Shown: positions 1 through 51,981, counted from the first letter of the stretch. The stretch is 51,981 nucleotides of DNA from Candidatus Dojkabacteria bacterium (GCA_030950485.1 JAUZRK010000008.1:1-51981), one strand, 5' to 3'. Made by a program: numbers and translations. Notes: a model not told the origin generated them from the sequence alone.

Positions 1-300
1 AAATTAAGACATGATTCGCAAGGAGTTGTAGATTCTACTTTAGAACGTCTTAAAAAGACATTTAATGGGATATTTGAACAACTAACAACTTTAGATGTTT
101 TACTTGCTAGATTATATTTAGAAGATACAAATACATCATCCATCCAAACTAAATTAAATGAAATATTAAGAAAACAATATAGAGAAGCTAGATTAGATCC
201 AGGGCATCATAAATGCATTAATATTGGGAGAAAATCAGTTAATATATATCTAGATTTATTGCTTGGGAATAAAAGATCAAAAAAAATTATTGAACATTAA
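1..300 (+). CDS. Hypothetical protein, 3' end only
   Basis: The reading frame is open from the first base of the window and closes with TAA at 298-300, giving the last 99 residues of a protein whose start lies outside. The fragment is charged and looks mostly helical, with a His-His-Lys-Cys stretch about two thirds of the way along (around codons 70-73). I do not recognise the family. It converges on uvrA, leaving about 43 nt between the two stops. Continuous codons and absence of internal stops support coding; function is unknown. Confidence 0.6.
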   Translation, partial: KLRHDSQGVVDSTLERLKKTFNGIFEQLTTLDVLLARLYLEDTNTSSIQTKLNEILRKQYREARLDPGHHKCINIGRKSVNIYLDLLLGNKRSKKIIEH

Positions 301-343
301 AAAACAGCTTTTTGCATTCAGTTCGGCAATTATAGCTACTTTA

Positions 344-3300
344 TTAAAGCAATTCCTTCAACCATTTACCAGTATAGCTTTCCTTAGTTTCTGCAATATC
401 TTTAGGCGTTCCTAAAGCAACAATTGTTCCTCCTCCATCACCTCCCTCTGGACCAAGATCAATAATATGATCTGCAGTTTTAATAACATCCAGATTATGT
501 TCAATTACTAATACTGTATTTCCTTTAGCGACAAGACTATGTAATACAACTAATAGCTTCCTTACATCTTCGAAATGTAATCCAGTAGTTGGCTCATCTA
601 ATATATAGAACGTTTTACCCGTAGATCTTTTTGCAAGTTCAGAAGAAAGCTTAACCCTTTGAGACTCACCTCCTGAAAGAGTTGTTGCAGCCTGTCCTAA
701 TTTAATGTATCCGAGTCCGACATCTTGTAGAGTTACTAGTTTAGTATAAATTTTTGGAATATTCTTAAAGAAATCAGTTGACTCATCTATAGTCATTTCA
801 AGAACACCAGCAATACTTTTACCCTTATAGTCAATCTGTAAAGTTTCTCTATTGTATCTTTGACCATCACACTCCTCGCAAGTTACATATACATCTGGTA
901 AAAATTGCATAGATATTTGTATAACTCCAGCACCTTGGCATTTTTCACATCGTCCACCTTTTACATTAAAACTGAATCTTCCAGATTTATAACCCCTACT
1001 TTTTGCCTCTTTAGTAGAAGCAAAAATGTCTCTAATATCTGTAAATACTCCTGTATAAGTAGAAGGATTTGATCTTGGTGTTCTTCCTATCGGTGATTGA
1101 TCAATGTCTATAACTTTATCGATATGCTCTAATCCTATAATTTCAGAATATTGACCTGGTATTGCTTTAGATTTATATAAATGTCTAGCAATAGCTTTAT
1201 ATAAAACTTCATTAACTAGAGATGATTTTCCTGAACCAGAAACACCTGTAACGCAGACAAACTGACCTAATGGTATATCTACATCAAAGCCTTTTAAGTT
1301 ATTGTGTCGTACATTTGTAATTCTAATTTGCTTATTTTTCTTAGGTTTAACTATCTTAGCTCTTTTAACGGGATCAAAACTTTCAATTTCTTTATAGATT
1401 TCATCTTTATCTACTTTTTTCTTTCCAGATAAATATTGTCCTGTAATTGATTCTTTAGTGTCCTCTACTTCCTCTGCAGTTCCCTGTGCTACTACTTCTC
1501 CGCCATGAATCCCTGCTTTAGGTCCGATATCTAATACAAAATCAGCCTTTCTAATTGTATCTTCGTCATGTTCAACAACAATAACTGTGTTTCCAATATC
1601 TCGTAAATTTTCCAAAGTCTTTATCAATCGTTCATTGTCTCTTTGATGCAATCCAATTGAAGGTTCATCTAGTACATATAGAACTCCAGTTAAACCTGTA
1701 CCTATTTGAGAAGCCAAACGTATTCGTTGAGATTCTCCTCCAGATAGTGTTCTTGCTGTTCTATTTAAAGTTAGGTAATCTAATCCTACTGAACTTAGGA
1801 AATTTAATCTCATAGCAATCTCTTTGAAAATTTGATCTCCAATTTCAAGTTCTTGTTTTGATAATGTATCCTCATCTACAGTAGGCGATTTTATTCCAAA
1901 TAGTTCTTCAAAAGTAGAATTTTCGTTGTCTTTGTTATTTTCTTTTGATTTATTCTTCTTAGATTCATTTTTACTTATTTCATTTATCCAGTTGACCGAA
2001 TCTTCAATGCTTGTAGATGAAACATCTACAATATTTTTACCATGAATAGTTACAGCAAGTACTTCTCTCTTTAGTCTATAGCCAAGACAAACAGGACATT
2101 TTAGTTCTGTCATATACTGTTCAATTTCTTTTCTTACAAAGTCAGAATCAGTCTCAAGATATCTTCTCTGAAGACTATTAATAACTCCTTCAAATTTTGA
2201 ATTCCATTTATTTTTCTTACCATCACTATTTACATACTCTACTGTATAAGTCTTATCGCCAGTTCCGTAGAATAGAATTTCTAATTGCTTTTCTGATAAT
2301 TTTGAAAGTGCGGTTCTTAGAGGAATTTTATGAAGTTTAGAGACCTCTTTTATTAAATTCAAAGTGTATGAATCACCTCCCTCAATAACTCTAGCCCACG
2401 GATATATTCCTCCTTCCATTACAGTAAGTCTCGAATTATAGATCATTTTAGGATCTATCTCTTTTATCATTCCTAAACCATTACATTTCTGGCAAGCACC
2501 GAAAGGTGAATTGAATGAAAAAGAATGTGGTTCAATTTCTGGAAACGAATCTCCTGTTTCTGGATCTACTAGATTTTCTGAAAAGAAAACATCTCTAGAT
2601 TCATCTACTAAATTTACATAAAGCTCTCCATCTCCCATATTCAGGGCAAGTTCTATTGAATCAGTAACTCTTTTAATAAATGCTTTATCTTCTTTTGAAT
2701 CATTTTTTATAACTAGCCTATCTACAACTAGCTCTATATTATGTTTTACAAATTTATCTAATTTTATATCTTCTTCTAGGTTATATATCTGACCATCCAC
2801 TCTAGCTCTTACATATCCTTGTGTTAACAATCTTGAAAATAACTCTTCATAAGTTCCTTTTCTACTTTTAATTAATGGAGATAAGATTAAAAGCTTTAAT
2901 CCTTTTTCATTTAGTTTATTAGCCTCTACACCGTCTAGTATTCTATCAACTATCTCTCCTACAGTTTGTTTTTGTAGATGAGCTCCGTTTATTGGACTTC
3001 TTGGATGACCTACTCTTGCAAATAAGAGTCGTAAGTAATCATATATTTCGGTTACTGTTCCAACTGTTGATCTTGGAGAGTGTCCTGTGCTTTTCTGATC
3101 TATAGATATTGCAGGGGATAATCCCTCAATTAAATCAACATCAGGTTTATCCATTAATCCTAGAAATTGTCTTGCATATGCAGATAAAGATTCTACATAT
3201 TTTCTCTGCCCTTCTGCGTAAATCGTATCAAATGCAAGAGATGATTTACCTGAACCTGAAAGCCCTGTAATAACTGTTAGTTTATCTTTAGGTATATCGA

Positions 3301-3367
3301 CATCTATGTTCTTAAGGCTATGTGTTCTGGCTCCTCTGACTTTTATATAATTTTTTCTATCGGACAT
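344..3367 (-). CDS. uvrA: UvrA, excinuclease ABC subunit A
   Basis: UvrA is the DNA-damage recognition ATPase of nucleotide excision repair; it loads UvrB at lesions. The 1007-aa product has both ABC modules: a first Walker A (GLSGSGKSS) near residue 35, a second Walker A (GVSGSGKSS) in the C-terminal half, and two LSGGESQR signatures each followed by an LDEPS/T Walker B. Zinc-module cysteine pairs are visible (CQKC, CPVC, CEKC and CEEC). It is slightly longer than the usual ~940 aa because of a Lys/Asn/Glu-rich insertion after about residue 470. The start is an ATG without a Shine-Dalgarno site; a TATAAT box lies about 20 nt upstream. uvrB and uvrC are not in the window. Confidence 0.97.
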
Positions 3368-3480
3368 TAAATTTGCGTAATCAGAGTATTATAGCATTAA
3401 ATGCCTAAGTCTCGCAGATTACCAATGACTATTCATATTACATACCTCATCTGGTATTATTAATTAAACTAATAAAGAAA

Positions 3481-4365
3481 ATGGCAGAGGATGCTTTTTA
3501 TACAACAAACTACGATAACAATACTGATCAGTTTCCAGAAGATGACCCTCTTAGGCATATACAGACTGAAGATGAATTAGCTGACAGAAGAGGACAAAAG
3601 AGATTACAAGCTATAGATTGGGTACATGATCTGATAGATGGAATAGACGATGCTGATGAAAGAGAAAAGATAGCTAGAACTTTTCCAACTTTGTTTATAG
3701 GTCCATTAACTCAAGAAAGACACGAAGACGTTAATACTGCACTTGCAGAAAATATAGAAAATTATCGTAAGCCTAAACTTTCAAAGGCTAATAAAGGTGT
3801 ACACTCAGATTTATATCCTGCAGCTGATAATACTGGGCATCCTAGAAACTCACTTATAGTAAGAAACTTGTTAAATGATCCAAAGATTCAAATATTAACA
3901 GATATAGAAAATATCGAACAAATAAGCGATACAAGAAAAAAGGAAATATTAATTGCAGCAATAGATACAATGTTATTTGCTTTAGTAAATGGAGCAATAA
4001 TTTCAGATATTAGACCAGCTAATATTGCGATTAGAGATATTGATAATGAAGACTTTGAATTAATATTTTTCGATATTGATGTAGATTTTCAAAGAATTAC
4101 TATAGAAGAACTACGAAATAATTACTATGGAGGTTTTGATGATGATAGTGAAATAAGGGCAATAGCCACAAACATAATAGGTACATTATATACATTTCGT
4201 GAATTCTTTTATCCAGATAAAGCCTTCGAATCATTGCCTGTAGAACTCGAAGATGATATTACTGAAATTTTTATAAATCTAATTACAGGCAACCAAATTA
4301 ATAAATCTAGCCGATTAGAAAAGCTTACAACAAAACTCTATGGTCTGATAACACAAACTATATAG
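3481..4365 (+). CDS. Uncharacterised protein with kinase-like catalytic loop
   Basis: 294 aa, acidic, no signal peptide or membrane segment. The middle carries SDIRPANIAIRD (residues 175-186) followed by LIFFDID (194-200). This has the order of a protein-kinase/APH catalytic loop: catalytic Asp176, Asn181 five residues on, then a metal-binding Asp in a hydrophobic strand (DFG-like position). I see no convincing glycine-rich loop or lysine in the first 100 residues, so the ATP lobe is either divergent or missing. Family assignment is inference from this motif alone. The gene starts with ATG after an A-rich leader, with TATTAT about 20 nt upstream, and is divergent from uvrA. Confidence 0.6.
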   Translation: MAEDAFYTTNYDNNTDQFPEDDPLRHIQTEDELADRRGQKRLQAIDWVHDLIDGIDDADEREKIARTFPTLFIGPLTQERHEDVNTALAENIENYRKPKLSKANKGVHSDLYPAADNTGHPRNSLIVRNLLNDPKIQILTDIENIEQISDTRKKEILIAAIDTMLFALVNGAIISDIRPANIAIRDIDNEDFELIFFDIDVDFQRITIEELRNNYYGGFDDDSEIRAIATNIIGTLYTFREFFYPDKAFESLPVELEDDITEIFINLITGNQINKSSRLEKLTTKLYGLITQTI

Positions 4366-4371
4366 TTATAC

Positions 4372-5324
4372 TTAAATCCTCAAAACATTAAATGCCATAT
4401 AGGTTAGAAATACACTAAGAAGAATTAATCCTTCATACCTCTCTACTGAATGTTTTTTTCCAGCAAACAGAGTTATGTACATAAGAAGACTTGCTAAAAT
4501 TAAAATCAAGAAATCAATTGTCAGATCTGTCTCTATCTGAATAGGATTAATCACTGAACTTAATCCCAAAATCCAAAAAATATTGAAAATATTCGAACCT
4601 ACAATATTACCAACAGCTAGATCTGCTTTACCTTTTCTTGCAACTACTAAACTGGTTATTAGTTCAGGTAAAGAAGTTCCTATCGCAACAACAGTGAGTC
4701 CAACAACAGCCTCACTTAATCCAAATTGTGTCGCAAGATTAGATGCTCCTATTATACTTAGTTGTCCACCTACCATTAAAGCTATAATACCAAGAGCTAT
4801 ATATAAATAAGTCTTTCTCTTGCTTATTTTTTCACAGCACTTGTAGATTCTCCACCAATATTCGCTACTCCAAAAGTGTAGTAGAGATAAATTGAGAAGA
4901 AAGACAGTAGTATCAGTCCGTCAGCTCTAGAAATTGAAGAATGAGATAGACCAGTTAAACTTACATCGCTTGCTAGAACAATAAGAACTAAAACACCAAG
5001 AAAACTAAAAGGTATTTCCTTCCAGATTGTATTAACTTTTACTTTTAAATCCGATACTAAAGAAGTGGCACCTAAAATCAATAAAATATTACTAATATTA
5101 CTACCTATAATATTTCCTAGAGTAATCTCACCTTTCCCCTCAATTCCAGCTACAATACTAACCGCCATTTCAGGTAAAGAAGTACCAAATGCGATTATAG
5201 TTAGACCTACTACTAGATCAGAGATATTGTATTTTTTTGCAATTGATGAAGCGCCATCTATTAGGAAATCAGCTCCCTTAACTACTAAAGCTAGGCCAAT
5301 AGCTAAATATATTATATTAATCAT
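4372..5324 (-). pseudogene. CaCA-family Na+/Ca2+ antiporter (YrbG-like), frameshifted
   Basis: A cation antiporter with two inverted alpha repeats. The N-terminal half (5324 down to 4824) has GTSLPE followed by GNIIGSN; the C-terminal half has GTSLPE and GNIVGSN, both ion-binding signatures of the CaCA superfamily. Read literally, the first half stops at a TAA just after an A6 run (plus-strand T6 at 4827-4832), and the second half is in another frame. One extra A restores a continuous ~317-aa protein, the family's usual length, joining ...AVKK to [13 protein letters not shown]. Either a homopolymer sequence error or a recent inactivation. It converges on the kinase-like gene, with 6 nt between the stops. 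Confidence 0.85.
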
Positions 5325-5387
5325 TAATACAGTATATTAGAATGATCAAATGATTCCAAGAAGATAAAGATAGCTTGAATGGAGAAT

Positions 5388-6128
5388 CTATCCAGACAGC
5401 TGATTGTTTTGCATTACTAGCGTCTTACTATCATCATCATCTAGTATATACAAAGAGTCGGTGTCTACATTATAAGTATACCTTAGACCATCTACAACGA
5501 TAACGCTATCAACATTAAGATGGTTATACTGATTTATTACATAAAGATAATGATTCTTAGGTACGAATCTCATTTCCATCTTTTTATAAAGATTTCTTCT
5601 TTTATTCCAATATTCAGTTGAATCAGGCACCAAGATTACAACGGGTGCGGAGTAAGTCTCATTTATATATTCTGTAACTTTTATAATAAAGTTCATTATT
5701 GGCTCCAATTCTTTCATAGTTAGATTTCCCTCATTCTCCATACTAAAGGCTTTCATCATAGCTTCTTGAGTCCTCCCTTCCTTTGCATTTTTAAGCAGAT
5801 TAAGGCAGCCCGCATTAGAATTAGCTAAATAGCGATATCCTTCAGTTGTTAAAAAATGAATTTCAAAACTCCCCTTGGAATAACTTCTTGTATTAACTGT
5901 TGGATGTATTAAAACATCAATCCCTTGTTCCTCAAAACGAACTAGAGTTAGTAATCTTTCACCTTGAACAATCTGATTATCAAGATACGCAGGAATTGCA
6001 GAATTGATGACATCGAGCTGATTTCCTCCGTATTCAACTGCAATAGATCTAGCATTTTTTCTAACATCTCTAGCTAACTCAGTTTTCTCTTGTATTTCTT
6101 CCTGCAAGCTTCTATCTAGCTGATCCAT
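5388..6128 (-). CDS. Hypothetical cytosolic protein
   Basis: 246 aa with no signal peptide or clear membrane segment. The N-terminus is rich in Glu/Lys/Arg and probably helical. The C-terminal part alternates short hydrophobic strands with charged turns (for example VVILVPDSTEYW and SVIVVDGLRYTYN), suggesting an alpha/beta domain, and ends with an Asp-rich DDDD stretch. I do not recognise the family and propose no function. It starts with ATG, lies about 60 nt upstream of the antiporter on the same strand, and is divergent from galU across a 168-nt gap. Confidence 0.6.
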   Translation of the reverse strand: MDQLDRSLQEEIQEKTELARDVRKNARSIAVEYGGNQLDVINSAIPAYLDNQIVQGERLLTLVRFEEQGIDVLIHPTVNTRSYSKGSFEIHFLTTEGYRYLANSNAGCLNLLKNAKEGRTQEAMMKAFSMENEGNLTMKELEPIMNFIIKVTEYINETYSAPVVILVPDSTEYWNKRRNLYKKMEMRFVPKNHYLYVINQYNHLNVDSVIVVDGLRYTYNVDTDSLYILDDDDSKTLVMQNNQLSG

Positions 6129-6296
6129 ATATAATTTATTTTAGTAATTATACCATAGACGTCTATTTTAGGCGACACGATCATCAGCTGTCATTTCCAT
6201 AAAACTAGGTGGCAAAAATATAAAGATTTACTTCATCTTAAGTCAATTTTTATATTATCTGCTATTATTTTATAAGTTATAACTAAAAAACTAAAT

Positions 6297-7145
6297 ATGA
6301 AAATAAAAAAGGCTCTAATAACTGCAGCAGGCTTTGGATCAAGGGTTTTGCCAATAACAAAAACTATTCCAAAAGAAATGCTTCCAATAGTAAATAAGCC
6401 TATAGTGCACTGGATAGTTGAAGAGTGTATGGCTGCTGGTATTGAAGAAGTAATTATAGTAGCTTCTCCAGATGAGGTTAAAACCTTCGAAGATTATTTT
6501 TATGGGAAAGCAGAAAACATTAAACAATTAATGTTAGAATAAGGTAAAAAGGATAGATGGGAGAATGTTGAAGAAATATTTAATCTACCTAAAATCAAAG
6601 TTATTCCTGAAACTAGAAAACTTCCATATGGAAATGGAAGGCCAGTATTAACGGCTAAAAAAGACCTTGAAAATGAAGAGGCCTTTATAGTCTGTTGGGG
6701 AGATGATTTATTTTTGTCTGAAGTTCCAGGTATAAAACAATTAATAGACTATCATAATAATGTGAATTCTGATGGAGTTCTTGGAGTGATAAAAGCTGGG
6801 CCAGAGCTACTTACTAAGGGAGGAGTTTTAAAAATAAAAAGTTATGATGAGAATAAGGTTGAGCTAATAAAGGAGAAACCAAGTTTAGATGAGCTTAGAA
6901 AAGATACTTCATACGCTAATCTTTATTCATTTGGAAGATACCTTCTTACTCCAAAACTTTTTGATTATCTTAAAGCAGACGCTACTGGTAGAGACGGAGA
7001 GTTATGGTTACAAGATGCTAATGATCAAATTGCTAGAAACTATGATATGAGATTCTTAGAGTTAGAAGGAGAGTTCTATACAACAGGAGATCCGGCTAAA
7101 TATTTCGAGGCGCAGAATGCGTATATGAAAAAGTATTTTTTATAA
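6297..7145 (+). pseudogene. galU: UTP-glucose-1-phosphate uridylyltransferase with internal TAA
   Basis: GalU makes UDP-glucose for surface glycans. The N-terminus shows the nucleotidyltransferase signature (GFGSRVLPITKTIPKEMLPI) with activating Lys/Arg residues; the second half has GNGRP, the GDDLF metal-binding aspartates and the GELWLQDA region. The frame is interrupted by TAA at 6540-6542, after LMLE and before GKKDRW, yet the same frame resumes with conserved sequence to 7145. Without the stop it would be about 282 aa, the normal GalU length. A single substitution (GAA or CAA to TAA) would explain it: sequence error, a real mutation, or less likely readthrough. A strong terminator follows. 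Confidence 0.88.
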
Positions 7146-7156
7146 TTTCTAATAAC

Positions 7157-7190
7157 TAAGTAGAGGCCTAAAATCTTAGGCCTCTACTTA
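7157..7190. terminator. Bidirectional terminator between galU and the RND gene
   Basis: A 15-bp perfect inverted repeat (7157-7171 with 7176-7190) separated by the 4-nt loop AATC. It sits between two convergent stop codons at 7145 and 7194, so it can end transcription from both sides, although the T tails are short. Confidence 0.85.
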
Positions 7191-7193
7191 TAT

Positions 7194-9923
7194 TCAATTT
7201 ACCTCTTTTAAGATCGTTCCAATCTTTGAATACATTTTCGCCTTTAAGCTTTCTATTGAATAGTAAAATGCTGGGAAAGCAAAAATTACTAATACAGTAC
7301 TAGAAATAATTCCAAATACAATAGTGTACGCTAATCCTTCCCAGAATGGATCACTTAAAGCTAACGGTAATAATCCAAGTACAGTTGTTGCTGAAGTTGT
7401 TATAAGAGCTCTAAATCTAGAGTTTAATGCACCTACAATAGCTTCTCTAATACTTTTCCCCTTATCTCTTTCTTGGTTAGCAAAATCTAATAGCATAATC
7501 GTATTATTTACAACAATACCTATTAAGCCTGCTATTCCTAGTTGTACAAAGAAACTAAACGAATTATCAGTAAGTAATAATCCAGGGAATAATAATGGGA
7601 AACTCAAAGGGATCGCAAGCATTACTAAGAATGTTTGTATGTATGAGTTAAATTGTAGAACTAATAAAGCAAACATTAAAATTAATGCAATAAATAGTGC
7701 AACTGTCATAGCTGCAAATGCTTCTTCTGCATCATCATTAAAACCTTGATCAAAATCAATAGCATCCTTACTTAGTCCAAGAGTTTCTAATTTACTTTCA
7801 TCAAAATCTTTCTTAATACTTGCTTCAAGATTATCTACAAGAGGGGCTATATCTATATTCTCATCATCATATTTAAAGGCTATAGAAATTTCACCAAATC
7901 TTCTTCCATCTTTTCTTGCAATTAAACCAGTTGCTGATTTACTTATGTCTAAAATATCTACTGACTCGCCAAAATCATAATTTTCTATATATTCAACTAA
8001 GGCATCATAACCAATTTCTATGTTTGCTCCTTCATCAGCATAAACTTGAGCTATAAAATCATAACCTAAACCTGAGCCATCTGCAGAACTAGCAGTAGCT
8101 TGAACTGTTGCTCTTGGATAAGACTCAAAAACTTGTGTCAATTGATCTGTAAGCTCAAGATGAGTTACATTTCTATCGTTGTAACTTACTAGAAGAAAGT
8201 CTAAAAATGCCATGTCTTTATTAGCTATTATGTAAGAAGCTGATTCAACTAAACTAGTATCTATAGTTGTTGTAATTATATTCTCTACTTCCTCAGTAAT
8301 TTCTTCTACCTCACTAAATTCAATATCATTTGGATAATCAATTACTATATTGATGTAATCACCATCTTTGGGTGGTGGAAATTGTGCATTATCAATCTTT
8401 GAAACTGAACTCATTCCTAGCCCAATTGCTATTATAGTTAAGATCATTACAATAAATGTATATATCTTTTTAGATAGATACATATCTACAAATTTACTAA
8501 CCTTATCACTTAAAGTAATTACAAATCTACTTGGTGCATTAATAAATGCATCAATCTTTGATAGTACTCCATTATTATCCTTACTCTCTGTCTTAGAAGA
8601 TAGAATTAAAACTGAAAGAAATGGAATAATCGATAAGGCAATTACTAATGATAATAATAAAGTTAATACAACAGTCATTGGAATTGGAACTATGAAATCT
8701 CCGTATATTCCTGAGATGAATAAGAACGGAGTAAATACTAATACAGTTGTTATTGTTCCAGAAACATCTGCTGGTCCAATTTCATATACAGACTCTTTAA
8801 TAGCTACTATTTTGCTCTTTCCTGATTTTAATTTTTTATCAATTGCTTCAATCACTACAATTGCATCATCTACTAATAATCCCAGTACTAAGATTAGTGC
8901 GAATAATGAGATTATATTTAATGTCATTCCTAACAGGTTTAGCGTTATAAATGTTGAAGCTAAAACTGTAGGTATAAATATAGCTGTTATTATTGAGGCT
9001 CTCCAGCTTACAAAAAGTAATGAAATGATTACAACTGCAATGATTCCAGAAAATGCATTTGATTCTAATGAATCAATATTTCTATTTAATTCTTTTGCAA
9101 AATCTCCTGAGCCAATTGTAAAAGTATAATTATCTTTAATGTCTGTATCTAAATTATCAAGAGTTTCTCTTACAGCCTCAGAAATATCTATTGTACCAAT
9201 ATCATCAGAGCTTTTTATAACCCCGATTGCTACTCCATCTTTAAAACTGAAACTTCCATCATTCACTCTGTTTCCAACTCTTTGAAATGTTACTTGTTCA
9301 GAATTAACTTCTCCAGTCTGGAAATCCAATTTATCTTCAAAAATAGATCTTGCTTCAGCTAAAGATACCTCTTCTCGCTTTTCAATTTCTAGTGCAATAG
9401 TTTTTGCAACTTCTACTTGTTCTTCAACCGGTGTTTTCTTATTAGCATTTATAGTAAATAATAAGTCATATTTTTCAGCAACAGCACTTGCTTTTAATGT
9501 TTCAAATTCTAGTTCTACATTATCTGGTAAATTCACTCCAGCTAATTCATCTCTTATAAGTTTAATTCCATCTTTATTAGAAATATCTGTATCTAAATAA
9601 GCTACTAAACTCATTCCATCTCCAGTTGTATAAGTAAATAGTTGATTTATTTCATCAACTGAACTTAATGCTACTTCTAAAGGCCTCGTTACTTCTTCTA
9701 ATACTACAGATTCGTCGTTAATCTTATAATCAGCAGTAACAATTCCAATTGGAATTTCAACTGATGGAAAACCTTCCCTAGTCAAACCGCTAGTATACGA
9801 AATATAACCTCCAGCTAAAATAGCTATAAACAAAAGCAATGTCACTCTTGCTTTATTCGCAAAGGCTGAACTAAATCCTGCTAAAGAGGATCTTAGTCTA
9901 CTCTGCTTAATTTCCTTTGACAT
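7194..9923 (-). CDS. RND-family efflux transporter (HAE1-like)
   Basis: A proton-driven inner-membrane exporter of 909 aa, shorter than the ~1040 aa of AcrB-type pumps. It has the RND layout: one N-terminal TM segment, a large extracytoplasmic loop, a TM bundle at about residues 285-450, a second loop, and a final TM bundle at about 735-890. TM4 carries GLLVDDAIVVIEA with the paired proton-relay aspartates. The gene lies directly downstream of marR on the same strand, a typical regulator-exporter pair. No membrane-fusion or outer-membrane partner is in the window, consistent with a cell lacking an outer membrane. TATAAT lies 6 nt before the ATG. Substrate unknown. Confidence 0.92.
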   Translation of the reverse strand: MSKEIKQSRLRSSLAGFSSAFANKARVTLLLFIAILAGGYISYTSGLTREGFPSVEIPIGIVTADYKINDESVVLEEVTRPLEVALSSVDEINQLFTYTTGDGMSLVAYLDTDISNKDGIKLIRDELAGVNLPDNVELEFETLKASAVAEKYDLLFTINANKKTPVEEQVEVAKTIALEIEKREEVSLAEARSIFEDKLDFQTGEVNSEQVTFQRVGNRVNDGSFSFKDGVAIGVIKSSDDIGTIDISEAVRETLDNLDTDIKDNYTFTIGSGDFAKELNRNIDSLESNAFSGIIAVVIISLLFVSWRASIITAIFIPTVLASTFITLNLLGMTLNIISLFALILVLGLLVDDAIVVIEAIDKKLKSGKSKIVAIKESVYEIGPADVSGTITTVLVFTPFLFISGIYGDFIVPIPMTVVLTLLLSLVIALSIIPFLSVLILSSKTESKDNNGVLSKIDAFINAPSRFVITLSDKVSKFVDMYLSKKIYTFIVMILTIIAIGLGMSSVSKIDNAQFPPPKDGDYINIVIDYPNDIEFSEVEEITEEVENIITTTIDTSLVESASYIIANKDMAFLDFLLVSYNDRNVTHLELTDQLTQVFESYPRATVQATASSADGSGLGYDFIAQVYADEGANIEIGYDALVEYIENYDFGESVDILDISKSATGLIARKDGRRFGEISIAFKYDDENIDIAPLVDNLEASIKKDFDESKLETLGLSKDAIDFDQGFNDDAEEAFAAMTVALFIALILMFALLVLQFNSYIQTFLVMLAIPLSFPLLFPGLLLTDNSFSFFVQLGIAGLIGIVVNNTIMLLDFANQERDKGKSIREAIVGALNSRFRALITTSATTVLGLLPLALSDPFWEGLAYTIVFGIISSTVLVIFAFPAFYYSIESLKAKMYSKIGTILKEVN

Positions 9924-9929
9924 ATTTAA

Positions 9930-9935
9930 ATTATA
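9930..9935 (-). promoter_or_regulatory. -10 box just upstream of the RND start codon
   Basis: TATAAT on the minus strand, separated from the ATG by only 6 nt (TTAAAT). Transcription starting about 6-7 nt downstream of the box would begin at or next to the ATG. The -35 region is poor (TCTAAA at 17-nt spacing), so this may be a secondary promoter inside the marR-RND operon. Confidence 0.45.
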
Positions 9936-9958
9936 AAAATATAAATTATTTTTTTAGA

Positions 9959-10375
9959 TTAATCGATTTTCAATTTATCAATTAATTTTATTGCCATTTC
10001 AAATTCAACTTCTTCTGCATTTTTAAAAATGTCTTTTAAACTTGTAGAAAGTAGTTTCATTGAGTCAGATAAAATATCTACCCCCTTACTAGTAAGAGTT
10101 AAAATGTAAGATCTTCTGTTTTCTTTATTTTCTAACTTAGTAATATAGCCAGATTGCTTTTAAAGCTCGATCTGTCTACTTACTGCTGGTTGAGAAACAC
10201 CTAGAGCTAGTGCTATTTCATTTGCATATTTAAGACACTTATCTTTAAGCATGCTTAATATTAGAAATTGAGAGTAAGTTAGATTAAGTCTAGATCTGAG
10301 GATTTCATCAGCTGTTCTATCTAACTCATAGACTAACTTATGTACCTTGTGTATAAATTCCCATTCTTTATTCAT
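9959..10375 (-). pseudogene. MarR-family repressor with internal TAA
   Basis: A winged-helix MarR regulator of about 138 aa. The recognition helix region reads EIALALGVSQPAVSRQIEL, followed after a TAA (10160-10162) by KQSGYITKLENKENRRSY, the normal wing with the conserved Asp/Glu-Asn-Arg-Arg pattern, then a C-terminal dimerisation helix ending at TAA 9959-9961. The interruption falls within the DNA-binding domain while the frame continues intact. As read, the product would be a 71-aa fragment without wing and half the dimer interface. One substitution would restore it. It precedes the RND exporter and a matching operator lies in its promoter, so it probably represses the pair in response to a ligand. 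Confidence 0.85.
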
Positions 10376-10383
10376 AGCGAAAT

Positions 10384-10412
10384 AATTTACATGTTAACTG
10401 TTAACTTGTCAA
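10384..10412 (-). promoter_or_regulatory. marR promoter with operator in the spacer
   Basis: On the minus strand, TTGACA (10407-10412), a 17-nt spacer, then TAAATT (10384-10389), 8 nt before the marR ATG. The spacer and its edges hold an imperfect inverted repeat at 10389-10409: ACATGTTAAC, one central T, GTTAACTTGT (9 of 10 positions complementary). A dimeric repressor bound here would block RNA polymerase, so autoregulation by MarR is likely. The short distance to the ATG implies an almost leaderless mRNA. Confidence 0.75.
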
Positions 10413-10486
10413 TATGTTTTCCTATTGCAATCTTTTAACTAAATAATCATAATATATTTATCTTATTTTTTATCGGTCCAAAACAT

Positions 10487-10606
10487 ATGGCCACAAAGGA
10501 CAAAAAGAAAAGTCCAAAAGATACAGCTGCAAAAGCACCTAAAGGTGCAAAAGCTGCAAAGGAAGCAAGAAAAGCAAAGAAAGCAAAAAAAGCTAGCAAG
10601 AAGTAG
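10487..10606 (+). CDS. 39-aa Lys/Ala-rich basic protein
   Basis: ATG to TAG, 39 residues, almost entirely Lys and Ala with a few Ser, Thr, Pro, Gly, Arg and Asp; about 18 lysines and no aromatic residue. Repeats of AKKAKKA type resemble histone H1/HU-tail-like or ribosome-associated basic peptides. The run of GCA/AAA codons without stops, its own ATG and the terminator right after it support a real gene. Binding to DNA or RNA is inference from charge only. It is divergent from marR and convergent with dnaK. Confidence 0.6.
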   Translation: MATKDKKKSPKDTAAKAPKGAKAAKEARKAKKAKKASKK

Positions 10607-10627
10607 AAATCTAAGCTATACGAAAAT

Positions 10628-10650
10628 AAGGGCAGGTTAAACCTGCCCTT
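10628..10650. terminator. Terminator between the basic peptide gene and dnaK
   Basis: AAGGGCAGGT pairs perfectly with ACCTGCCCTT across a 3-nt loop. Read on the minus strand (dnaK) the stem is followed by ATTTTCG; on the plus strand it is followed by AGAAAAAATT. It lies between two convergent stop codons. Confidence 0.8.
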
Positions 10651-10672
10651 AGAAAAAATTCATATATGCTTA

Positions 10673-12613
10673 CTATTTATCTTTATCAGCATCATCTACA
10701 ACTTCGCCTTCTTCGGCATCTTTAGATTTATCTTCATTAGAATCTGAATCATTTTTCTCACCTGACCCATCAGCTGATGTATCATTAGCTTCTTCAGATT
10801 GATACAATTTTCCACTAACCTCTTGCATCTTAGTCATTAACTCTTCTGTCTTTGACTTTAATGAATCATTATCAAGCTCTTCCTTAGCCAATTCTTCCTT
10901 AAGTTCTTTTGATTTAGCCTCTAGATCATTTTTATCAGCTTCTTCTAATTTTTCACCATTATCTCTAATTAGTTTTTCAGTTTGGAAGACTAAAGTATCA
11001 GCTTCATTTCTAATTTTTAATTTTTCTACCTCTTCTTTGTCTTTAGCCTCATTTTCGGCAGCTTCTTTTACAAGTTTATCTATTTCATCTCGCTCCATTT
11101 GTGTTGAAGCAGTAATTGTAAGATCTTTTTCCTTTCCAGTACCTTTATCTTTAGCCTTTACGTTTAAAATTCCGTTAGCATCAAGTTTGAAAGTAATTTC
11201 AAATTGAGGAATACCCCTTGCTGCTGGTGGAATATCTTCTAATCTAAATGTTCCAAGAACTTTATTGTCTTTTGCTAAAGGTCTTTCTCCTTGAAGAACT
11301 TTTACATCTATTGCCGGTTGATTATCAACAGCTGTTGTAAATCTATCTTCATTTTTCTCTGTTGGAATTGTTGTGTTTCTTGGAATTAATACATGCATTT
11401 GTCCTGCGTTTACTTCAATTCCTAAAGAAAGTGGAGTTACGTCTAATAGAGTAATATCATCCACACTTGAATCTCCAGATAAAACAGCTCCTTGAAGAGC
11501 AGCTCCAACTGATACAACTTCGTCAGGATTTACACTTTGATTAGATTTCTTTCCAAAATATTCATTAACCTTTGAAATAACTAAAGGCATTCTAGTCATT
11601 CCTCCGACCATTACAATTTCGTGAATGTCAGATTTTGATACGTTTGCATCTTTAATAGCTTTACTTACAGCTTCAAATGTTTTGTCTACTAAATGACCAA
11701 CTAACTTTTCTAAATCTGATTTAGTCATAGTTTTTTTTAAGTGCTTTGGTCCCTTACTGTCAGCTGTAATATACGGAAGGTTAATTTCAGTTTGTTCACT
11801 ACTAGATAAAGCAATTTTAGCCTTTTCAGCAGCTTCTTTTAATCTTTGTAATGCAGCCGGATCATTTTTCAGGTCGATTCCTTGCTCATTCTTAAATTCA
11901 GAAACTAGGTGATCAATAATAGCTTGATCGAAATCATCTCCACCAAGGTGAGTATCACCAGCAGTAGATAAAACTTCATAAACTCCGTCACCTATTTCTA
12001 GAATAGATACATCGAATGTACCACCACCTAGGTCATAAACAGCAATAGTTTGACCTCCCTTTTTATCTAATCCATAAGCGATAGCTGCTGCTGTCGGCTC
12101 ATTAATAATTCTTTTTACGTCTAAACCTGCAATTCTTCCTGCATTTTTTGTAGCTTGTCTTTGTGCATCGTCAAAGTAAGCAGGAACTGTAATTACGGCT
12201 TCTGTAACTGACTCGCCAAGGAAAGCCTCTGCGTCAGATTTAATTTTTGCTAAAATCTTAGCAGAAATGACTTCTGGAGTGATCCATTTATCTCCCATCT
12301 GTATCTCAACTCCTCCCTTTTCACTTCTTTGAATATTAAAAGGTAAAAGTGAAACATCTCTTTGAACTGAATCATCTTCGAACTTTCTACCTATTAATCT
12401 TTTAATTGAATAAAAAGTCTGCTCTGGATTAGTAACCATCTGATTTTTAGCTGTAATTCCAACTATCTCAGATTTATTATCTACATCTAAAGCAACTACT
12501 GAAGGAATAATTCGACTTCCCTCTTTACTTGTAATTACCTCTGGTTTTCCTGCTTGAACAAAAGAAACTACAGAGTTGGTTGTACCAAGATCGATACCAA
12601 TAACTTTTCCCAT
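10673..12613 (-). CDS. dnaK: DnaK, Hsp70 chaperone
   Basis: Hsp70 ATPase that holds and refolds client proteins with DnaJ and GrpE. The 646-aa product starts MGKVIGIDLGTTNSVVS and carries the other Hsp70 signatures: VYDLGGGTFDVSIL and the IVMVGGMTRMP motif, then the beta-sandwich substrate domain (LLDVTPLSLGIE) and a helical lid. The C-terminal ~35 residues are Asp/Glu/Ser/Lys-rich and lack the EEVD-like tail. The gene stands alone; dnaJ and grpE are not adjacent. A TTGACA/TATACT promoter overlapped by a CIRCE-like repeat lies about 75-105 nt upstream, so heat-shock control by HrcA is expected. Confidence 0.98.
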   Translation of the reverse strand: MGKVIGIDLGTTNSVVSFVQAGKPEVITSKEGSRIIPSVVALDVDNKSEIVGITAKNQMVTNPEQTFYSIKRLIGRKFEDDSVQRDVSLLPFNIQRSEKGGVEIQMGDKWITPEVISAKILAKIKSDAEAFLGESVTEAVITVPAYFDDAQRQATKNAGRIAGLDVKRIINEPTAAAIAYGLDKKGGQTIAVYDLGGGTFDVSILEIGDGVYEVLSTAGDTHLGGDDFDQAIIDHLVSEFKNEQGIDLKNDPAALQRLKEAAEKAKIALSSSEQTEINLPYITADSKGPKHLKKTMTKSDLEKLVGHLVDKTFEAVSKAIKDANVSKSDIHEIVMVGGMTRMPLVISKVNEYFGKKSNQSVNPDEVVSVGAALQGAVLSGDSSVDDITLLDVTPLSLGIEVNAGQMHVLIPRNTTIPTEKNEDRFTTAVDNQPAIDVKVLQGERPLAKDNKVLGTFRLEDIPPAARGIPQFEITFKLDANGILNVKAKDKGTGKEKDLTITASTQMERDEIDKLVKEAAENEAKDKEEVEKLKIRNEADTLVFQTEKLIRDNGEKLEEADKNDLEAKSKELKEELAKEELDNDSLKSKTEELMTKMQEVSGKLYQSEEANDTSADGSGEKNDSDSNEDKSKDAEEGEVVDDADKDK

Positions 12614-12678
12614 ATTAATTAATTTAAAAATTTAAATTATTTATCTAAACTATAAAAGCTAGACTTTTTTATACTTAA

Positions 12679-12705
12679 TTAGCACTTAAAGTATAAGTCT
12701 GCTAA
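12679..12705 (-). promoter_or_regulatory. CIRCE-like operator of dnaK
   Basis: Plus strand: TTAGCACTT, 9 nt, GTCTGCTAA. The consensus HrcA operator is TTAGCACTC-N9-GAGTGCTAA, so the left arm has one mismatch, the right arm two, and the spacer length is exact. It overlaps the -10 box and spacer of the dnaK promoter. Confidence 0.8.
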
Positions 12706-12718
12706 TTATTATTGTCAA
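12690..12718 (-). promoter_or_regulatory. Sigma-70-type promoter of dnaK
   Basis: Minus strand TTGACA (12713-12718), exactly 17 nt, TATACT (12690-12695). The -10 lies within the CIRCE-like repeat, giving a simple repression geometry. The leader to the ATG at 12613 is about 70 nt. Confidence 0.8.
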
Positions 12719-12817
12719 GACTTTCAGCTTAGTTTTATATTGCATTTATATCTAAACTAATTTAAGCTGACATGTATAACTGAATAGTTACTATTTTATA
12801 TATTTAATATAAGTTTA

Positions 12818-13780
12818 ATGAAAAAATTACTAATAGTAGTAATAGTCTTAGTCGTAATCTTAGGAGCGGCAACAACTGGAGCATATTTCTACGCTTCATC
12901 TAACGTAGAGACAAATGCACTTAAAGCTAACCTTAAAGAGTTAGAAACATCAGAGTACACATCAATTTTAGAAGCAACACAAACTGTAACAGCAGAAACT
13001 TCAGTAAGTTTTCCTTTATTTTTACCCGAGGCAATAAGCGAGGAAACTGTTTCTACTACAAAATATGTAGCTCACATCGAAGCTGATAAAGCTTCAAAAG
13101 TTAGTATAGATGAAAATGGTGATGAAATAAGTGGTAGCAAGAAAGAAGATGATATTGCTACATTTGTTGAAGAAGACAGCCCAATCAAGAGCTACGCTAC
13201 ATGGGAAAATCTTATCAACGATGGAAAATACGAATTAAAAGAGACTAAATTTAATGGAGAGGATGTTTGGGCTTTCCAAATGGAAGATGAAACATTAACA
13301 GAAGAATATTTACCACCATTGCTTAAAGGATTTTCAGAAGCAACAGACTCATTTGATTTAGGAATCGATGGTGTTCAAATTGCATCTGCAACTCCAGTAT
13401 ACGAAGGATCATTTATTTTCGACATATATGTTGGAAAGGATGACTATGTATTAAAACAAGTGAATGGAGCAATGACAGATGATGTTAGATTCGAGATTGA
13501 ATACGAAGGACCTGGAATTGATCAGACTTACGCAGCATTTGAGCAAATAAATGCAGCTATTGAACAAGGAGCAATTGATCCAAATGCTGAAATAGATGCA
13601 CAAACAGAATATGTTCTAGCTTTACTTCAATCATTTGATGGTGACATCCCTGAACCAGTAGCAACAATTACTCTTTCAGATGTTACAATTGAATTCGCTA
13701 TTGATAAATTTGAATTAAAAGATGGTAAATCAATGCCAACAAATCCGTTAGCTCTATGGATTGCAATGTTAATTGGTTAG
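12818..13780 (+). CDS. Membrane-anchored hypothetical protein
   Basis: 320 aa. An N-terminal hydrophobic segment (MKKLLIVVIVLVVILGAA, about residues 1-25) acts as signal anchor, leaving an extracytoplasmic domain rich in Glu, Asp, Thr and Ala. Strand-like alternation and a C-terminal part with repeated short beta segments suggest a beta-rich lipoprotein-type fold, but I see no lipobox cysteine and recognise no family. It starts divergently from dnaK. A TAATAT box sits 7 nt before the ATG. It ends at a strong terminator shared with pheT. Confidence 0.6.
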   Translation: MKKLLIVVIVLVVILGAATTGAYFYASSNVETNALKANLKELETSEYTSILEATQTVTAETSVSFPLFLPEAISEETVSTTKYVAHIEADKASKVSIDENGDEISGSKKEDDIATFVEEDSPIKSYATWENLINDGKYELKETKFNGEDVWAFQMEDETLTEEYLPPLLKGFSEATDSFDLGIDGVQIASATPVYEGSFIFDIYVGKDDYVLKQVNGAMTDDVRFEIEYEGPGIDQTYAAFEQINAAIEQGAIDPNAEIDAQTEYVLALLQSFDGDIPEPVATITLSDVTIEFAIDKFELKDGKSMPTNPLALWIAMLIG

Positions 13781-13800
13781 TATAAAAAGTATTAACTTAT

Positions 13801-13838
13801 AAAAAAAAAGACCGCTTTTAATGCGGTCTTTTTTTTTT
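13801..13838. terminator. Bidirectional intrinsic terminator
   Basis: An A run, then GACCGC, a 7-nt loop, GCGGTC and a run of T residues. The A and T runs extend the stem and provide a U tail in both directions. It sits between the convergent stops at 13780 and 13851. Confidence 0.9.
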
Positions 13839-13850
13839 ATAAGTAACTCT

Positions 13851-15839
13851 CTACTTAAATATATTTTTATGTATTTCTTTTGCTTCTGGATCTGTTAACC
13901 CAAAGTATGTAACTCTTACTGTATATTTTGTATCCTTACCTTCTTCTTTATATATATCTGCAACTTCCCAAGACCAAATATTATCTTCAGTTTTTAATAT
14001 TTCTTCTACGTATGAATTAATATTATTATTTTCATTTAATACTATATTTGTATCTAGACTTACTAATTTCTGATTTATTTCAATTGAAGAATTAATAGCA
14101 TCAGAGTTAGATAATATATTATCTATAAGATCTAAATCTATCTCTGCTACGCTTGATTTTGAAACTAATTTCTCATTTGATAAATAAATAATACCTATAG
14201 CTACTTTCTTACTATCAGCCAAGACATTTATTTCCCAAATTGATTTAGGATGAGCAGTGTTTGGTATGAGTTCAGTTTTCTCAGAATAACTTACCTTTGC
14301 TATCCCTAATGACCTTAATAGAGTTTCAACTTCTAACCTTAATTCATCTACATTATCGCTTGAAATTGCAATTGCTAAAGAATAATTCTCCTTAAACTCA
14401 GAATTAATTTCTCTAAAAGCCTTACCTATTTCAAAGATGTAGGCTGGATTTATATTATTTTTAGAATATTCTTCAAGCTGACCAAATAGATTTGAAATTA
14501 TAGTCTGTCTTAGAATTGGAACACCTTCATTAATTGAATTTTGAACTTTTATAGAACTACCTTCTCGATAGTTAGAATTACTATTTTTTTCCTCATCAAC
14601 TAATACCCAAGATCTCACCTCATCAAAACCATTTGATGTTAAATGGCTATAAATTGAATCCATAAGTTTAATATGTGAAGGTGTAGTTTCTTTTACTACT
14701 CTTAATGTAAGATCATCAGTTGGAATTTTGTAAAAGCCTTTTAATCTGATGATTTCTTCAAAAACATCTTCTTCCTGCTCAACATCTAATCTGTTTAGAG
14801 GTCTCTTAACTTTTATAAGATTATTTTCTTCATTAACTATCTCAAATCCAAGTCTAGTTAGGTAAGTTTTAGATTCATCATAGGTAATCTTAATACCTGC
14901 AATTTGCTGCACTTTATCAAGATCAACTTGAATAATGTCTCTTTCACTATTAACTCCTTCTCCCCTCCATTCATATAAATTTGAAGTTACACTACCTCCA
15001 CAATGTTTTAGAATTAAATTTGTTAACATTTCGAAAGCATAATCAATTCCTTCAGGGTCTAAATATTTTTCTAGTCTTGCACCAGCTTCAGTTCTAATGT
15101 TTAATCTTCTACCATTTCTTCTAATTAAACCTGGATCATACACTCCAATTTCGATAATTATATTTTTTGAATTCATATCAATTGCAGGCTTAGTACCTCC
15201 GATAATACCTAAAGACATTGCTTCTCCGCCTTCTGAGATTAATAATGATTCATTATTTAATTCAACTTCTTCTCCATTTAAAGTCTTAATCTTCTTATAC
15301 TTTGCTGGATCTATTTCCCATGTTAACCCCTCTGAACCCATTTTATCTATGTCAAATGCATGCGAAGGAAAAGCTGTTTGAAGCATTACATAATTAGTTA
15401 TATCTACAAGATTATTAATAGAATTTATTTCATAAAGCTCAAGATATTCTTTTAACCAGGCTGGAGACTCCTTTACTGTTATTCCTTCGATCTTTATTGC
15501 AAGTACTCTTTTTACAGCGTCCTTTGCTTTAACTTCTATTGGTAAATTTTTTAATGATTCATTTTTATGAGATTCTAGATTCCAATTTCTTTCAATTGAG
15601 TCATCTAACTTAATGTCGTAATAAGCAGATAGTTCTTTTGCAAGACCAATTATTCCGAAAAGGTCTGCTCTATTTTGTCTAACTTCTAAATCTAAAAAGT
15701 TATCCTTCTCCCCGTTATACTCAACCTCTAAAAATTTATCGATCATAAATCCTATTTCAGTATAAATATCCGCAGCTTTTCTTGCATCATCTTTAAGATC
15801 TGGAAGATATTTTTTTAGTTGAGAGTATAAAACATTCAT
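13851..15839 (-). CDS. pheT: Phenylalanyl-tRNA synthetase beta subunit, lacking the EMAP domain
   Basis: The beta subunit of the (alpha-beta)2 synthetase that charges tRNA-Phe. At 662 aa it is about 130 shorter than the common bacterial form. The N-terminus passes directly from YTEIGFMIDKFLEVEYNGE to FLDLEVRQNRADLFGIIGLA, so the tRNA-binding EMAP/OB insertion normally found at about residues 40-150 is missing. The B3/B4 editing region, B5 domain and the C-terminal anticodon-binding (FDX-ACB) domain are present. pheS is not in the window. The gene follows recO by 27 nt on the same strand. Confidence 0.93.
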   Translation of the reverse strand: MNVLYSQLKKYLPDLKDDARKAADIYTEIGFMIDKFLEVEYNGEKDNFLDLEVRQNRADLFGIIGLAKELSAYYDIKLDDSIERNWNLESHKNESLKNLPIEVKAKDAVKRVLAIKIEGITVKESPAWLKEYLELYEINSINNLVDITNYVMLQTAFPSHAFDIDKMGSEGLTWEIDPAKYKKIKTLNGEEVELNNESLLISEGGEAMSLGIIGGTKPAIDMNSKNIIIEIGVYDPGLIRRNGRRLNIRTEAGARLEKYLDPEGIDYAFEMLTNLILKHCGGSVTSNLYEWRGEGVNSERDIIQVDLDKVQQIAGIKITYDESKTYLTRLGFEIVNEENNLIKVKRPLNRLDVEQEEDVFEEIIRLKGFYKIPTDDLTLRVVKETTPSHIKLMDSIYSHLTSNGFDEVRSWVLVDEEKNSNSNYREGSSIKVQNSINEGVPILRQTIISNLFGQLEEYSKNNINPAYIFEIGKAFREINSEFKENYSLAIAISSDNVDELRLEVETLLRSLGIAKVSYSEKTELIPNTAHPKSIWEINVLADSKKVAIGIIYLSNEKLVSKSSVAEIDLDLIDNILSNSDAINSSIEINQKLVSLDTNIVLNENNNINSYVEEILKTEDNIWSWEVADIYKEEGKDTKYTVRVTYFGLTDPEAKEIHKNIFK

Positions 15840-15866
15840 TTTTAATATTTGATATGTAATTTAGTT

Positions 15867-16598
15867 TTAAGCGAGGATTTGGTAAAGAATCTTTTTACTT
15901 TTAAGTTCTCTTTCCGTTACCAGTTCAATCCAATCTAGATGTAATTTTAGCATCTTTACTATTTCTTGTTGACTTAAATTTATTAATAATAACTTTGTAA
16001 ACTTCTCATTTAAGATAAATCGTTGAGTCTTGTAAATTCTTGAACTAATTTTTTCTAAGTTAATAATCTCAGATTTTTCGCTATATCCGATTCTTCCTGG
16101 AATTATATATGCGTTATCAGAATTTAATTCTCTTTCAGATTCTATACTAATGTCTAAATTAGAAATATTTCCCGAAAGCTGTAAAAGTTTAAGCAAAAAA
16201 ACACTTACAGAAAATGCTTTATTAGTTACATCTACATTTAAAAGGTCATAAACAAGGGTAAAAACTTCAGGATCCTTATTTTCTTCAAATATGAAAAAAT
16301 TTAAAACTTCACAAACAAATTGTAGAAAAACTAGACTATTATAGTCCTTCTTCCATTGAACGAATTCATTAAGAATTTTCACCTCTCCAATAATAGGTAC
16401 TGCGTAACCTTTTGTAATATTCATACTAATATGATTTCCTAAATCTATAGCATGTGACTTTCTACTAGTACTTTTTTTTATACCTTTTGCTAGAAGCGAC
16501 TCTTTTTCACCATTGTTATTTATAATTACAACTACTTTGTCTGTATCCTTTGAATTGTAGAGTCTATAGACTATACCCGATGTTAAATGTAGTCTCAT
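15867..16598 (-). CDS. recO: RecO-like DNA repair protein
   Basis: 243 aa, the RecO length. The first ~80 residues match the OB-fold of RecO: strands around GIVYRLYNSKDTDKVVVIIN and the pattern LLAKGIKKSTSRKSHAIDLGN, corresponding to the conserved KG-(x)n-Ser-Lys stretch. The rest is helical. The four-cysteine zinc motif found in many RecO proteins is not seen. RecO mediates RecA loading in the RecF pathway. Sequence similarity is modest, so the name is likely but not certain. It is upstream of pheT in a probable two-gene operon. Confidence 0.7.
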   Translation of the reverse strand: MRLHLTSGIVYRLYNSKDTDKVVVIINNNGEKESLLAKGIKKSTSRKSHAIDLGNHISMNITKGYAVPIIGEVKILNEFVQWKKDYNSLVFLQFVCEVLNFFIFEENKDPEVFTLVYDLLNVDVTNKAFSVSVFLLKLLQLSGNISNLDISIESERELNSDNAYIIPGRIGYSEKSEIINLEKISSRIYKTQRFILNEKFTKLLLINLSQQEIVKMLKLHLDWIELVTERELKSKKILYQILA

Positions 16599-16798
16599 TA
16601 ATCTAAGTATAAAGTTAAAAGTTAAAAGTCTCCAATGAAAGATTATATAGTAATTTTATAAACTCACATCTATATTCATCTACACATATGATTAAATATT
16701 TTTAGTTTTTTTATAAATTTTAGAATTTATATTTTTAATTCTTAATTCCTATTATGCTAAACTTGAATGTAATTTTATTATTAAGTTTAATAGACAAA

Positions 16799-17326
16799 AT
16801 GAAATATAGAAAGTACTTAACAATTTTAATTCCTTTTATTGCTGTTTTATTTATAGTTCTAATTAGTAGTAAAGATAATTCTAATACCAGAGAGAAAGAA
16901 GATAATACTGAAGAAATAAGTGTTCCTGATAGTTTTCTTGCTCTTGAATTTGTAGAAAATCCTGAAACGGTTGAAGGTAGAATTGCAGAGTTAACAACAA
17001 CAACAAGATTACCTGGAGATGAGAATGGTGAATCAGTTGAAACTGGGGATTCATTAAAAGTATTTTATAGAGGTTGGGAAGCTCAGACTGGAGTTGTTTT
17101 TGATGAATCATTTAATCACGACATTTATACATACGGATTCCCTTTTATCGCTGGTAAAGGCGTAATACAAGGTTGGAGCGAAGGTGTTATAGGTATGAAA
17201 GAAGGTGAAGTTAGAAGAGTGTATATTCCTTCATCGCTAGCATATGATTTTGATCCAACTAGTCCTCTTAATGGAAAAGATCTAATATTTGATATTGAAT
17301 TAATCAGTATTGATAAGGCATTGTAG
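16799..17326 (+). CDS. Membrane-anchored FKBP-type peptidyl-prolyl isomerase
   Basis: The product has an N-terminal anchor (MKYRKYLTILIPFIAVLFIV) and an FKBP domain over the last ~110 residues: GDSLKVFYRGW, a TGVVFDESF strand-turn, FIAGKGVIQGWSEGVIGMKEGEVRRVYIPSSLAY, and a final LIFDIELISI strand. This is the classical FKBP active-site arrangement, so it probably assists folding of exported proteins outside the membrane. An in-frame ATG at 16754 would add 15 hydrophobic residues; I prefer 16799 because the sequence from there looks like a normal signal anchor. lepB follows after about 58 nt. Confidence 0.88.
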   Translation: MKYRKYLTILIPFIAVLFIVLISSKDNSNTREKEDNTEEISVPDSFLALEFVENPETVEGRIAELTTTTRLPGDENGESVETGDSLKVFYRGWEAQTGVVFDESFNHDIYTYGFPFIAGKGVIQGWSEGVIGMKEGEVRRVYIPSSLAYDFDPTSPLNGKDLIFDIELISIDKAL

Positions 17327-17384
17327 AATAAAATTGATAAGCTCTAATAATTGGCGTAAGATATTTTGTAGATAACAAGATTAA

Positions 17385-18197
17385 ATGGATACTATTTTAA
17401 ATAATCCTAATAATCAGAGCGGAGCAAATCCGACTGGGGTGAATAATCAAACAACTATGCCTACTATTGGTAGTTTATCTACTAATAATCAGACTGAGAG
17501 TAATATAGTACAGCCGCAAAATAATGATATGAGGAAGAAAGAATCTAATGATGAGAAGCTGGAATATATAGATCAATCAGAAAATCCCTTTTTTCAAGAG
17601 CCTGAAGACAAGAAGAAGAAAAATGTCTTGGTAGATATCTTACAATCTGTTGTAATAGCTTTATCACTTTCAATTTTTCTATATTTATTCATATTAACTC
17701 CGAATCAAGTAGACGGTCCGTCAATGGAGCCTAATTTTTATACTGGTCAACTACTTTTCACAAGTAAATTACATCAATGGTTTGATGGTACTAGTATAGG
17801 AGAGGCAACAGGACTTGAATACAATAGAGGTGATGTTATTGTCTTTCAAAAGCCTGGTTTATCTGATTTTATTAAAAGAATAATAGCAGAGCCTGGAGAT
17901 ACTATTCGATTAGAGGATGGTAAGTACTATGTAAATGGAAAACTTTATAAAGAAAACTATGAATTAGATAATGACCAGAAAAGAGATGGGAGTTTTATGG
18001 TAGATGGAGGACCTGCAAAAACTGTTCCTGCTGATTATTACTTTGTTTCAGGAGATCACAGAGATGTAAGTTTTGATTCTAGAGAATTAGGTTGGATAAA
18101 GAGAGATTGGATAAAAGGAAGAGTGATTTTTAGATTCTGGCCAATAGATAAGTTTGGCTTTATTGGTAACGGGGATCACGAATTTATTGATGTTTAA
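17385..18197 (+). CDS. lepB: Signal peptidase I
   Basis: The serine protease that removes signal peptides from exported proteins. 270 aa: a long Asn/Gln/Thr-rich cytoplasmic tail (residues 1-80), one TM segment (about 83-105), then the catalytic domain. The nucleophile lies in GPSMEPNF (Ser113) and the general-base lysine in FIKRIIAEPGDTI (Lys164); VSGDHRDVSFDSRELGWI is the conserved box E. The 80-residue low-complexity N-terminal tail is unusual. The many secreted proteins in this window are likely substrates. It lies in a co-directional run with FKBP, the PsbP-like and glutaredoxin-like genes. Confidence 0.96.
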   Translation: MDTILNNPNNQSGANPTGVNNQTTMPTIGSLSTNNQTESNIVQPQNNDMRKKESNDEKLEYIDQSENPFFQEPEDKKKKNVLVDILQSVVIALSLSIFLYLFILTPNQVDGPSMEPNFYTGQLLFTSKLHQWFDGTSIGEATGLEYNRGDVIVFQKPGLSDFIKRIIAEPGDTIRLEDGKYYVNGKLYKENYELDNDQKRDGSFMVDGGPAKTVPADYYFVSGDHRDVSFDSRELGWIKRDWIKGRVIFRFWPIDKFGFIGNGDHEFIDV

Positions 18198-18212
18198 ATC
18201 TTTATAATAAAT

Positions 18213-18857
18213 ATGGAAGAGCAAGAAAAAGTTACCAAATCAGAAACAGAAGTCTTAGAAAAAAAAGCAATAAGAATAAATCCTAAATCACCTGTATTCG
18301 TAGTTAGTATTATACTTCTAGTTCTAACAATCATTTTAGGTATTGCATTAGCTTTTTACTTAAACCAAGGTACAAAACTAGAACATGAAGTTTTAAGTAG
18401 TTATGAGAAAGTAAAAAAACCTTCAAATATAGATTTCACTTCTTATGATGGTGATGCCTTCAAGATAGAATATCCGTCTGAATGGAAGAGTGAAGACTTA
18501 TTTACTACATACTATTTTGTAGATGAGTCTGGATATCCTAGCTCTAATATTATTGTACAAAATAATGCTATTGGTTTTGACCAATATATGAAATTATCTG
18601 TTGATCAGATTGACTCTGGAGAGTTTTTAAAAGGTACTAAAGTTATAGACCAGAATGAAGTAGAGATAAATAACAAGAAAGCAGGTAGAATAAGATATGA
18701 AGCAGATGTTTTTGGACAAGAATTGATTTTTGATGGAGTTTTTATTATCGAAGACGGGAAAACTTATTTATTAACTTTTGGTGATAAAAAAGATAGTTAT
18801 GAAGATTCAGTTGAGATATTTGATTATATGATTAGTACATTTGAGATTAAAGATTAA
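18213..18857 (+). CDS. Membrane-anchored PsbP/DcrB-like protein
   Basis: 214 aa. Charged N-terminus, one TM segment at about residues 28-50 (VFVVSIILLVLTIILGIAL), then an extracytoplasmic domain opening with FTSYDGDAFKIEYPSEW, the hallmark of PsbP-like and DcrB-like folds, and closing with strands ending in a helix (SVEIFDYMISTFEI). Such domains are common in lipoproteins and anchored proteins of unknown role. It lies 15 nt after lepB and 17 nt before the glutaredoxin-like gene, so co-transcription is likely. Confidence 0.7.
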   Translation: MEEQEKVTKSETEVLEKKAIRINPKSPVFVVSIILLVLTIILGIALAFYLNQGTKLEHEVLSSYEKVKKPSNIDFTSYDGDAFKIEYPSEWKSEDLFTTYYFVDESGYPSSNIIVQNNAIGFDQYMKLSVDQIDSGEFLKGTKVIDQNEVEINNKKAGRIRYEADVFGQELIFDGVFIIEDGKTYLLTFGDKKDSYEDSVEIFDYMISTFEIKD

Positions 18858-18874
18858 CTTATTATTTTGATTTA

Positions 18875-19171
18875 ATGGATAGAAGTTTTAGTAGTGCAGG
18901 AAATATAGTCATTTATTCGACAGGCTGGTCTAGTGATTGTAGAAGAGTAAAAATGTTTATGGATGAGTTAAATGTTGTATATCAAGAAATTAACATAGAC
19001 GAAGATGAGGATGCAGCCCAGGAAGTTGAGGGAATTAACGCTGGAGCTAGAAGTGTACCTACGATTGTTTTCTCTGACAATAGTACTTTAACAGAACCAT
19101 CAAGAGAAGAATTAATTTCAAAATTAGTGGATTTAGGTTTAATAGAAGATACCTCTGAAGGTAAGTCGTAA
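18875..19171 (+). CDS. Glutaredoxin-like protein with SxxC active site
   Basis: 98 aa with a thioredoxin fold of the glutaredoxin/mycoredoxin type: strand VIYSTGW, active-site loop, helix, EINIDEDEDAA, and the cis-proline loop RSVPTIVFSD. The usual W-C-x-x-C reads W18-S-S-D-C22, so the nucleophilic first cysteine is serine and only the second remains. Ordinary dithiol reduction should not be possible; it might be a divergent binding protein or use Cys22 alone. It is last in the FKBP-lepB run. Confidence 0.8.
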   Translation: MDRSFSSAGNIVIYSTGWSSDCRRVKMFMDELNVVYQEINIDEDEDAAQEVEGINAGARSVPTIVFSDNSTLTEPSREELISKLVDLGLIEDTSEGKS

Positions 19172-19333
19172 ATTAAGGAGCTATAGGGTAAATACTGAAA
19201 TTTAATTATCTAATTATATAGTTAAAGTAGGCGAAGAATTCAATTGTAAAGCTTTACTTAAAAATTTTAAACACATTAAGAACACTCAACTAAATCTTAA
19301 TTTACAATTTTTAAATTTTTATTCTTAAAAAAA

Positions 19334-19948
19334 GTGTTAGAGAAATTACGAAATACATTACAACCACTAACTAATATAATGGCCTGGCCATTTTTATGGA
19401 TTCATCCAAATATTCTTTCTATTCTAGGCATATTTGTTTTTTTACCTGGAATGTACTTTTATTCTCAAGGTAATTCACTTCTTGGTTCTTTATTTGTAGT
19501 TGGAGCGCTATTTGATGCAATTGATGGAACAGTTGCTAGACTTACAGGAAAATTTTCCCAATTTGGAGGTGTTTTAGATGCGACTATTGATAGAATTACT
19601 GAGGGTATGGTTTTACTTTCTATTGGTGCTGGTAGATTAGCACCATGGGAACTTGTTTTCACAATATTTATTGGCTCTATTTCAATCAGTTATATAAAAG
19701 CCAAAGCGGAAGCTGCAAGCGGTACTTCTAAAGTAGGGAAAAATCAATTTTCAGTAGGAATTGGACAAAGAGGAGATAGAATTCTAATACTCTTTGTTGG
19801 GTCTATTTTGAATTATTTTTTCTCAAAAGATGATAATAAAATATTATTTGCTTCATTAATTATCTTACTAATTTCTATTGTAATTACCTTAGTTTGGCGA
19901 GGAATTATGATTTGGAAAGTATTAGAAAAACAAGATCTCAATTCATAA
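19334..19948 (+). CDS. CDP-alcohol phosphatidyltransferase
   Basis: An integral membrane enzyme that transfers a phosphatidyl group from CDP-diacylglycerol (or a related lipid) to an alcohol. 204 aa with about six TM segments. The family signature is complete: FDAIDGTVARLTGKF followed by GGVLDATIDR, i.e. D-x2-DG-x2-AR ... G-x3-D-x3-D. The acceptor (inositol phosphate, glycerol phosphate or other) cannot be read from the motif. The start is a GTG; no better ATG is in frame nearby. Confidence 0.9.
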   Translation: MLEKLRNTLQPLTNIMAWPFLWIHPNILSILGIFVFLPGMYFYSQGNSLLGSLFVVGALFDAIDGTVARLTGKFSQFGGVLDATIDRITEGMVLLSIGAGRLAPWELVFTIFIGSISISYIKAKAEAASGTSKVGKNQFSVGIGQRGDRILILFVGSILNYFFSKDDNKILFASLIILLISIVITLVWRGIMIWKVLEKQDLNS

Positions 19949-20018
19949 AAGCTTTATATCAAGCTATATACAAAATAATCAAAAAGTATAGTATTATCTT
20001 TTCGTTTAATGTATAGAT

Positions 20019-20770
20019 ATGCCTGAAAAAGATAGTGATATTCTAGATATATTCGAAGAAGAACTAGATGGAGAGAATCCTAAAGTTTTAGTTGATAAAA
20101 CTAGGAGATCGGTACAAGCTGTAGAAATCGTCGATAAATCACTGATTTTAAGCTCACGTCAAAGACTCAGTCAGACAAAAGCATTTAGTACTAGACTTCA
20201 TGTTATAGAAAAGACTGAGGTAGAGTAGAAAGGTCAGCTAGATTAAGTGACGCGAAAGGTATAGTTCAAGTTGGAATGCAAAGAATCTGTTCAGATATAG
20301 AGCTTTGCAATTTAGCCGGAGTTGGCAAGACAGCAATAATCAAGCTTGATCAGATTAAACTAGGAAATGCTAATGAGATGTATGAAGTTGTAAATAATAG
20401 TGAATTAGAAACTGGAATGTCATCTTTGATTGCACTAAGTAGCCAATATTTAATTATAAATAATGGCAGAAGATTTTTAATCGAAACTACATTAAAGAGA
20501 GCTCAAACTCCTCTAGTATATTTGAATAAATTAAATGATATTTCAAATTTAAATGTAAGGCTAGCAACTGGCAATTTAGCTGAAGACCCACTCGAGTTTA
20601 TAATAGGTAAAGCTAAAATCTTAGCTGTAGAATTAGGAACTAGGAGAATATTACTTGGAGGTATCTTACAATTTGGACATATAAGAATACTACTTACAGA
20701 CTTCCCTCCAACTCCATCTGACAAATCTACGCAGATTTTTGAAGACATAGCTTATCTTCAACAAACATAG
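20019..20770 (+). pseudogene. Unknown protein, frameshifted
   Basis: The first part (69 aa from an ATG at 20019) stops at TAG 20226-20228. A second open frame, shifted by -1, begins immediately upstream of that stop and runs to 20770 with its first ATG at 20276. Adding one base near 20225 (for example a G, giving EVEVERSARL) joins them into a protein of about 250 aa, so a single-base deletion is likely. Alternatively there are two separate small genes. The second half includes LATGNLAEDPLEF and ends ILLTDFPPTPSDKSTQIFEDIAYLQQT. I recognise no family; no signal peptide or TM. Confidence 0.55.
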
Positions 20771-20804
20771 TAATATTTACTAAGATAATGTTTTATAAAT
20801 CTTA

Positions 20805-21848
20805 GTGAAATTAATAAATAAACTTAAATCTGCAGCAATACTTTTAATCATGTCTGGGATATTTCTTATACCCACTTCTTTTCTGGTTAAAGCAATTCAA
20901 TTAGAACCTATAGAATCTACTAAATTACGTTCTGATCAAAATGAATTTATTAATAGGGAACTTACAAATTCTTATTCAAACTCTACAAATTCGATTGAAA
21001 ATATTAATCTTATGGTCGGACTTTTGGACGTATTAAATAGTAAAAAGGAAGATTACGGTATTTTTCTATATGATTTTTCAGATAATAGATTGTTTAGCTG
21101 GAATGGAGACACTCCAATGCCTACAGCAAGTTTTGTAAAATTACCAATAGTTACTCTTACCTTAAAAGATATAGATTCAGGTATTATTAGCTTTGATACT
21201 CCCCTTGCTGTAAGGGATGATCTTAAACATGGAGTACCAGGTGTAATAAGTGAATATCCTGGAGGAACTGAATTACCTATTTCTGATTATCTTAAGTACG
21301 TGATAACTATTAGCAGTAATACAGCTCAGTATCATTTGAGAGAAAGACTTGGTGGTACAGGTGTTTAAAATGAACGAGTAATAAATGAATTAGGTGTAAA
21401 TCCTTATTTTGAAGATCCTTTAATAACTACTGCTAATAATGTAGGAAAAGTCTTAAAGGAAATTTATTTAGGCGAGACTTTAAAACCTGAGACTAGAGAT
21501 TTTTTATTAGATCTTATGAAAAGCACAGTACCTAGTCTTAGAGATGGGATTCCATATGCTCTTATTAATGAAGATGTAGAAGTAGCAAATAAAGTTGGAT
21601 TCCTTTATGGAGGAAATGAAGGTGATATCTATTCAGATGCAGCTTTTATATTCTCAGAGGATAGAACCTTACTTCTTGTTATTACTAATAGCAGTGCTCC
21701 GCCCTTTCCTGAAGGTATGTATATGATTCAGGATATTACTGAGTATATTTATCAAAATTTTAAAATATATGCATTAAATGAAAAAATTAACTTTTACTCT
21801 AGTATTTATAATAATTCTTGCCGTTCTATTCTATCCTTCAGAAAATAA
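20805..21848 (+). pseudogene. Secreted class A beta-lactamase-fold protein, internal TAA
   Basis: Signal peptide (residues 1-30) followed by a serine-hydrolase domain. Motifs in order: S109-F-V-K112 (nucleophile and lysine), S170-S-N172, and KVG in VANKVGFLYGG near the C-terminus (the KTG position). TAA at 21366-21368 interrupts the frame after GGTGV, but the same frame resumes at NERVINELGV and continues through the third motif. Without the stop the protein is about 347 aa. Its last ~23 codons overlap the next gene in another frame, which may indicate a further lost base near 21770. In cells with little peptidoglycan chemistry visible, it could be a cell-wall hydrolase or enzyme homolog rather than an antibiotic-resistance enzyme. 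Start is GTG. Confidence 0.75.
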
Positions 21849-22800
21849 TAATGGCACAGAGAACGATTCACAAAATGATTCAATTGACTCTTCAGGTGAG
21901 TGTTTTGAAGGAGAATATTATGATGATGAGGTAGATGTTTGTATTCTTGAATGTAATCAAGATCAGGATTGCGATATAAATTCAAATGAATTCTTTAAGG
22001 TCTTAGAAGAAGAGCAATCAGAGGCTATTGAGGAAGAAATATTAGAAGAAGAGAAAGTTTTAAGAGAATATGTAATTAATAATGATTCAATTGTTGGCGA
22101 GATAGCAGATAGAAGAGATAGCGAGGCTTGGGATTTATTTGTCGAATTATTTCCCGAAGAATATACAGAGTATGTTTCCGGCTATCAAATAATAAGTGAT
22201 GGAGTTGGAGGAACTTTAGCACTTGTTGAGCAGAATCCTGATGATATTGCTGAATGGATACTGGCTGTAGATTTAGACGATGTCTACAATATTAAGGGAG
22301 AAATGAATAAATATGACTTTAGTTTTACTTTAATTCATGAATTTGCTCATGTTTTAACTTTAAATGATGAAGAGATTAAACCTGACAGCGATTTATTTCT
22401 ATCTAATGAGGATGAGTATGGCGATGTCTACAGTAATAAAGAGTTAGATTGCGATAGTTTTTTTACAATGGAGGGTTGTAGTTATAATGATTCATATATA
22501 AATGAGTTTTACTCTGATTTCTGGAGTGATGTCTATCCTGAATTCGAAGATATTCAATATATTGAGGACGAAGATGAGTATATATTTGCTTTAGAAGATT
22601 TCTATACTAAGTATGAGGATAGGTTTGTAAATGAATATGCTTCTACTAATGTTGGAGAAGATATTGCTGAAAGCTTCGCTTACTTTATTATTGAGGACGA
22701 GCCAAGTATAGAGAAGGTGAGTTTTTTCTATGAGTATAATGATTTAGTTAGATTGAGAGATATTATTAGAGCTAATTTATCTGTAGTTATTAATGAGTAG
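21778..22800 (+). CDS. Secreted HExxH metallopeptidase, acidic
   Basis: 340 aa with an N-terminal signal anchor (residues 1-20) and a very acidic body. Residues 42-65 hold a compact Cys cluster (CFEG...C...C...C). The zinc site is HEFAH (187-191), with a plausible third ligand in GEDIAESFAYF (Glu298), the gluzincin arrangement. Downstream cysteines (CDSFF...GCSYN) may form a disulfide. The substrate is unknown. ATG follows the beta-lactamase-like gene with an out-of-frame overlap of about 70 nt, so the two are probably one operon. Confidence 0.75.
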   Translation: MKKLTFTLVFIIILAVLFYPSENNNGTENDSQNDSIDSSGECFEGEYYDDEVDVCILECNQDQDCDINSNEFFKVLEEEQSEAIEEEILEEEKVLREYVINNDSIVGEIADRRDSEAWDLFVELFPEEYTEYVSGYQIISDGVGGTLALVEQNPDDIAEWILAVDLDDVYNIKGEMNKYDFSFTLIHEFAHVLTLNDEEIKPDSDLFLSNEDEYGDVYSNKELDCDSFFTMEGCSYNDSYINEFYSDFWSDVYPEFEDIQYIEDEDEYIFALEDFYTKYEDRFVNEYASTNVGEDIAESFAYFIIEDEPSIEKVSFFYEYNDLVRLRDIIRANLSVVINE

Positions 22801-22853
22801 TTTTGACTATCTCATTTAACGCAATATACTATTTACATAAATATTAATTTCAT

Positions 22854-23631
22854 ATGATAGAGTTTGGAAAGTGAGCTAAAATAGGTATTTTCTTAGGAGT
22901 GCTTGGACCAATTATTGGAACATTAGTTGCACTAATTGTACCTCTTTTACAAGGTGATTGGGGAGGAGCTGTAATTACTTTAATAGCGGCATTTATAACT
23001 TTTGGAATATTTGGAGTAATCTTCTACTCTATCTTCAAACCTATAATGGAGCAAAAGAAGTTATTAATTGATCACCCGCAAAAGGCGAAATATTGGAAAT
23101 AATAGATACTGGAGTAACTTTAAATAATGCACCTCAAATTAAAATTAAACTAAAAGTAACTCCTAAATTTGGTACTCAATACGAGACTGATGTAAAACTT
23201 TTGTTTCCAGAATTAATCCAAATATTTATTCTCCAGGACAGATAGTAGAACTGAAAGTAAGTAAACGAGATAAATTTTAGGTTGTAATTGCACCTAGTGG
23301 ATATAATTCAAATAATAATCTAACAGTAACCTCTTCTGAAATTGAAGATAAACTTAAAGATTCAAACGAAGAATATAGGGATTTATTATTAAACGGCATA
23401 TCTGCAAAGGCTATTGTCTTAGAGTATAAACCTATGGGGGCAAATATAAATGGTAACAATCCAGCAGTAGAGTTTGTATTACAAATTATTCCAGACAATC
23501 AACCGGCGTTTAAAGCAAGTACTATTTCTGTTATTTCGGAACAATCGATATCAAAGTTTCAACCTGGAGAGGAGATTTTTGTAAAGTACGATCCAGAAAA
23601 TATGTCTAGGGTTACAATTGAAAGTTCTTAG
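22854..23631 (+). pseudogene. Decayed membrane protein with two DUF3592-like domains
   Basis: Conceptual repair gives two TM segments (FLGVLGPIIGTLVALIVPLL and GAVITLIAAFITFGIFGVIF) followed by two copies of a small beta domain of the pattern G-x-I-x-x-(x)-DTG-x-x-x-N-x-P...PG-x-x-(V)-(K)YDP, as in DUF3592-like proteins. Lesions as read: TGA 22872-22874 (unless the start is the GTG at 22899), a -1 shift at the A4 run 23080-23083, a -1 shift at A4 23194-23197, and TAG 23278-23280. Four lesions within 780 nt is far denser than elsewhere in the window, arguing for true decay. Confidence 0.65.
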
Positions 23632-23649
23632 ATTTGTCTCTGTAATATT

Positions 23650-24303
23650 TTACATCTCTAAATCCTTATTCATACCTTCAGGAGAATCTGATAATCTTTT
23701 GTTCGGTGATTGAAACCCCTCCCTAGCTTTAAATCTAGATCTCTGTTTTGTCTCAACCTCTTTTACAAATTCACCACCTTTATTATTCTTACCTTGTCTA
23801 AATGTAATATTAATTTCAAAGTCTTTGATATCTACAAATCCATGTCTTCCAAACTTTAAAGTTCCTGAAATTGAAAGACTTAGAGTTGTACATCCTTTCT
23901 CTGTATTTATTTTAGGAGTTGCCACTATAACTAAATTTAATATATCTGTTAGGTGACCTATGTCGGGTAGTTGATTTCTTATTTCATAAGATTCTTCTGT
24001 TGCGCTTGACCAAAATGCTCCAAGTAAGTTTCCATAGTTATGATTTGAATTGGGAGAAAAAACGTTTCTGATTGTATTAAACCTAAATCTCTTATCACTT
24101 AGGATTGGTTCATCTTGAGTTGCAAGCTGGAAGTGGTTACATATATACCCTATTAGCTTTTCATTAAGATCCTCTTCAACCTCAGGTTTTTTACCTTCTG
24201 AATAAATTATATCGATATCTTCAAGTTCTGCTCGTGTTTCTATAATTGACATATATTCTCCATAATATGGTGACGATCTTACCATCAATATAGGATTATG
24301 CAA
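23650..24303 (-). CDS. Hypothetical protein
   Basis: 217 aa, no signal peptide or TM. The middle contains beta-like stretches (TTLSLSISGTLKFGRHGFVDIKD..) and the C-terminus is basic and polar (KQRSRFKAREGF, SPNKRLSDSPEG), possibly disordered. I do not recognise it. It is the last gene of a minus-strand run with ROK kinases and peptidase E, 36 nt after the ROK stop. Confidence 0.5.
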   Translation of the reverse strand: MHNPILMVRSSPYYGEYMSIIETRAELEDIDIIYSEGKKPEVEEDLNEKLIGYICNHFQLATQDEPILSDKRFRFNTIRNVFSPNSNHNYGNLLGAFWSSATEESYEIRNQLPDIGHLTDILNLVIVATPKINTEKGCTTLSLSISGTLKFGRHGFVDIKDFEINITFRQGKNNKGGEFVKEVETKQRSRFKAREGFQSPNKRLSDSPEGMNKDLEM

Positions 24304-24338
24304 GGAATATGTAAATTTAGAGTAAAGAAAATGGGTGT

Positions 24339-25172
24339 TTAAATAGAATTCTTTATCAAAGCCAATCCGCCATATACACCTACCTCATCTACAAAGTTCG
24401 AAATTAAGATAGGAGGAACTTCTGAAATTCTCATCTGGTTTCTTATCTCTTTTTCAATCTTATTTTTAACATACTCATTATTTTGAATCATTCCACCTCC
24501 TAGAACTAAAACATCTGGAAGAAATAAATTTAGAAAGTTTGTACAAGCGATTGCAAGATACTCAACAGTGTCTTCCCAAATCCTAAGATCATCAATATTT
24601 GATGCATCTCTTAAAAATCTCTCAGATAAAGATTTACCGCCAGCGTACGTTTCAATACAGCCTCTCTGATCGCAAGCACATTGTTTTCCATGAAGCCCAA
24701 TCATCTGATGGCCAACTTGAGCTTCGAAAATTTTCAAGCCATCTTCCTTGGTAATAAAAGCTCCTCCAATTCCTGTAGAAACAGTTATATAAGAAATTGA
24801 ATTTATATCTTTTGCCTCTCCAAATTCTAGCTCAGCAAGAGCGGCACAGACTGTGTCATTTTCAAGATAAACTTTACAATTAAAATCTTTCTCTAGTTTT
24901 GCTTTAAGATTTTTATTAGCGTAGTCTGGAATATTAGCTGCGACTATAAGCTCACTTCTTTCTTCATTAACTATTCCTGCAAGTGCTACAGCTATAGCAT
25001 CAATGCTCTCATTTTTTAATACAACTTTTATACTAGAGACTATTTTATCAAATGCAGGTTCAAAATCTTGCGGAGTATCATATTTAACTTCCTCAATTAT
25101 CCCTTCGGTAGATAGATCTGTCGACGCGATGATTCTTGTCCCTGTTCCTCCTAAATCAATTGAAATATACAT
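24339..25172 (-). CDS. ROK-family sugar kinase
   Basis: 277 aa. The N-terminal phosphate loop reads DLGGTGTR, the catalytic region is LENDTVCAALAEL (Asp of the END triad), TGIGGAF precedes the ROK signature with VGH, and the zinc-binding site is CACDQRGCIE (C-x-C-x2-x-G-C). All ROK kinase elements are present, so ATP-dependent phosphorylation of glucose or an N-acetylhexosamine is likely; substrate not determinable. I use the ATG at 25172; a TTG nine bases upstream is less likely. The start overlaps the stop of the upstream degenerate paralog, implying tight coupling. Confidence 0.92.
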   Translation of the reverse strand: MYISIDLGGTGTRIIASTDLSTEGIIEEVKYDTPQDFEPAFDKIVSSIKVVLKNESIDAIAVALAGIVNEERSELIVAANIPDYANKNLKAKLEKDFNCKVYLENDTVCAALAELEFGEAKDINSISYITVSTGIGGAFITKEDGLKIFEAQVGHQMIGLHGKQCACDQRGCIETYAGGKSLSERFLRDASNIDDLRIWEDTVEYLAIACTNFLNLFLPDVLVLGGGMIQNNEYVKNKIEKEIRNQMRISEVPPILISNFVDEVGVYGGLALIKNSI

Positions 25173-25982
25173 TCTTATCAATCTTTGAAAAATTAAGTAA
25201 TCTTAATGCTCCTTTTTCCATTGCAACTTCGGCATTAATTCCAAATTTAATTTCTGGTAAATTAACAACTTTTAATGTTTGTTGTAATTTTGTTTTGATC
25301 ATTTCTTTTATATAGCTTTCTTCTTCAAAAAGCTCTCCAGCTAAAATTATTCTCTCAGGTTTAAACATAGCAGAAGCGTTTGCTAAAGATAATGCTAGAT
25401 AATCTGTAGTCTCTTCTAAAATCCTTTTATCATCAATTACTTTTAAATTCTCTAAAAATCTTTCTTTAATATTGTTTTTACTTATATACATTTCAGCGCA
25501 ACCTCTCTGGCCACATTTACAAAGTCTTCCATTCTTTTCGATTAATAGATAGAGTTCTCTCTTGGTTCTACGAAGGCTGCTCCGCTCTCTTCTAGCATAT
25601 GAACATATAAATATGATTTAATATCTTTATTTTCTTCTAGTTCAGTTAAACTTCCAGATAATACATTTTGTTCAAGAATAGCTTTTACATTAAATTCTTG
25701 TTCAAATTTAGATTTGATATTCTTACCAGCATGATCTGGGAAAAGTGCACATTTTGAAATATCTGATCTATCTCTTGAAACCATTCCTTTTGAAAGAATA
25801 ATTATATTTTCTAGATTCTTAGTTAGATTATTTTCATTAATGATTTTAACAATAGATTTATATGTTTCTGAAAAGAGTTGGTGTGTTTTAAAGTTATCCG
25901 AGAAGTTTTCTGAATCAATGTTTGTTGATTCATATCTGGTTATCTTTGTGTCTGTTGCTCCTATATTTATTAAAAGATTCAT
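25156..25982 (-). pseudogene. Degenerate ROK-kinase paralog
   Basis: Tandem paralog of the downstream ROK kinase, alignable over its length. The N-terminal half (25982 to 25542) ends at a stop after VEPRENSIY; the C-terminal half is in another frame from about 25558 and includes CKCGQRGCAEMY. Compared with the intact copy, the phosphate loop is NIGATDTK instead of DLGGTGTR, the catalytic END is EQN, and about nine residues including the conserved Gly-His are missing at the frameshift. Loss of several catalytic residues together with a short deletion suggests real pseudogenisation, although the rest is still well conserved. Its start overlaps the stop of peptidase E. Confidence 0.8.
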
Positions 25983-26624
25983 TAAATCTTGTTTATTTCA
26001 TCAATTATAACCTCTCCATCTCTTAATGTCTTATAGACAATATTATTTTCATCATAATATTTAATTTCATCATTTGTAACTTCTGATTCTTCATGGTCAG
26101 ATTCGAAATGGGGTACAAAGACATAGTCTATAAGTCCTAGTCCATTCCAGATTACTTCTTTATCCTTCCCATACGAAACTTTTACATCCGCAGGGTCATC
26201 TACAAATTCTAGCCCTCTAAAACTTTTCTGAAGAACACAGCAACCCGCGCTAAAACCAGAATAAACGAAGTCTTGCTGTGAAGCTGTTAGATCTTCTATT
26301 ATTTCATCAAGACCACTTAATTTATATGCCGTTCTTAAAACAAAAGCATTTCCGCCAGTAACCCAGATTCCTCCAAGATCATTAATAATATGTAAAAGCT
26401 CATCTTTTTTACCAAAATATTTTTTTAGATCAATACTTACAGGCTGTAAACCTAATTCAATTAGACCTTTAAATTGCAAAAGTCTATTTTTTTTCAACTC
26501 GATCTAAATCTGTACTCCAATCTAGAGCATTCATGATTACGCCTACCTTTTTATTTTTACTAAATAATTCAGCTAATCTTTCTGGATTATCTCCTAGTTG
26601 ATATGATGAGAGGTATAGTTTCAT
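25982..26624 (-). pseudogene. Peptidase E-like (S51) protein, frameshift in A8 run
   Basis: The S51 family cleaves N-terminal Asp dipeptides or handles cyanophycin-like substrates. The second part (from 26497) has VTGGNAFVLR and the serine elbow GFSAGCC, and VPHFESDH downstream. The true N-terminus is 26624 (MKLYLSSYQLGDNPERLAEL), which runs through VGVIMNALDWSTDLDRV into an A8 run (plus-strand T8 at 26487-26494) and stops right after. With seven A residues the two parts join as DRVEKNRLLQF to give a protein of about 213 aa, normal for the family. Homopolymer sequence error, slippage, or mutation. First gene of the ROK operon. Confidence 0.82.
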
Positions 26625-26820
26625 TTTAGAATTGAAATATTAATATAATTTTAAATCAAATAGAACACAGATTGAACTGATCTGACAGATTTACACAAAT
26701 TAAAAACTTTTCTTTAGGTAAGCTGATCCAACACAACACTCCTCCCCCTCGAAGACTCGGGTGCTCCTCCCAAGTAGGAGATAAAACTCAGAACCCATAA
26801 CCCACTGTTCAAAACCCCTT
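26625..26820. other. GC-rich intergenic segment downstream of sufB
   Basis: The stretch at about 26730-26820 is C-rich on the plus strand (G-rich on the minus), clearly above the AT-rich background. It includes a short hairpin CTCCT...AGGAG at about 26772-26788. Read on the minus strand it is the 3' untranslated region of sufB. No open reading frame and no recognised RNA family. Confidence 0.4.
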
Positions 26821-28143
26821 CTACCCAACACTCCCCTCCATACTCATCCTAATCAAATCATTCATTTCCATCGCGTACTCCATAGGCAATTCTTTCGCTA
26901 TTGGTTCAACGAAACCTGCTACTATTAATCCTCTAGCCTCTTCTTCAGTTAGACCTCTAGACGTCAAATAATAAAGTTGGCTGTCAGAAACTTTACTAAC
27001 GGAAGCTTCATGTTCAACGTATGAATCATTTGTGTCTATTTCGTTATACGGATAAGTGTCTGTTTGAGAACTATTATCCATTATTAAAGAATCACACTCA
27101 ATTCTAGACTTCGCTCTTTTAGCACCCTTCTCAATTTTTACTAATCCACGATAACTAACTCTTCCTCCATTCTTACAAATCGATTTTGTAGTAATAACAG
27201 AAGATGTATCAGGCGCTTTATGGATCATTTTAGCTCCAGTATCTTGATGTTGGTCCTTATCTGCAACAGAAACTGAAAGTACCTCGCCGTGAGCTTTTCT
27301 ACCAGCGAGAATTACTGATGGATATTTCATTGTAGCTCTTGATCCTAAATTACAATCTACCCATTCTATAATTGAATTCTCCATCGAGAGACCTCTTTGA
27401 GTCACTAAGTTGTATACGTTCTTAGACCAATTCTGAACAGTTGTATATCTAATTCTGGCATTTTTTAGTGCAATTAATTCAATTACTCCTGAATGTAAAA
27501 TTGAAGAGCTATATGTTGGCGCTGAACAACCTTCGACGTACTGAACTTCTGCACCCTCGTCAGCAATTATTATAGTTCTTTCAAACTGACCTAGATTTTT
27601 AGTTTTTATATAAAAATATGCTTGTAGTGGAATATCAACTTTAACTCCTTTTGGAACGTAAACAAAACTACCACCACTCCAACAAGCTGCGTTTAATGCA
27701 GCATATTTATTATCGTTATAAGGGATCACTTTCCCAAACCATTTTTTAAAAATCTCAGGATATTCTTTTAATCCAGTATCTGTATCTGTAAAAATTACTC
27801 CCTTAGATTCCCACTTTTCTTTGACTCTTCCGTAAACTACATTCGAATCAAATTGTGTTTCAACACCTGCAAGAAATTTTCTCTCAGCTTCAGGTATCTT
27901 TAATTTCTCAAAAGTATCTAGCATTTCTTTTGGTACATCTTCCCATTTACTTTTCTTTGCACTACCAGGTTCAACAAAAAAATTTATTTCGTCTTCTTTA
28001 AAACCTGAAAGATCCACTCCCCATTTTGGAACTGGTCGATCGATGTAATGCTTATAGGCCTTAAGTCTATATTCCCGCATCCAATCTGGCTCATTCTTAA
28101 AGTCAGAAATTCTATTTATTAATTCAATTGATAATCCGTTCAT
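26821..28143 (-). CDS. sufB: SufB, Fe-S cluster scaffold subunit
   Basis: SufB with SufC and SufD assembles Fe-S clusters. 440 aa with the family core: CWSGGSFVYVPKGVKVDIPLQAYF, the parallel beta-helix middle, and the C-terminal RGLTEEEARGLIVAGFVEPI helix pair. The conserved Cys of GCSAPTYSSS and of ESLI/ECDS regions are present. It is slightly shorter at the N-terminus than the ~470-aa E. coli type. sufC, sufD and sufS are not adjacent, which is unusual. TATAAT lies 7 nt before the ATG. Confidence 0.95.
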   Translation of the reverse strand: MNGLSIELINRISDFKNEPDWMREYRLKAYKHYIDRPVPKWGVDLSGFKEDEINFFVEPGSAKKSKWEDVPKEMLDTFEKLKIPEAERKFLAGVETQFDSNVVYGRVKEKWESKGVIFTDTDTGLKEYPEIFKKWFGKVIPYNDNKYAALNAACWSGGSFVYVPKGVKVDIPLQAYFYIKTKNLGQFERTIIIADEGAEVQYVEGCSAPTYSSSILHSGVIELIALKNARIRYTTVQNWSKNVYNLVTQRGLSMENSIIEWVDCNLGSRATMKYPSVILAGRKAHGEVLSVSVADKDQHQDTGAKMIHKAPDTSSVITTKSICKNGGRVSYRGLVKIEKGAKRAKSRIECDSLIMDNSSQTDTYPYNEIDTNDSYVEHEASVSKVSDSQLYYLTSRGLTEEEARGLIVAGFVEPIAKELPMEYAMEMNDLIRMSMEGSVG

Positions 28144-28150
28144 TAAGTAA

Positions 28151-28156
28151 ATTATA
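28151..28156 (-). promoter_or_regulatory. -10 box of sufB
   Basis: Perfect TATAAT on the minus strand, 7 nt from the ATG, so the transcript probably begins at or within one or two bases of the start codon. No good -35 hexamer at 17 nt. Confidence 0.5.
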
Positions 28157-28238
28157 TCATCTAGAAAAAAATACTTTAATCAATTTGCCTATGTTTAATA
28201 GTTTTGAGATAATATTTTATATTTTTAAAGATTATTAT

Positions 28239-28793
28239 ATGGCAGAGGTATGGGACGCAGGCAATGATTCAAATAATATCATGGAAGTTTTAAAAGATGA
28301 TAGCGCTACTGAACAATATATTGAGAATTTAATAGAAGAGAAAAAAAGATTTAGTAATTCTCAAACCTCTGTTAAGAATGAGCCATTTACTGCAAAGGGA
28401 CCGATAGGTCTTGAAGAAGAAGTATCTCTTTTGGAATTGGAGGATAGAGTCACATATTACAAATCTAGCTTAAAAAGAAGGAATGCCCTTTTAGAACAAC
28501 TAACTCAATTAGAAAATATTACTTCAGAAAAACCTTCTATAATGAATAGACCAGCCATGAGTAGTTATAAAAGAGCTGTGCAAATTAAACAACATGTAGA
28601 AGGATTATCTAATCTTATCTTTGATTGTGTATTATATACTATTGAGCGTTATGCCGATATAAATACTCAGTACGTTAATTTAGCTGAAATGGGAGGAAGA
28701 ACTCATATACACATTCCTAATTTAACTACTTATAGCAAATCAGTTACTATTCCTGTTTCACTGTTAAGTTCTAAATTAGTTTCATCTATCTGA
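28239..28793 (+). CDS. Hypothetical coiled-coil protein
   Basis: 184 aa from the ATG at 28239 (MAEVWDAGND...); an upstream extension of the open frame to 28128 overlaps the sufB promoter and is unlikely. The middle is helical with heptad-like Leu/Glu spacing (LEEEVSLLELEDRVTYY), and a C-terminal helical part follows. No signal peptide or TM. Its 3' end overlaps the 3' end of the opposite-strand gene by 64 nt. Function unknown. Confidence 0.55.
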   Translation: MAEVWDAGNDSNNIMEVLKDDSATEQYIENLIEEKKRFSNSQTSVKNEPFTAKGPIGLEEEVSLLELEDRVTYYKSSLKRRNALLEQLTQLENITSEKPSIMNRPAMSSYKRAVQIKQHVEGLSNLIFDCVLYTIERYADINTQYVNLAEMGGRTHIHIPNLTTYSKSVTIPVSLLSSKLVSSI

Positions 28794-29989
28794 TCTTGAT
28801 CAAGACTATTCCTACCGCCTCTACTCGGTTGTGTTTGTGAATTTGATTCAGATAGTGATAGTGGAATTCTAACAGGAATACTTATGCTTCCTTTTACAGT
28901 GTCAATTTCATAAATTTCCATAATAATTTCTCCAGAAGTATCCGTAATCTCTGAGATATCTATTAGTTCATTAAACTCTCCATCTTTGTTAGATCTCAAA
29001 TTCAGATCAATATCTAAACTAAATATTTGCTCGCTAGAGTCATTATCAATAGTAATTCTATACTGAGCAGGTTTTGTTTTATCTAACTCTCCAGTTAATA
29101 AAAATGTATCATTATCTATTTTTTGATTTGGCTGAGGAGAGAGAATCTCCAATGTTGAATTATTGCTTTTACTTACTGTGAATTTTATAGGGTTTGAATC
29201 AATTAAGGCTTTACCATTAGATACATCATAAAGTTTTATTATTCCTATTTTTTCAGAAGGTGCTATCTTAAGATTTATATTTTCTTCAAATAATATATCT
29301 AAATCAGAAGTAGTTATATTTGTTATATTTTTAGATACTAATAAATTATTATAAAAATCATATACTTCTATTAATAAATCAGTCTCACTGTCTAACCTCC
29401 CTAAAATGCTAAATTCTCCATTAATTACTTCATTAGCTTTAGGATTTATTATTTCACCATTAACATCACTTTTTATTTCTACTGTAGTACTATCAATAAT
29501 ATTTTCTACAGGCACATCTTCTTCATTTTGATCTGTATTTTCATCCGTATTATCATTGATAATATTTTCAGTGTTATTGTCTGTATCATTTGTAGAATTA
29601 TCTACATTTTCACTAGTTCCATTATTTTGATTACTATCTATCTGATCATTTTGTGCTGCTGGACCTTCATTATTACTGCTTCCTAATACGTAATAAACTC
29701 CTAATAAAGCTATCATAATAATTCCAAACACTATTAATATCTTCATCATAGAAAAACTACTTTTTACATTTGTTTTAACCTCATTACTAGTAGCATTTGA
29801 ATTATTACCTCTTAAGTTCTCAGGTGAATTCAAAGGTTGACCAGGTATAGAAGGTGCAATACTCTCTGTCGGTGGTGTGTATGGTTCAATTTTTGATAAT
29901 GTATTAGCAGCAAGTTTCCCTACCGAATCACCTAAGTCATTTTCATTTTTATTACTATCAGTTGGCATTGGTTCTACAAAATCATCCAT
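28730..29989 (-). CDS. Membrane-anchored protein with Ig-like domains
   Basis: 419 aa. A Pro/Asn-rich cytoplasmic tail (residues 1-75), one TM segment (about 79-100), an Asn/Asp/Thr-rich linker (about 105-165), then two beta-sandwich-like segments with INPKANEVINGEFSILGRLD and LEILSPQPNQKIDNDTFLLTGELD. These repeats resemble Gmad2/Big-type extracellular domains. It begins 1 nt after the stop of the YgjP-type peptidase gene, so they form an operon. Probably a surface protein; no catalytic motif seen. Confidence 0.65.
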   Translation of the reverse strand: MDDFVEPMPTDSNKNENDLGDSVGKLAANTLSKIEPYTPPTESIAPSIPGQPLNSPENLRGNNSNATSNEVKTNVKSSFSMMKILIVFGIIMIALLGVYYVLGSSNNEGPAAQNDQIDSNQNNGTSENVDNSTNDTDNNTENIINDNTDENTDQNEEDVPVENIIDSTTVEIKSDVNGEIINPKANEVINGEFSILGRLDSETDLLIEVYDFYNNLLVSKNITNITTSDLDILFEENINLKIAPSEKIGIIKLYDVSNGKALIDSNPIKFTVSKSNNSTLEILSPQPNQKIDNDTFLLTGELDKTKPAQYRITIDNDSSEQIFSLDIDLNLRSNKDGEFNELIDISEITDTSGEIIMEIYEIDTVKGSISIPVRIPLSLSESNSQTQPSRGGRNSLDQDQIDETNLELNSETGIVTDLL

Positions 29990-29990
29990 G

Positions 29991-30482
29991 TTATTGCATT
30001 AAATTTTTTTCTTTTGATCTTAAATTTCTTTTTATCTCTTTATATCTTGGCATTATTGATTCAACAATATCCCAGAATTTAGAAGAGTGATTCATTTGTC
30101 TTAAATGAGCCAGTTCATGAACTATTACATAATCCATTTCAATTTTATCTACCAGTATCAATTTCCAATTAAAGTTTAAGTTCTTTTTTGAAGAACAACT
30201 ACCCCATCTACTTTTTTGATCTTTTACACTAATTCTATTATATAGAAATCCGTAAGAGGAAGCTATCACTTCAGTTCTTTTAGATATCTCAGATTTAGCT
30301 TGTTTTCTAAGCCAAGCATACAAAATATCTTTATGGTTGTTTCTTTTAGTTTCTGAAAGATATACCTCTAATTCACCATTTCTGTTAAGAACACTTTCTT
30401 TGATGAATTTAGTATTTTTATAATTAATCTTTACAGGTTCGCCTAGAAGATTTAGTGTTTTTCCATGATCTAAGAATTTCAT
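29991..30482 (-). CDS. YgjP/WLM-type zinc metallopeptidase
   Basis: 163 aa from the ATG at 30482 (a TTG 15 nt upstream is less likely). The C-terminal half has the complete family motif: SRWGSCSSKKNLNFNW, then VIVHELAHLRQMNHSSKFW with zinc ligands in HELAH and the downstream His. This is the YgjP-like (DUF45) family related to SprT/WLM proteases. It lacks a signal peptide and so acts in the cytoplasm. Substrate unknown. It is upstream of the anchored Ig-like protein with 1 nt between them. Confidence 0.88.
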   Translation of the reverse strand: MKFLDHGKTLNLLGEPVKINYKNTKFIKESVLNRNGELEVYLSETKRNNHKDILYAWLRKQAKSEISKRTEVIASSYGFLYNRISVKDQKSRWGSCSSKKNLNFNWKLILVDKIEMDYVIVHELAHLRQMNHSSKFWDIVESIMPRYKEIKRNLRSKEKNLMQ

Positions 30483-30549
30483 ATAATATCTTAGCAAAGT
30501 GAAATACTAAAAGTAAAAAGATTAAATTTCATTATTATTATGTTTACGC

Positions 30550-30555
30550 TAAAAT
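30550..30555 (+). promoter_or_regulatory. -10 box of the DUF2207 gene
   Basis: TAAAAT followed by 5 nt and the ATG at 30561. Spacing suggests a leaderless transcript. The -35 region is not convincing. Confidence 0.4.
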
Positions 30556-30560
30556 AAACT

Positions 30561-32621
30561 ATGAATAAACTTATAAAAAATCTTTCAATTTCACTATTAT
30601 TCTTTATAATCTCAGCTTTTGTGCTGAGCGTTAATAACAAATCATCGGCACAAGTAACAATAAACTTTCCAGAATACGAAGTTGATATAGAAATTCAAAA
30701 AGATACAAGTCTTATAATAAGAGAAGAAATAACAAATGAAGTAACGGGAAATTTCCATGGTTTAAGAAGAGATATTCCACTCTCAAATAATCAGTGTGAA
30801 GGAAATTTGGAACTTACATGTGGCGGTTTTGAAAGTATTATACCTTTAGGCATTTATAACCAGTTTGGAGATAAGCCAGAAGATGGTACAACTAGATTTT
30901 ACTTCTATATCGATGATTACGGACAAGAGTTTGCGAGATTAGAATGGGAACTTTACCCTGAAGGAAAGGAGGTAAATTATGAAGAATATAAATGGATAGT
31001 AGAATATGAGATTTTAGGAAGTATTGTTGCTGGAGGAGAAGACAATACTCCTTTGTTCTATTGGAATACTCTTCCCGCTGATTCTTTTGGAACTTTTGAT
31101 AATACTAAAATTACTATTGAATTTCCTAAATCAGTAGATTTAGATTATGAGAAATTTGATTTTCTATCTCCAGTTGGATTTGAATATAGAATTAATAGAT
31201 CAGACAATACAATAGAATTTCAACTTGGTGATTTCCCTTATTACGATAAAAATTTTACTGTTGCATATTTCTTTGATAACAATGATTTAAAATTGCCTAA
31301 CTTTAAGAAATTAAAACCAGGCCAAATAGACTTTGATTTCGAAAGGCCTTTATCTCTATCAACTATATTATTTAATGAAATTACTTTAGTAGATGCATCA
31401 ACAACAAGTGAAACTATCTACTTTTTACCAACCGGAAAGTATGAGTTCGAGATTAAACATATTGGATATAAAACAAAAACTGTCGAAGCCGAAATTAAAT
31501 CAGGCGAAGTAACAAATGAAACTATATATTTAGAAGCTAAGGCTTGGATGTCATTTTTGATTGGATTAACTAATGTTTCATTTTTTGTAGGGATCGGATT
31601 AAGTTTTTATGCAATATTCTACGTAAGAAAGAGATACTTAAAAAAAGGTAAAGATGCAATTGATATAAAAACGGTTGTTCCAGCTTGCAAGCCACCAACT
31701 GGTATAAGTCCTTATCTTTTAGGTTCAATAAAAGATGAAAAAGTTGATAAAGTTGATATTACAGGATCAATTATCGATTTAGCGTTTAGAGGATATATTA
31801 AAATTAAAGAACTTAAAAAAGGAAAAAACTACGAGTTAACTAAACTAGAGAATGCTAAAGCAACTGTAGAATTAGATAGTATAGAAAAAGATCTTTTAGA
31901 AGCAATATTCGGTAGTAAAGATAAAGTAGAAACAAAAGATTTAAGTTATACATTTGTTTCGAAGCTTAAAATCCTAGAAAAGGATATTTATAAAAAATTA
32001 GAGACGGATGGGTACTTTAAAGAGCAGCCGGATACAGTTAGAGCAAAAAATACAGGTATTGGTATAACTCTTTCAGTATTTGGAGTTGTTTTAACTGTTG
32101 GATTAACAGTTTTTATAGTTACACTGATGGGAATACTTAATTTATTCACTATTGGAATTGCAATGTTAATTTTAGGACTTGGAATTCTTTTAACTGCAAA
32201 GTATATGCCATCAAAATCTGAAAAAGGATCTAAAATTTTTGGTGAAATACTTGGCTTTAAAATGTACATGGAGACTGCAGAGAAATATAGAGTTCAAAAT
32301 CTCGAACCAAAAGATTTCGAAAGATATTTATCATATGCAATAGTATTTGAGATAGAAAAGAAGTGGGCAGACAAATTTAAAGATATATATATCAGCACTC
32401 CAGACTGGTATGAAGGTAGCGGAAATATAACAGATGCTTATTTCTTAAGTCGATTTGCAAGAAACTTTTCTAATTCTACTACTAATAAAATTAGTTCATT
32501 GACCAAAAGCAGTGGGAGTAGCGGAGGACGCGGTTGGAGTAGCGGAGGATGGAGTTCAGGTGGAAGCTTTGGAGGATTCTCTGGAGGAGGAGGTGGAGGA
32601 GGTTCTGCAGGCGGTTGGTAA
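30561..32621 (+). CDS. DUF2207 membrane protein
   Basis: 686 aa. Signal peptide (residues 1-30, ending near SSAQ), an extracytoplasmic beta domain opening with VDIEIQKDTSLIIREEI and the family motif HGLRRDIP, TM segments at about 330-352 and 505-550, and a cytoplasmic winged-helix-like part between them. The C-terminus is a Gly/Ser/Trp-rich tail, as usual in this family (YciQ-like). Role unknown; found in many Gram-positive and CPR bacteria. It is divergent from ygjP and convergent with the lamin-tail gene. Confidence 0.88.
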   Translation: MNKLIKNLSISLLFFIISAFVLSVNNKSSAQVTINFPEYEVDIEIQKDTSLIIREEITNEVTGNFHGLRRDIPLSNNQCEGNLELTCGGFESIIPLGIYNQFGDKPEDGTTRFYFYIDDYGQEFARLEWELYPEGKEVNYEEYKWIVEYEILGSIVAGGEDNTPLFYWNTLPADSFGTFDNTKITIEFPKSVDLDYEKFDFLSPVGFEYRINRSDNTIEFQLGDFPYYDKNFTVAYFFDNNDLKLPNFKKLKPGQIDFDFERPLSLSTILFNEITLVDASTTSETIYFLPTGKYEFEIKHIGYKTKTVEAEIKSGEVTNETIYLEAKAWMSFLIGLTNVSFFVGIGLSFYAIFYVRKRYLKKGKDAIDIKTVVPACKPPTGISPYLLGSIKDEKVDKVDITGSIIDLAFRGYIKIKELKKGKNYELTKLENAKATVELDSIEKDLLEAIFGSKDKVETKDLSYTFVSKLKILEKDIYKKLETDGYFKEQPDTVRAKNTGIGITLSVFGVVLTVGLTVFIVTLMGILNLFTIGIAMLILGLGILLTAKYMPSKSEKGSKIFGEILGFKMYMETAEKYRVQNLEPKDFERYLSYAIVFEIEKKWADKFKDIYISTPDWYEGSGNITDAYFLSRFARNFSNSTTNKISSLTKSSGSSGGRGWSSGGWSSGGSFGGFSGGGGGGGSAGGW

Positions 32622-32633
32622 GGCTAGAATTTT

Positions 32634-34204
32634 TTAAGCGGAAGATATTGCCAAATTCATTAAAAAATCTTTATTAACATAAAGTAACATCGCCCCTGTG
32701 CTTATTAAGAAAAATGGCCATAAATATACATTATGTGAATTTGAAGAATTAATATCTTTAGATTTCTCAGACAGATTAGGGTTTTCTGTCAATTCTTGTA
32801 ATTCTAATATCGGTAATAAATATTCTTTATATGTATCATTTAAGCCAGCACCAGTTTCATAATTAAAGTCCAAAATACTCTTAGTGTTATCTTTACTATC
32901 AGTTTCATTAGTTTCTTTATCCTCAAGGCTCTTATCTACAAGAATAGTTCCAACATCGTCAAGACTTTTTTCTTTAGTAATTAAAACATTTCTTTCTCCA
33001 GCAGTAACTTCAATTGTTTCATTTAGAGTGCCGCTATATTCTAGATAACTATCACTACCCCACTCTCGAATCATAGAGTTTCCTTTTACAGTTTGTAAAT
33101 AAGTAATTGAATCAACAAGTTTATCGTTAGGATCAAAAAGACTAATAGTATCTCCATTATTCTTTAATGCCGGTAAGTAAACATCATAAATTACATAGTG
33201 AGTTTCAGCAGGAATAAATAGATCTTTAATTACTCCCTTGCTTGAAGATGAGTTAAGAAAATACCATCCGTCTAAATCAATATCTTCCAGGCCTAAGTTA
33301 TAAATCTCTATCCACTCTCTTCCACCTTGTTTTGTATCTGGACTTGGAAAACTTCACTGAATTGTAGTTTATCATCATAAATATGAACTTCTGAACTTTC
33401 AAACTCTACTATTTGATCATCGTTATCAATTAAGTTAAGTTTAATTTTTCTCCCAATATAATTATCTATGATAATTGGAGAGCTAATTTCAGAATTAACA
33501 TCTAAGAGCCATTTTTCAAATTTATAGTCATTTACAAGCGGATCGGTAATATATCTAAAAAACAACTCAGTTTCGCCGTAGGAATCTAATGACTCGTTCC
33601 AATTTATTTCATCAGTACTAAATTCAATTTTAACTTCAGGTTGAGTTATTATTTCTCCATCCCAACATGTCTCATCTTTATTCAGATTTTCAATATTTAA
33701 AGAATTAGAGTCAGGGTGAACTAATAATTCGTTGCACTCTATAGAATCTATAGGCCCTTTTCTTTCAAAACTTTTTCCTGAAACTGCATTCGAATATTCT
33801 AGATAATCAATGATTTCATCATTTTCATTTATAAGCCTAATAATTGAACCGCTATTATACATATTTAAACCTCCCGCACCCACATCAATATAGTTAGTAA
33901 ATTTATAATCTGTAGCATCCTCAGTTATAATAATGAATTCATTTGATCCAATTTCACCTTCTATAATTATGGTTGTTCTAACTGATCCCGAATCTGAAAC
34001 TGTTTCAATTTTCCAGTTATTTAAATTTATAGTGTTATCACTTACGTTATATAGTTCTATCCATTCAAGACCAGCGTCAGTACCTACAGGATTAGGTAAA
34101 AATTCATTAATGAATACTTTATCATTAATTTCAGTTGATTGAGCATTTAGCTTATGGCTAAATATAAAGAATGTAAATAAACATAATAGTATTCGTTTTT
34201 TCAT
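32634..34204 (-). pseudogene. Secreted protein with two lamin-tail domains, frameshifted
   Basis: Signal peptide (to about residue 21, KLNAQ), first lamin-tail domain (FINEFLPNPVG...EWIELYNVS...), a middle beta segment, a second lamin-tail domain (SEVFPSP..., EWIEIYNLGLEDIDLDGWYF), and a C-terminal TM (YLWPFFLISTGAMLLYVN). Read literally the first ORF (34204-33308) stops in the second domain start; adding one T to the run at 33348-33351 (minus strand TTTT) restores SEVFPSPDTKQGGREWIE and the frame to 32634. So one gene with a one-base loss. Lamin-tail domains are used in CPR and other bacteria at the cell surface or with nucleases; here no enzyme domain is seen. Confidence 0.8.
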
Positions 34205-34275
34205 ACTTAAATTTTAGTATGAATTTAGACAAATTTATTTTGTGAATTTATTTAATCGAAAGAAAGTTGAAAGAA

Positions 34276-34740
34276 TTAGTCTGACATATTGTAAATTGCA
34301 GGAACCTCAATATCTAAAGGCCTTAAAAGCGCATCGCTATTATCATCCTGAATAACTACTTCAAAAATTCTAAAAACATCGCTTTGTTGAACTGTAAGAG
34401 ATTGAGTATATAGGTTAATATTCTGATATCTAGAATCTAGTTGTAAGCTCAAAGGTGGAAGTTGTATTAATTCACCTTCTTCAAAGATACTCCTCCGAAT
34501 TATATAGCTATTATCTTCATTTAATCTCGCCAAAGTAATGAGTTGATTTTCATAGAATGCAGTATTACTAACTCTATGTATAGGTAAGTCTATATTAAAG
34601 TTTTTAATAGTACCGTCTTCATTTATTGATCTAAAAACTAGTTGTCTATCACTCCCCCAACCATTTAAATTTGAACCCAATAATACTTGACCTTGAAACT
34701 GACTTGCGCTTAAAAATACTTCTTCATTTCCTATAATCAT
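34276..34740 (-). CDS. Hypothetical beta-rich protein, possibly a fragment
   Basis: 154 aa from the ATG at 34740. Regular short strands (QLVFRSINEDGTIKNF, NQLITLARLNEDNSYIIRRS) are like two or three blades of a beta-propeller, yet there is no signal peptide and the protein is too short for a propeller. It may be the 3' remnant of a larger gene cut off by the adjacent chbG. The two starts are only 15 bp apart. Not recognised. Confidence 0.45.
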   Translation of the reverse strand: MIIGNEEVFLSASQFQGQVLLGSNLNGWGSDRQLVFRSINEDGTIKNFNIDLPIHRVSNTAFYENQLITLARLNEDNSYIIRRSIFEEGELIQLPPLSLQLDSRYQNINLYTQSLTVQQSDVFRIFEVVIQDDNSDALLRPLDIEVPAIYNMSD

Positions 34741-34755
34741 TGGCAAGTTAAATAA

Positions 34756-35559
34756 ATGAAGAAAATAATATTAAACGCGGATGATTTTGGTTATAGAGAT
34801 GATGTATCTCAAGCAATTTTGGATTCTCATATTAAAGGAGTTTTAACAAGTACGACTGTCTTAGTTAATTTCATAACTGATGAGTATGTAGAAAAAGCTA
34901 AACAAGTTAATACACTAGGTTTCGGACTACACTTAAACATTACTTCAGGGAACCCGCTAACGAATGAATGGAAAGATGAATATGGATCATTTACAAGACC
35001 ACTAAGAGGTAAACAAGGTGAATTTGATAGACAAAATTGGATCGATTTCTTTAAAGATATAAATACTGAAATAGTATTCAAAGAGTACGAAGCCCAATAT
35101 AAACAGTTCGTTAAAATATTTGATAAAGAACCTACCCATATTGATGCTCATCATTACAGCGGCATGTATAAAAAGACTCTTCCAGCATATTTAGAACTAG
35201 CAAAAAAATATAATCTCAGATCTAGATATCCTATCAGTATGGACTGGGCAGAAAATCAAAATATAGAACAACATGCAATGAGTAAGGTGATGAGAAGAAA
35301 TGATTTAAAAGAAACTTTTATAAAGTCAGAGATTATTATTCCAAGCTATCAATCAACTGAATTCTTTCATAGATATAAGAATTACCTAGAGCTAATAGAA
35401 TACGAGATTAGTTGCATTAATGACGGTGAAAGTATTGAGTTATTCTGGCATCCAGGATTTGAAGAAAAGCTTAGAAAAGATGATTATACAATGTTAGTAA
35501 GTGATGAACTAAAAAATTTACTTTCCAAACATAATTTAGTAACGTATGGGGCTATTTAG
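34756..35559 (+). CDS. ChbG/YdjC-type carbohydrate deacetylase
   Basis: 267 aa. Metal-binding motif NADDFG at residues 7-12, GLHLN (about residue 56), HIDAHHY (about 133-139) and a late WHPGF. These are the Asp-His-His site and catalytic elements of YdjC-like deacetylases, which remove acetyl groups from chito-oligosaccharides or related glycans. No signal peptide, so it acts in the cytoplasm. It overlaps the convergent LPxTG-like gene by 8 nt at the 3' end. Confidence 0.9.
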   Translation: MKKIILNADDFGYRDDVSQAILDSHIKGVLTSTTVLVNFITDEYVEKAKQVNTLGFGLHLNITSGNPLTNEWKDEYGSFTRPLRGKQGEFDRQNWIDFFKDINTEIVFKEYEAQYKQFVKIFDKEPTHIDAHHYSGMYKKTLPAYLELAKKYNLRSRYPISMDWAENQNIEQHAMSKVMRRNDLKETFIKSEIIIPSYQSTEFFHRYKNYLELIEYEISCINDGESIELFWHPGFEEKLRKDDYTMLVSDELKNLLSKHNLVTYGAI

Positions 35560-36496
35560 TTCTATTACTATTCTTCTTTAACATAGTTCCGAGTGCTACT
35601 AGAGAAAGACCTATAAAACTAATTCTATAAGTAGGAATATTTGAATCTGACTCCGAAGTATTTGGCAATGTAGTACCTCCTCCATTATTATTGTTTGATC
35701 CTATAGATGAGTCGCTAACAATTATAGTATCTGTGTCTTCGCATCCGCTACCAGCTTGTCCAGGAGTTGTAACTGTTACATTTACAATTCCAGCTTGTAG
35801 TAATGAAACTGTTGGTATTAAACTAATACCAGCTAGGTTAAACTTTGCGTTTACAAATCCACCTCCATTAAGTGTAATATCTGCATTTGAAGCTACATTT
35901 TCACAAGCAGCAGTTTGAGCCGCAGTACATTGAAAAGCTACAATTCTTATAGTTGGGTTCTTTACTTTATCAACGCTTAGATTTTCAGTCCAGTTACTAT
36001 TACTATTAAGTTGTGCTCTAAATTTTGTTGCTACAAAATCACATGTATTTGTAGGTGTATTGGTAATTCCTGTTACATTAACCGTTGATGTTCCAGTACA
36101 TCCTGCCCCTGATTTATTTGGCGTTGTAGCTGTAATCGTTAGGGTACCATTTTGAATTAGATTTACAGTAGGAATAGAACCTGCTCCAGTTATATTAAAT
36201 GTCTCTCCGTTAAATCCAGCTCCATTTAAAGTTAGTACAACATTATTAGATACAACATCACAAGCTGCAGTCTGAGCAGCAGTACATTGAAACGCCGTTA
36301 TTCTAATACTAGGATTTTGAGACGCATCAGCATTTAAATTCTCTGTCCAAGGAGTACTCCCAGTCAGCTGTGCTCTTACCTTTGTTGTTACAAAATCACA
36401 AGAGCTTTGCGCGCTAACAGTTATTGAAATAGCTGGAAATATAACTACTAATGCCGCTAGAATAAATGAAAGTTTTAAAATGATTTTTCTATACAT
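35552..36496 (-). CDS. Secreted two-repeat protein with LPxT-like anchor
   Basis: 314 aa. Signal peptide (residues 1-30, ending TVSAQ), two tandem repeats of about 110 residues (each starting CDFV-T-K and containing AFQCTAAQTAAC and TTP-x-x-(S/A)-G-(A/S)-GC), then a Gly/Asn linker, LPNTS, a TM segment (about 291-307) and a basic KKNSNRTK tail. This is the order of a sortase sorting signal, with Ser in place of Gly after the Thr. Four conserved Cys in each repeat suggest disulfides. Likely surface-exposed; no sortase gene is seen here. Confidence 0.75.
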   Translation of the reverse strand: MYRKIILKLSFILAALVVIFPAISITVSAQSSCDFVTTKVRAQLTGSTPWTENLNADASQNPSIRITAFQCTAAQTAACDVVSNNVVLTLNGAGFNGETFNITGAGSIPTVNLIQNGTLTITATTPNKSGAGCTGTSTVNVTGITNTPTNTCDFVATKFRAQLNSNSNWTENLSVDKVKNPTIRIVAFQCTAAQTAACENVASNADITLNGGGFVNAKFNLAGISLIPTVSLLQAGIVNVTVTTPGQAGSGCEDTDTIIVSDSSIGSNNNNGGGTTLPNTSESDSNIPTYRISFIGLSLVALGTMLKKNSNRTK

Positions 36497-36558
36497 ATAG
36501 ATAGAATACAGTAAAAGAGACTAGAAGAAAATATTTATGATAAATTGAGAAAGCTCAG

Positions 36559-37020
36559 TTAATAATCAATCTTTCTACTATATCTCATTGAGATTGGCTC
36601 ATCATTATAAATCTGAGTATACAATGTTCTAATGTCTTCATGTACTATTTCTGATTCATTAAGTTTATCAAGTTCGTCTTTAGTAAACCATTTACCAGTC
36701 TGTATAGCAGGGTCAGTAGAATCATTTTTATTCCAAAGTATTGCTTTTGTATAAAAAACTATATAGTTCCAATGTTCATCTTCTTTTGTACAATAGTACA
36801 TAGCTATAATTTTCTCAGAATCAGTTTTATATCCAGTCTCCTCTTCTACTTCTCTTGAAATCGCTTGATTTAATGTCTCACCATCTTCTACTCCTCCACC
36901 AGGTAGATTCCATCTATCTTCGCTTATCTTATTTAAATCTACTTCTTTAACTAAATATATTCTTTTTTCTGAATCTAGTAATATAGCTCCAACAAAGTTT
37001 CGAAATTTTTCATTATTCAT
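36559..37020 (-). CDS. NUDIX hydrolase
   Basis: 153 aa with a complete Nudix box: GGGVEDGETLNQAISREVEEETGY, i.e. G-x5-E-x7-REVEEETG. The Glu residues bind divalent metals to hydrolyse nucleoside diphosphate-linked compounds. Substrate unknown. The gene is 61 nt downstream of the CCA-adding enzyme gene on the same strand. Confidence 0.92.
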   Translation of the reverse strand: MNNEKFRNFVGAILLDSEKRIYLVKEVDLNKISEDRWNLPGGGVEDGETLNQAISREVEEETGYKTDSEKIIAMYYCTKEDEHWNYIVFYTKAILWNKNDSTDPAIQTGKWFTKDELDKLNESEIVHEDIRTLYTQIYNDEPISMRYSRKIDY

Positions 37021-37081
37021 ATGCTGTTTTGTACTTTTGACTTCTTACTTTTTTTTCTTTTTCTTTTTTCCTTGTGATTTC

Positions 37082-38644
37082 TTACTTTTCCTCTTCCAAA
37101 TATTCTTTTGCAAACTTTAACAAGTCTTCTTTTTTATTATAAATTGGCTCTTCAATAATCTTATCTAGAAGAAAATTAAGAATCTCTCCTATTTGTGGAC
37201 CTGTCTCAATTTCAAAATTTTCCATTAAATCTTTACCTGTGATATCTAAATCCGTAATCTTCAAAGCCATATCTTTCGATCTAACCTCTGAAATTCTTTC
37301 TGAAAGCGCATCAAGCTCAACTGGATCCCATTCACTTTTTGGATTAGCAGTAGCATCAGCTATTCGAAGTCTCATTAGATCATCAATAGCATCTTCTCCA
37401 CCAACATTTATAATAAGTCTTCTAATAGCAGAATCCGACCACCCATGTAGTTTTGAGTTACGACTTGAGGGTTGCGAGTTTTCTGGAATTTGCTGGTTTA
37501 TTCTTTGCTCCAACTCTTCACTCATAACTCGGTACTCGTCACCCGGAACCGATTTTCTCCAATCTGAACTTGGATAATAGAACATGTGCCATCTAATTAA
37601 TTTAGAAGCTCTTTCAATTTCAATATTAGGAAATTTTAATCTTTTCATTATCTCTTTTGACATTTTTTCACCTTCTACATCATGTCCATAGAAATGTACT
37701 CCCTTATCATCTTTGCTATAACATCTTGGTTTACCTATATCGTGTAGTAAAGCTGCTACCTTTATTCTATCTTCTGCTAAATCACAAGTTTTCAATGAAT
37801 GCTCAAAAACATCATCAACATGAAATTGAGGTTGATGAACATGTTCACCCTCCAGTAATTCAGGTATAAAAAGTTCTAGAATACCGCAATCTCTCATTAA
37901 TCTTAAACCTTTTGATGGTTTAGGAGATTTCAATAAAAGCTTCATTAATTCATCTCTAAATCTTTCTACCGAAACCCTTTTTGTAATATGTAAAGTTTTA
38001 TTGATTGCTGAAAATGTATTATCTTCAATTTTAAATAAATCATTATCATCGGAATTAAGCGCACTATCTAAGTTTGCTACTAGCCTACAAGCTCTAACTG
38101 CTCTTAACCCATCTTCCGTAAATCTTTCTAAAGGGTCTCCGACTGCTTTAATAATCCGAGACTTTAAATCTTCTTTTCCTCCAAATGGATCAATTATCAT
38201 TTGTTTAAGACTCATTTCGCTATTATCAAATTCTTGTAGATTTAAAGCTATAGCGTTTATAGTAAAGTCTCTTCTTTTTAAATCTTCGTTTATTGTCTTT
38301 GCATAATCTACTTTCGCTGGCCATCTTCCACCAACATAATCTGCTTCAGATCTATAAGTAGTTACCTCTACATCAAATCTCTCTCCTTTTTCATCTTCAG
38401 TCACAACTATAATTGTTCCAAATTGTGCTCCAACTGGAATTGATTTATCAAAAACATTCTCTACATCTTCTGGTAATGCATTAGTAGCAATATCATAATC
38501 ATCTGGTCTTTTCCCAAGCATTATATCTCTAACACTACCTCCTACTAAAAAAGCTTCAAAGCCCTTAGATTGTAGCTTTTCAGAAATTTCAACAACATAG
38601 TTTGGAATTAGATTTAAAAGCGATTCTTTTGTTAATTGGATCAT
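37082..38644 (-). CDS. cca: CCA-adding tRNA nucleotidyltransferase with HD domain
   Basis: 520 aa. The pol-beta-type head shows GGSVRDIMLGKRPDDYDIAT at residues 35-54 with catalytic Asp residues, the RRDFTINAIALN motif, and the RFxEDGLRAVRACRLVA motif. The HD domain is LLHDIGKPR (about residue 301). It adds or repairs the 3'-terminal CCA of tRNAs. The tRNA-Leu gene nearby lacks an encoded CCA and needs this enzyme, whereas the tRNA-Asp gene encodes it. The start is ATG; TATAAT lies about 22 nt upstream. Confidence 0.95.
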   Translation of the reverse strand: MIQLTKESLLNLIPNYVVEISEKLQSKGFEAFLVGGSVRDIMLGKRPDDYDIATNALPEDVENVFDKSIPVGAQFGTIIVVTEDEKGERFDVEVTTYRSEADYVGGRWPAKVDYAKTINEDLKRRDFTINAIALNLQEFDNSEMSLKQMIIDPFGGKEDLKSRIIKAVGDPLERFTEDGLRAVRACRLVANLDSALNSDDNDLFKIEDNTFSAINKTLHITKRVSVERFRDELMKLLLKSPKPSKGLRLMRDCGILELFIPELLEGEHVHQPQFHVDDVFEHSLKTCDLAEDRIKVAALLHDIGKPRCYSKDDKGVHFYGHDVEGEKMSKEIMKRLKFPNIEIERASKLIRWHMFYYPSSDWRKSVPGDEYRVMSEELEQRINQQIPENSQPSSRNSKLHGWSDSAIRRLIINVGGEDAIDDLMRLRIADATANPKSEWDPVELDALSERISEVRSKDMALKITDLDITGKDLMENFEIETGPQIGEILNFLLDKIIEEPIYNKKEDLLKFAKEYLEEEK

Positions 38645-38698
38645 TCTCTATAGTTATTTAGAACTTATTATATATCTTTAACGAAGATTAACGCAATT

Positions 38699-39361
38699 TT
38701 ACTGATTTATTTTCTTTAGTACTTCTAAAACTTCATCGAAATTATTACAAACATAATCAGCATTCTCGACAACGTTATCTCTTTTCTGATTTCCTACAAA
38801 TGCAATAAAATAATCTGCTGCTCCGGATATTTTTATCTCATGATCTGGAAAGCCATCTCCAACAACAATATTTGAGCCTGATTTTACTAAATTATCAACA
38901 ACTGTTATCTTCCCACCTGGGTGTGCAAGAGGGTTATCTCTATTGTGTTTTACAAATTTTCCATTCTCGTTAAAAATAAATTCATTAGCAAAAATGTTTT
39001 CTTTTTTAATTTCAAAGTCTTCTAAAACTGGATAAATAAAGTCTAAAAATCCTCCTGAAATTACAAAAAAGTTATCAGATATCTTTAGTAATTCAGCAGC
39101 CTTTTCTATAAAGCTACTCGTTAAGTTTAACTTTAAGACTTTTATAAGTTCATCTAGATCATTTTTATCAAACTCTAGTAATTTCAATCTCCTTGTTAGA
39201 GATTCTTCAAAGTTTATTTGCCCGCTCATTCCAAGATTAGTAATCTCCTCAATCTCTTCTGAGATATTCTTATCCCAATTATTTTTCTGAACAATTGTAG
39301 CAAGTTCATCTAGTCCTTCAAGTTTACAAATTGTGCTGTCAAAATCAATAATTAAGTTCAT
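38699..39361 (-). CDS. HAD-family phosphatase, SerB-like
   Basis: 220 aa. HAD motif I FDSTICKLEG (D of DxDxT type: DFDSTI), motif II ISGGF, and motif III/IV VVGDGFPDHEI. The length and spacing fit phosphoserine phosphatase-type (subfamily I) enzymes, with a cap domain between motifs I and II. Phosphoserine as substrate is plausible but not certain. It is 54 nt upstream of cca on the same strand. Confidence 0.85.
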   Translation of the reverse strand: MNLIIDFDSTICKLEGLDELATIVQKNNWDKNISEEIEEITNLGMSGQINFEESLTRRLKLLEFDKNDLDELIKVLKLNLTSSFIEKAAELLKISDNFFVISGGFLDFIYPVLEDFEIKKENIFANEFIFNENGKFVKHNRDNPLAHPGGKITVVDNLVKSGSNIVVGDGFPDHEIKISGAADYFIAFVGNQKRDNVVENADYVCNNFDEVLEVLKKINQ

Positions 39362-39608
39362 GTATTTGGGTGTTATTAAATGTATTTAGATAAGACTATT
39401 CTACCGTGTTATCGATAATTTTCAAGTATATACTAAGTTTTTGATATATGAAGACAGTAAATTAATAACTTTTTGGTGAACTTCACCGTTGTATTGGAAT
39501 CAGAAGTTAGATTTCTATAATCTAGTTCAAATTACTTAGAGACAACACTGATTAACAGGTTTAGAGTAAATATAATTATAAGATTTTGTTATTTAGGAAG
39601 TTTTTAAA

Positions 39609-39694
39609 TACCGAGGGCGGGACTTGAACCCGCACTGAGAATAACCCCAACCGGATTTTAAGTCCGGCGTGTCTACCAATTCCACCACCTCGGC
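39609..39694 (-). tRNA. tRNA-Leu (UAA)
   Basis: A class II tRNA of about 86 nt. On the minus strand the acceptor stem GCCGAGG pairs with CCTCGGT (G1-U72 wobble); the anticodon stem CCGGA/TCCGG encloses CTTAAAA with anticodon TAA. A long variable arm (about 16 nt) and TTCAAGT in the T loop are present. The discriminator is A and no CCA is encoded. Confidence 0.95.
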
Positions 39695-39898
39695 ATGTTT
39701 TTAGCTTTGTATGATTTTATCACTCAACTTTATATTCTTGAGCTTCTCTATCACCTCAGCATATATCTTACGTAAAACTTAAAATGTACTACGTAAAACA
39801 ATATTTATAAAGAGCTTAAGGATTATACAATATTTAGATAGAAAGTTAAAAGTAAATAAAAATTTTTAGTATAATAAAATAAATTTACTAATGAATTA

Positions 39899-40546
39899 AT
39901 GAATACTAATATTAGTGCGAAAAGAGTCTTGGTGTATGGCGACTCAGTTACGTGGGGAAGAATAGCAAAAAAAACAGAAAGATTTGACGCACAGACAAGA
40001 TACACATCAGTTTTACAAAATGAATTAGGCAATAATTTTGAGGTAATTGAAGAGGGTTTAAAAAGTAGAATGGCTAAGGGGGAGAACCCTTATTCTGCAT
40101 ATAAAAATGGATATGAGCAATTCATACCCATATTCTCATCGCATTTACCAATTGATATACTTGTAATTTTTCTAGGAATTAATGATACAAATAATAAGGC
40201 TAATAAATCTTCTGAACAGATTGTGCAAGACTTAGAATCCTATATACAACTAGTTTCAGAATTGTCTAAAGATTTAAGCTTTTCTAAATCAGAAAGTATA
40301 ATCTTTGTGTCACCTCATAATATAGATTCATCTAAGCTTAAAGAAGGTAGTATGTTTAGTGGTGCTTCAGAAAAAATTAGTAAGCTACCTGAACTTATAG
40401 AAAATATGACATCTAAACATACACTACATCATTTTAAGGCTGGTTCATTTATAAAAAACACTAGTGAAGATGGTGTACATTTAGGTGCTAAAGAAAATGT
40501 ATTACTTGGAAAAAAACTAGCAGATTTTATCAAGCATAATTTATAG
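39899..40546 (+). CDS. SGNH/GDSL hydrolase
   Basis: 215 aa. Catalytic Ser in VYGDSVTWG (Ser16, block I), GIND block III (Asn), and a late DGVHLG with the Asp-His pair (block V). No signal peptide. The SGNH fold covers esterases, lipases and acetyl-hydrolases; the substrate cannot be read. A TATAAT box is about 25 nt upstream. It converges with the PrgI-like gene, 6 nt apart. Confidence 0.9.
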   Translation: MNTNISAKRVLVYGDSVTWGRIAKKTERFDAQTRYTSVLQNELGNNFEVIEEGLKSRMAKGENPYSAYKNGYEQFIPIFSSHLPIDILVIFLGINDTNNKANKSSEQIVQDLESYIQLVSELSKDLSFSKSESIIFVSPHNIDSSKLKEGSMFSGASEKISKLPELIENMTSKHTLHHFKAGSFIKNTSEDGVHLGAKENVLLGKKLADFIKHNL

Positions 40547-40552
40547 TGATAA

Positions 40553-41674
40553 TCACCTACTCCTAAACTTATATGCGGGTAATTTTGAATTGCCTACATT
40601 TATTTTATAAGTATGAAATCTTAATGCAGGATGAGATATAGTTACATCATATTCACCCTCATATAGTTTTTCCTTAGTACTAAATCTACCATCGTCACCC
40701 GAAACTGTTTCTACAATATTACCTGTCTTTAATTCTTTAAAAGATATTTTAGCCCCTTCAACAAGATTGTTATTAGTATCTACAACTATTCCAAATACAT
40801 TCTGCGCAGGAGCTATTCTACGCCCCTCTTCATCCTCAACCATTCCAGCTGGTTCAGGGATAGCTTTTTTAGTAGGTGTTGAACTATCTCTATTCTCAGG
40901 GTTAGCTCCTTGTAGAACCTGAAATTGTTTATAAAGAAAGTTTATCTTATTAATCAATTCTTCTTCTTGCTCTTTTGTATGTTTATTTCTATATAAGTTA
41001 TTTAACTGTTTTTTTAATAAATTTATTTCATTTACATAATCATTTGCTGTTATTAATTTCTTTGGAGTTATAGTTTTCTTGTTTTGCTCAGACTTTACTT
41101 CTGCAGCTTTTTGAACATCCTCAGTATACGTTTCTCCTAAAATTCTAGATAAGTTAGAAGACCTGCTTGAGCCGGAACTACTTTTCCCAGCTAATTCTCT
41201 TAAATCATTTTCTACATTTGGATCTTTTGTGTTTTTTTTAGTTGTGCTGACAGATGAAAGAAGTTTACCAAGTGAAATCTCAGACAAATCTATTTTATCG
41301 TTATTCTTTGCTGAATTAACATTTATTTCATTTCGTAAATTAGCTTTTGGGTTTGCTGTTAATACCTCAGGTGCTCTACTCTTTTTTTTCCAAACATACC
41401 TTGGAGATATAAATAAAGCCTTCAAATACTGAGAAACCCAAGTCGAAAACTTAGGTACTAAAGCAGATCCTACACCTAATACGACACTCCCAATCATAAA
41501 CGGAAACTTAAGATACAAAGGGAGAGGAAGTAAATATAACCCAAGTGCAGATAGTGCTCCAAATAAAACCTTACTGAATTGCTTTAGAGAAAAGCTTCCG
41601 AATAGTTTAAAGTCTATTTCTATTACATTTTGTGGGACTGGGTGTTGTAGCCCAGTATCGTTTGAATCTGCCAT
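40553..41674 (-). CDS. PrgI-like membrane protein with C-terminal beta domain
   Basis: 373 aa. The N-terminal 100 residues (HPVPQNVIEIDFKLFGSFSL, then two TM hairpin segments around residues 33-75, and a basic cytoplasmic patch) match the PrgI family, small membrane proteins associated with type IV secretion/conjugation machines. Then comes a Ser/Lys-rich helical linker (110-265) and a C-terminal carboxypeptidase-regulatory-like (PEGA-type) domain: GIVVDTNNNLVEGAKISF, GDDGRFSTKEKLYEGEYDVTISHP. The fusion is unusual. No other secretion gene is in the window. Confidence 0.72.
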   Translation of the reverse strand: MADSNDTGLQHPVPQNVIEIDFKLFGSFSLKQFSKVLFGALSALGLYLLPLPLYLKFPFMIGSVVLGVGSALVPKFSTWVSQYLKALFISPRYVWKKKSRAPEVLTANPKANLRNEINVNSAKNNDKIDLSEISLGKLLSSVSTTKKNTKDPNVENDLRELAGKSSSGSSRSSNLSRILGETYTEDVQKAAEVKSEQNKKTITPKKLITANDYVNEINLLKKQLNNLYRNKHTKEQEEELINKINFLYKQFQVLQGANPENRDSSTPTKKAIPEPAGMVEDEEGRRIAPAQNVFGIVVDTNNNLVEGAKISFKELKTGNIVETVSGDDGRFSTKEKLYEGEYDVTISHPALRFHTYKINVGNSKLPAYKFRSR

Positions 41675-41735
41675 AATAATATCTATATCATTTAATCAAA
41701 ACTAACCCTATTAATCAATATACCTAATTTAGCAA

Positions 41736-41764
41736 TTGATTTCTCTGTTGTTTACAAATATTAT
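41736..41764 (+). promoter_or_regulatory. Promoter of the histidine-kinase operon
   Basis: TTGATT (41736-41741), exactly 17 nt, TATTAT (41759-41764), then GTAAAT and the ATG at 41771. With the usual 6-7 nt from the -10 box, transcription would start at the A of the ATG: a leaderless mRNA. Confidence 0.6.
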
Positions 41765-41770
41765 GTAAAT

Positions 41771-42874
41771 ATGACTGAAAACATTTTTCATATTACAGAC
41801 TCATTCTTTCACTCTGTACTCGACTCGATAGGTCACGATGTGATTATAGTATCTAATGATCTAGAGATGATGTATATGAATGTTGAGGCTAGTATTAATC
41901 TGTTTAGAAACTATGAACAGAAATCTAACGAGAATTTTTTACAAATGATAGCTGATTTAAAGAAGAGACTTAAAGTTGAGAATTCAGATGAATTAGATGA
42001 TTTAATTAAAAGTACAAGTAACGAGATAAACTTTATTACTAGTACTATTTTAATCAAATTGAACCAAAGAGGAGAGAAATTTTATGAAATTTCGACTTCA
42101 CCTATATACGATTCAAAAAAAGGACATCTTGGAAGGATTTGGCAGTTTAGAAATGTAACTGAACGAGAGACGATGGATACTATGAAAACAGAATTTATTT
42201 CTATAGCCTCACATCAACTTCGAACTCCACTTACTTCTATTAGAGGATATACCGACATGATTATCTCAGGTGATTTTGGTGAGGTAAATGAGGAATTAAA
42301 TGAACCATTAGACGCAATAAAAGTAGCTAGTTCTGAGATGGGAGAGCTTATTAATGATTTACTTAATATTAGTAGATTAGAACGAACAGATCAGGAAATC
42401 AAGATTGTAAAATTCAGTATAAAAGAGGTAATTAGTAAGGCTATTGATGAACTCTCAACTAAAGCCTTAGAAAAAAATACGACTTTAGATTTTATGGATA
42501 AGATTCAATTAGAAGTTGAAGTAGAGTCTGAACAAATAAGAGTAACTGAATCTATTAAAAATATTATTGATAATGCTATTAAATATAGCCCTGAGAAAAC
42601 AAAGGTAGAAATTAAATTAGAGAAACTGGGAAATGAAAGAATTAGAATTTCAGTAAAAGATCAAGGTATAGGAATTCCAGAAGATCAGCAAGATCACATA
42701 TTTCAGAAATTCTACAGGGCTACTAATGTGTTGACAGAGAATTTTGATGGGACTGGTTTAGGTTTATATTATGTTAAGAAATCAATTGAGGATTTAGGAG
42801 GTAAAGTTTATTTCGAATCTCAAGTTAATAATGGATCAACTTTTTATATAGAATTACCGTTAACGTATAAATAA
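41771..42874 (+). CDS. Soluble sensor histidine kinase
   Basis: 367 aa with no TM segment or signal peptide. An N-terminal PAS-like domain (residues 10-130, ending GRIWQFRNVTERE), HisKA dimerisation domain with the phosphoacceptor His148 in SHQLRTPLTSIRGY, and the HATPase domain with N box NIIDNAIKYSP, G1 box DQGIGIP, F box HIFQKFYRA and G2 box GTGLGLY. It is fully equipped to phosphorylate a response regulator. It lies first in a plus-strand run, 1 nt before the secreted VWA protein, and close to a receptor that lacks a kinase. Confidence 0.95.
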   Translation: MTENIFHITDSFFHSVLDSIGHDVIIVSNDLEMMYMNVEASINLFRNYEQKSNENFLQMIADLKKRLKVENSDELDDLIKSTSNEINFITSTILIKLNQRGEKFYEISTSPIYDSKKGHLGRIWQFRNVTERETMDTMKTEFISIASHQLRTPLTSIRGYTDMIISGDFGEVNEELNEPLDAIKVASSEMGELINDLLNISRLERTDQEIKIVKFSIKEVISKAIDELSTKALEKNTTLDFMDKIQLEVEVESEQIRVTESIKNIIDNAIKYSPEKTKVEIKLEKLGNERIRISVKDQGIGIPEDQQDHIFQKFYRATNVLTENFDGTGLGLYYVKKSIEDLGGKVYFESQVNNGSTFYIELPLTYK

Positions 42875-42875
42875 A

Positions 42876-45800
42876 ATGAAAAACAAGATTAAGTCATATA
42901 GTTTATTCATCCCTACTTTTATTCTAGTACTTATATTAATTAGTAGTGGATTAACAGGGGTTTTTGCACAAAATCAAAATTCGTTCGGACAGAATAAAAA
43001 AAATGAAGAGCAAGTTTATAATGGTCTAACAATCACACAAAGTGTTAATCAAGAAGTCTTTGAGACTGATATTGATAATAATAGTGTTACATACTCTATA
43101 GATATTACTAATAATAACGAGTGCGTAAATAATTATGACGTAGTTTTTGTTTTCGATGAATCTGATTATATGGCAAAAGGAGGTGGTGATCCTCTTCAAC
43201 CGTCTACAAGATCAAAAGAAAGTGCAAAATTATTTGTAGACAGTTTTATAAGACATGATGATCATCTAGCTTTAGTTGGTTATGGGAATAGGGTTAAAAG
43301 ACATTCGCCTCTACCAAGTGATGTAACTGCGATTAAACAGCTTATTGATAAGAGAGATTCTAACGGAGGATCAAATTTATACGAAGCATTACTATTAGCT
43401 CAAGATGAATTAACATCTCCAAGGGCTAGGGCTTCTGTTGAACAGATAGTGTTCATTGTTGCTGGAGGTAATCCGACTGAGCCCTCAAATGATTTAAATG
43501 AAAATAAAACTTTAGCATCAAACGTAGCTTATGCACTTAAATCAACTGGAGTTGAAGTTATAACAATAGGGACTGGACTTGCTGAAGATACAGATACATC
43601 GTTCTTTACCAATCTAAGTTCTCCAGGTCAATTTTACTGGGCTCCTAGTGATTATCAAATTACTCAAATATATCAAAATTTAGCTAGCAGTCTATCAGGT
43701 AGTTCTTCTGCAACTGTAGCTTGGGATGATGTCTCTAGTTTATTAGGAGTTGCAGAGCTTGTTAGTATAAGTGGAAATGGAAGACTAGAAAATGGTCAAG
43801 TAATTTGGGACTTAGGAGATGTTGAATGTGGAGCTTCTGTACAATTAAGCTATACTTTTGACTTTAATAGTAATTTATCCGATGAATATATTAGAAAAAA
43901 TATAATTAAAGCAACGAATTCTACTTCAGAGATTTATTCATCTAATGAATTAACAATTACAGCAACAAGTCCTTGGTTAGAAGGATCTATAACAGATAAT
44001 ACTGAAAAGATTAGTAAGACTACAAATCTTACATATGACGTATCTGTAGAAAATATAGGGAAAAGTACTAGTAGAAATGTAACTGCTAGTGTTAGTTTCC
44101 CAGACTATATTGAAATAATAAGCTCTGATATTGAAGATGCTGTGATTAATGGTAATCAAATTAGTTGGAGTATTAATGAGTTAAATAAAGACGAGGTAAT
44201 CAACTACAAAATAGAAACTGTTGCTAACATTGCAAATGAAGTTACTTCAGGCCAAATATTAGCTCCTCTTTCATTAACTAACGAAAGTCAGGAGTTTAGT
44301 ACGAGTGATTTAACATTAATAGAAAAAGAAAATACTGCTAATTATTCATTATTCGCGAAGTGTATTGAAATTAGCGGAGATAAAATGGACGTATATTTTG
44401 GATATAACAATAGGTTAAACTCTACGCAAACTCTAACATCTAGTAATATTATTACAGGATCTGGAGATAATGCAGAAGGCAATGTACCATTAGAATTATT
44501 AGCAGGCGTAAATGATCTAGATGACCCAATAACGTTAAGTAAGAATGATTCATTATCTTGGGTTGCCGAGATAAATGATTATAGTAAATCTGTAAGCATT
44601 AATAATACTTTTGATTCTTGCCAAAGCGATGATGACCAGCAAGATGATGAACAAGATGAAGATAATAACGATGATCAACAAGATGACGAGCAAGATGAAG
44701 ATAATAACGATGATCAACAAGATGACGAGCAAGATGAAGATAATAATGATGATCACCAAGATGACGAGCAAGATGAAGATAATAATGATGATCAACAAGA
44801 TGACGAGCAAGATGAAGATAATAATGATGATCAACAAGATGACGAGCAAGATGAAGATAATAATGATGATCAACAAGATGACGAGCAAGATGAAGATAAT
44901 AACGATGATCAACAAGATGACGAGCAAGAAAACGAATCAGAAAATGAGCCCAATATAATAGTTCAAACACCTTCTCTAGTACTGTTCCCTATTAATGTAC
45001 GAGTAACTTCAGAAACTCCAATAAGTAATAATCAGATTGTTACAGATGTTGAATTTGTTAGAAATGAATTAATAAATGTTTCGCTAGAAAATGCAGTAGT
45101 TGAATCAAACTGTATAGACAAATCATTTGAACTTAAAAATGGTTTGATCAATTCAAATACTAATATACTTGGTGTTGATTATTCTATAGATGGTGGAAAT
45201 AATTGGTTTCCAAACGCAGATCTAAAAGGTTTAGGAACTAAGAATGTAGAAATTAACTTTAAAACAAATAGAAAGGAAGACAAGCTATACAATATTACTT
45301 TTAGAGCGAGAACTAGCAATGGTTCTGAGACTAGCTTTAGCGGTCTAGATTTCTTACATCAATGTAATGGTGAGAAAAAAATATTAGCTCATTATTTTGA
45401 GAATGGATTTACCCCAGCAATAATAAATAAAGAAGGAGAATTGATAATAAATCAATCATTGCCTTTAATTCTACATGTTGAAACATTAGGTGGTGTCGAA
45501 AACTTAGAACTACGGTTGTATAACACTAGTGAAATAGATAATATTGATTATAAAACAGTTAATTTGGACTTTGATTTTGCTACAGAACTATGGTCTTCTA
45601 AAATTGATCCTAAGAATTTCAGGGATGGATACGTTTATCCTGTATTAGTTGCTGATAATACTATTTTCAAATCACTTAAGAAAGCAAATATTGAAACATC
45701 AATTATTGCAGAAGAAGAACAAGCTGATAATAATTTAAATTTTGAGGTTTATTATTTCAATGAATATGAATGGGAAAAGCTTGAATATAATGAATATAAT

Positions 45801-46472
45801 CTAGATCAAAACAAGAAAAGCTCAATAAGATTAACTCTATTTCCTGGTGAATACTTTGTTGAAGTAAATGAAAATGGTAGTAAGAAATATAGTGATAAAT
45901 TTATTCTTGAAAAGACTTCAATAGTTAACATAAAGAATAAAAAAAACTTGCCAAGTATTTTTGGTTTCTTTCAATCATTATTAACTAATCTAGAAATAGA
46001 AATTTATTCTGGTGATTCATATGTTTCTGATGACTTTAGTTACAATAGAGAAACTGGGAAATTAGCTGAGACATATAGAACTGCTCTTAATAATGTCTTA
46101 TTTGAGAGTGCGGACGATGAAATGATATTAGTCAGTTACTGGACAAGATGGGATCCCTACTCAACAGAGAGGCTCTCATTGCTTGGTAAAATAAAAAATA
46201 AAATAAATGATGAGTCAATAGGAAATCGAGAAGTAGTAATTTTTGTAGATGAAAAGAATTTTGATGAATTAGAAAGAAGTCTTGATCTATTAGATTTAGA
46301 TCTAAGGGTTATTCAAATCACTAATCCTGAAATATTAAATAATCTAAGTCGAGATCCATCAAGCTTTAGTATTTATGATAATGGATTAAAAAGTATTTTA
46401 GTTACAAATGGATATAGTAACTTAGAGAATTACAGTGAAGAATTAAGTAACTTAAATTTTATTGATTTATAG
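42876..46472 (+). CDS. Giant secreted VWA-domain protein with acidic repeats
   Basis: 1198 aa. Signal peptide (residues 1-32). A von Willebrand A domain spans about 80-270; its MIDAS is degenerate (DESDY instead of DxSxS, GGSN instead of GGTN, and AGGNP instead of TDGEP). DUF11-like beta domains follow (about 275-480), then an Asp/Gln/Glu/Asn repeat (about 585-685), an Ig-like segment with YSIDGGNNWFP, and a C-terminal alpha/beta domain rich in Leu/Ile strands. No C-terminal anchor is seen, so it is secreted or held by other proteins. 1 nt separates it from the upstream kinase and the downstream receptor gene. Confidence 0.8.
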   Translation: MKNKIKSYSLFIPTFILVLILISSGLTGVFAQNQNSFGQNKKNEEQVYNGLTITQSVNQEVFETDIDNNSVTYSIDITNNNECVNNYDVVFVFDESDYMAKGGGDPLQPSTRSKESAKLFVDSFIRHDDHLALVGYGNRVKRHSPLPSDVTAIKQLIDKRDSNGGSNLYEALLLAQDELTSPRARASVEQIVFIVAGGNPTEPSNDLNENKTLASNVAYALKSTGVEVITIGTGLAEDTDTSFFTNLSSPGQFYWAPSDYQITQIYQNLASSLSGSSSATVAWDDVSSLLGVAELVSISGNGRLENGQVIWDLGDVECGASVQLSYTFDFNSNLSDEYIRKNIIKATNSTSEIYSSNELTITATSPWLEGSITDNTEKISKTTNLTYDVSVENIGKSTSRNVTASVSFPDYIEIISSDIEDAVINGNQISWSINELNKDEVINYKIETVANIANEVTSGQILAPLSLTNESQEFSTSDLTLIEKENTANYSLFAKCIEISGDKMDVYFGYNNRLNSTQTLTSSNIITGSGDNAEGNVPLELLAGVNDLDDPITLSKNDSLSWVAEINDYSKSVSINNTFDSCQSDDDQQDDEQDEDNNDDQQDDEQDEDNNDDQQDDEQDEDNNDDHQDDEQDEDNNDDQQDDEQDEDNNDDQQDDEQDEDNNDDQQDDEQDEDNNDDQQDDEQENESENEPNIIVQTPSLVLFPINVRVTSETPISNNQIVTDVEFVRNELINVSLENAVVESNCIDKSFELKNGLINSNTNILGVDYSIDGGNNWFPNADLKGLGTKNVEINFKTNRKEDKLYNITFRARTSNGSETSFSGLDFLHQCNGEKKILAHYFENGFTPAIINKEGELIINQSLPLILHVETLGGVENLELRLYNTSEIDNIDYKTVNLDFDFATELWSSKIDPKNFRDGYVYPVLVADNTIFKSLKKANIETSIIAEEEQADNNLNFEVYYFNEYEWEKLEYNEYNLDQNKKSSIRLTLFPGEYFVEVNENGSKKYSDKFILEKTSIVNIKNKKNLPSIFGFFQSLLTNLEIEIYSGDSYVSDDFSYNRETGKLAETYRTALNNVLFESADDEMILVSYWTRWDPYSTERLSLLGKIKNKINDESIGNREVVIFVDEKNFDELERSLDLLDLDLRVIQITNPEILNNLSRDPSSFSIYDNGLKSILVTNGYSNLENYSEELSNLNFIDL
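44631..44927 (+). repeat. 39-bp tandem repeat, about 7.6 copies
   Basis: Seven complete 39-bp units encoding DDQQDDEQDEDNN (the fourth has DDHQ) and a partial eighth ending DDQQDDEQ. Unit length is divisible by three so copy-number changes keep the frame. The units differ by a few synonymous third-base changes. Lying within the VWA protein, it forms a flexible, strongly acidic linker. Confidence 0.95.
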
Positions 46473-46473
46473 A

Positions 46474-48090
46474 ATGTTTGATAATCTATTATATTTGAAT
46501 TTGTATCTTGCTGCTAATTCCTTAGCAGCTTTAGGTTTCTTTACGTTTGCTTGGTTATATTTCGATCTATTCTTAAAGCAAAAAGAGCAAAGGTTTAATT
46601 TAGTTAAAACTATTGGAAGTATCTTGATTGCAATATCCTTTCTAGTTCCTATTGTGGAAAATATTAGAAAAGAAGAGATTTATGTTGATGTACCATTTCT
46701 GACAATAGCTTTATTAAGCTTAGGATTAGTACTATTAGCACTTTCAAATTTATTACAAATTGTGCCTGGGTTACCGGATCTAAAGAAGACTAAAAAGAAG
46801 CATTATGATCATAAAAAGAGAAAAATTCTTCAATATCTATTGATTGTACTATTCTCGCCAATTAGTTTTTTAATGGCTTTACTTCTTACCTTACAAAATT
46901 ACTATAAAGTTAAACATGGAAAAAGTAATGAGTTTAAGCCTTTAATTTTAATTTGGAGCTTATTATCTATTGTATTTCTTTTTTTAAGTTTACAATATTT
47001 TGGAGAGCATATTTCTACTTGGATCGAAGTTAATATTGCAGCTTATACAATTTATTCAATTATAGCTAATTTAATATTAGTAGTATCGATAATACTGCTC
47101 TTTTATTGGATTTTTAGGTTTATATCTTTTAGAGCTTTTTCAAAGATTTATTTAAGTATTTGGCAGTTAACTCTTTTTTTAAGTATTGCTATTGCAACAG
47201 TATTTACTTTTATAAATATTAAATCTAGCGAAGATCAGATTTATAGACTTCTTGGAGATAACTCAGAACTTATTTCGTTTAACTTTAGCGAGCTTATTAA
47301 TACAACTAGTGATGTTCTTACTGTTCTTTCAGACAGTGAAAGCATTCAAACGGCTATAAGTTCTAAAGATACTGTAAAGCTTAATAAAGAATTTAGTAAC
47401 TTTATAAATAAAAATTCTAATATTGATAAAGTTATAGTAACCGATAGTTCAGGTATTCTTGTTTTTGATAGTGAGAGAACGAATGCTTTTGGAGAGATTA
47501 AGTCTGATATTGAGACTATTAGTAATGTAATTGAAACTGGAACTCCAAATTCAAAATACTATGTTGAAAAATTAAGAGTTAATTCTGAAAGACTCACTCA
47601 ATATCTTTCATATCCTGTAATAAGAAATGATACTTTAATTGGAACTATAACTTCAGTAAAGAGATTTGATGATATATATTTAGATAATCTTAAAGAAGAA
47701 ACTGATCAGGAATTAATCATTTATGTAAACGATAAGCGAACTGCTAGCACTATATTAGAATCTGATGGAATAAGTAGATTAGAAAATCTTCCTAAGTTAA
47801 ATTTTGAGATAGAAAGAACTGAAAAAAGTGAGGGACAAACAATAGAATTTGGAAAAGCTAATATTTTAAATACGCCTTATTATATTGCTAGTCTTAAGCT
47901 AAGTTATGTAGATGAAGATAGCTCAGACATTAATCATGATATTGTTGTAGCTACTAAGCAAACAACTTTAATAGAGTCTACTCAGAAGTCACTAGAGAGA
48001 ACATTTCTATTAGCTATTGCTATAAGTATTCTTGCGACAATTCCAAGTTATTTCCTAGCAAAAAATTTAGAAAAGAACTTATCTTCGTAG
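46474..48090 (+). CDS. Multi-TM receptor without output domain
   Basis: 538 aa from the ATG at 46474, 1 nt after the previous stop (an upstream TTG is unlikely). Seven hydrophobic segments cover about residues 5-255, then an extracytoplasmic domain of about 230 residues with Cache-like features (FINKNSNIDKVIVTDSSGILVFDSE, TQYLSYPVIRNDTLIGTI), and a final TM (TFLLAIAISILATIPSYFLA) ending in a 10-residue tail. There is no HAMP, kinase or methyl-accepting domain. It looks like the receptor half of a two-component sensor whose kinase is encoded separately upstream. Confidence 0.75.
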   Translation: MFDNLLYLNLYLAANSLAALGFFTFAWLYFDLFLKQKEQRFNLVKTIGSILIAISFLVPIVENIRKEEIYVDVPFLTIALLSLGLVLLALSNLLQIVPGLPDLKKTKKKHYDHKKRKILQYLLIVLFSPISFLMALLLTLQNYYKVKHGKSNEFKPLILIWSLLSIVFLFLSLQYFGEHISTWIEVNIAAYTIYSIIANLILVVSIILLFYWIFRFISFRAFSKIYLSIWQLTLFLSIAIATVFTFINIKSSEDQIYRLLGDNSELISFNFSELINTTSDVLTVLSDSESIQTAISSKDTVKLNKEFSNFINKNSNIDKVIVTDSSGILVFDSERTNAFGEIKSDIETISNVIETGTPNSKYYVEKLRVNSERLTQYLSYPVIRNDTLIGTITSVKRFDDIYLDNLKEETDQELIIYVNDKRTASTILESDGISRLENLPKLNFEIERTEKSEGQTIEFGKANILNTPYYIASLKLSYVDEDSSDINHDIVVATKQTTLIESTQKSLERTFLLAIAISILATIPSYFLAKNLEKNLSS

Positions 48091-48095
48091 AAACT

Positions 48096-48362
48096 ATGAA
48101 TAAAATTAGCCTAACAATATTAATCTGTTTAGCAATAATAGGAGCTGCGGTTTATGTTTTCTTCTTAAATGATAAATCAGAAAACCCAGATGATTATTCG
48201 TATACAGAATCATATGATACAGAGAATTCATGTTATCCTGCTAATTCAATTATTCCTATTAGCATAGACGATAATTATAATTATAAATGCTGCGATGGTT
48301 CTAAAGAATTAGATCCAAAAAGTGATGATTTAGGAGTAAAAGGATATTGTATTCCAAACTAG
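48096..48362 (+). CDS. Small anchored Cys-containing protein
   Basis: 88 aa with a single N-terminal TM (ISLTILICLAIIGAAVYVFF) and an extracytoplasmic tail holding four cysteines (NSCYPA, KCCDG, GYCIPN). The spacing suggests two disulfides. Unknown family. It starts 5 nt after the receptor stop and is the last gene in the run, followed by a terminator. Confidence 0.6.
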   Translation: MNKISLTILICLAIIGAAVYVFFLNDKSENPDDYSYTESYDTENSCYPANSIIPISIDDNYNYKCCDGSKELDPKSDDLGVKGYCIPN

Positions 48363-48381
48363 GATTATTTAACTAAATATA

Positions 48382-48417
48382 AAAGAACTTATCTTCAATT
48401 AAGAAGATAAGTTCTTT
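48382..48417. terminator. Bidirectional terminator at the end of the sensory operon
   Basis: A 15-bp perfect inverted repeat (48382-48396 with 48403-48417) with a 6-nt loop, between the convergent stops of the small Cys protein and the response regulator. Confidence 0.85.
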
Positions 48418-48439
48418 AAATTTGTTTAACTCTATTTTC

Positions 48440-48868
48440 TTAACCAATTACAAGTGATTTTTTACCTGTAGCTTCTAGTTTTTCCTTAATCTCTGAAACT
48501 ACGTCTGCTGGAACTAATTCACTTTTAATTAAATAGCTTACAGCTCCTAGCTCTAATGCTCTTTCTACATATTCTTGATTAGATACATTAGAAAGCATAA
48601 TTACTGGAATATGTTTTGTTTCTTCATGTTCTTTTAATTGAGATAGTACTGTTAGTCCATCCATCTCAGGCATCATGACGTCACATACAATTAGCTCAGG
48701 TTGTTCACTTAAAGCGACTTCTAAACCATTTTTTCCGTTTGTTGAAGTTATACATTCGAAACCGTCATGTTCTAATTTCTTAGAATACATTCTTGTTAGT
48801 AATCCTTCGTCTTCAATTAGTAGAATTACTGGTTTTGTTCTTAAGCTATTTTTATTTTCTTCTGCCAT
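48440..48868 (-). CDS. Stand-alone response regulator receiver
   Basis: 142 aa, receiver domain only. Acid pocket IEDE (Glu19-Asp20), phosphoacceptor Asp63 in VCDVMMPEMDG, Ser in MLSNVS, and Lys in YLIKSE. There is no DNA-binding or enzymatic domain, so it must act by protein contacts or as a phosphate relay. It is encoded convergently to the kinase operon and is its obvious partner. Confidence 0.95.
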   Translation of the reverse strand: MAEENKNSLRTKPVILLIEDEGLLTRMYSKKLEHDGFECITSTNGKNGLEVALSEQPELIVCDVMMPEMDGLTVLSQLKEHEETKHIPVIMLSNVSNQEYVERALELGAVSYLIKSELVPADVVSEIKEKLEATGKKSLVIG

Positions 48869-48991
48869 TTTATTTATTCTTTAATTACAATATTAGTATA
48901 CAGGGATATTTAATACATAATCAAGTTAATGCAATATATTGTCATTATTAACTGTAATTAGGTTTATTTTTAAATAATTAATGTGTAATTC

Positions 48992-49561
48992 TTAGCTAGT
49001 TGTCTTCTTCAATATAAGCTCAGGTTTTCCAGCATCCATTTCTTCAAAGTCTTTAAAACCTAATGAATCTATAAATTTATAAATTTCTTTCTTTTTCAAA
49101 ATAGCTTCATCCTCACTTATATCATTTAAAAGTTCAACTTCTAGAAAAAGTCCTAAATTTTTCACTTCCTCTAATACAATTTCGTATTCTGGATGTTTAA
49201 AATAAGTTTTGCTGTTATCGATAATAATAAGTACTTCTAAACCTAAATGATTCAGAATATGCTTCATATCTTCTGAAGAAGAAACCTTAAGTTCAATTTC
49301 ATCTGAATATAACCATTTCCCTTCTTCATCAAACTTATCTAGTTTATAAGTAAGCTTTGAAAGATTATCATTAATTGTTCTAACTCTAAATGAGTTATTT
49401 AATCTTAAATTTTCATCAGGCGATAATTTATCTCTTAATGGGTCAAAGTAGTATGTATCTATAATATGAGATGTTTTAGATTGCTCGAAATTTAATAATA
49501 CTTCTTTTGCTTCATTAACTTTAATATTATTTAGTTTTACTAGTATTTCTAATTCAATCAT
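48992..49561 (-). CDS. CYTH-domain protein
   Basis: 189 aa. The N-terminal IELEILVKL matches the start of CYTH proteins (class IV adenylate cyclase/thiamine triphosphatase tunnel enzymes), followed by TYYFDP, FRVRTIND, TYKL, and late EIVLEEVKNLGLFLEVEL, all typical. The first motif has Glu-x-Glu but the Lys is displaced by one or two positions. The substrate (triphosphate, ATP or thiamine triphosphate) is unknown. Confidence 0.85.
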   Translation of the reverse strand: MIELEILVKLNNIKVNEAKEVLLNFEQSKTSHIIDTYYFDPLRDKLSPDENLRLNNSFRVRTINDNLSKLTYKLDKFDEEGKWLYSDEIELKVSSSEDMKHILNHLGLEVLIIIDNSKTYFKHPEYEIVLEEVKNLGLFLEVELLNDISEDEAILKKKEIYKFIDSLGFKDFEEMDAGKPELILKKTTS

Positions 49562-49632
49562 TGATAAATATCTAATTTTTTACATACGTAAATTTTTGTA
49601 GGTCTGACATTATGATATAAAATCTTTATTTT

Positions 49633-50037
49633 TTACTTTGTCAGCTCGGGATATCTATCTGAATTTTCTAGATAATATGGAATTTTTGGATAATTATCAT
49701 CTACTTCTATAAATTCAACGTAATCACCATTTAAAAAACTACCCCATTTGTTAGTTTTAGCTCGTTGTAGTTCTTCAACTTTATTTACATCTAAGTTAAG
49801 CACTTTAATAGGTGTTTCTATTATATCGTATAGATCTCCAACCTCTTTAAAAAATTCTTCACTCACAACATCGCCATCCATACTTAATACCTCTTTAGAT
49901 TCTTCAATCAGTTTCCTAAGTAATTCTTTAACATGCTCATTTTTATTTAGCTTTCTTGTTTTAGGCTGAGCACCAAGTCTTACCATGTCACTAACTATAT
50001 TATCTCTGACCAATTTTTCAAATTTGAATTTTCTCAT
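49633..50037 (-). CDS. MazG-like noncanonical NTP pyrophosphatase
   Basis: 134 aa. Begins FKFEKLVRDNIVSDMVRLGAQ, matching the house-cleaning pyrophosphatase family (COG4997-like, KLVRDKI motif), then helices with EESKEV and EEFFKEVGDLYDIIE (metal-binding acids), and a C-terminal KWGSFLNGDYVEF. Predicted to hydrolyse damaged nucleotides. It is downstream of the CYTH gene in orientation, separated by 71 nt. Confidence 0.85.
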   Translation of the reverse strand: MRKFKFEKLVRDNIVSDMVRLGAQPKTRKLNKNEHVKELLRKLIEESKEVLSMDGDVVSEEFFKEVGDLYDIIETPIKVLNLDVNKVEELQRAKTNKWGSFLNGDYVEFIEVDDNYPKIPYYLENSDRYPELTK

Positions 50038-50274
50038 ATTTAAGTTGAATATATATTAATATAATACCATTGTTGAAAAGTCAGAAAAAGAAAACAATGA
50101 GCTTAAGACTTTTTTTGGAGTCTGCTACTGTAAGTTTATTTCTTTCGAAATTAATTGGGTATCAAGTATAAAAGATGATGCTAGTCAGTCTTGAGTATTA
50201 TCTGGCGGGAGTGATGGGTTGAGTTTTGAAAAGCTATTTTTGGTATTTAAAGAAGTATTTGAGCTAAGAACTAA
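50038..50274. other. Intergenic gap with tRNA-Asp 3'-end copy
   Basis: A 237-nt gap without a convincing gene. At 50202-50214 it contains CTGGCGGGAGTGA, a 13-nt match to the 3' end of the tRNA-Asp gene at 51437-51449 including its CCA (as plus strand). An ATG-starting 24-codon frame at 50097 is probably chance. Confidence 0.5.
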
Positions 50275-51246
50275 TTAATCTCTTCTGAATCTTTTAATAA
50301 CTCTTTCGAAATTGTTTAAAGTTATGCCACTCATACTATTGTCCATATATCTTTGCCCGGAAGCTTCCTTAATTTTTATCTTTGCTAGTTTCGGAATTAC
50401 AAATAAAAGCTCTTCTATAAAAAGTCTTTCTCTAAATTCTGAATCGTCTTTATACTTAGAGTCTATAAGATAACCCTCAAGTAAGGCATCTAATTCTTTT
50501 TTTGTATTTTGTATAGAAAATTGTGCTAAGTCATATATCCCTGTCCCTACTCCAATTCCGTCCCAATCAATTACACCAGAATACTTATTGTTTTTGTAAA
50601 AGATGTGATCCTTGGAATAATCTCCATGCATTAAAACACCATGCTCAATCTCAATATACTTTTTATTTGAGTCGATAAAATCAACAATAGCGTAAATCTC
50701 TTTTTCTTTTAGTAGGTTAAATTTTTTCAATACATCTAGTTTATCTGAAAAAGGTGCCTTATAGCGCAGACTTTCCATTAAATGGTAAGAGTAGCTCGGA
50801 TCTTCACCAATAGGTTTACCCTCAGTACCAAACTCTCTAACGTAACCGAATCCATCAGCACTAATTGTGTGCAATTTTGCTAAATCTGCACCAGCATCTT
50901 TAAGAACGCGTAAATCTAATGGACTCATTTCTAGTAATGCTTTTCCAAGAACTTCAGTAACAAGCGCCCATGAATAATTTTCAAGCTCAGTATCAAAATC
51001 TTTATATGCTACTGGATTAGGAACAACCATCCCCATTTTAGCTATATGAGAAAGTAAAAGCATTCTTGGGGAAAGCTTTTTTTTCTTATATTCCTTTACT
51101 AGTGTGGAAAAATAAAAAACTCCTTCTTTTGCTTTTATTTGATATGTATAACTTGATACCCCAGCATCTATCGGTGTTATTTCTTTTACTGACACATAGG
51201 AGTTACATATAGCTTCAATATTTTTTAGTTGAAAATCACCTATCAT
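50275..51246 (-). CDS. APH-family phosphotransferase
   Basis: 323 aa. Kinase-like fold with the catalytic loop HGDYSKDHIFY (Asp and His/Asn positions) and the metal motif VIDWDGIG, followed by YDLAQFS. The N-terminal lobe begins with a Gly-Val-Ser-Ser-Tyr-Tyr loop. Such enzymes phosphorylate small hydroxyl substrates (aminoglycosides, choline, homoserine); the substrate is unknown. It is flanked on both sides by sequences derived from the tRNA-Asp 3' end, suggesting acquisition by integration at a tRNA, but this is weak evidence. Confidence 0.88.
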   Translation of the reverse strand: MIGDFQLKNIEAICNSYVSVKEITPIDAGVSSYTYQIKAKEGVFYFSTLVKEYKKKKLSPRMLLLSHIAKMGMVVPNPVAYKDFDTELENYSWALVTEVLGKALLEMSPLDLRVLKDAGADLAKLHTISADGFGYVREFGTEGKPIGEDPSYSYHLMESLRYKAPFSDKLDVLKKFNLLKEKEIYAIVDFIDSNKKYIEIEHGVLMHGDYSKDHIFYKNNKYSGVIDWDGIGVGTGIYDLAQFSIQNTKKELDALLEGYLIDSKYKDDSEFRERLFIEELLFVIPKLAKIKIKEASGQRYMDNSMSGITLNNFERVIKRFRRD

Positions 51247-51329
51247 AAAATTTTTTTCTGTTGGAGAATTATATCAGATATTATACTATTCTTCATTTAG
51301 ACTATGTAATAAGGGGAATAGAGACTTAT

Positions 51330-51387
51330 GGGAGTGGCGAGATTTCCCGAATTCCTTCGGGACAACCTTTCGCTCGAGTGGCGAATG
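51330..51387 (-). other. tRNA-Asp-like remnant
   Basis: This segment aligns with the real tRNA-Asp gene about 100 nt away: GGGAGTGGCGAGATT, CAACCTTTCGC and GCGAATG blocks in the same order, but with a 6-bp hairpin (CCCGAA/TTCGGG) inserted in the T arm and a changed anticodon loop (position 33 not U). The D arm and the 5' acceptor strand are absent. A decayed duplicate or a partial tRNA. Confidence 0.6.
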
Positions 51388-51437
51388 TTTTTATGATTAC
51401 TTTATTCAAGGAAATTTGTTTTCTTATTGTTTTTTAC

Positions 51438-51514
51438 TGGCGGGAGTGACGAGATTCGAACTCGCAACCTTTCGCGTGACAGGCGAATGCTCTAACCAGT
51501 TGAGCTACACCCCC
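51438..51514 (-). tRNA. tRNA-Asp (GUC)
   Basis: Minus strand: acceptor GGGGGTG pairs with CACTCCC (one G-U), D arm TAGCTCAACTGGTTAGAGC, anticodon stem TTCGC/GCGAA with loop CTGTCAC (anticodon GTC), T arm with GTTCGAATC. The discriminator is G and CCA is encoded at the 3' end (TGG at 51438-51440 on the plus strand). Confidence 0.97.
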
Positions 51515-51593
51515 ATAAATTCTAGCCAGTATTTTTAATAAGCTTTGTAATTTTAACGAAAAACTGGAAAATAATCTACTAGATTCTTAAGCT

Positions 51594-51622
51594 TTTACAT
51601 TCTACAAGTTAAATGCTTTAAT
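51594..51622 (+). promoter_or_regulatory. Promoter of msrA
   Basis: TTTACA (51594-51599), exactly 17 nt, TTTAAT (51617-51622), then 5 nt to the ATG at 51628. The geometry again gives a start of transcription at the ATG. Confidence 0.5.
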
Positions 51623-51627
51623 AATAT

Positions 51628-51981
51628 ATGAATGAAAAAAGAGAGATAGCAGTTTTTGCTGCAGGTTGTTTTTGGTGTTATGAAACTATATTTAAAATGT
51701 TTATAGGAGTCGAAAGCGTTACGCCAGGTTATTCTGGAGGTGAGGAAGATCACCCGAGTTACCATGACGTTGCGAGAGGAATGACAGGACATGCTGAATC
51801 CGTAGAGGTAGTTTTTAATCCAGATGTTATTTCATATGAGGATTAGTAGAGCTTAATGACTTATTCATTAATGCTAGGAATCCTCATATGCAATGGGTTG
51901 ATAATTATAAAGCTTGGGAAGAGTGGAAAGAGCTAGCTAGCAATTCAGGCTTTATGCTAGAAAACGAATATAACCTGCTTG
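51628..51981 (+). pseudogene. msrA: MsrA peptide methionine sulfoxide reductase, frameshifted and cut by window end
   Basis: The first 72 residues are clear MsrA: GCFWCYE with the catalytic cysteine, [33 protein letters not shown] at 51844-51846 follows ISYED. Adding one T gives [16 protein letters not shown] and an open frame to the window end. However the continuation (NPHMQWVDNYKAWEEWKEL) does not look like the second half of MsrA as I know it, so besides a frameshift there may be a gene fusion, internal deletion or an assembly join. Repairs oxidised Met in proteins if functional. Confidence 0.7.

Follow-up and report, generated by a model that had tools for sequence, protein, structure and literature searches.

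Gene content and layout of the locus

The window, meaning the whole analysed stretch of 51,981 nucleotides, is one complete contig (G000:C29) of a 1.41-Mb genome. Four plus-strand genes with gaps of 1, 1 and 5 nt form an operon that encodes a soluble histidine kinase (HK), a secreted partner (SEC), a membrane receptor (REC) and a small membrane-anchored Cys protein, and a stand-alone receiver gene lies convergent to them (Table 1). This tight packing of the four genes, with the receiver facing the operon, is as an earlier note on this DNA had described. The start of REC was taken as the ATG; the listed TTG start would overlap the upstream gene. The perfect 15-bp inverted repeat between the operon and the receiver gene looks like a two-way terminator, and thus the receiver gene is probably transcribed on its own. 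At the 3' end of REC, 19 nt (48068-48086) repeat the left arm of this terminator (48378-48396) with 95% identity, which offers the right arm two possible pairing partners. The divergent neighbour upstream of the operon (40553-41674, minus strand) has a weak PrgI-like N-terminus (E 0.006, below the cut-off) and a carboxypeptidase-regulatory-like C-terminus. Elsewhere in the window (24339-25982, minus strand), three consecutive ORFs resemble one complete and two partial ROK-family sugar kinase-like proteins.

Table 1. Features of the sensory locus, in window coordinates
Feature	Position	Strand	Details
Soluble PAS-HisKA-HATPase histidine kinase (HK)	41771..42874	+	367 aa; Pfam and motif reading
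Secreted partner (SEC, VWA protein)	42876..46472	+	1198 aa; VWA_2 E 1e-10, DUF11 E 1e-5
Acidic linker inside SEC	44629..44929	+	39-bp tandem repeat, 7.7 copies, encoding Asp/Glu/Gln/Asn
SEC C-terminal ResA/TlpA-like thioredoxin fold without CXXC	46029..46469	+	active-site position WTRWDPYS (46140-46163)
Receptor (REC)	46474..48090	+	538 aa from ATG; dCache_3 E 2.7e-8
Small membrane-anchored Cys protein	48096..48362	+	88 aa
Perfect 15-bp inverted repeat between operon and receiver gene	48382..48417		probable two-way terminator
Stand-alone CheY-like receiver	48440..48868	-	142 aa; Response_reg E 3e-23

The receptor and its secreted partner

Hydropathy analysis of REC shows seven hydrophobic segments followed by a double Cache domain (residues ~249-495), an eighth membrane segment (TM8) and a cytoplasmic tail of ~8 aa. 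The AlphaFold2 model (mean pLDDT 79) contains the membrane helices, two Cache domains and the C-terminal helix; the AlphaFold models draw on 10-12 sequences and have medium confidence. The Cache region is homologous to those of DcuS and CitA (E 1e-7), and structurally resembles those of DctB, PctA, KinD and LuxQ in Foldseek searches, with 1zhh_B among the matches. The family-wide charge bias, with an acidic Cache region and a positive loop between TM6 and TM7, agrees with an extracytoplasmic location of the Cache domains. Positive loops also lie on both sides of segment 4, which therefore may not span the membrane fully. The layout proposed earlier, with seven membrane segments, a Cache-like domain, an eighth segment and neither HAMP nor kinase, thus holds except for this doubt about TM4. 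The top-scoring conserved positions among the 22 full-length family members are G48, W212 and R220. The latter two flank the positively charged loop 6-7, and TM7 runs directly into the N-terminal helix of the Cache region. Judged from this sequence conservation, loop 6-7 is a candidate contact site for the kinase.

The receptor chain stops after TM8 in all 22 full-length members. No Pfam output domain was found in the window receptor or in the ten relatives scanned, no HAMP or kinase in the window receptor and no MCP domain in the scanned receptors, and none of the receptors from the 14 genomes and the 10 additional named loci carries a fused kinase or other output domain. The family is naturally output-less, which answers the concern of the earlier note that the receptor might be truncated in this genome only. 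Comparison of the membrane region of REC with the 7-8 TM kinases of sister loci gave no support for homology (hhalign probability 0.7%). A published survey reports Cache domains solely from proteins that also carry an output domain, and gives the C-terminal membrane helix as their only signal route (PMC4822843). REC has the fold and placement of a Cache sensor and carries no output domain on the same protein, departing from a generalisation drawn from a biased sample (PMC4822843). The models of that survey came from output-bearing proteins, so it could have missed an output-less family by design. The receptor is split over two frames in G147 (L036:9112-10642) and G244 (L017:1262-3381), owing to frameshifts or sequencing errors.

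SEC begins with an N-terminal hydrophobic signal segment, followed by the VWA domain, DUF11, the acidic repeat, Ig-like domains, a carboxypeptidase-regulatory-like sandwich and a thioredoxin fold. It is the 1198-aa secreted VWA protein with an acidic linker that had been noted before, the linker being the 39-bp tandem repeat. The N-terminal part of the partner is variable: VWA with DUF11 occurs only in the window and in G009, fn3 or Ig-like domains occur in most others, and DUF4215 repeats are present in the partners of G011 and G097. VWA was found in two of the 18 partners scanned, with no match in the other 16. The window protein lacks the DxSxS metal motif (MIDAS) of VWA adhesins and has a degenerate DESDY instead, whereas the motif is intact (DRSGS) in the G009 relative (L004). 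VWA was consequently rejected as the key domain, and the weight that the earlier note had placed on it shifts to the C-terminus.

The constant C-terminus of the partner consists of an Ig-like domain (YSIDGGxxW), a second sandwich, the carboxypeptidase-regulatory-like domain and the thioredoxin fold. The latter has a Pfam match to AhpC-TSA/Redoxin in many members, and the C-terminal model is closest to ResA/DsbE (Foldseek E 1.5e-4, TM-score 0.62 on the target). However, the domain differs from the ResA/TlpA/DsbE thiol-disulfide oxidoreductases, whose fold and cis-Pro position it shares, in standing at the end of a large secreted protein and in lacking CXXC throughout (25 of 25 partner copies); in 24 of the 25, the last 170 residues are free of cysteine. 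The cis-Pro is the sole fully conserved position among 11 aligned copies. In G284, the thioredoxin-fold domain is a separate 177-aa anchored protein encoded between the partner and the receptor, indicating that it is a module. The redox-dead fold has apparently been turned into a signalling or docking module. The same C-terminus is also found on very large DUF4215/cadherin-like secreted proteins, some of more than 2,000 aa, in L005, L028, L029 and L071.

Kinase, receiver and conservation of the gene set

Hydropathy analysis agrees with the earlier observation that HK has no membrane segment, and HisKA (E 4e-17) and HATPase_c (E 1.5e-28) are clear Pfam matches. The phospho-acceptor is His148 (codon 42212-42214), and the H-, N- and G-boxes are intact and conserved with the L004 kinase. 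The PAS domain was assigned by homology to this kinase (34% identical), which has a Pfam PAS match (E 1.8e-7). The receiver has no DNA-binding or enzyme domain; its phospho-acceptor Asp63 and Lys115 are conserved with the L004 receiver, and the acidic pair is present. HK and the receiver thus both carry the motifs of a two-component system, and phosphotransfer between them is predicted.

The neighbouring kinase is free of membrane segments in eight of 19 loci (window, G009, G083, G085, G095, G234, L082 and L084) and bears them in the other 11 (G254, G289, G284, G147, G011, L074, L077, L079, L081, L083 and L085), some of these kinases having a sensor region of their own (7-8 TM, CHASE4-HAMP). 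The idea that receptor and kinase exactly complement each other therefore stands for the relatives in the window's class and a few others, but not for the 11 loci in which the kinase has its own membrane segments or sensor region. Read from these sequences, the kinase is the exchangeable part of the cassette. In the receiver tree, the label "cassette" changes 4 times compared with 14.4 times in shuffles (0 of 500 shuffles as low), so the cassette receivers form a lineage largely distinct from the other receivers of the same genomes. L040, L036 and NON_L087 are exceptions, and most inner branches of the tree are weak; L036 (G147) is represented by the long-branched receiver L036|1, though other receivers lie nearby.

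Several other proteins were observed at the related loci. FIST-domain proteins adjoin membrane-free kinases at two receptor loci (L035:3389-4585 by Pfam, L082:14233-15420 by resemblance). Sister loci contain kinase-free sensors with CHASE4-like/HAMP/PAS, Cache-like/HAMP or PAS-rich architectures (L075:2817-4346, L077:11568-13103, L078:4858-6135 and L040:4179-6155); all four end in a common motif resembling LNxLMVGRELKMAELKKEI, and some adjoin a solute-binding protein. Split sensing thus seems, from gene content, to recur in sister loci. In the G011 locus, type IV pilin-like genes (L040:2463-4052) lie directly upstream of the PAS protein, the kinase and the receiver.

Profile searches covered 86 genomes of the window's class and a 380-genome sample of the phylum, partly overlapping and ~430 in total, and found the receptor in 14, not counting weak partial matches in G139, G159 and G186. 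Among 58 relatives searched, three genomes have it, the window's own included. The distribution is patchy: the receptor is absent from the eight other searched genomes of the window's family and present in another family of the same order (G009), where the kinase, VWA protein, receptor and receiver are encoded on one strand with 24-40% identity to the window. A scan of named-species genomes with a 3-sequence receptor alignment (A7) gave 12 receptor loci, of which two are contigs of G254 and G289, leaving 10 further ones; a genome-contig scan with a single receptor protein as the query gave no match. Wherever the group is named, the loci belong to Patescibacteria (Saccharibacteria, Levybacteria, Woesebacteria, Collierbacteria and other Microgenomates).

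Clustering of the neighbours at 25 loci recovered the secreted partner at 24, the receptor at 24, the kinase at 21 and the receiver at 20, the next families occurring at 4 and 3 loci. No CheW-like or other further family recurs among these neighbours, and the neighbouring kinases are of the HisKA type. At all loci that could be read, a partner with the same C-terminus adjoins the receptor; it usually lies directly upstream, with a spacing of -4 to ~60 nt. Partner matches over most of the profile occur in eight genomes of the 380-genome census, with the receptor adjacent in seven and the locus of the eighth cut by a contig end. Under random placement, a receiver within 5 kb of the receptor would be expected in 0.85 of 14 genomes and was found in 12 (P ~7e-14); for a HisKA kinase the corresponding values are 0.57 and 10 (P ~2e-12). 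In G011, the kinase and receiver lie 10-11 kb from the receptor, beyond two giant partner genes, and G097 has two receptor-partner pairs with neither kinase nor receiver nearby. The linkage of kinase, receiver and secreted protein to the receptor, which the earlier note had proposed to look for, is thus conserved in relatives, although patchily. The small Cys protein, counted there as a fifth family, was found only in the window locus; none of the neighbours at 24 homologous loci is related to it.

Distance correlations are high between receptor and partner (0.94; 0.81 without the window's class), intermediate between receiver and kinase (0.70; 0.50) and lower between receptor and kinase (0.64; 0.24, not significant); they may reflect common descent only. 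In our reading of these sequence distances, receptor and partner are inherited as one pair and kinase and receiver as another, and the two pairs remain linked.

A proposed signalling pathway on four polypeptides and its alternatives

The favoured reading, with a probability of about 0.58, is that the partner, receptor, kinase and receiver form one envelope-to-cytoplasm signalling pathway spread over four polypeptides. Its observed basis comprises the parts themselves, the intact kinase and receiver motifs, the linkage, the receptor-partner co-inheritance and the family-wide absence of an output domain and of CXXC; the physical contacts, the direction of signal flow, the ligand and the output are what we infer. 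The partner would reach outward with its variable Ig, fn3, VWA or DUF4215 domains and dock on the receptor's extracytoplasmic Cache domains via its conserved C-terminus, namely the regulatory-like sandwich and the redox-dead thioredoxin fold. The signal would be carried across the membrane via TM7 and TM8 and presented by the cytoplasmic loops, with W212 and R220 around loop 6-7, to the separate PAS histidine kinase. The kinase would in turn phosphorylate the CheY-like receiver, which may act through protein-protein contact.

A less probable reading, though the strongest of the alternatives, places two modules side by side: the receptor and partner would be a surface-anchoring or ligand-holding complex, and the kinase and receiver a separate two-component system linked to it by lifestyle or co-expression. 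The distances correlate within each pair and the correlation across the pairs vanishes outside the window's class, G097 keeps receptor and partner without a nearby kinase, and the kinases of many loci carry their own sensors, all as such an arrangement would predict. However, in 12 of 14 genomes the receptor has a sensor-less receiver of a largely distinct lineage at most 5 kb away, and such a receiver, lacking a DNA-binding domain, cannot itself control the expression of its neighbours. Furthermore, a double Cache domain between membrane helices is a signalling design, and Cache domains were found with signalling output in the survey (PMC4822843).

The remaining alternatives concern single links of the pathway or the locus as a whole. 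The receptor might contact the receiver directly, or signal via another cytoplasmic partner, with the kinase as a phosphate source only. The receiver lies within 5 kb slightly more often than the kinase does (12 vs. 10 of 14 genomes), but no precedent was found in the literature searched and the short loops of the receptor have no resemblance to a known receiver-binding domain, making such a contact unlikely. Redox sensing, in which the thioredoxin domain would read a thiol state and pass it to the receptor, is suggested by the ResA/DsbE-like fold and by a match to the DsbE-family HMM in L031 (E 1.4e-10); it is contradicted by the lack of CXXC in the 25 copies examined, was rejected and is very improbable. 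Least credible of all is that the genes adjoin by chance, or that the receptor is a sensor kinase that lost its kinase part in this genome alone. The absence of the receptor from the eight other genomes of the same family would fit such an accident. However, the receptor never carries a kinase, and other families, classes and named groups have it together with the same genes, with a random-placement probability of ~1e-13, so both versions were rejected.

Compared with known systems, the proposed four-polypeptide pathway has familiar components in a different arrangement. The Cache sensor kinases DcuS/CitA, DctB, KinD and LuxQ share with the cassette an extracytoplasmic Cache domain of the same superfamily between two membrane helices, the HisKA-HATPase core and a receiver domain, whereas in the cassette the sensor and kinase are separate proteins, and HAMP, coiled coil and kinase are all missing from the sensor. 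LuxP-LuxQ likewise pairs a secreted protein with a membrane Cache sensor, but in the cassette a multi-Ig protein that ends in a dead thioredoxin fold takes the place of the periplasmic binding protein, and the receptor has no kinase. A membrane sensor and a kinase are separate polypeptides in UhpC-UhpB, BceAB-BceS and MCP-CheA, whose sensors are either transporters or proteins with a dedicated MCP signalling domain. In contrast, the cassette sensor is a 7TM-Cache protein with almost no cytoplasmic part. The cassette also differs from the MCP/CheA chemosensory system in having HisKA-type kinases, no MCP domain and no CheW among its recurrent neighbours.

No description of the cassette was found in the literature searched, subscription papers being mostly outside the search. 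The parts are of known kinds, while an output-less Cache receptor, a redox-dead thioredoxin module and the conserved pairing of the two seem not to have been described before. The receptor family is at odds with the published view that a Cache domain is always accompanied by an output domain (PMC4822843). Should the receptor indeed control the adjacent kinase, sensor and kinase would be exchangeable as separate parts.

An episymbiotic life style has been reported for cultivated Patescibacteria, and the means by which ultra-small episymbionts recognise and bind hosts are poorly understood (PMC12206443). No signalling cassette for host recognition or binding was described in the papers searched. 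A role of the cassette in host contact or attachment is possible and would fit this life style. Given that the cassette recurs in distant relatives, bacteria of this kind, many of which are believed to live attached to other microbes, may use it to sense what is present on their surface. Tentatively, it could be a surface-contact sense restricted to Patescibacteria, in which an adhesin-like protein with a dead thioredoxin docking head would act on the output-less Cache receptor, the latter on an interchangeable kinase through its membrane loops, and the CheY-like receiver would switch the attached or host-bound stage. The cassette is a concrete, conserved and testable candidate for host recognition, and it is present in Saccharibacteria, some of which are cultured.
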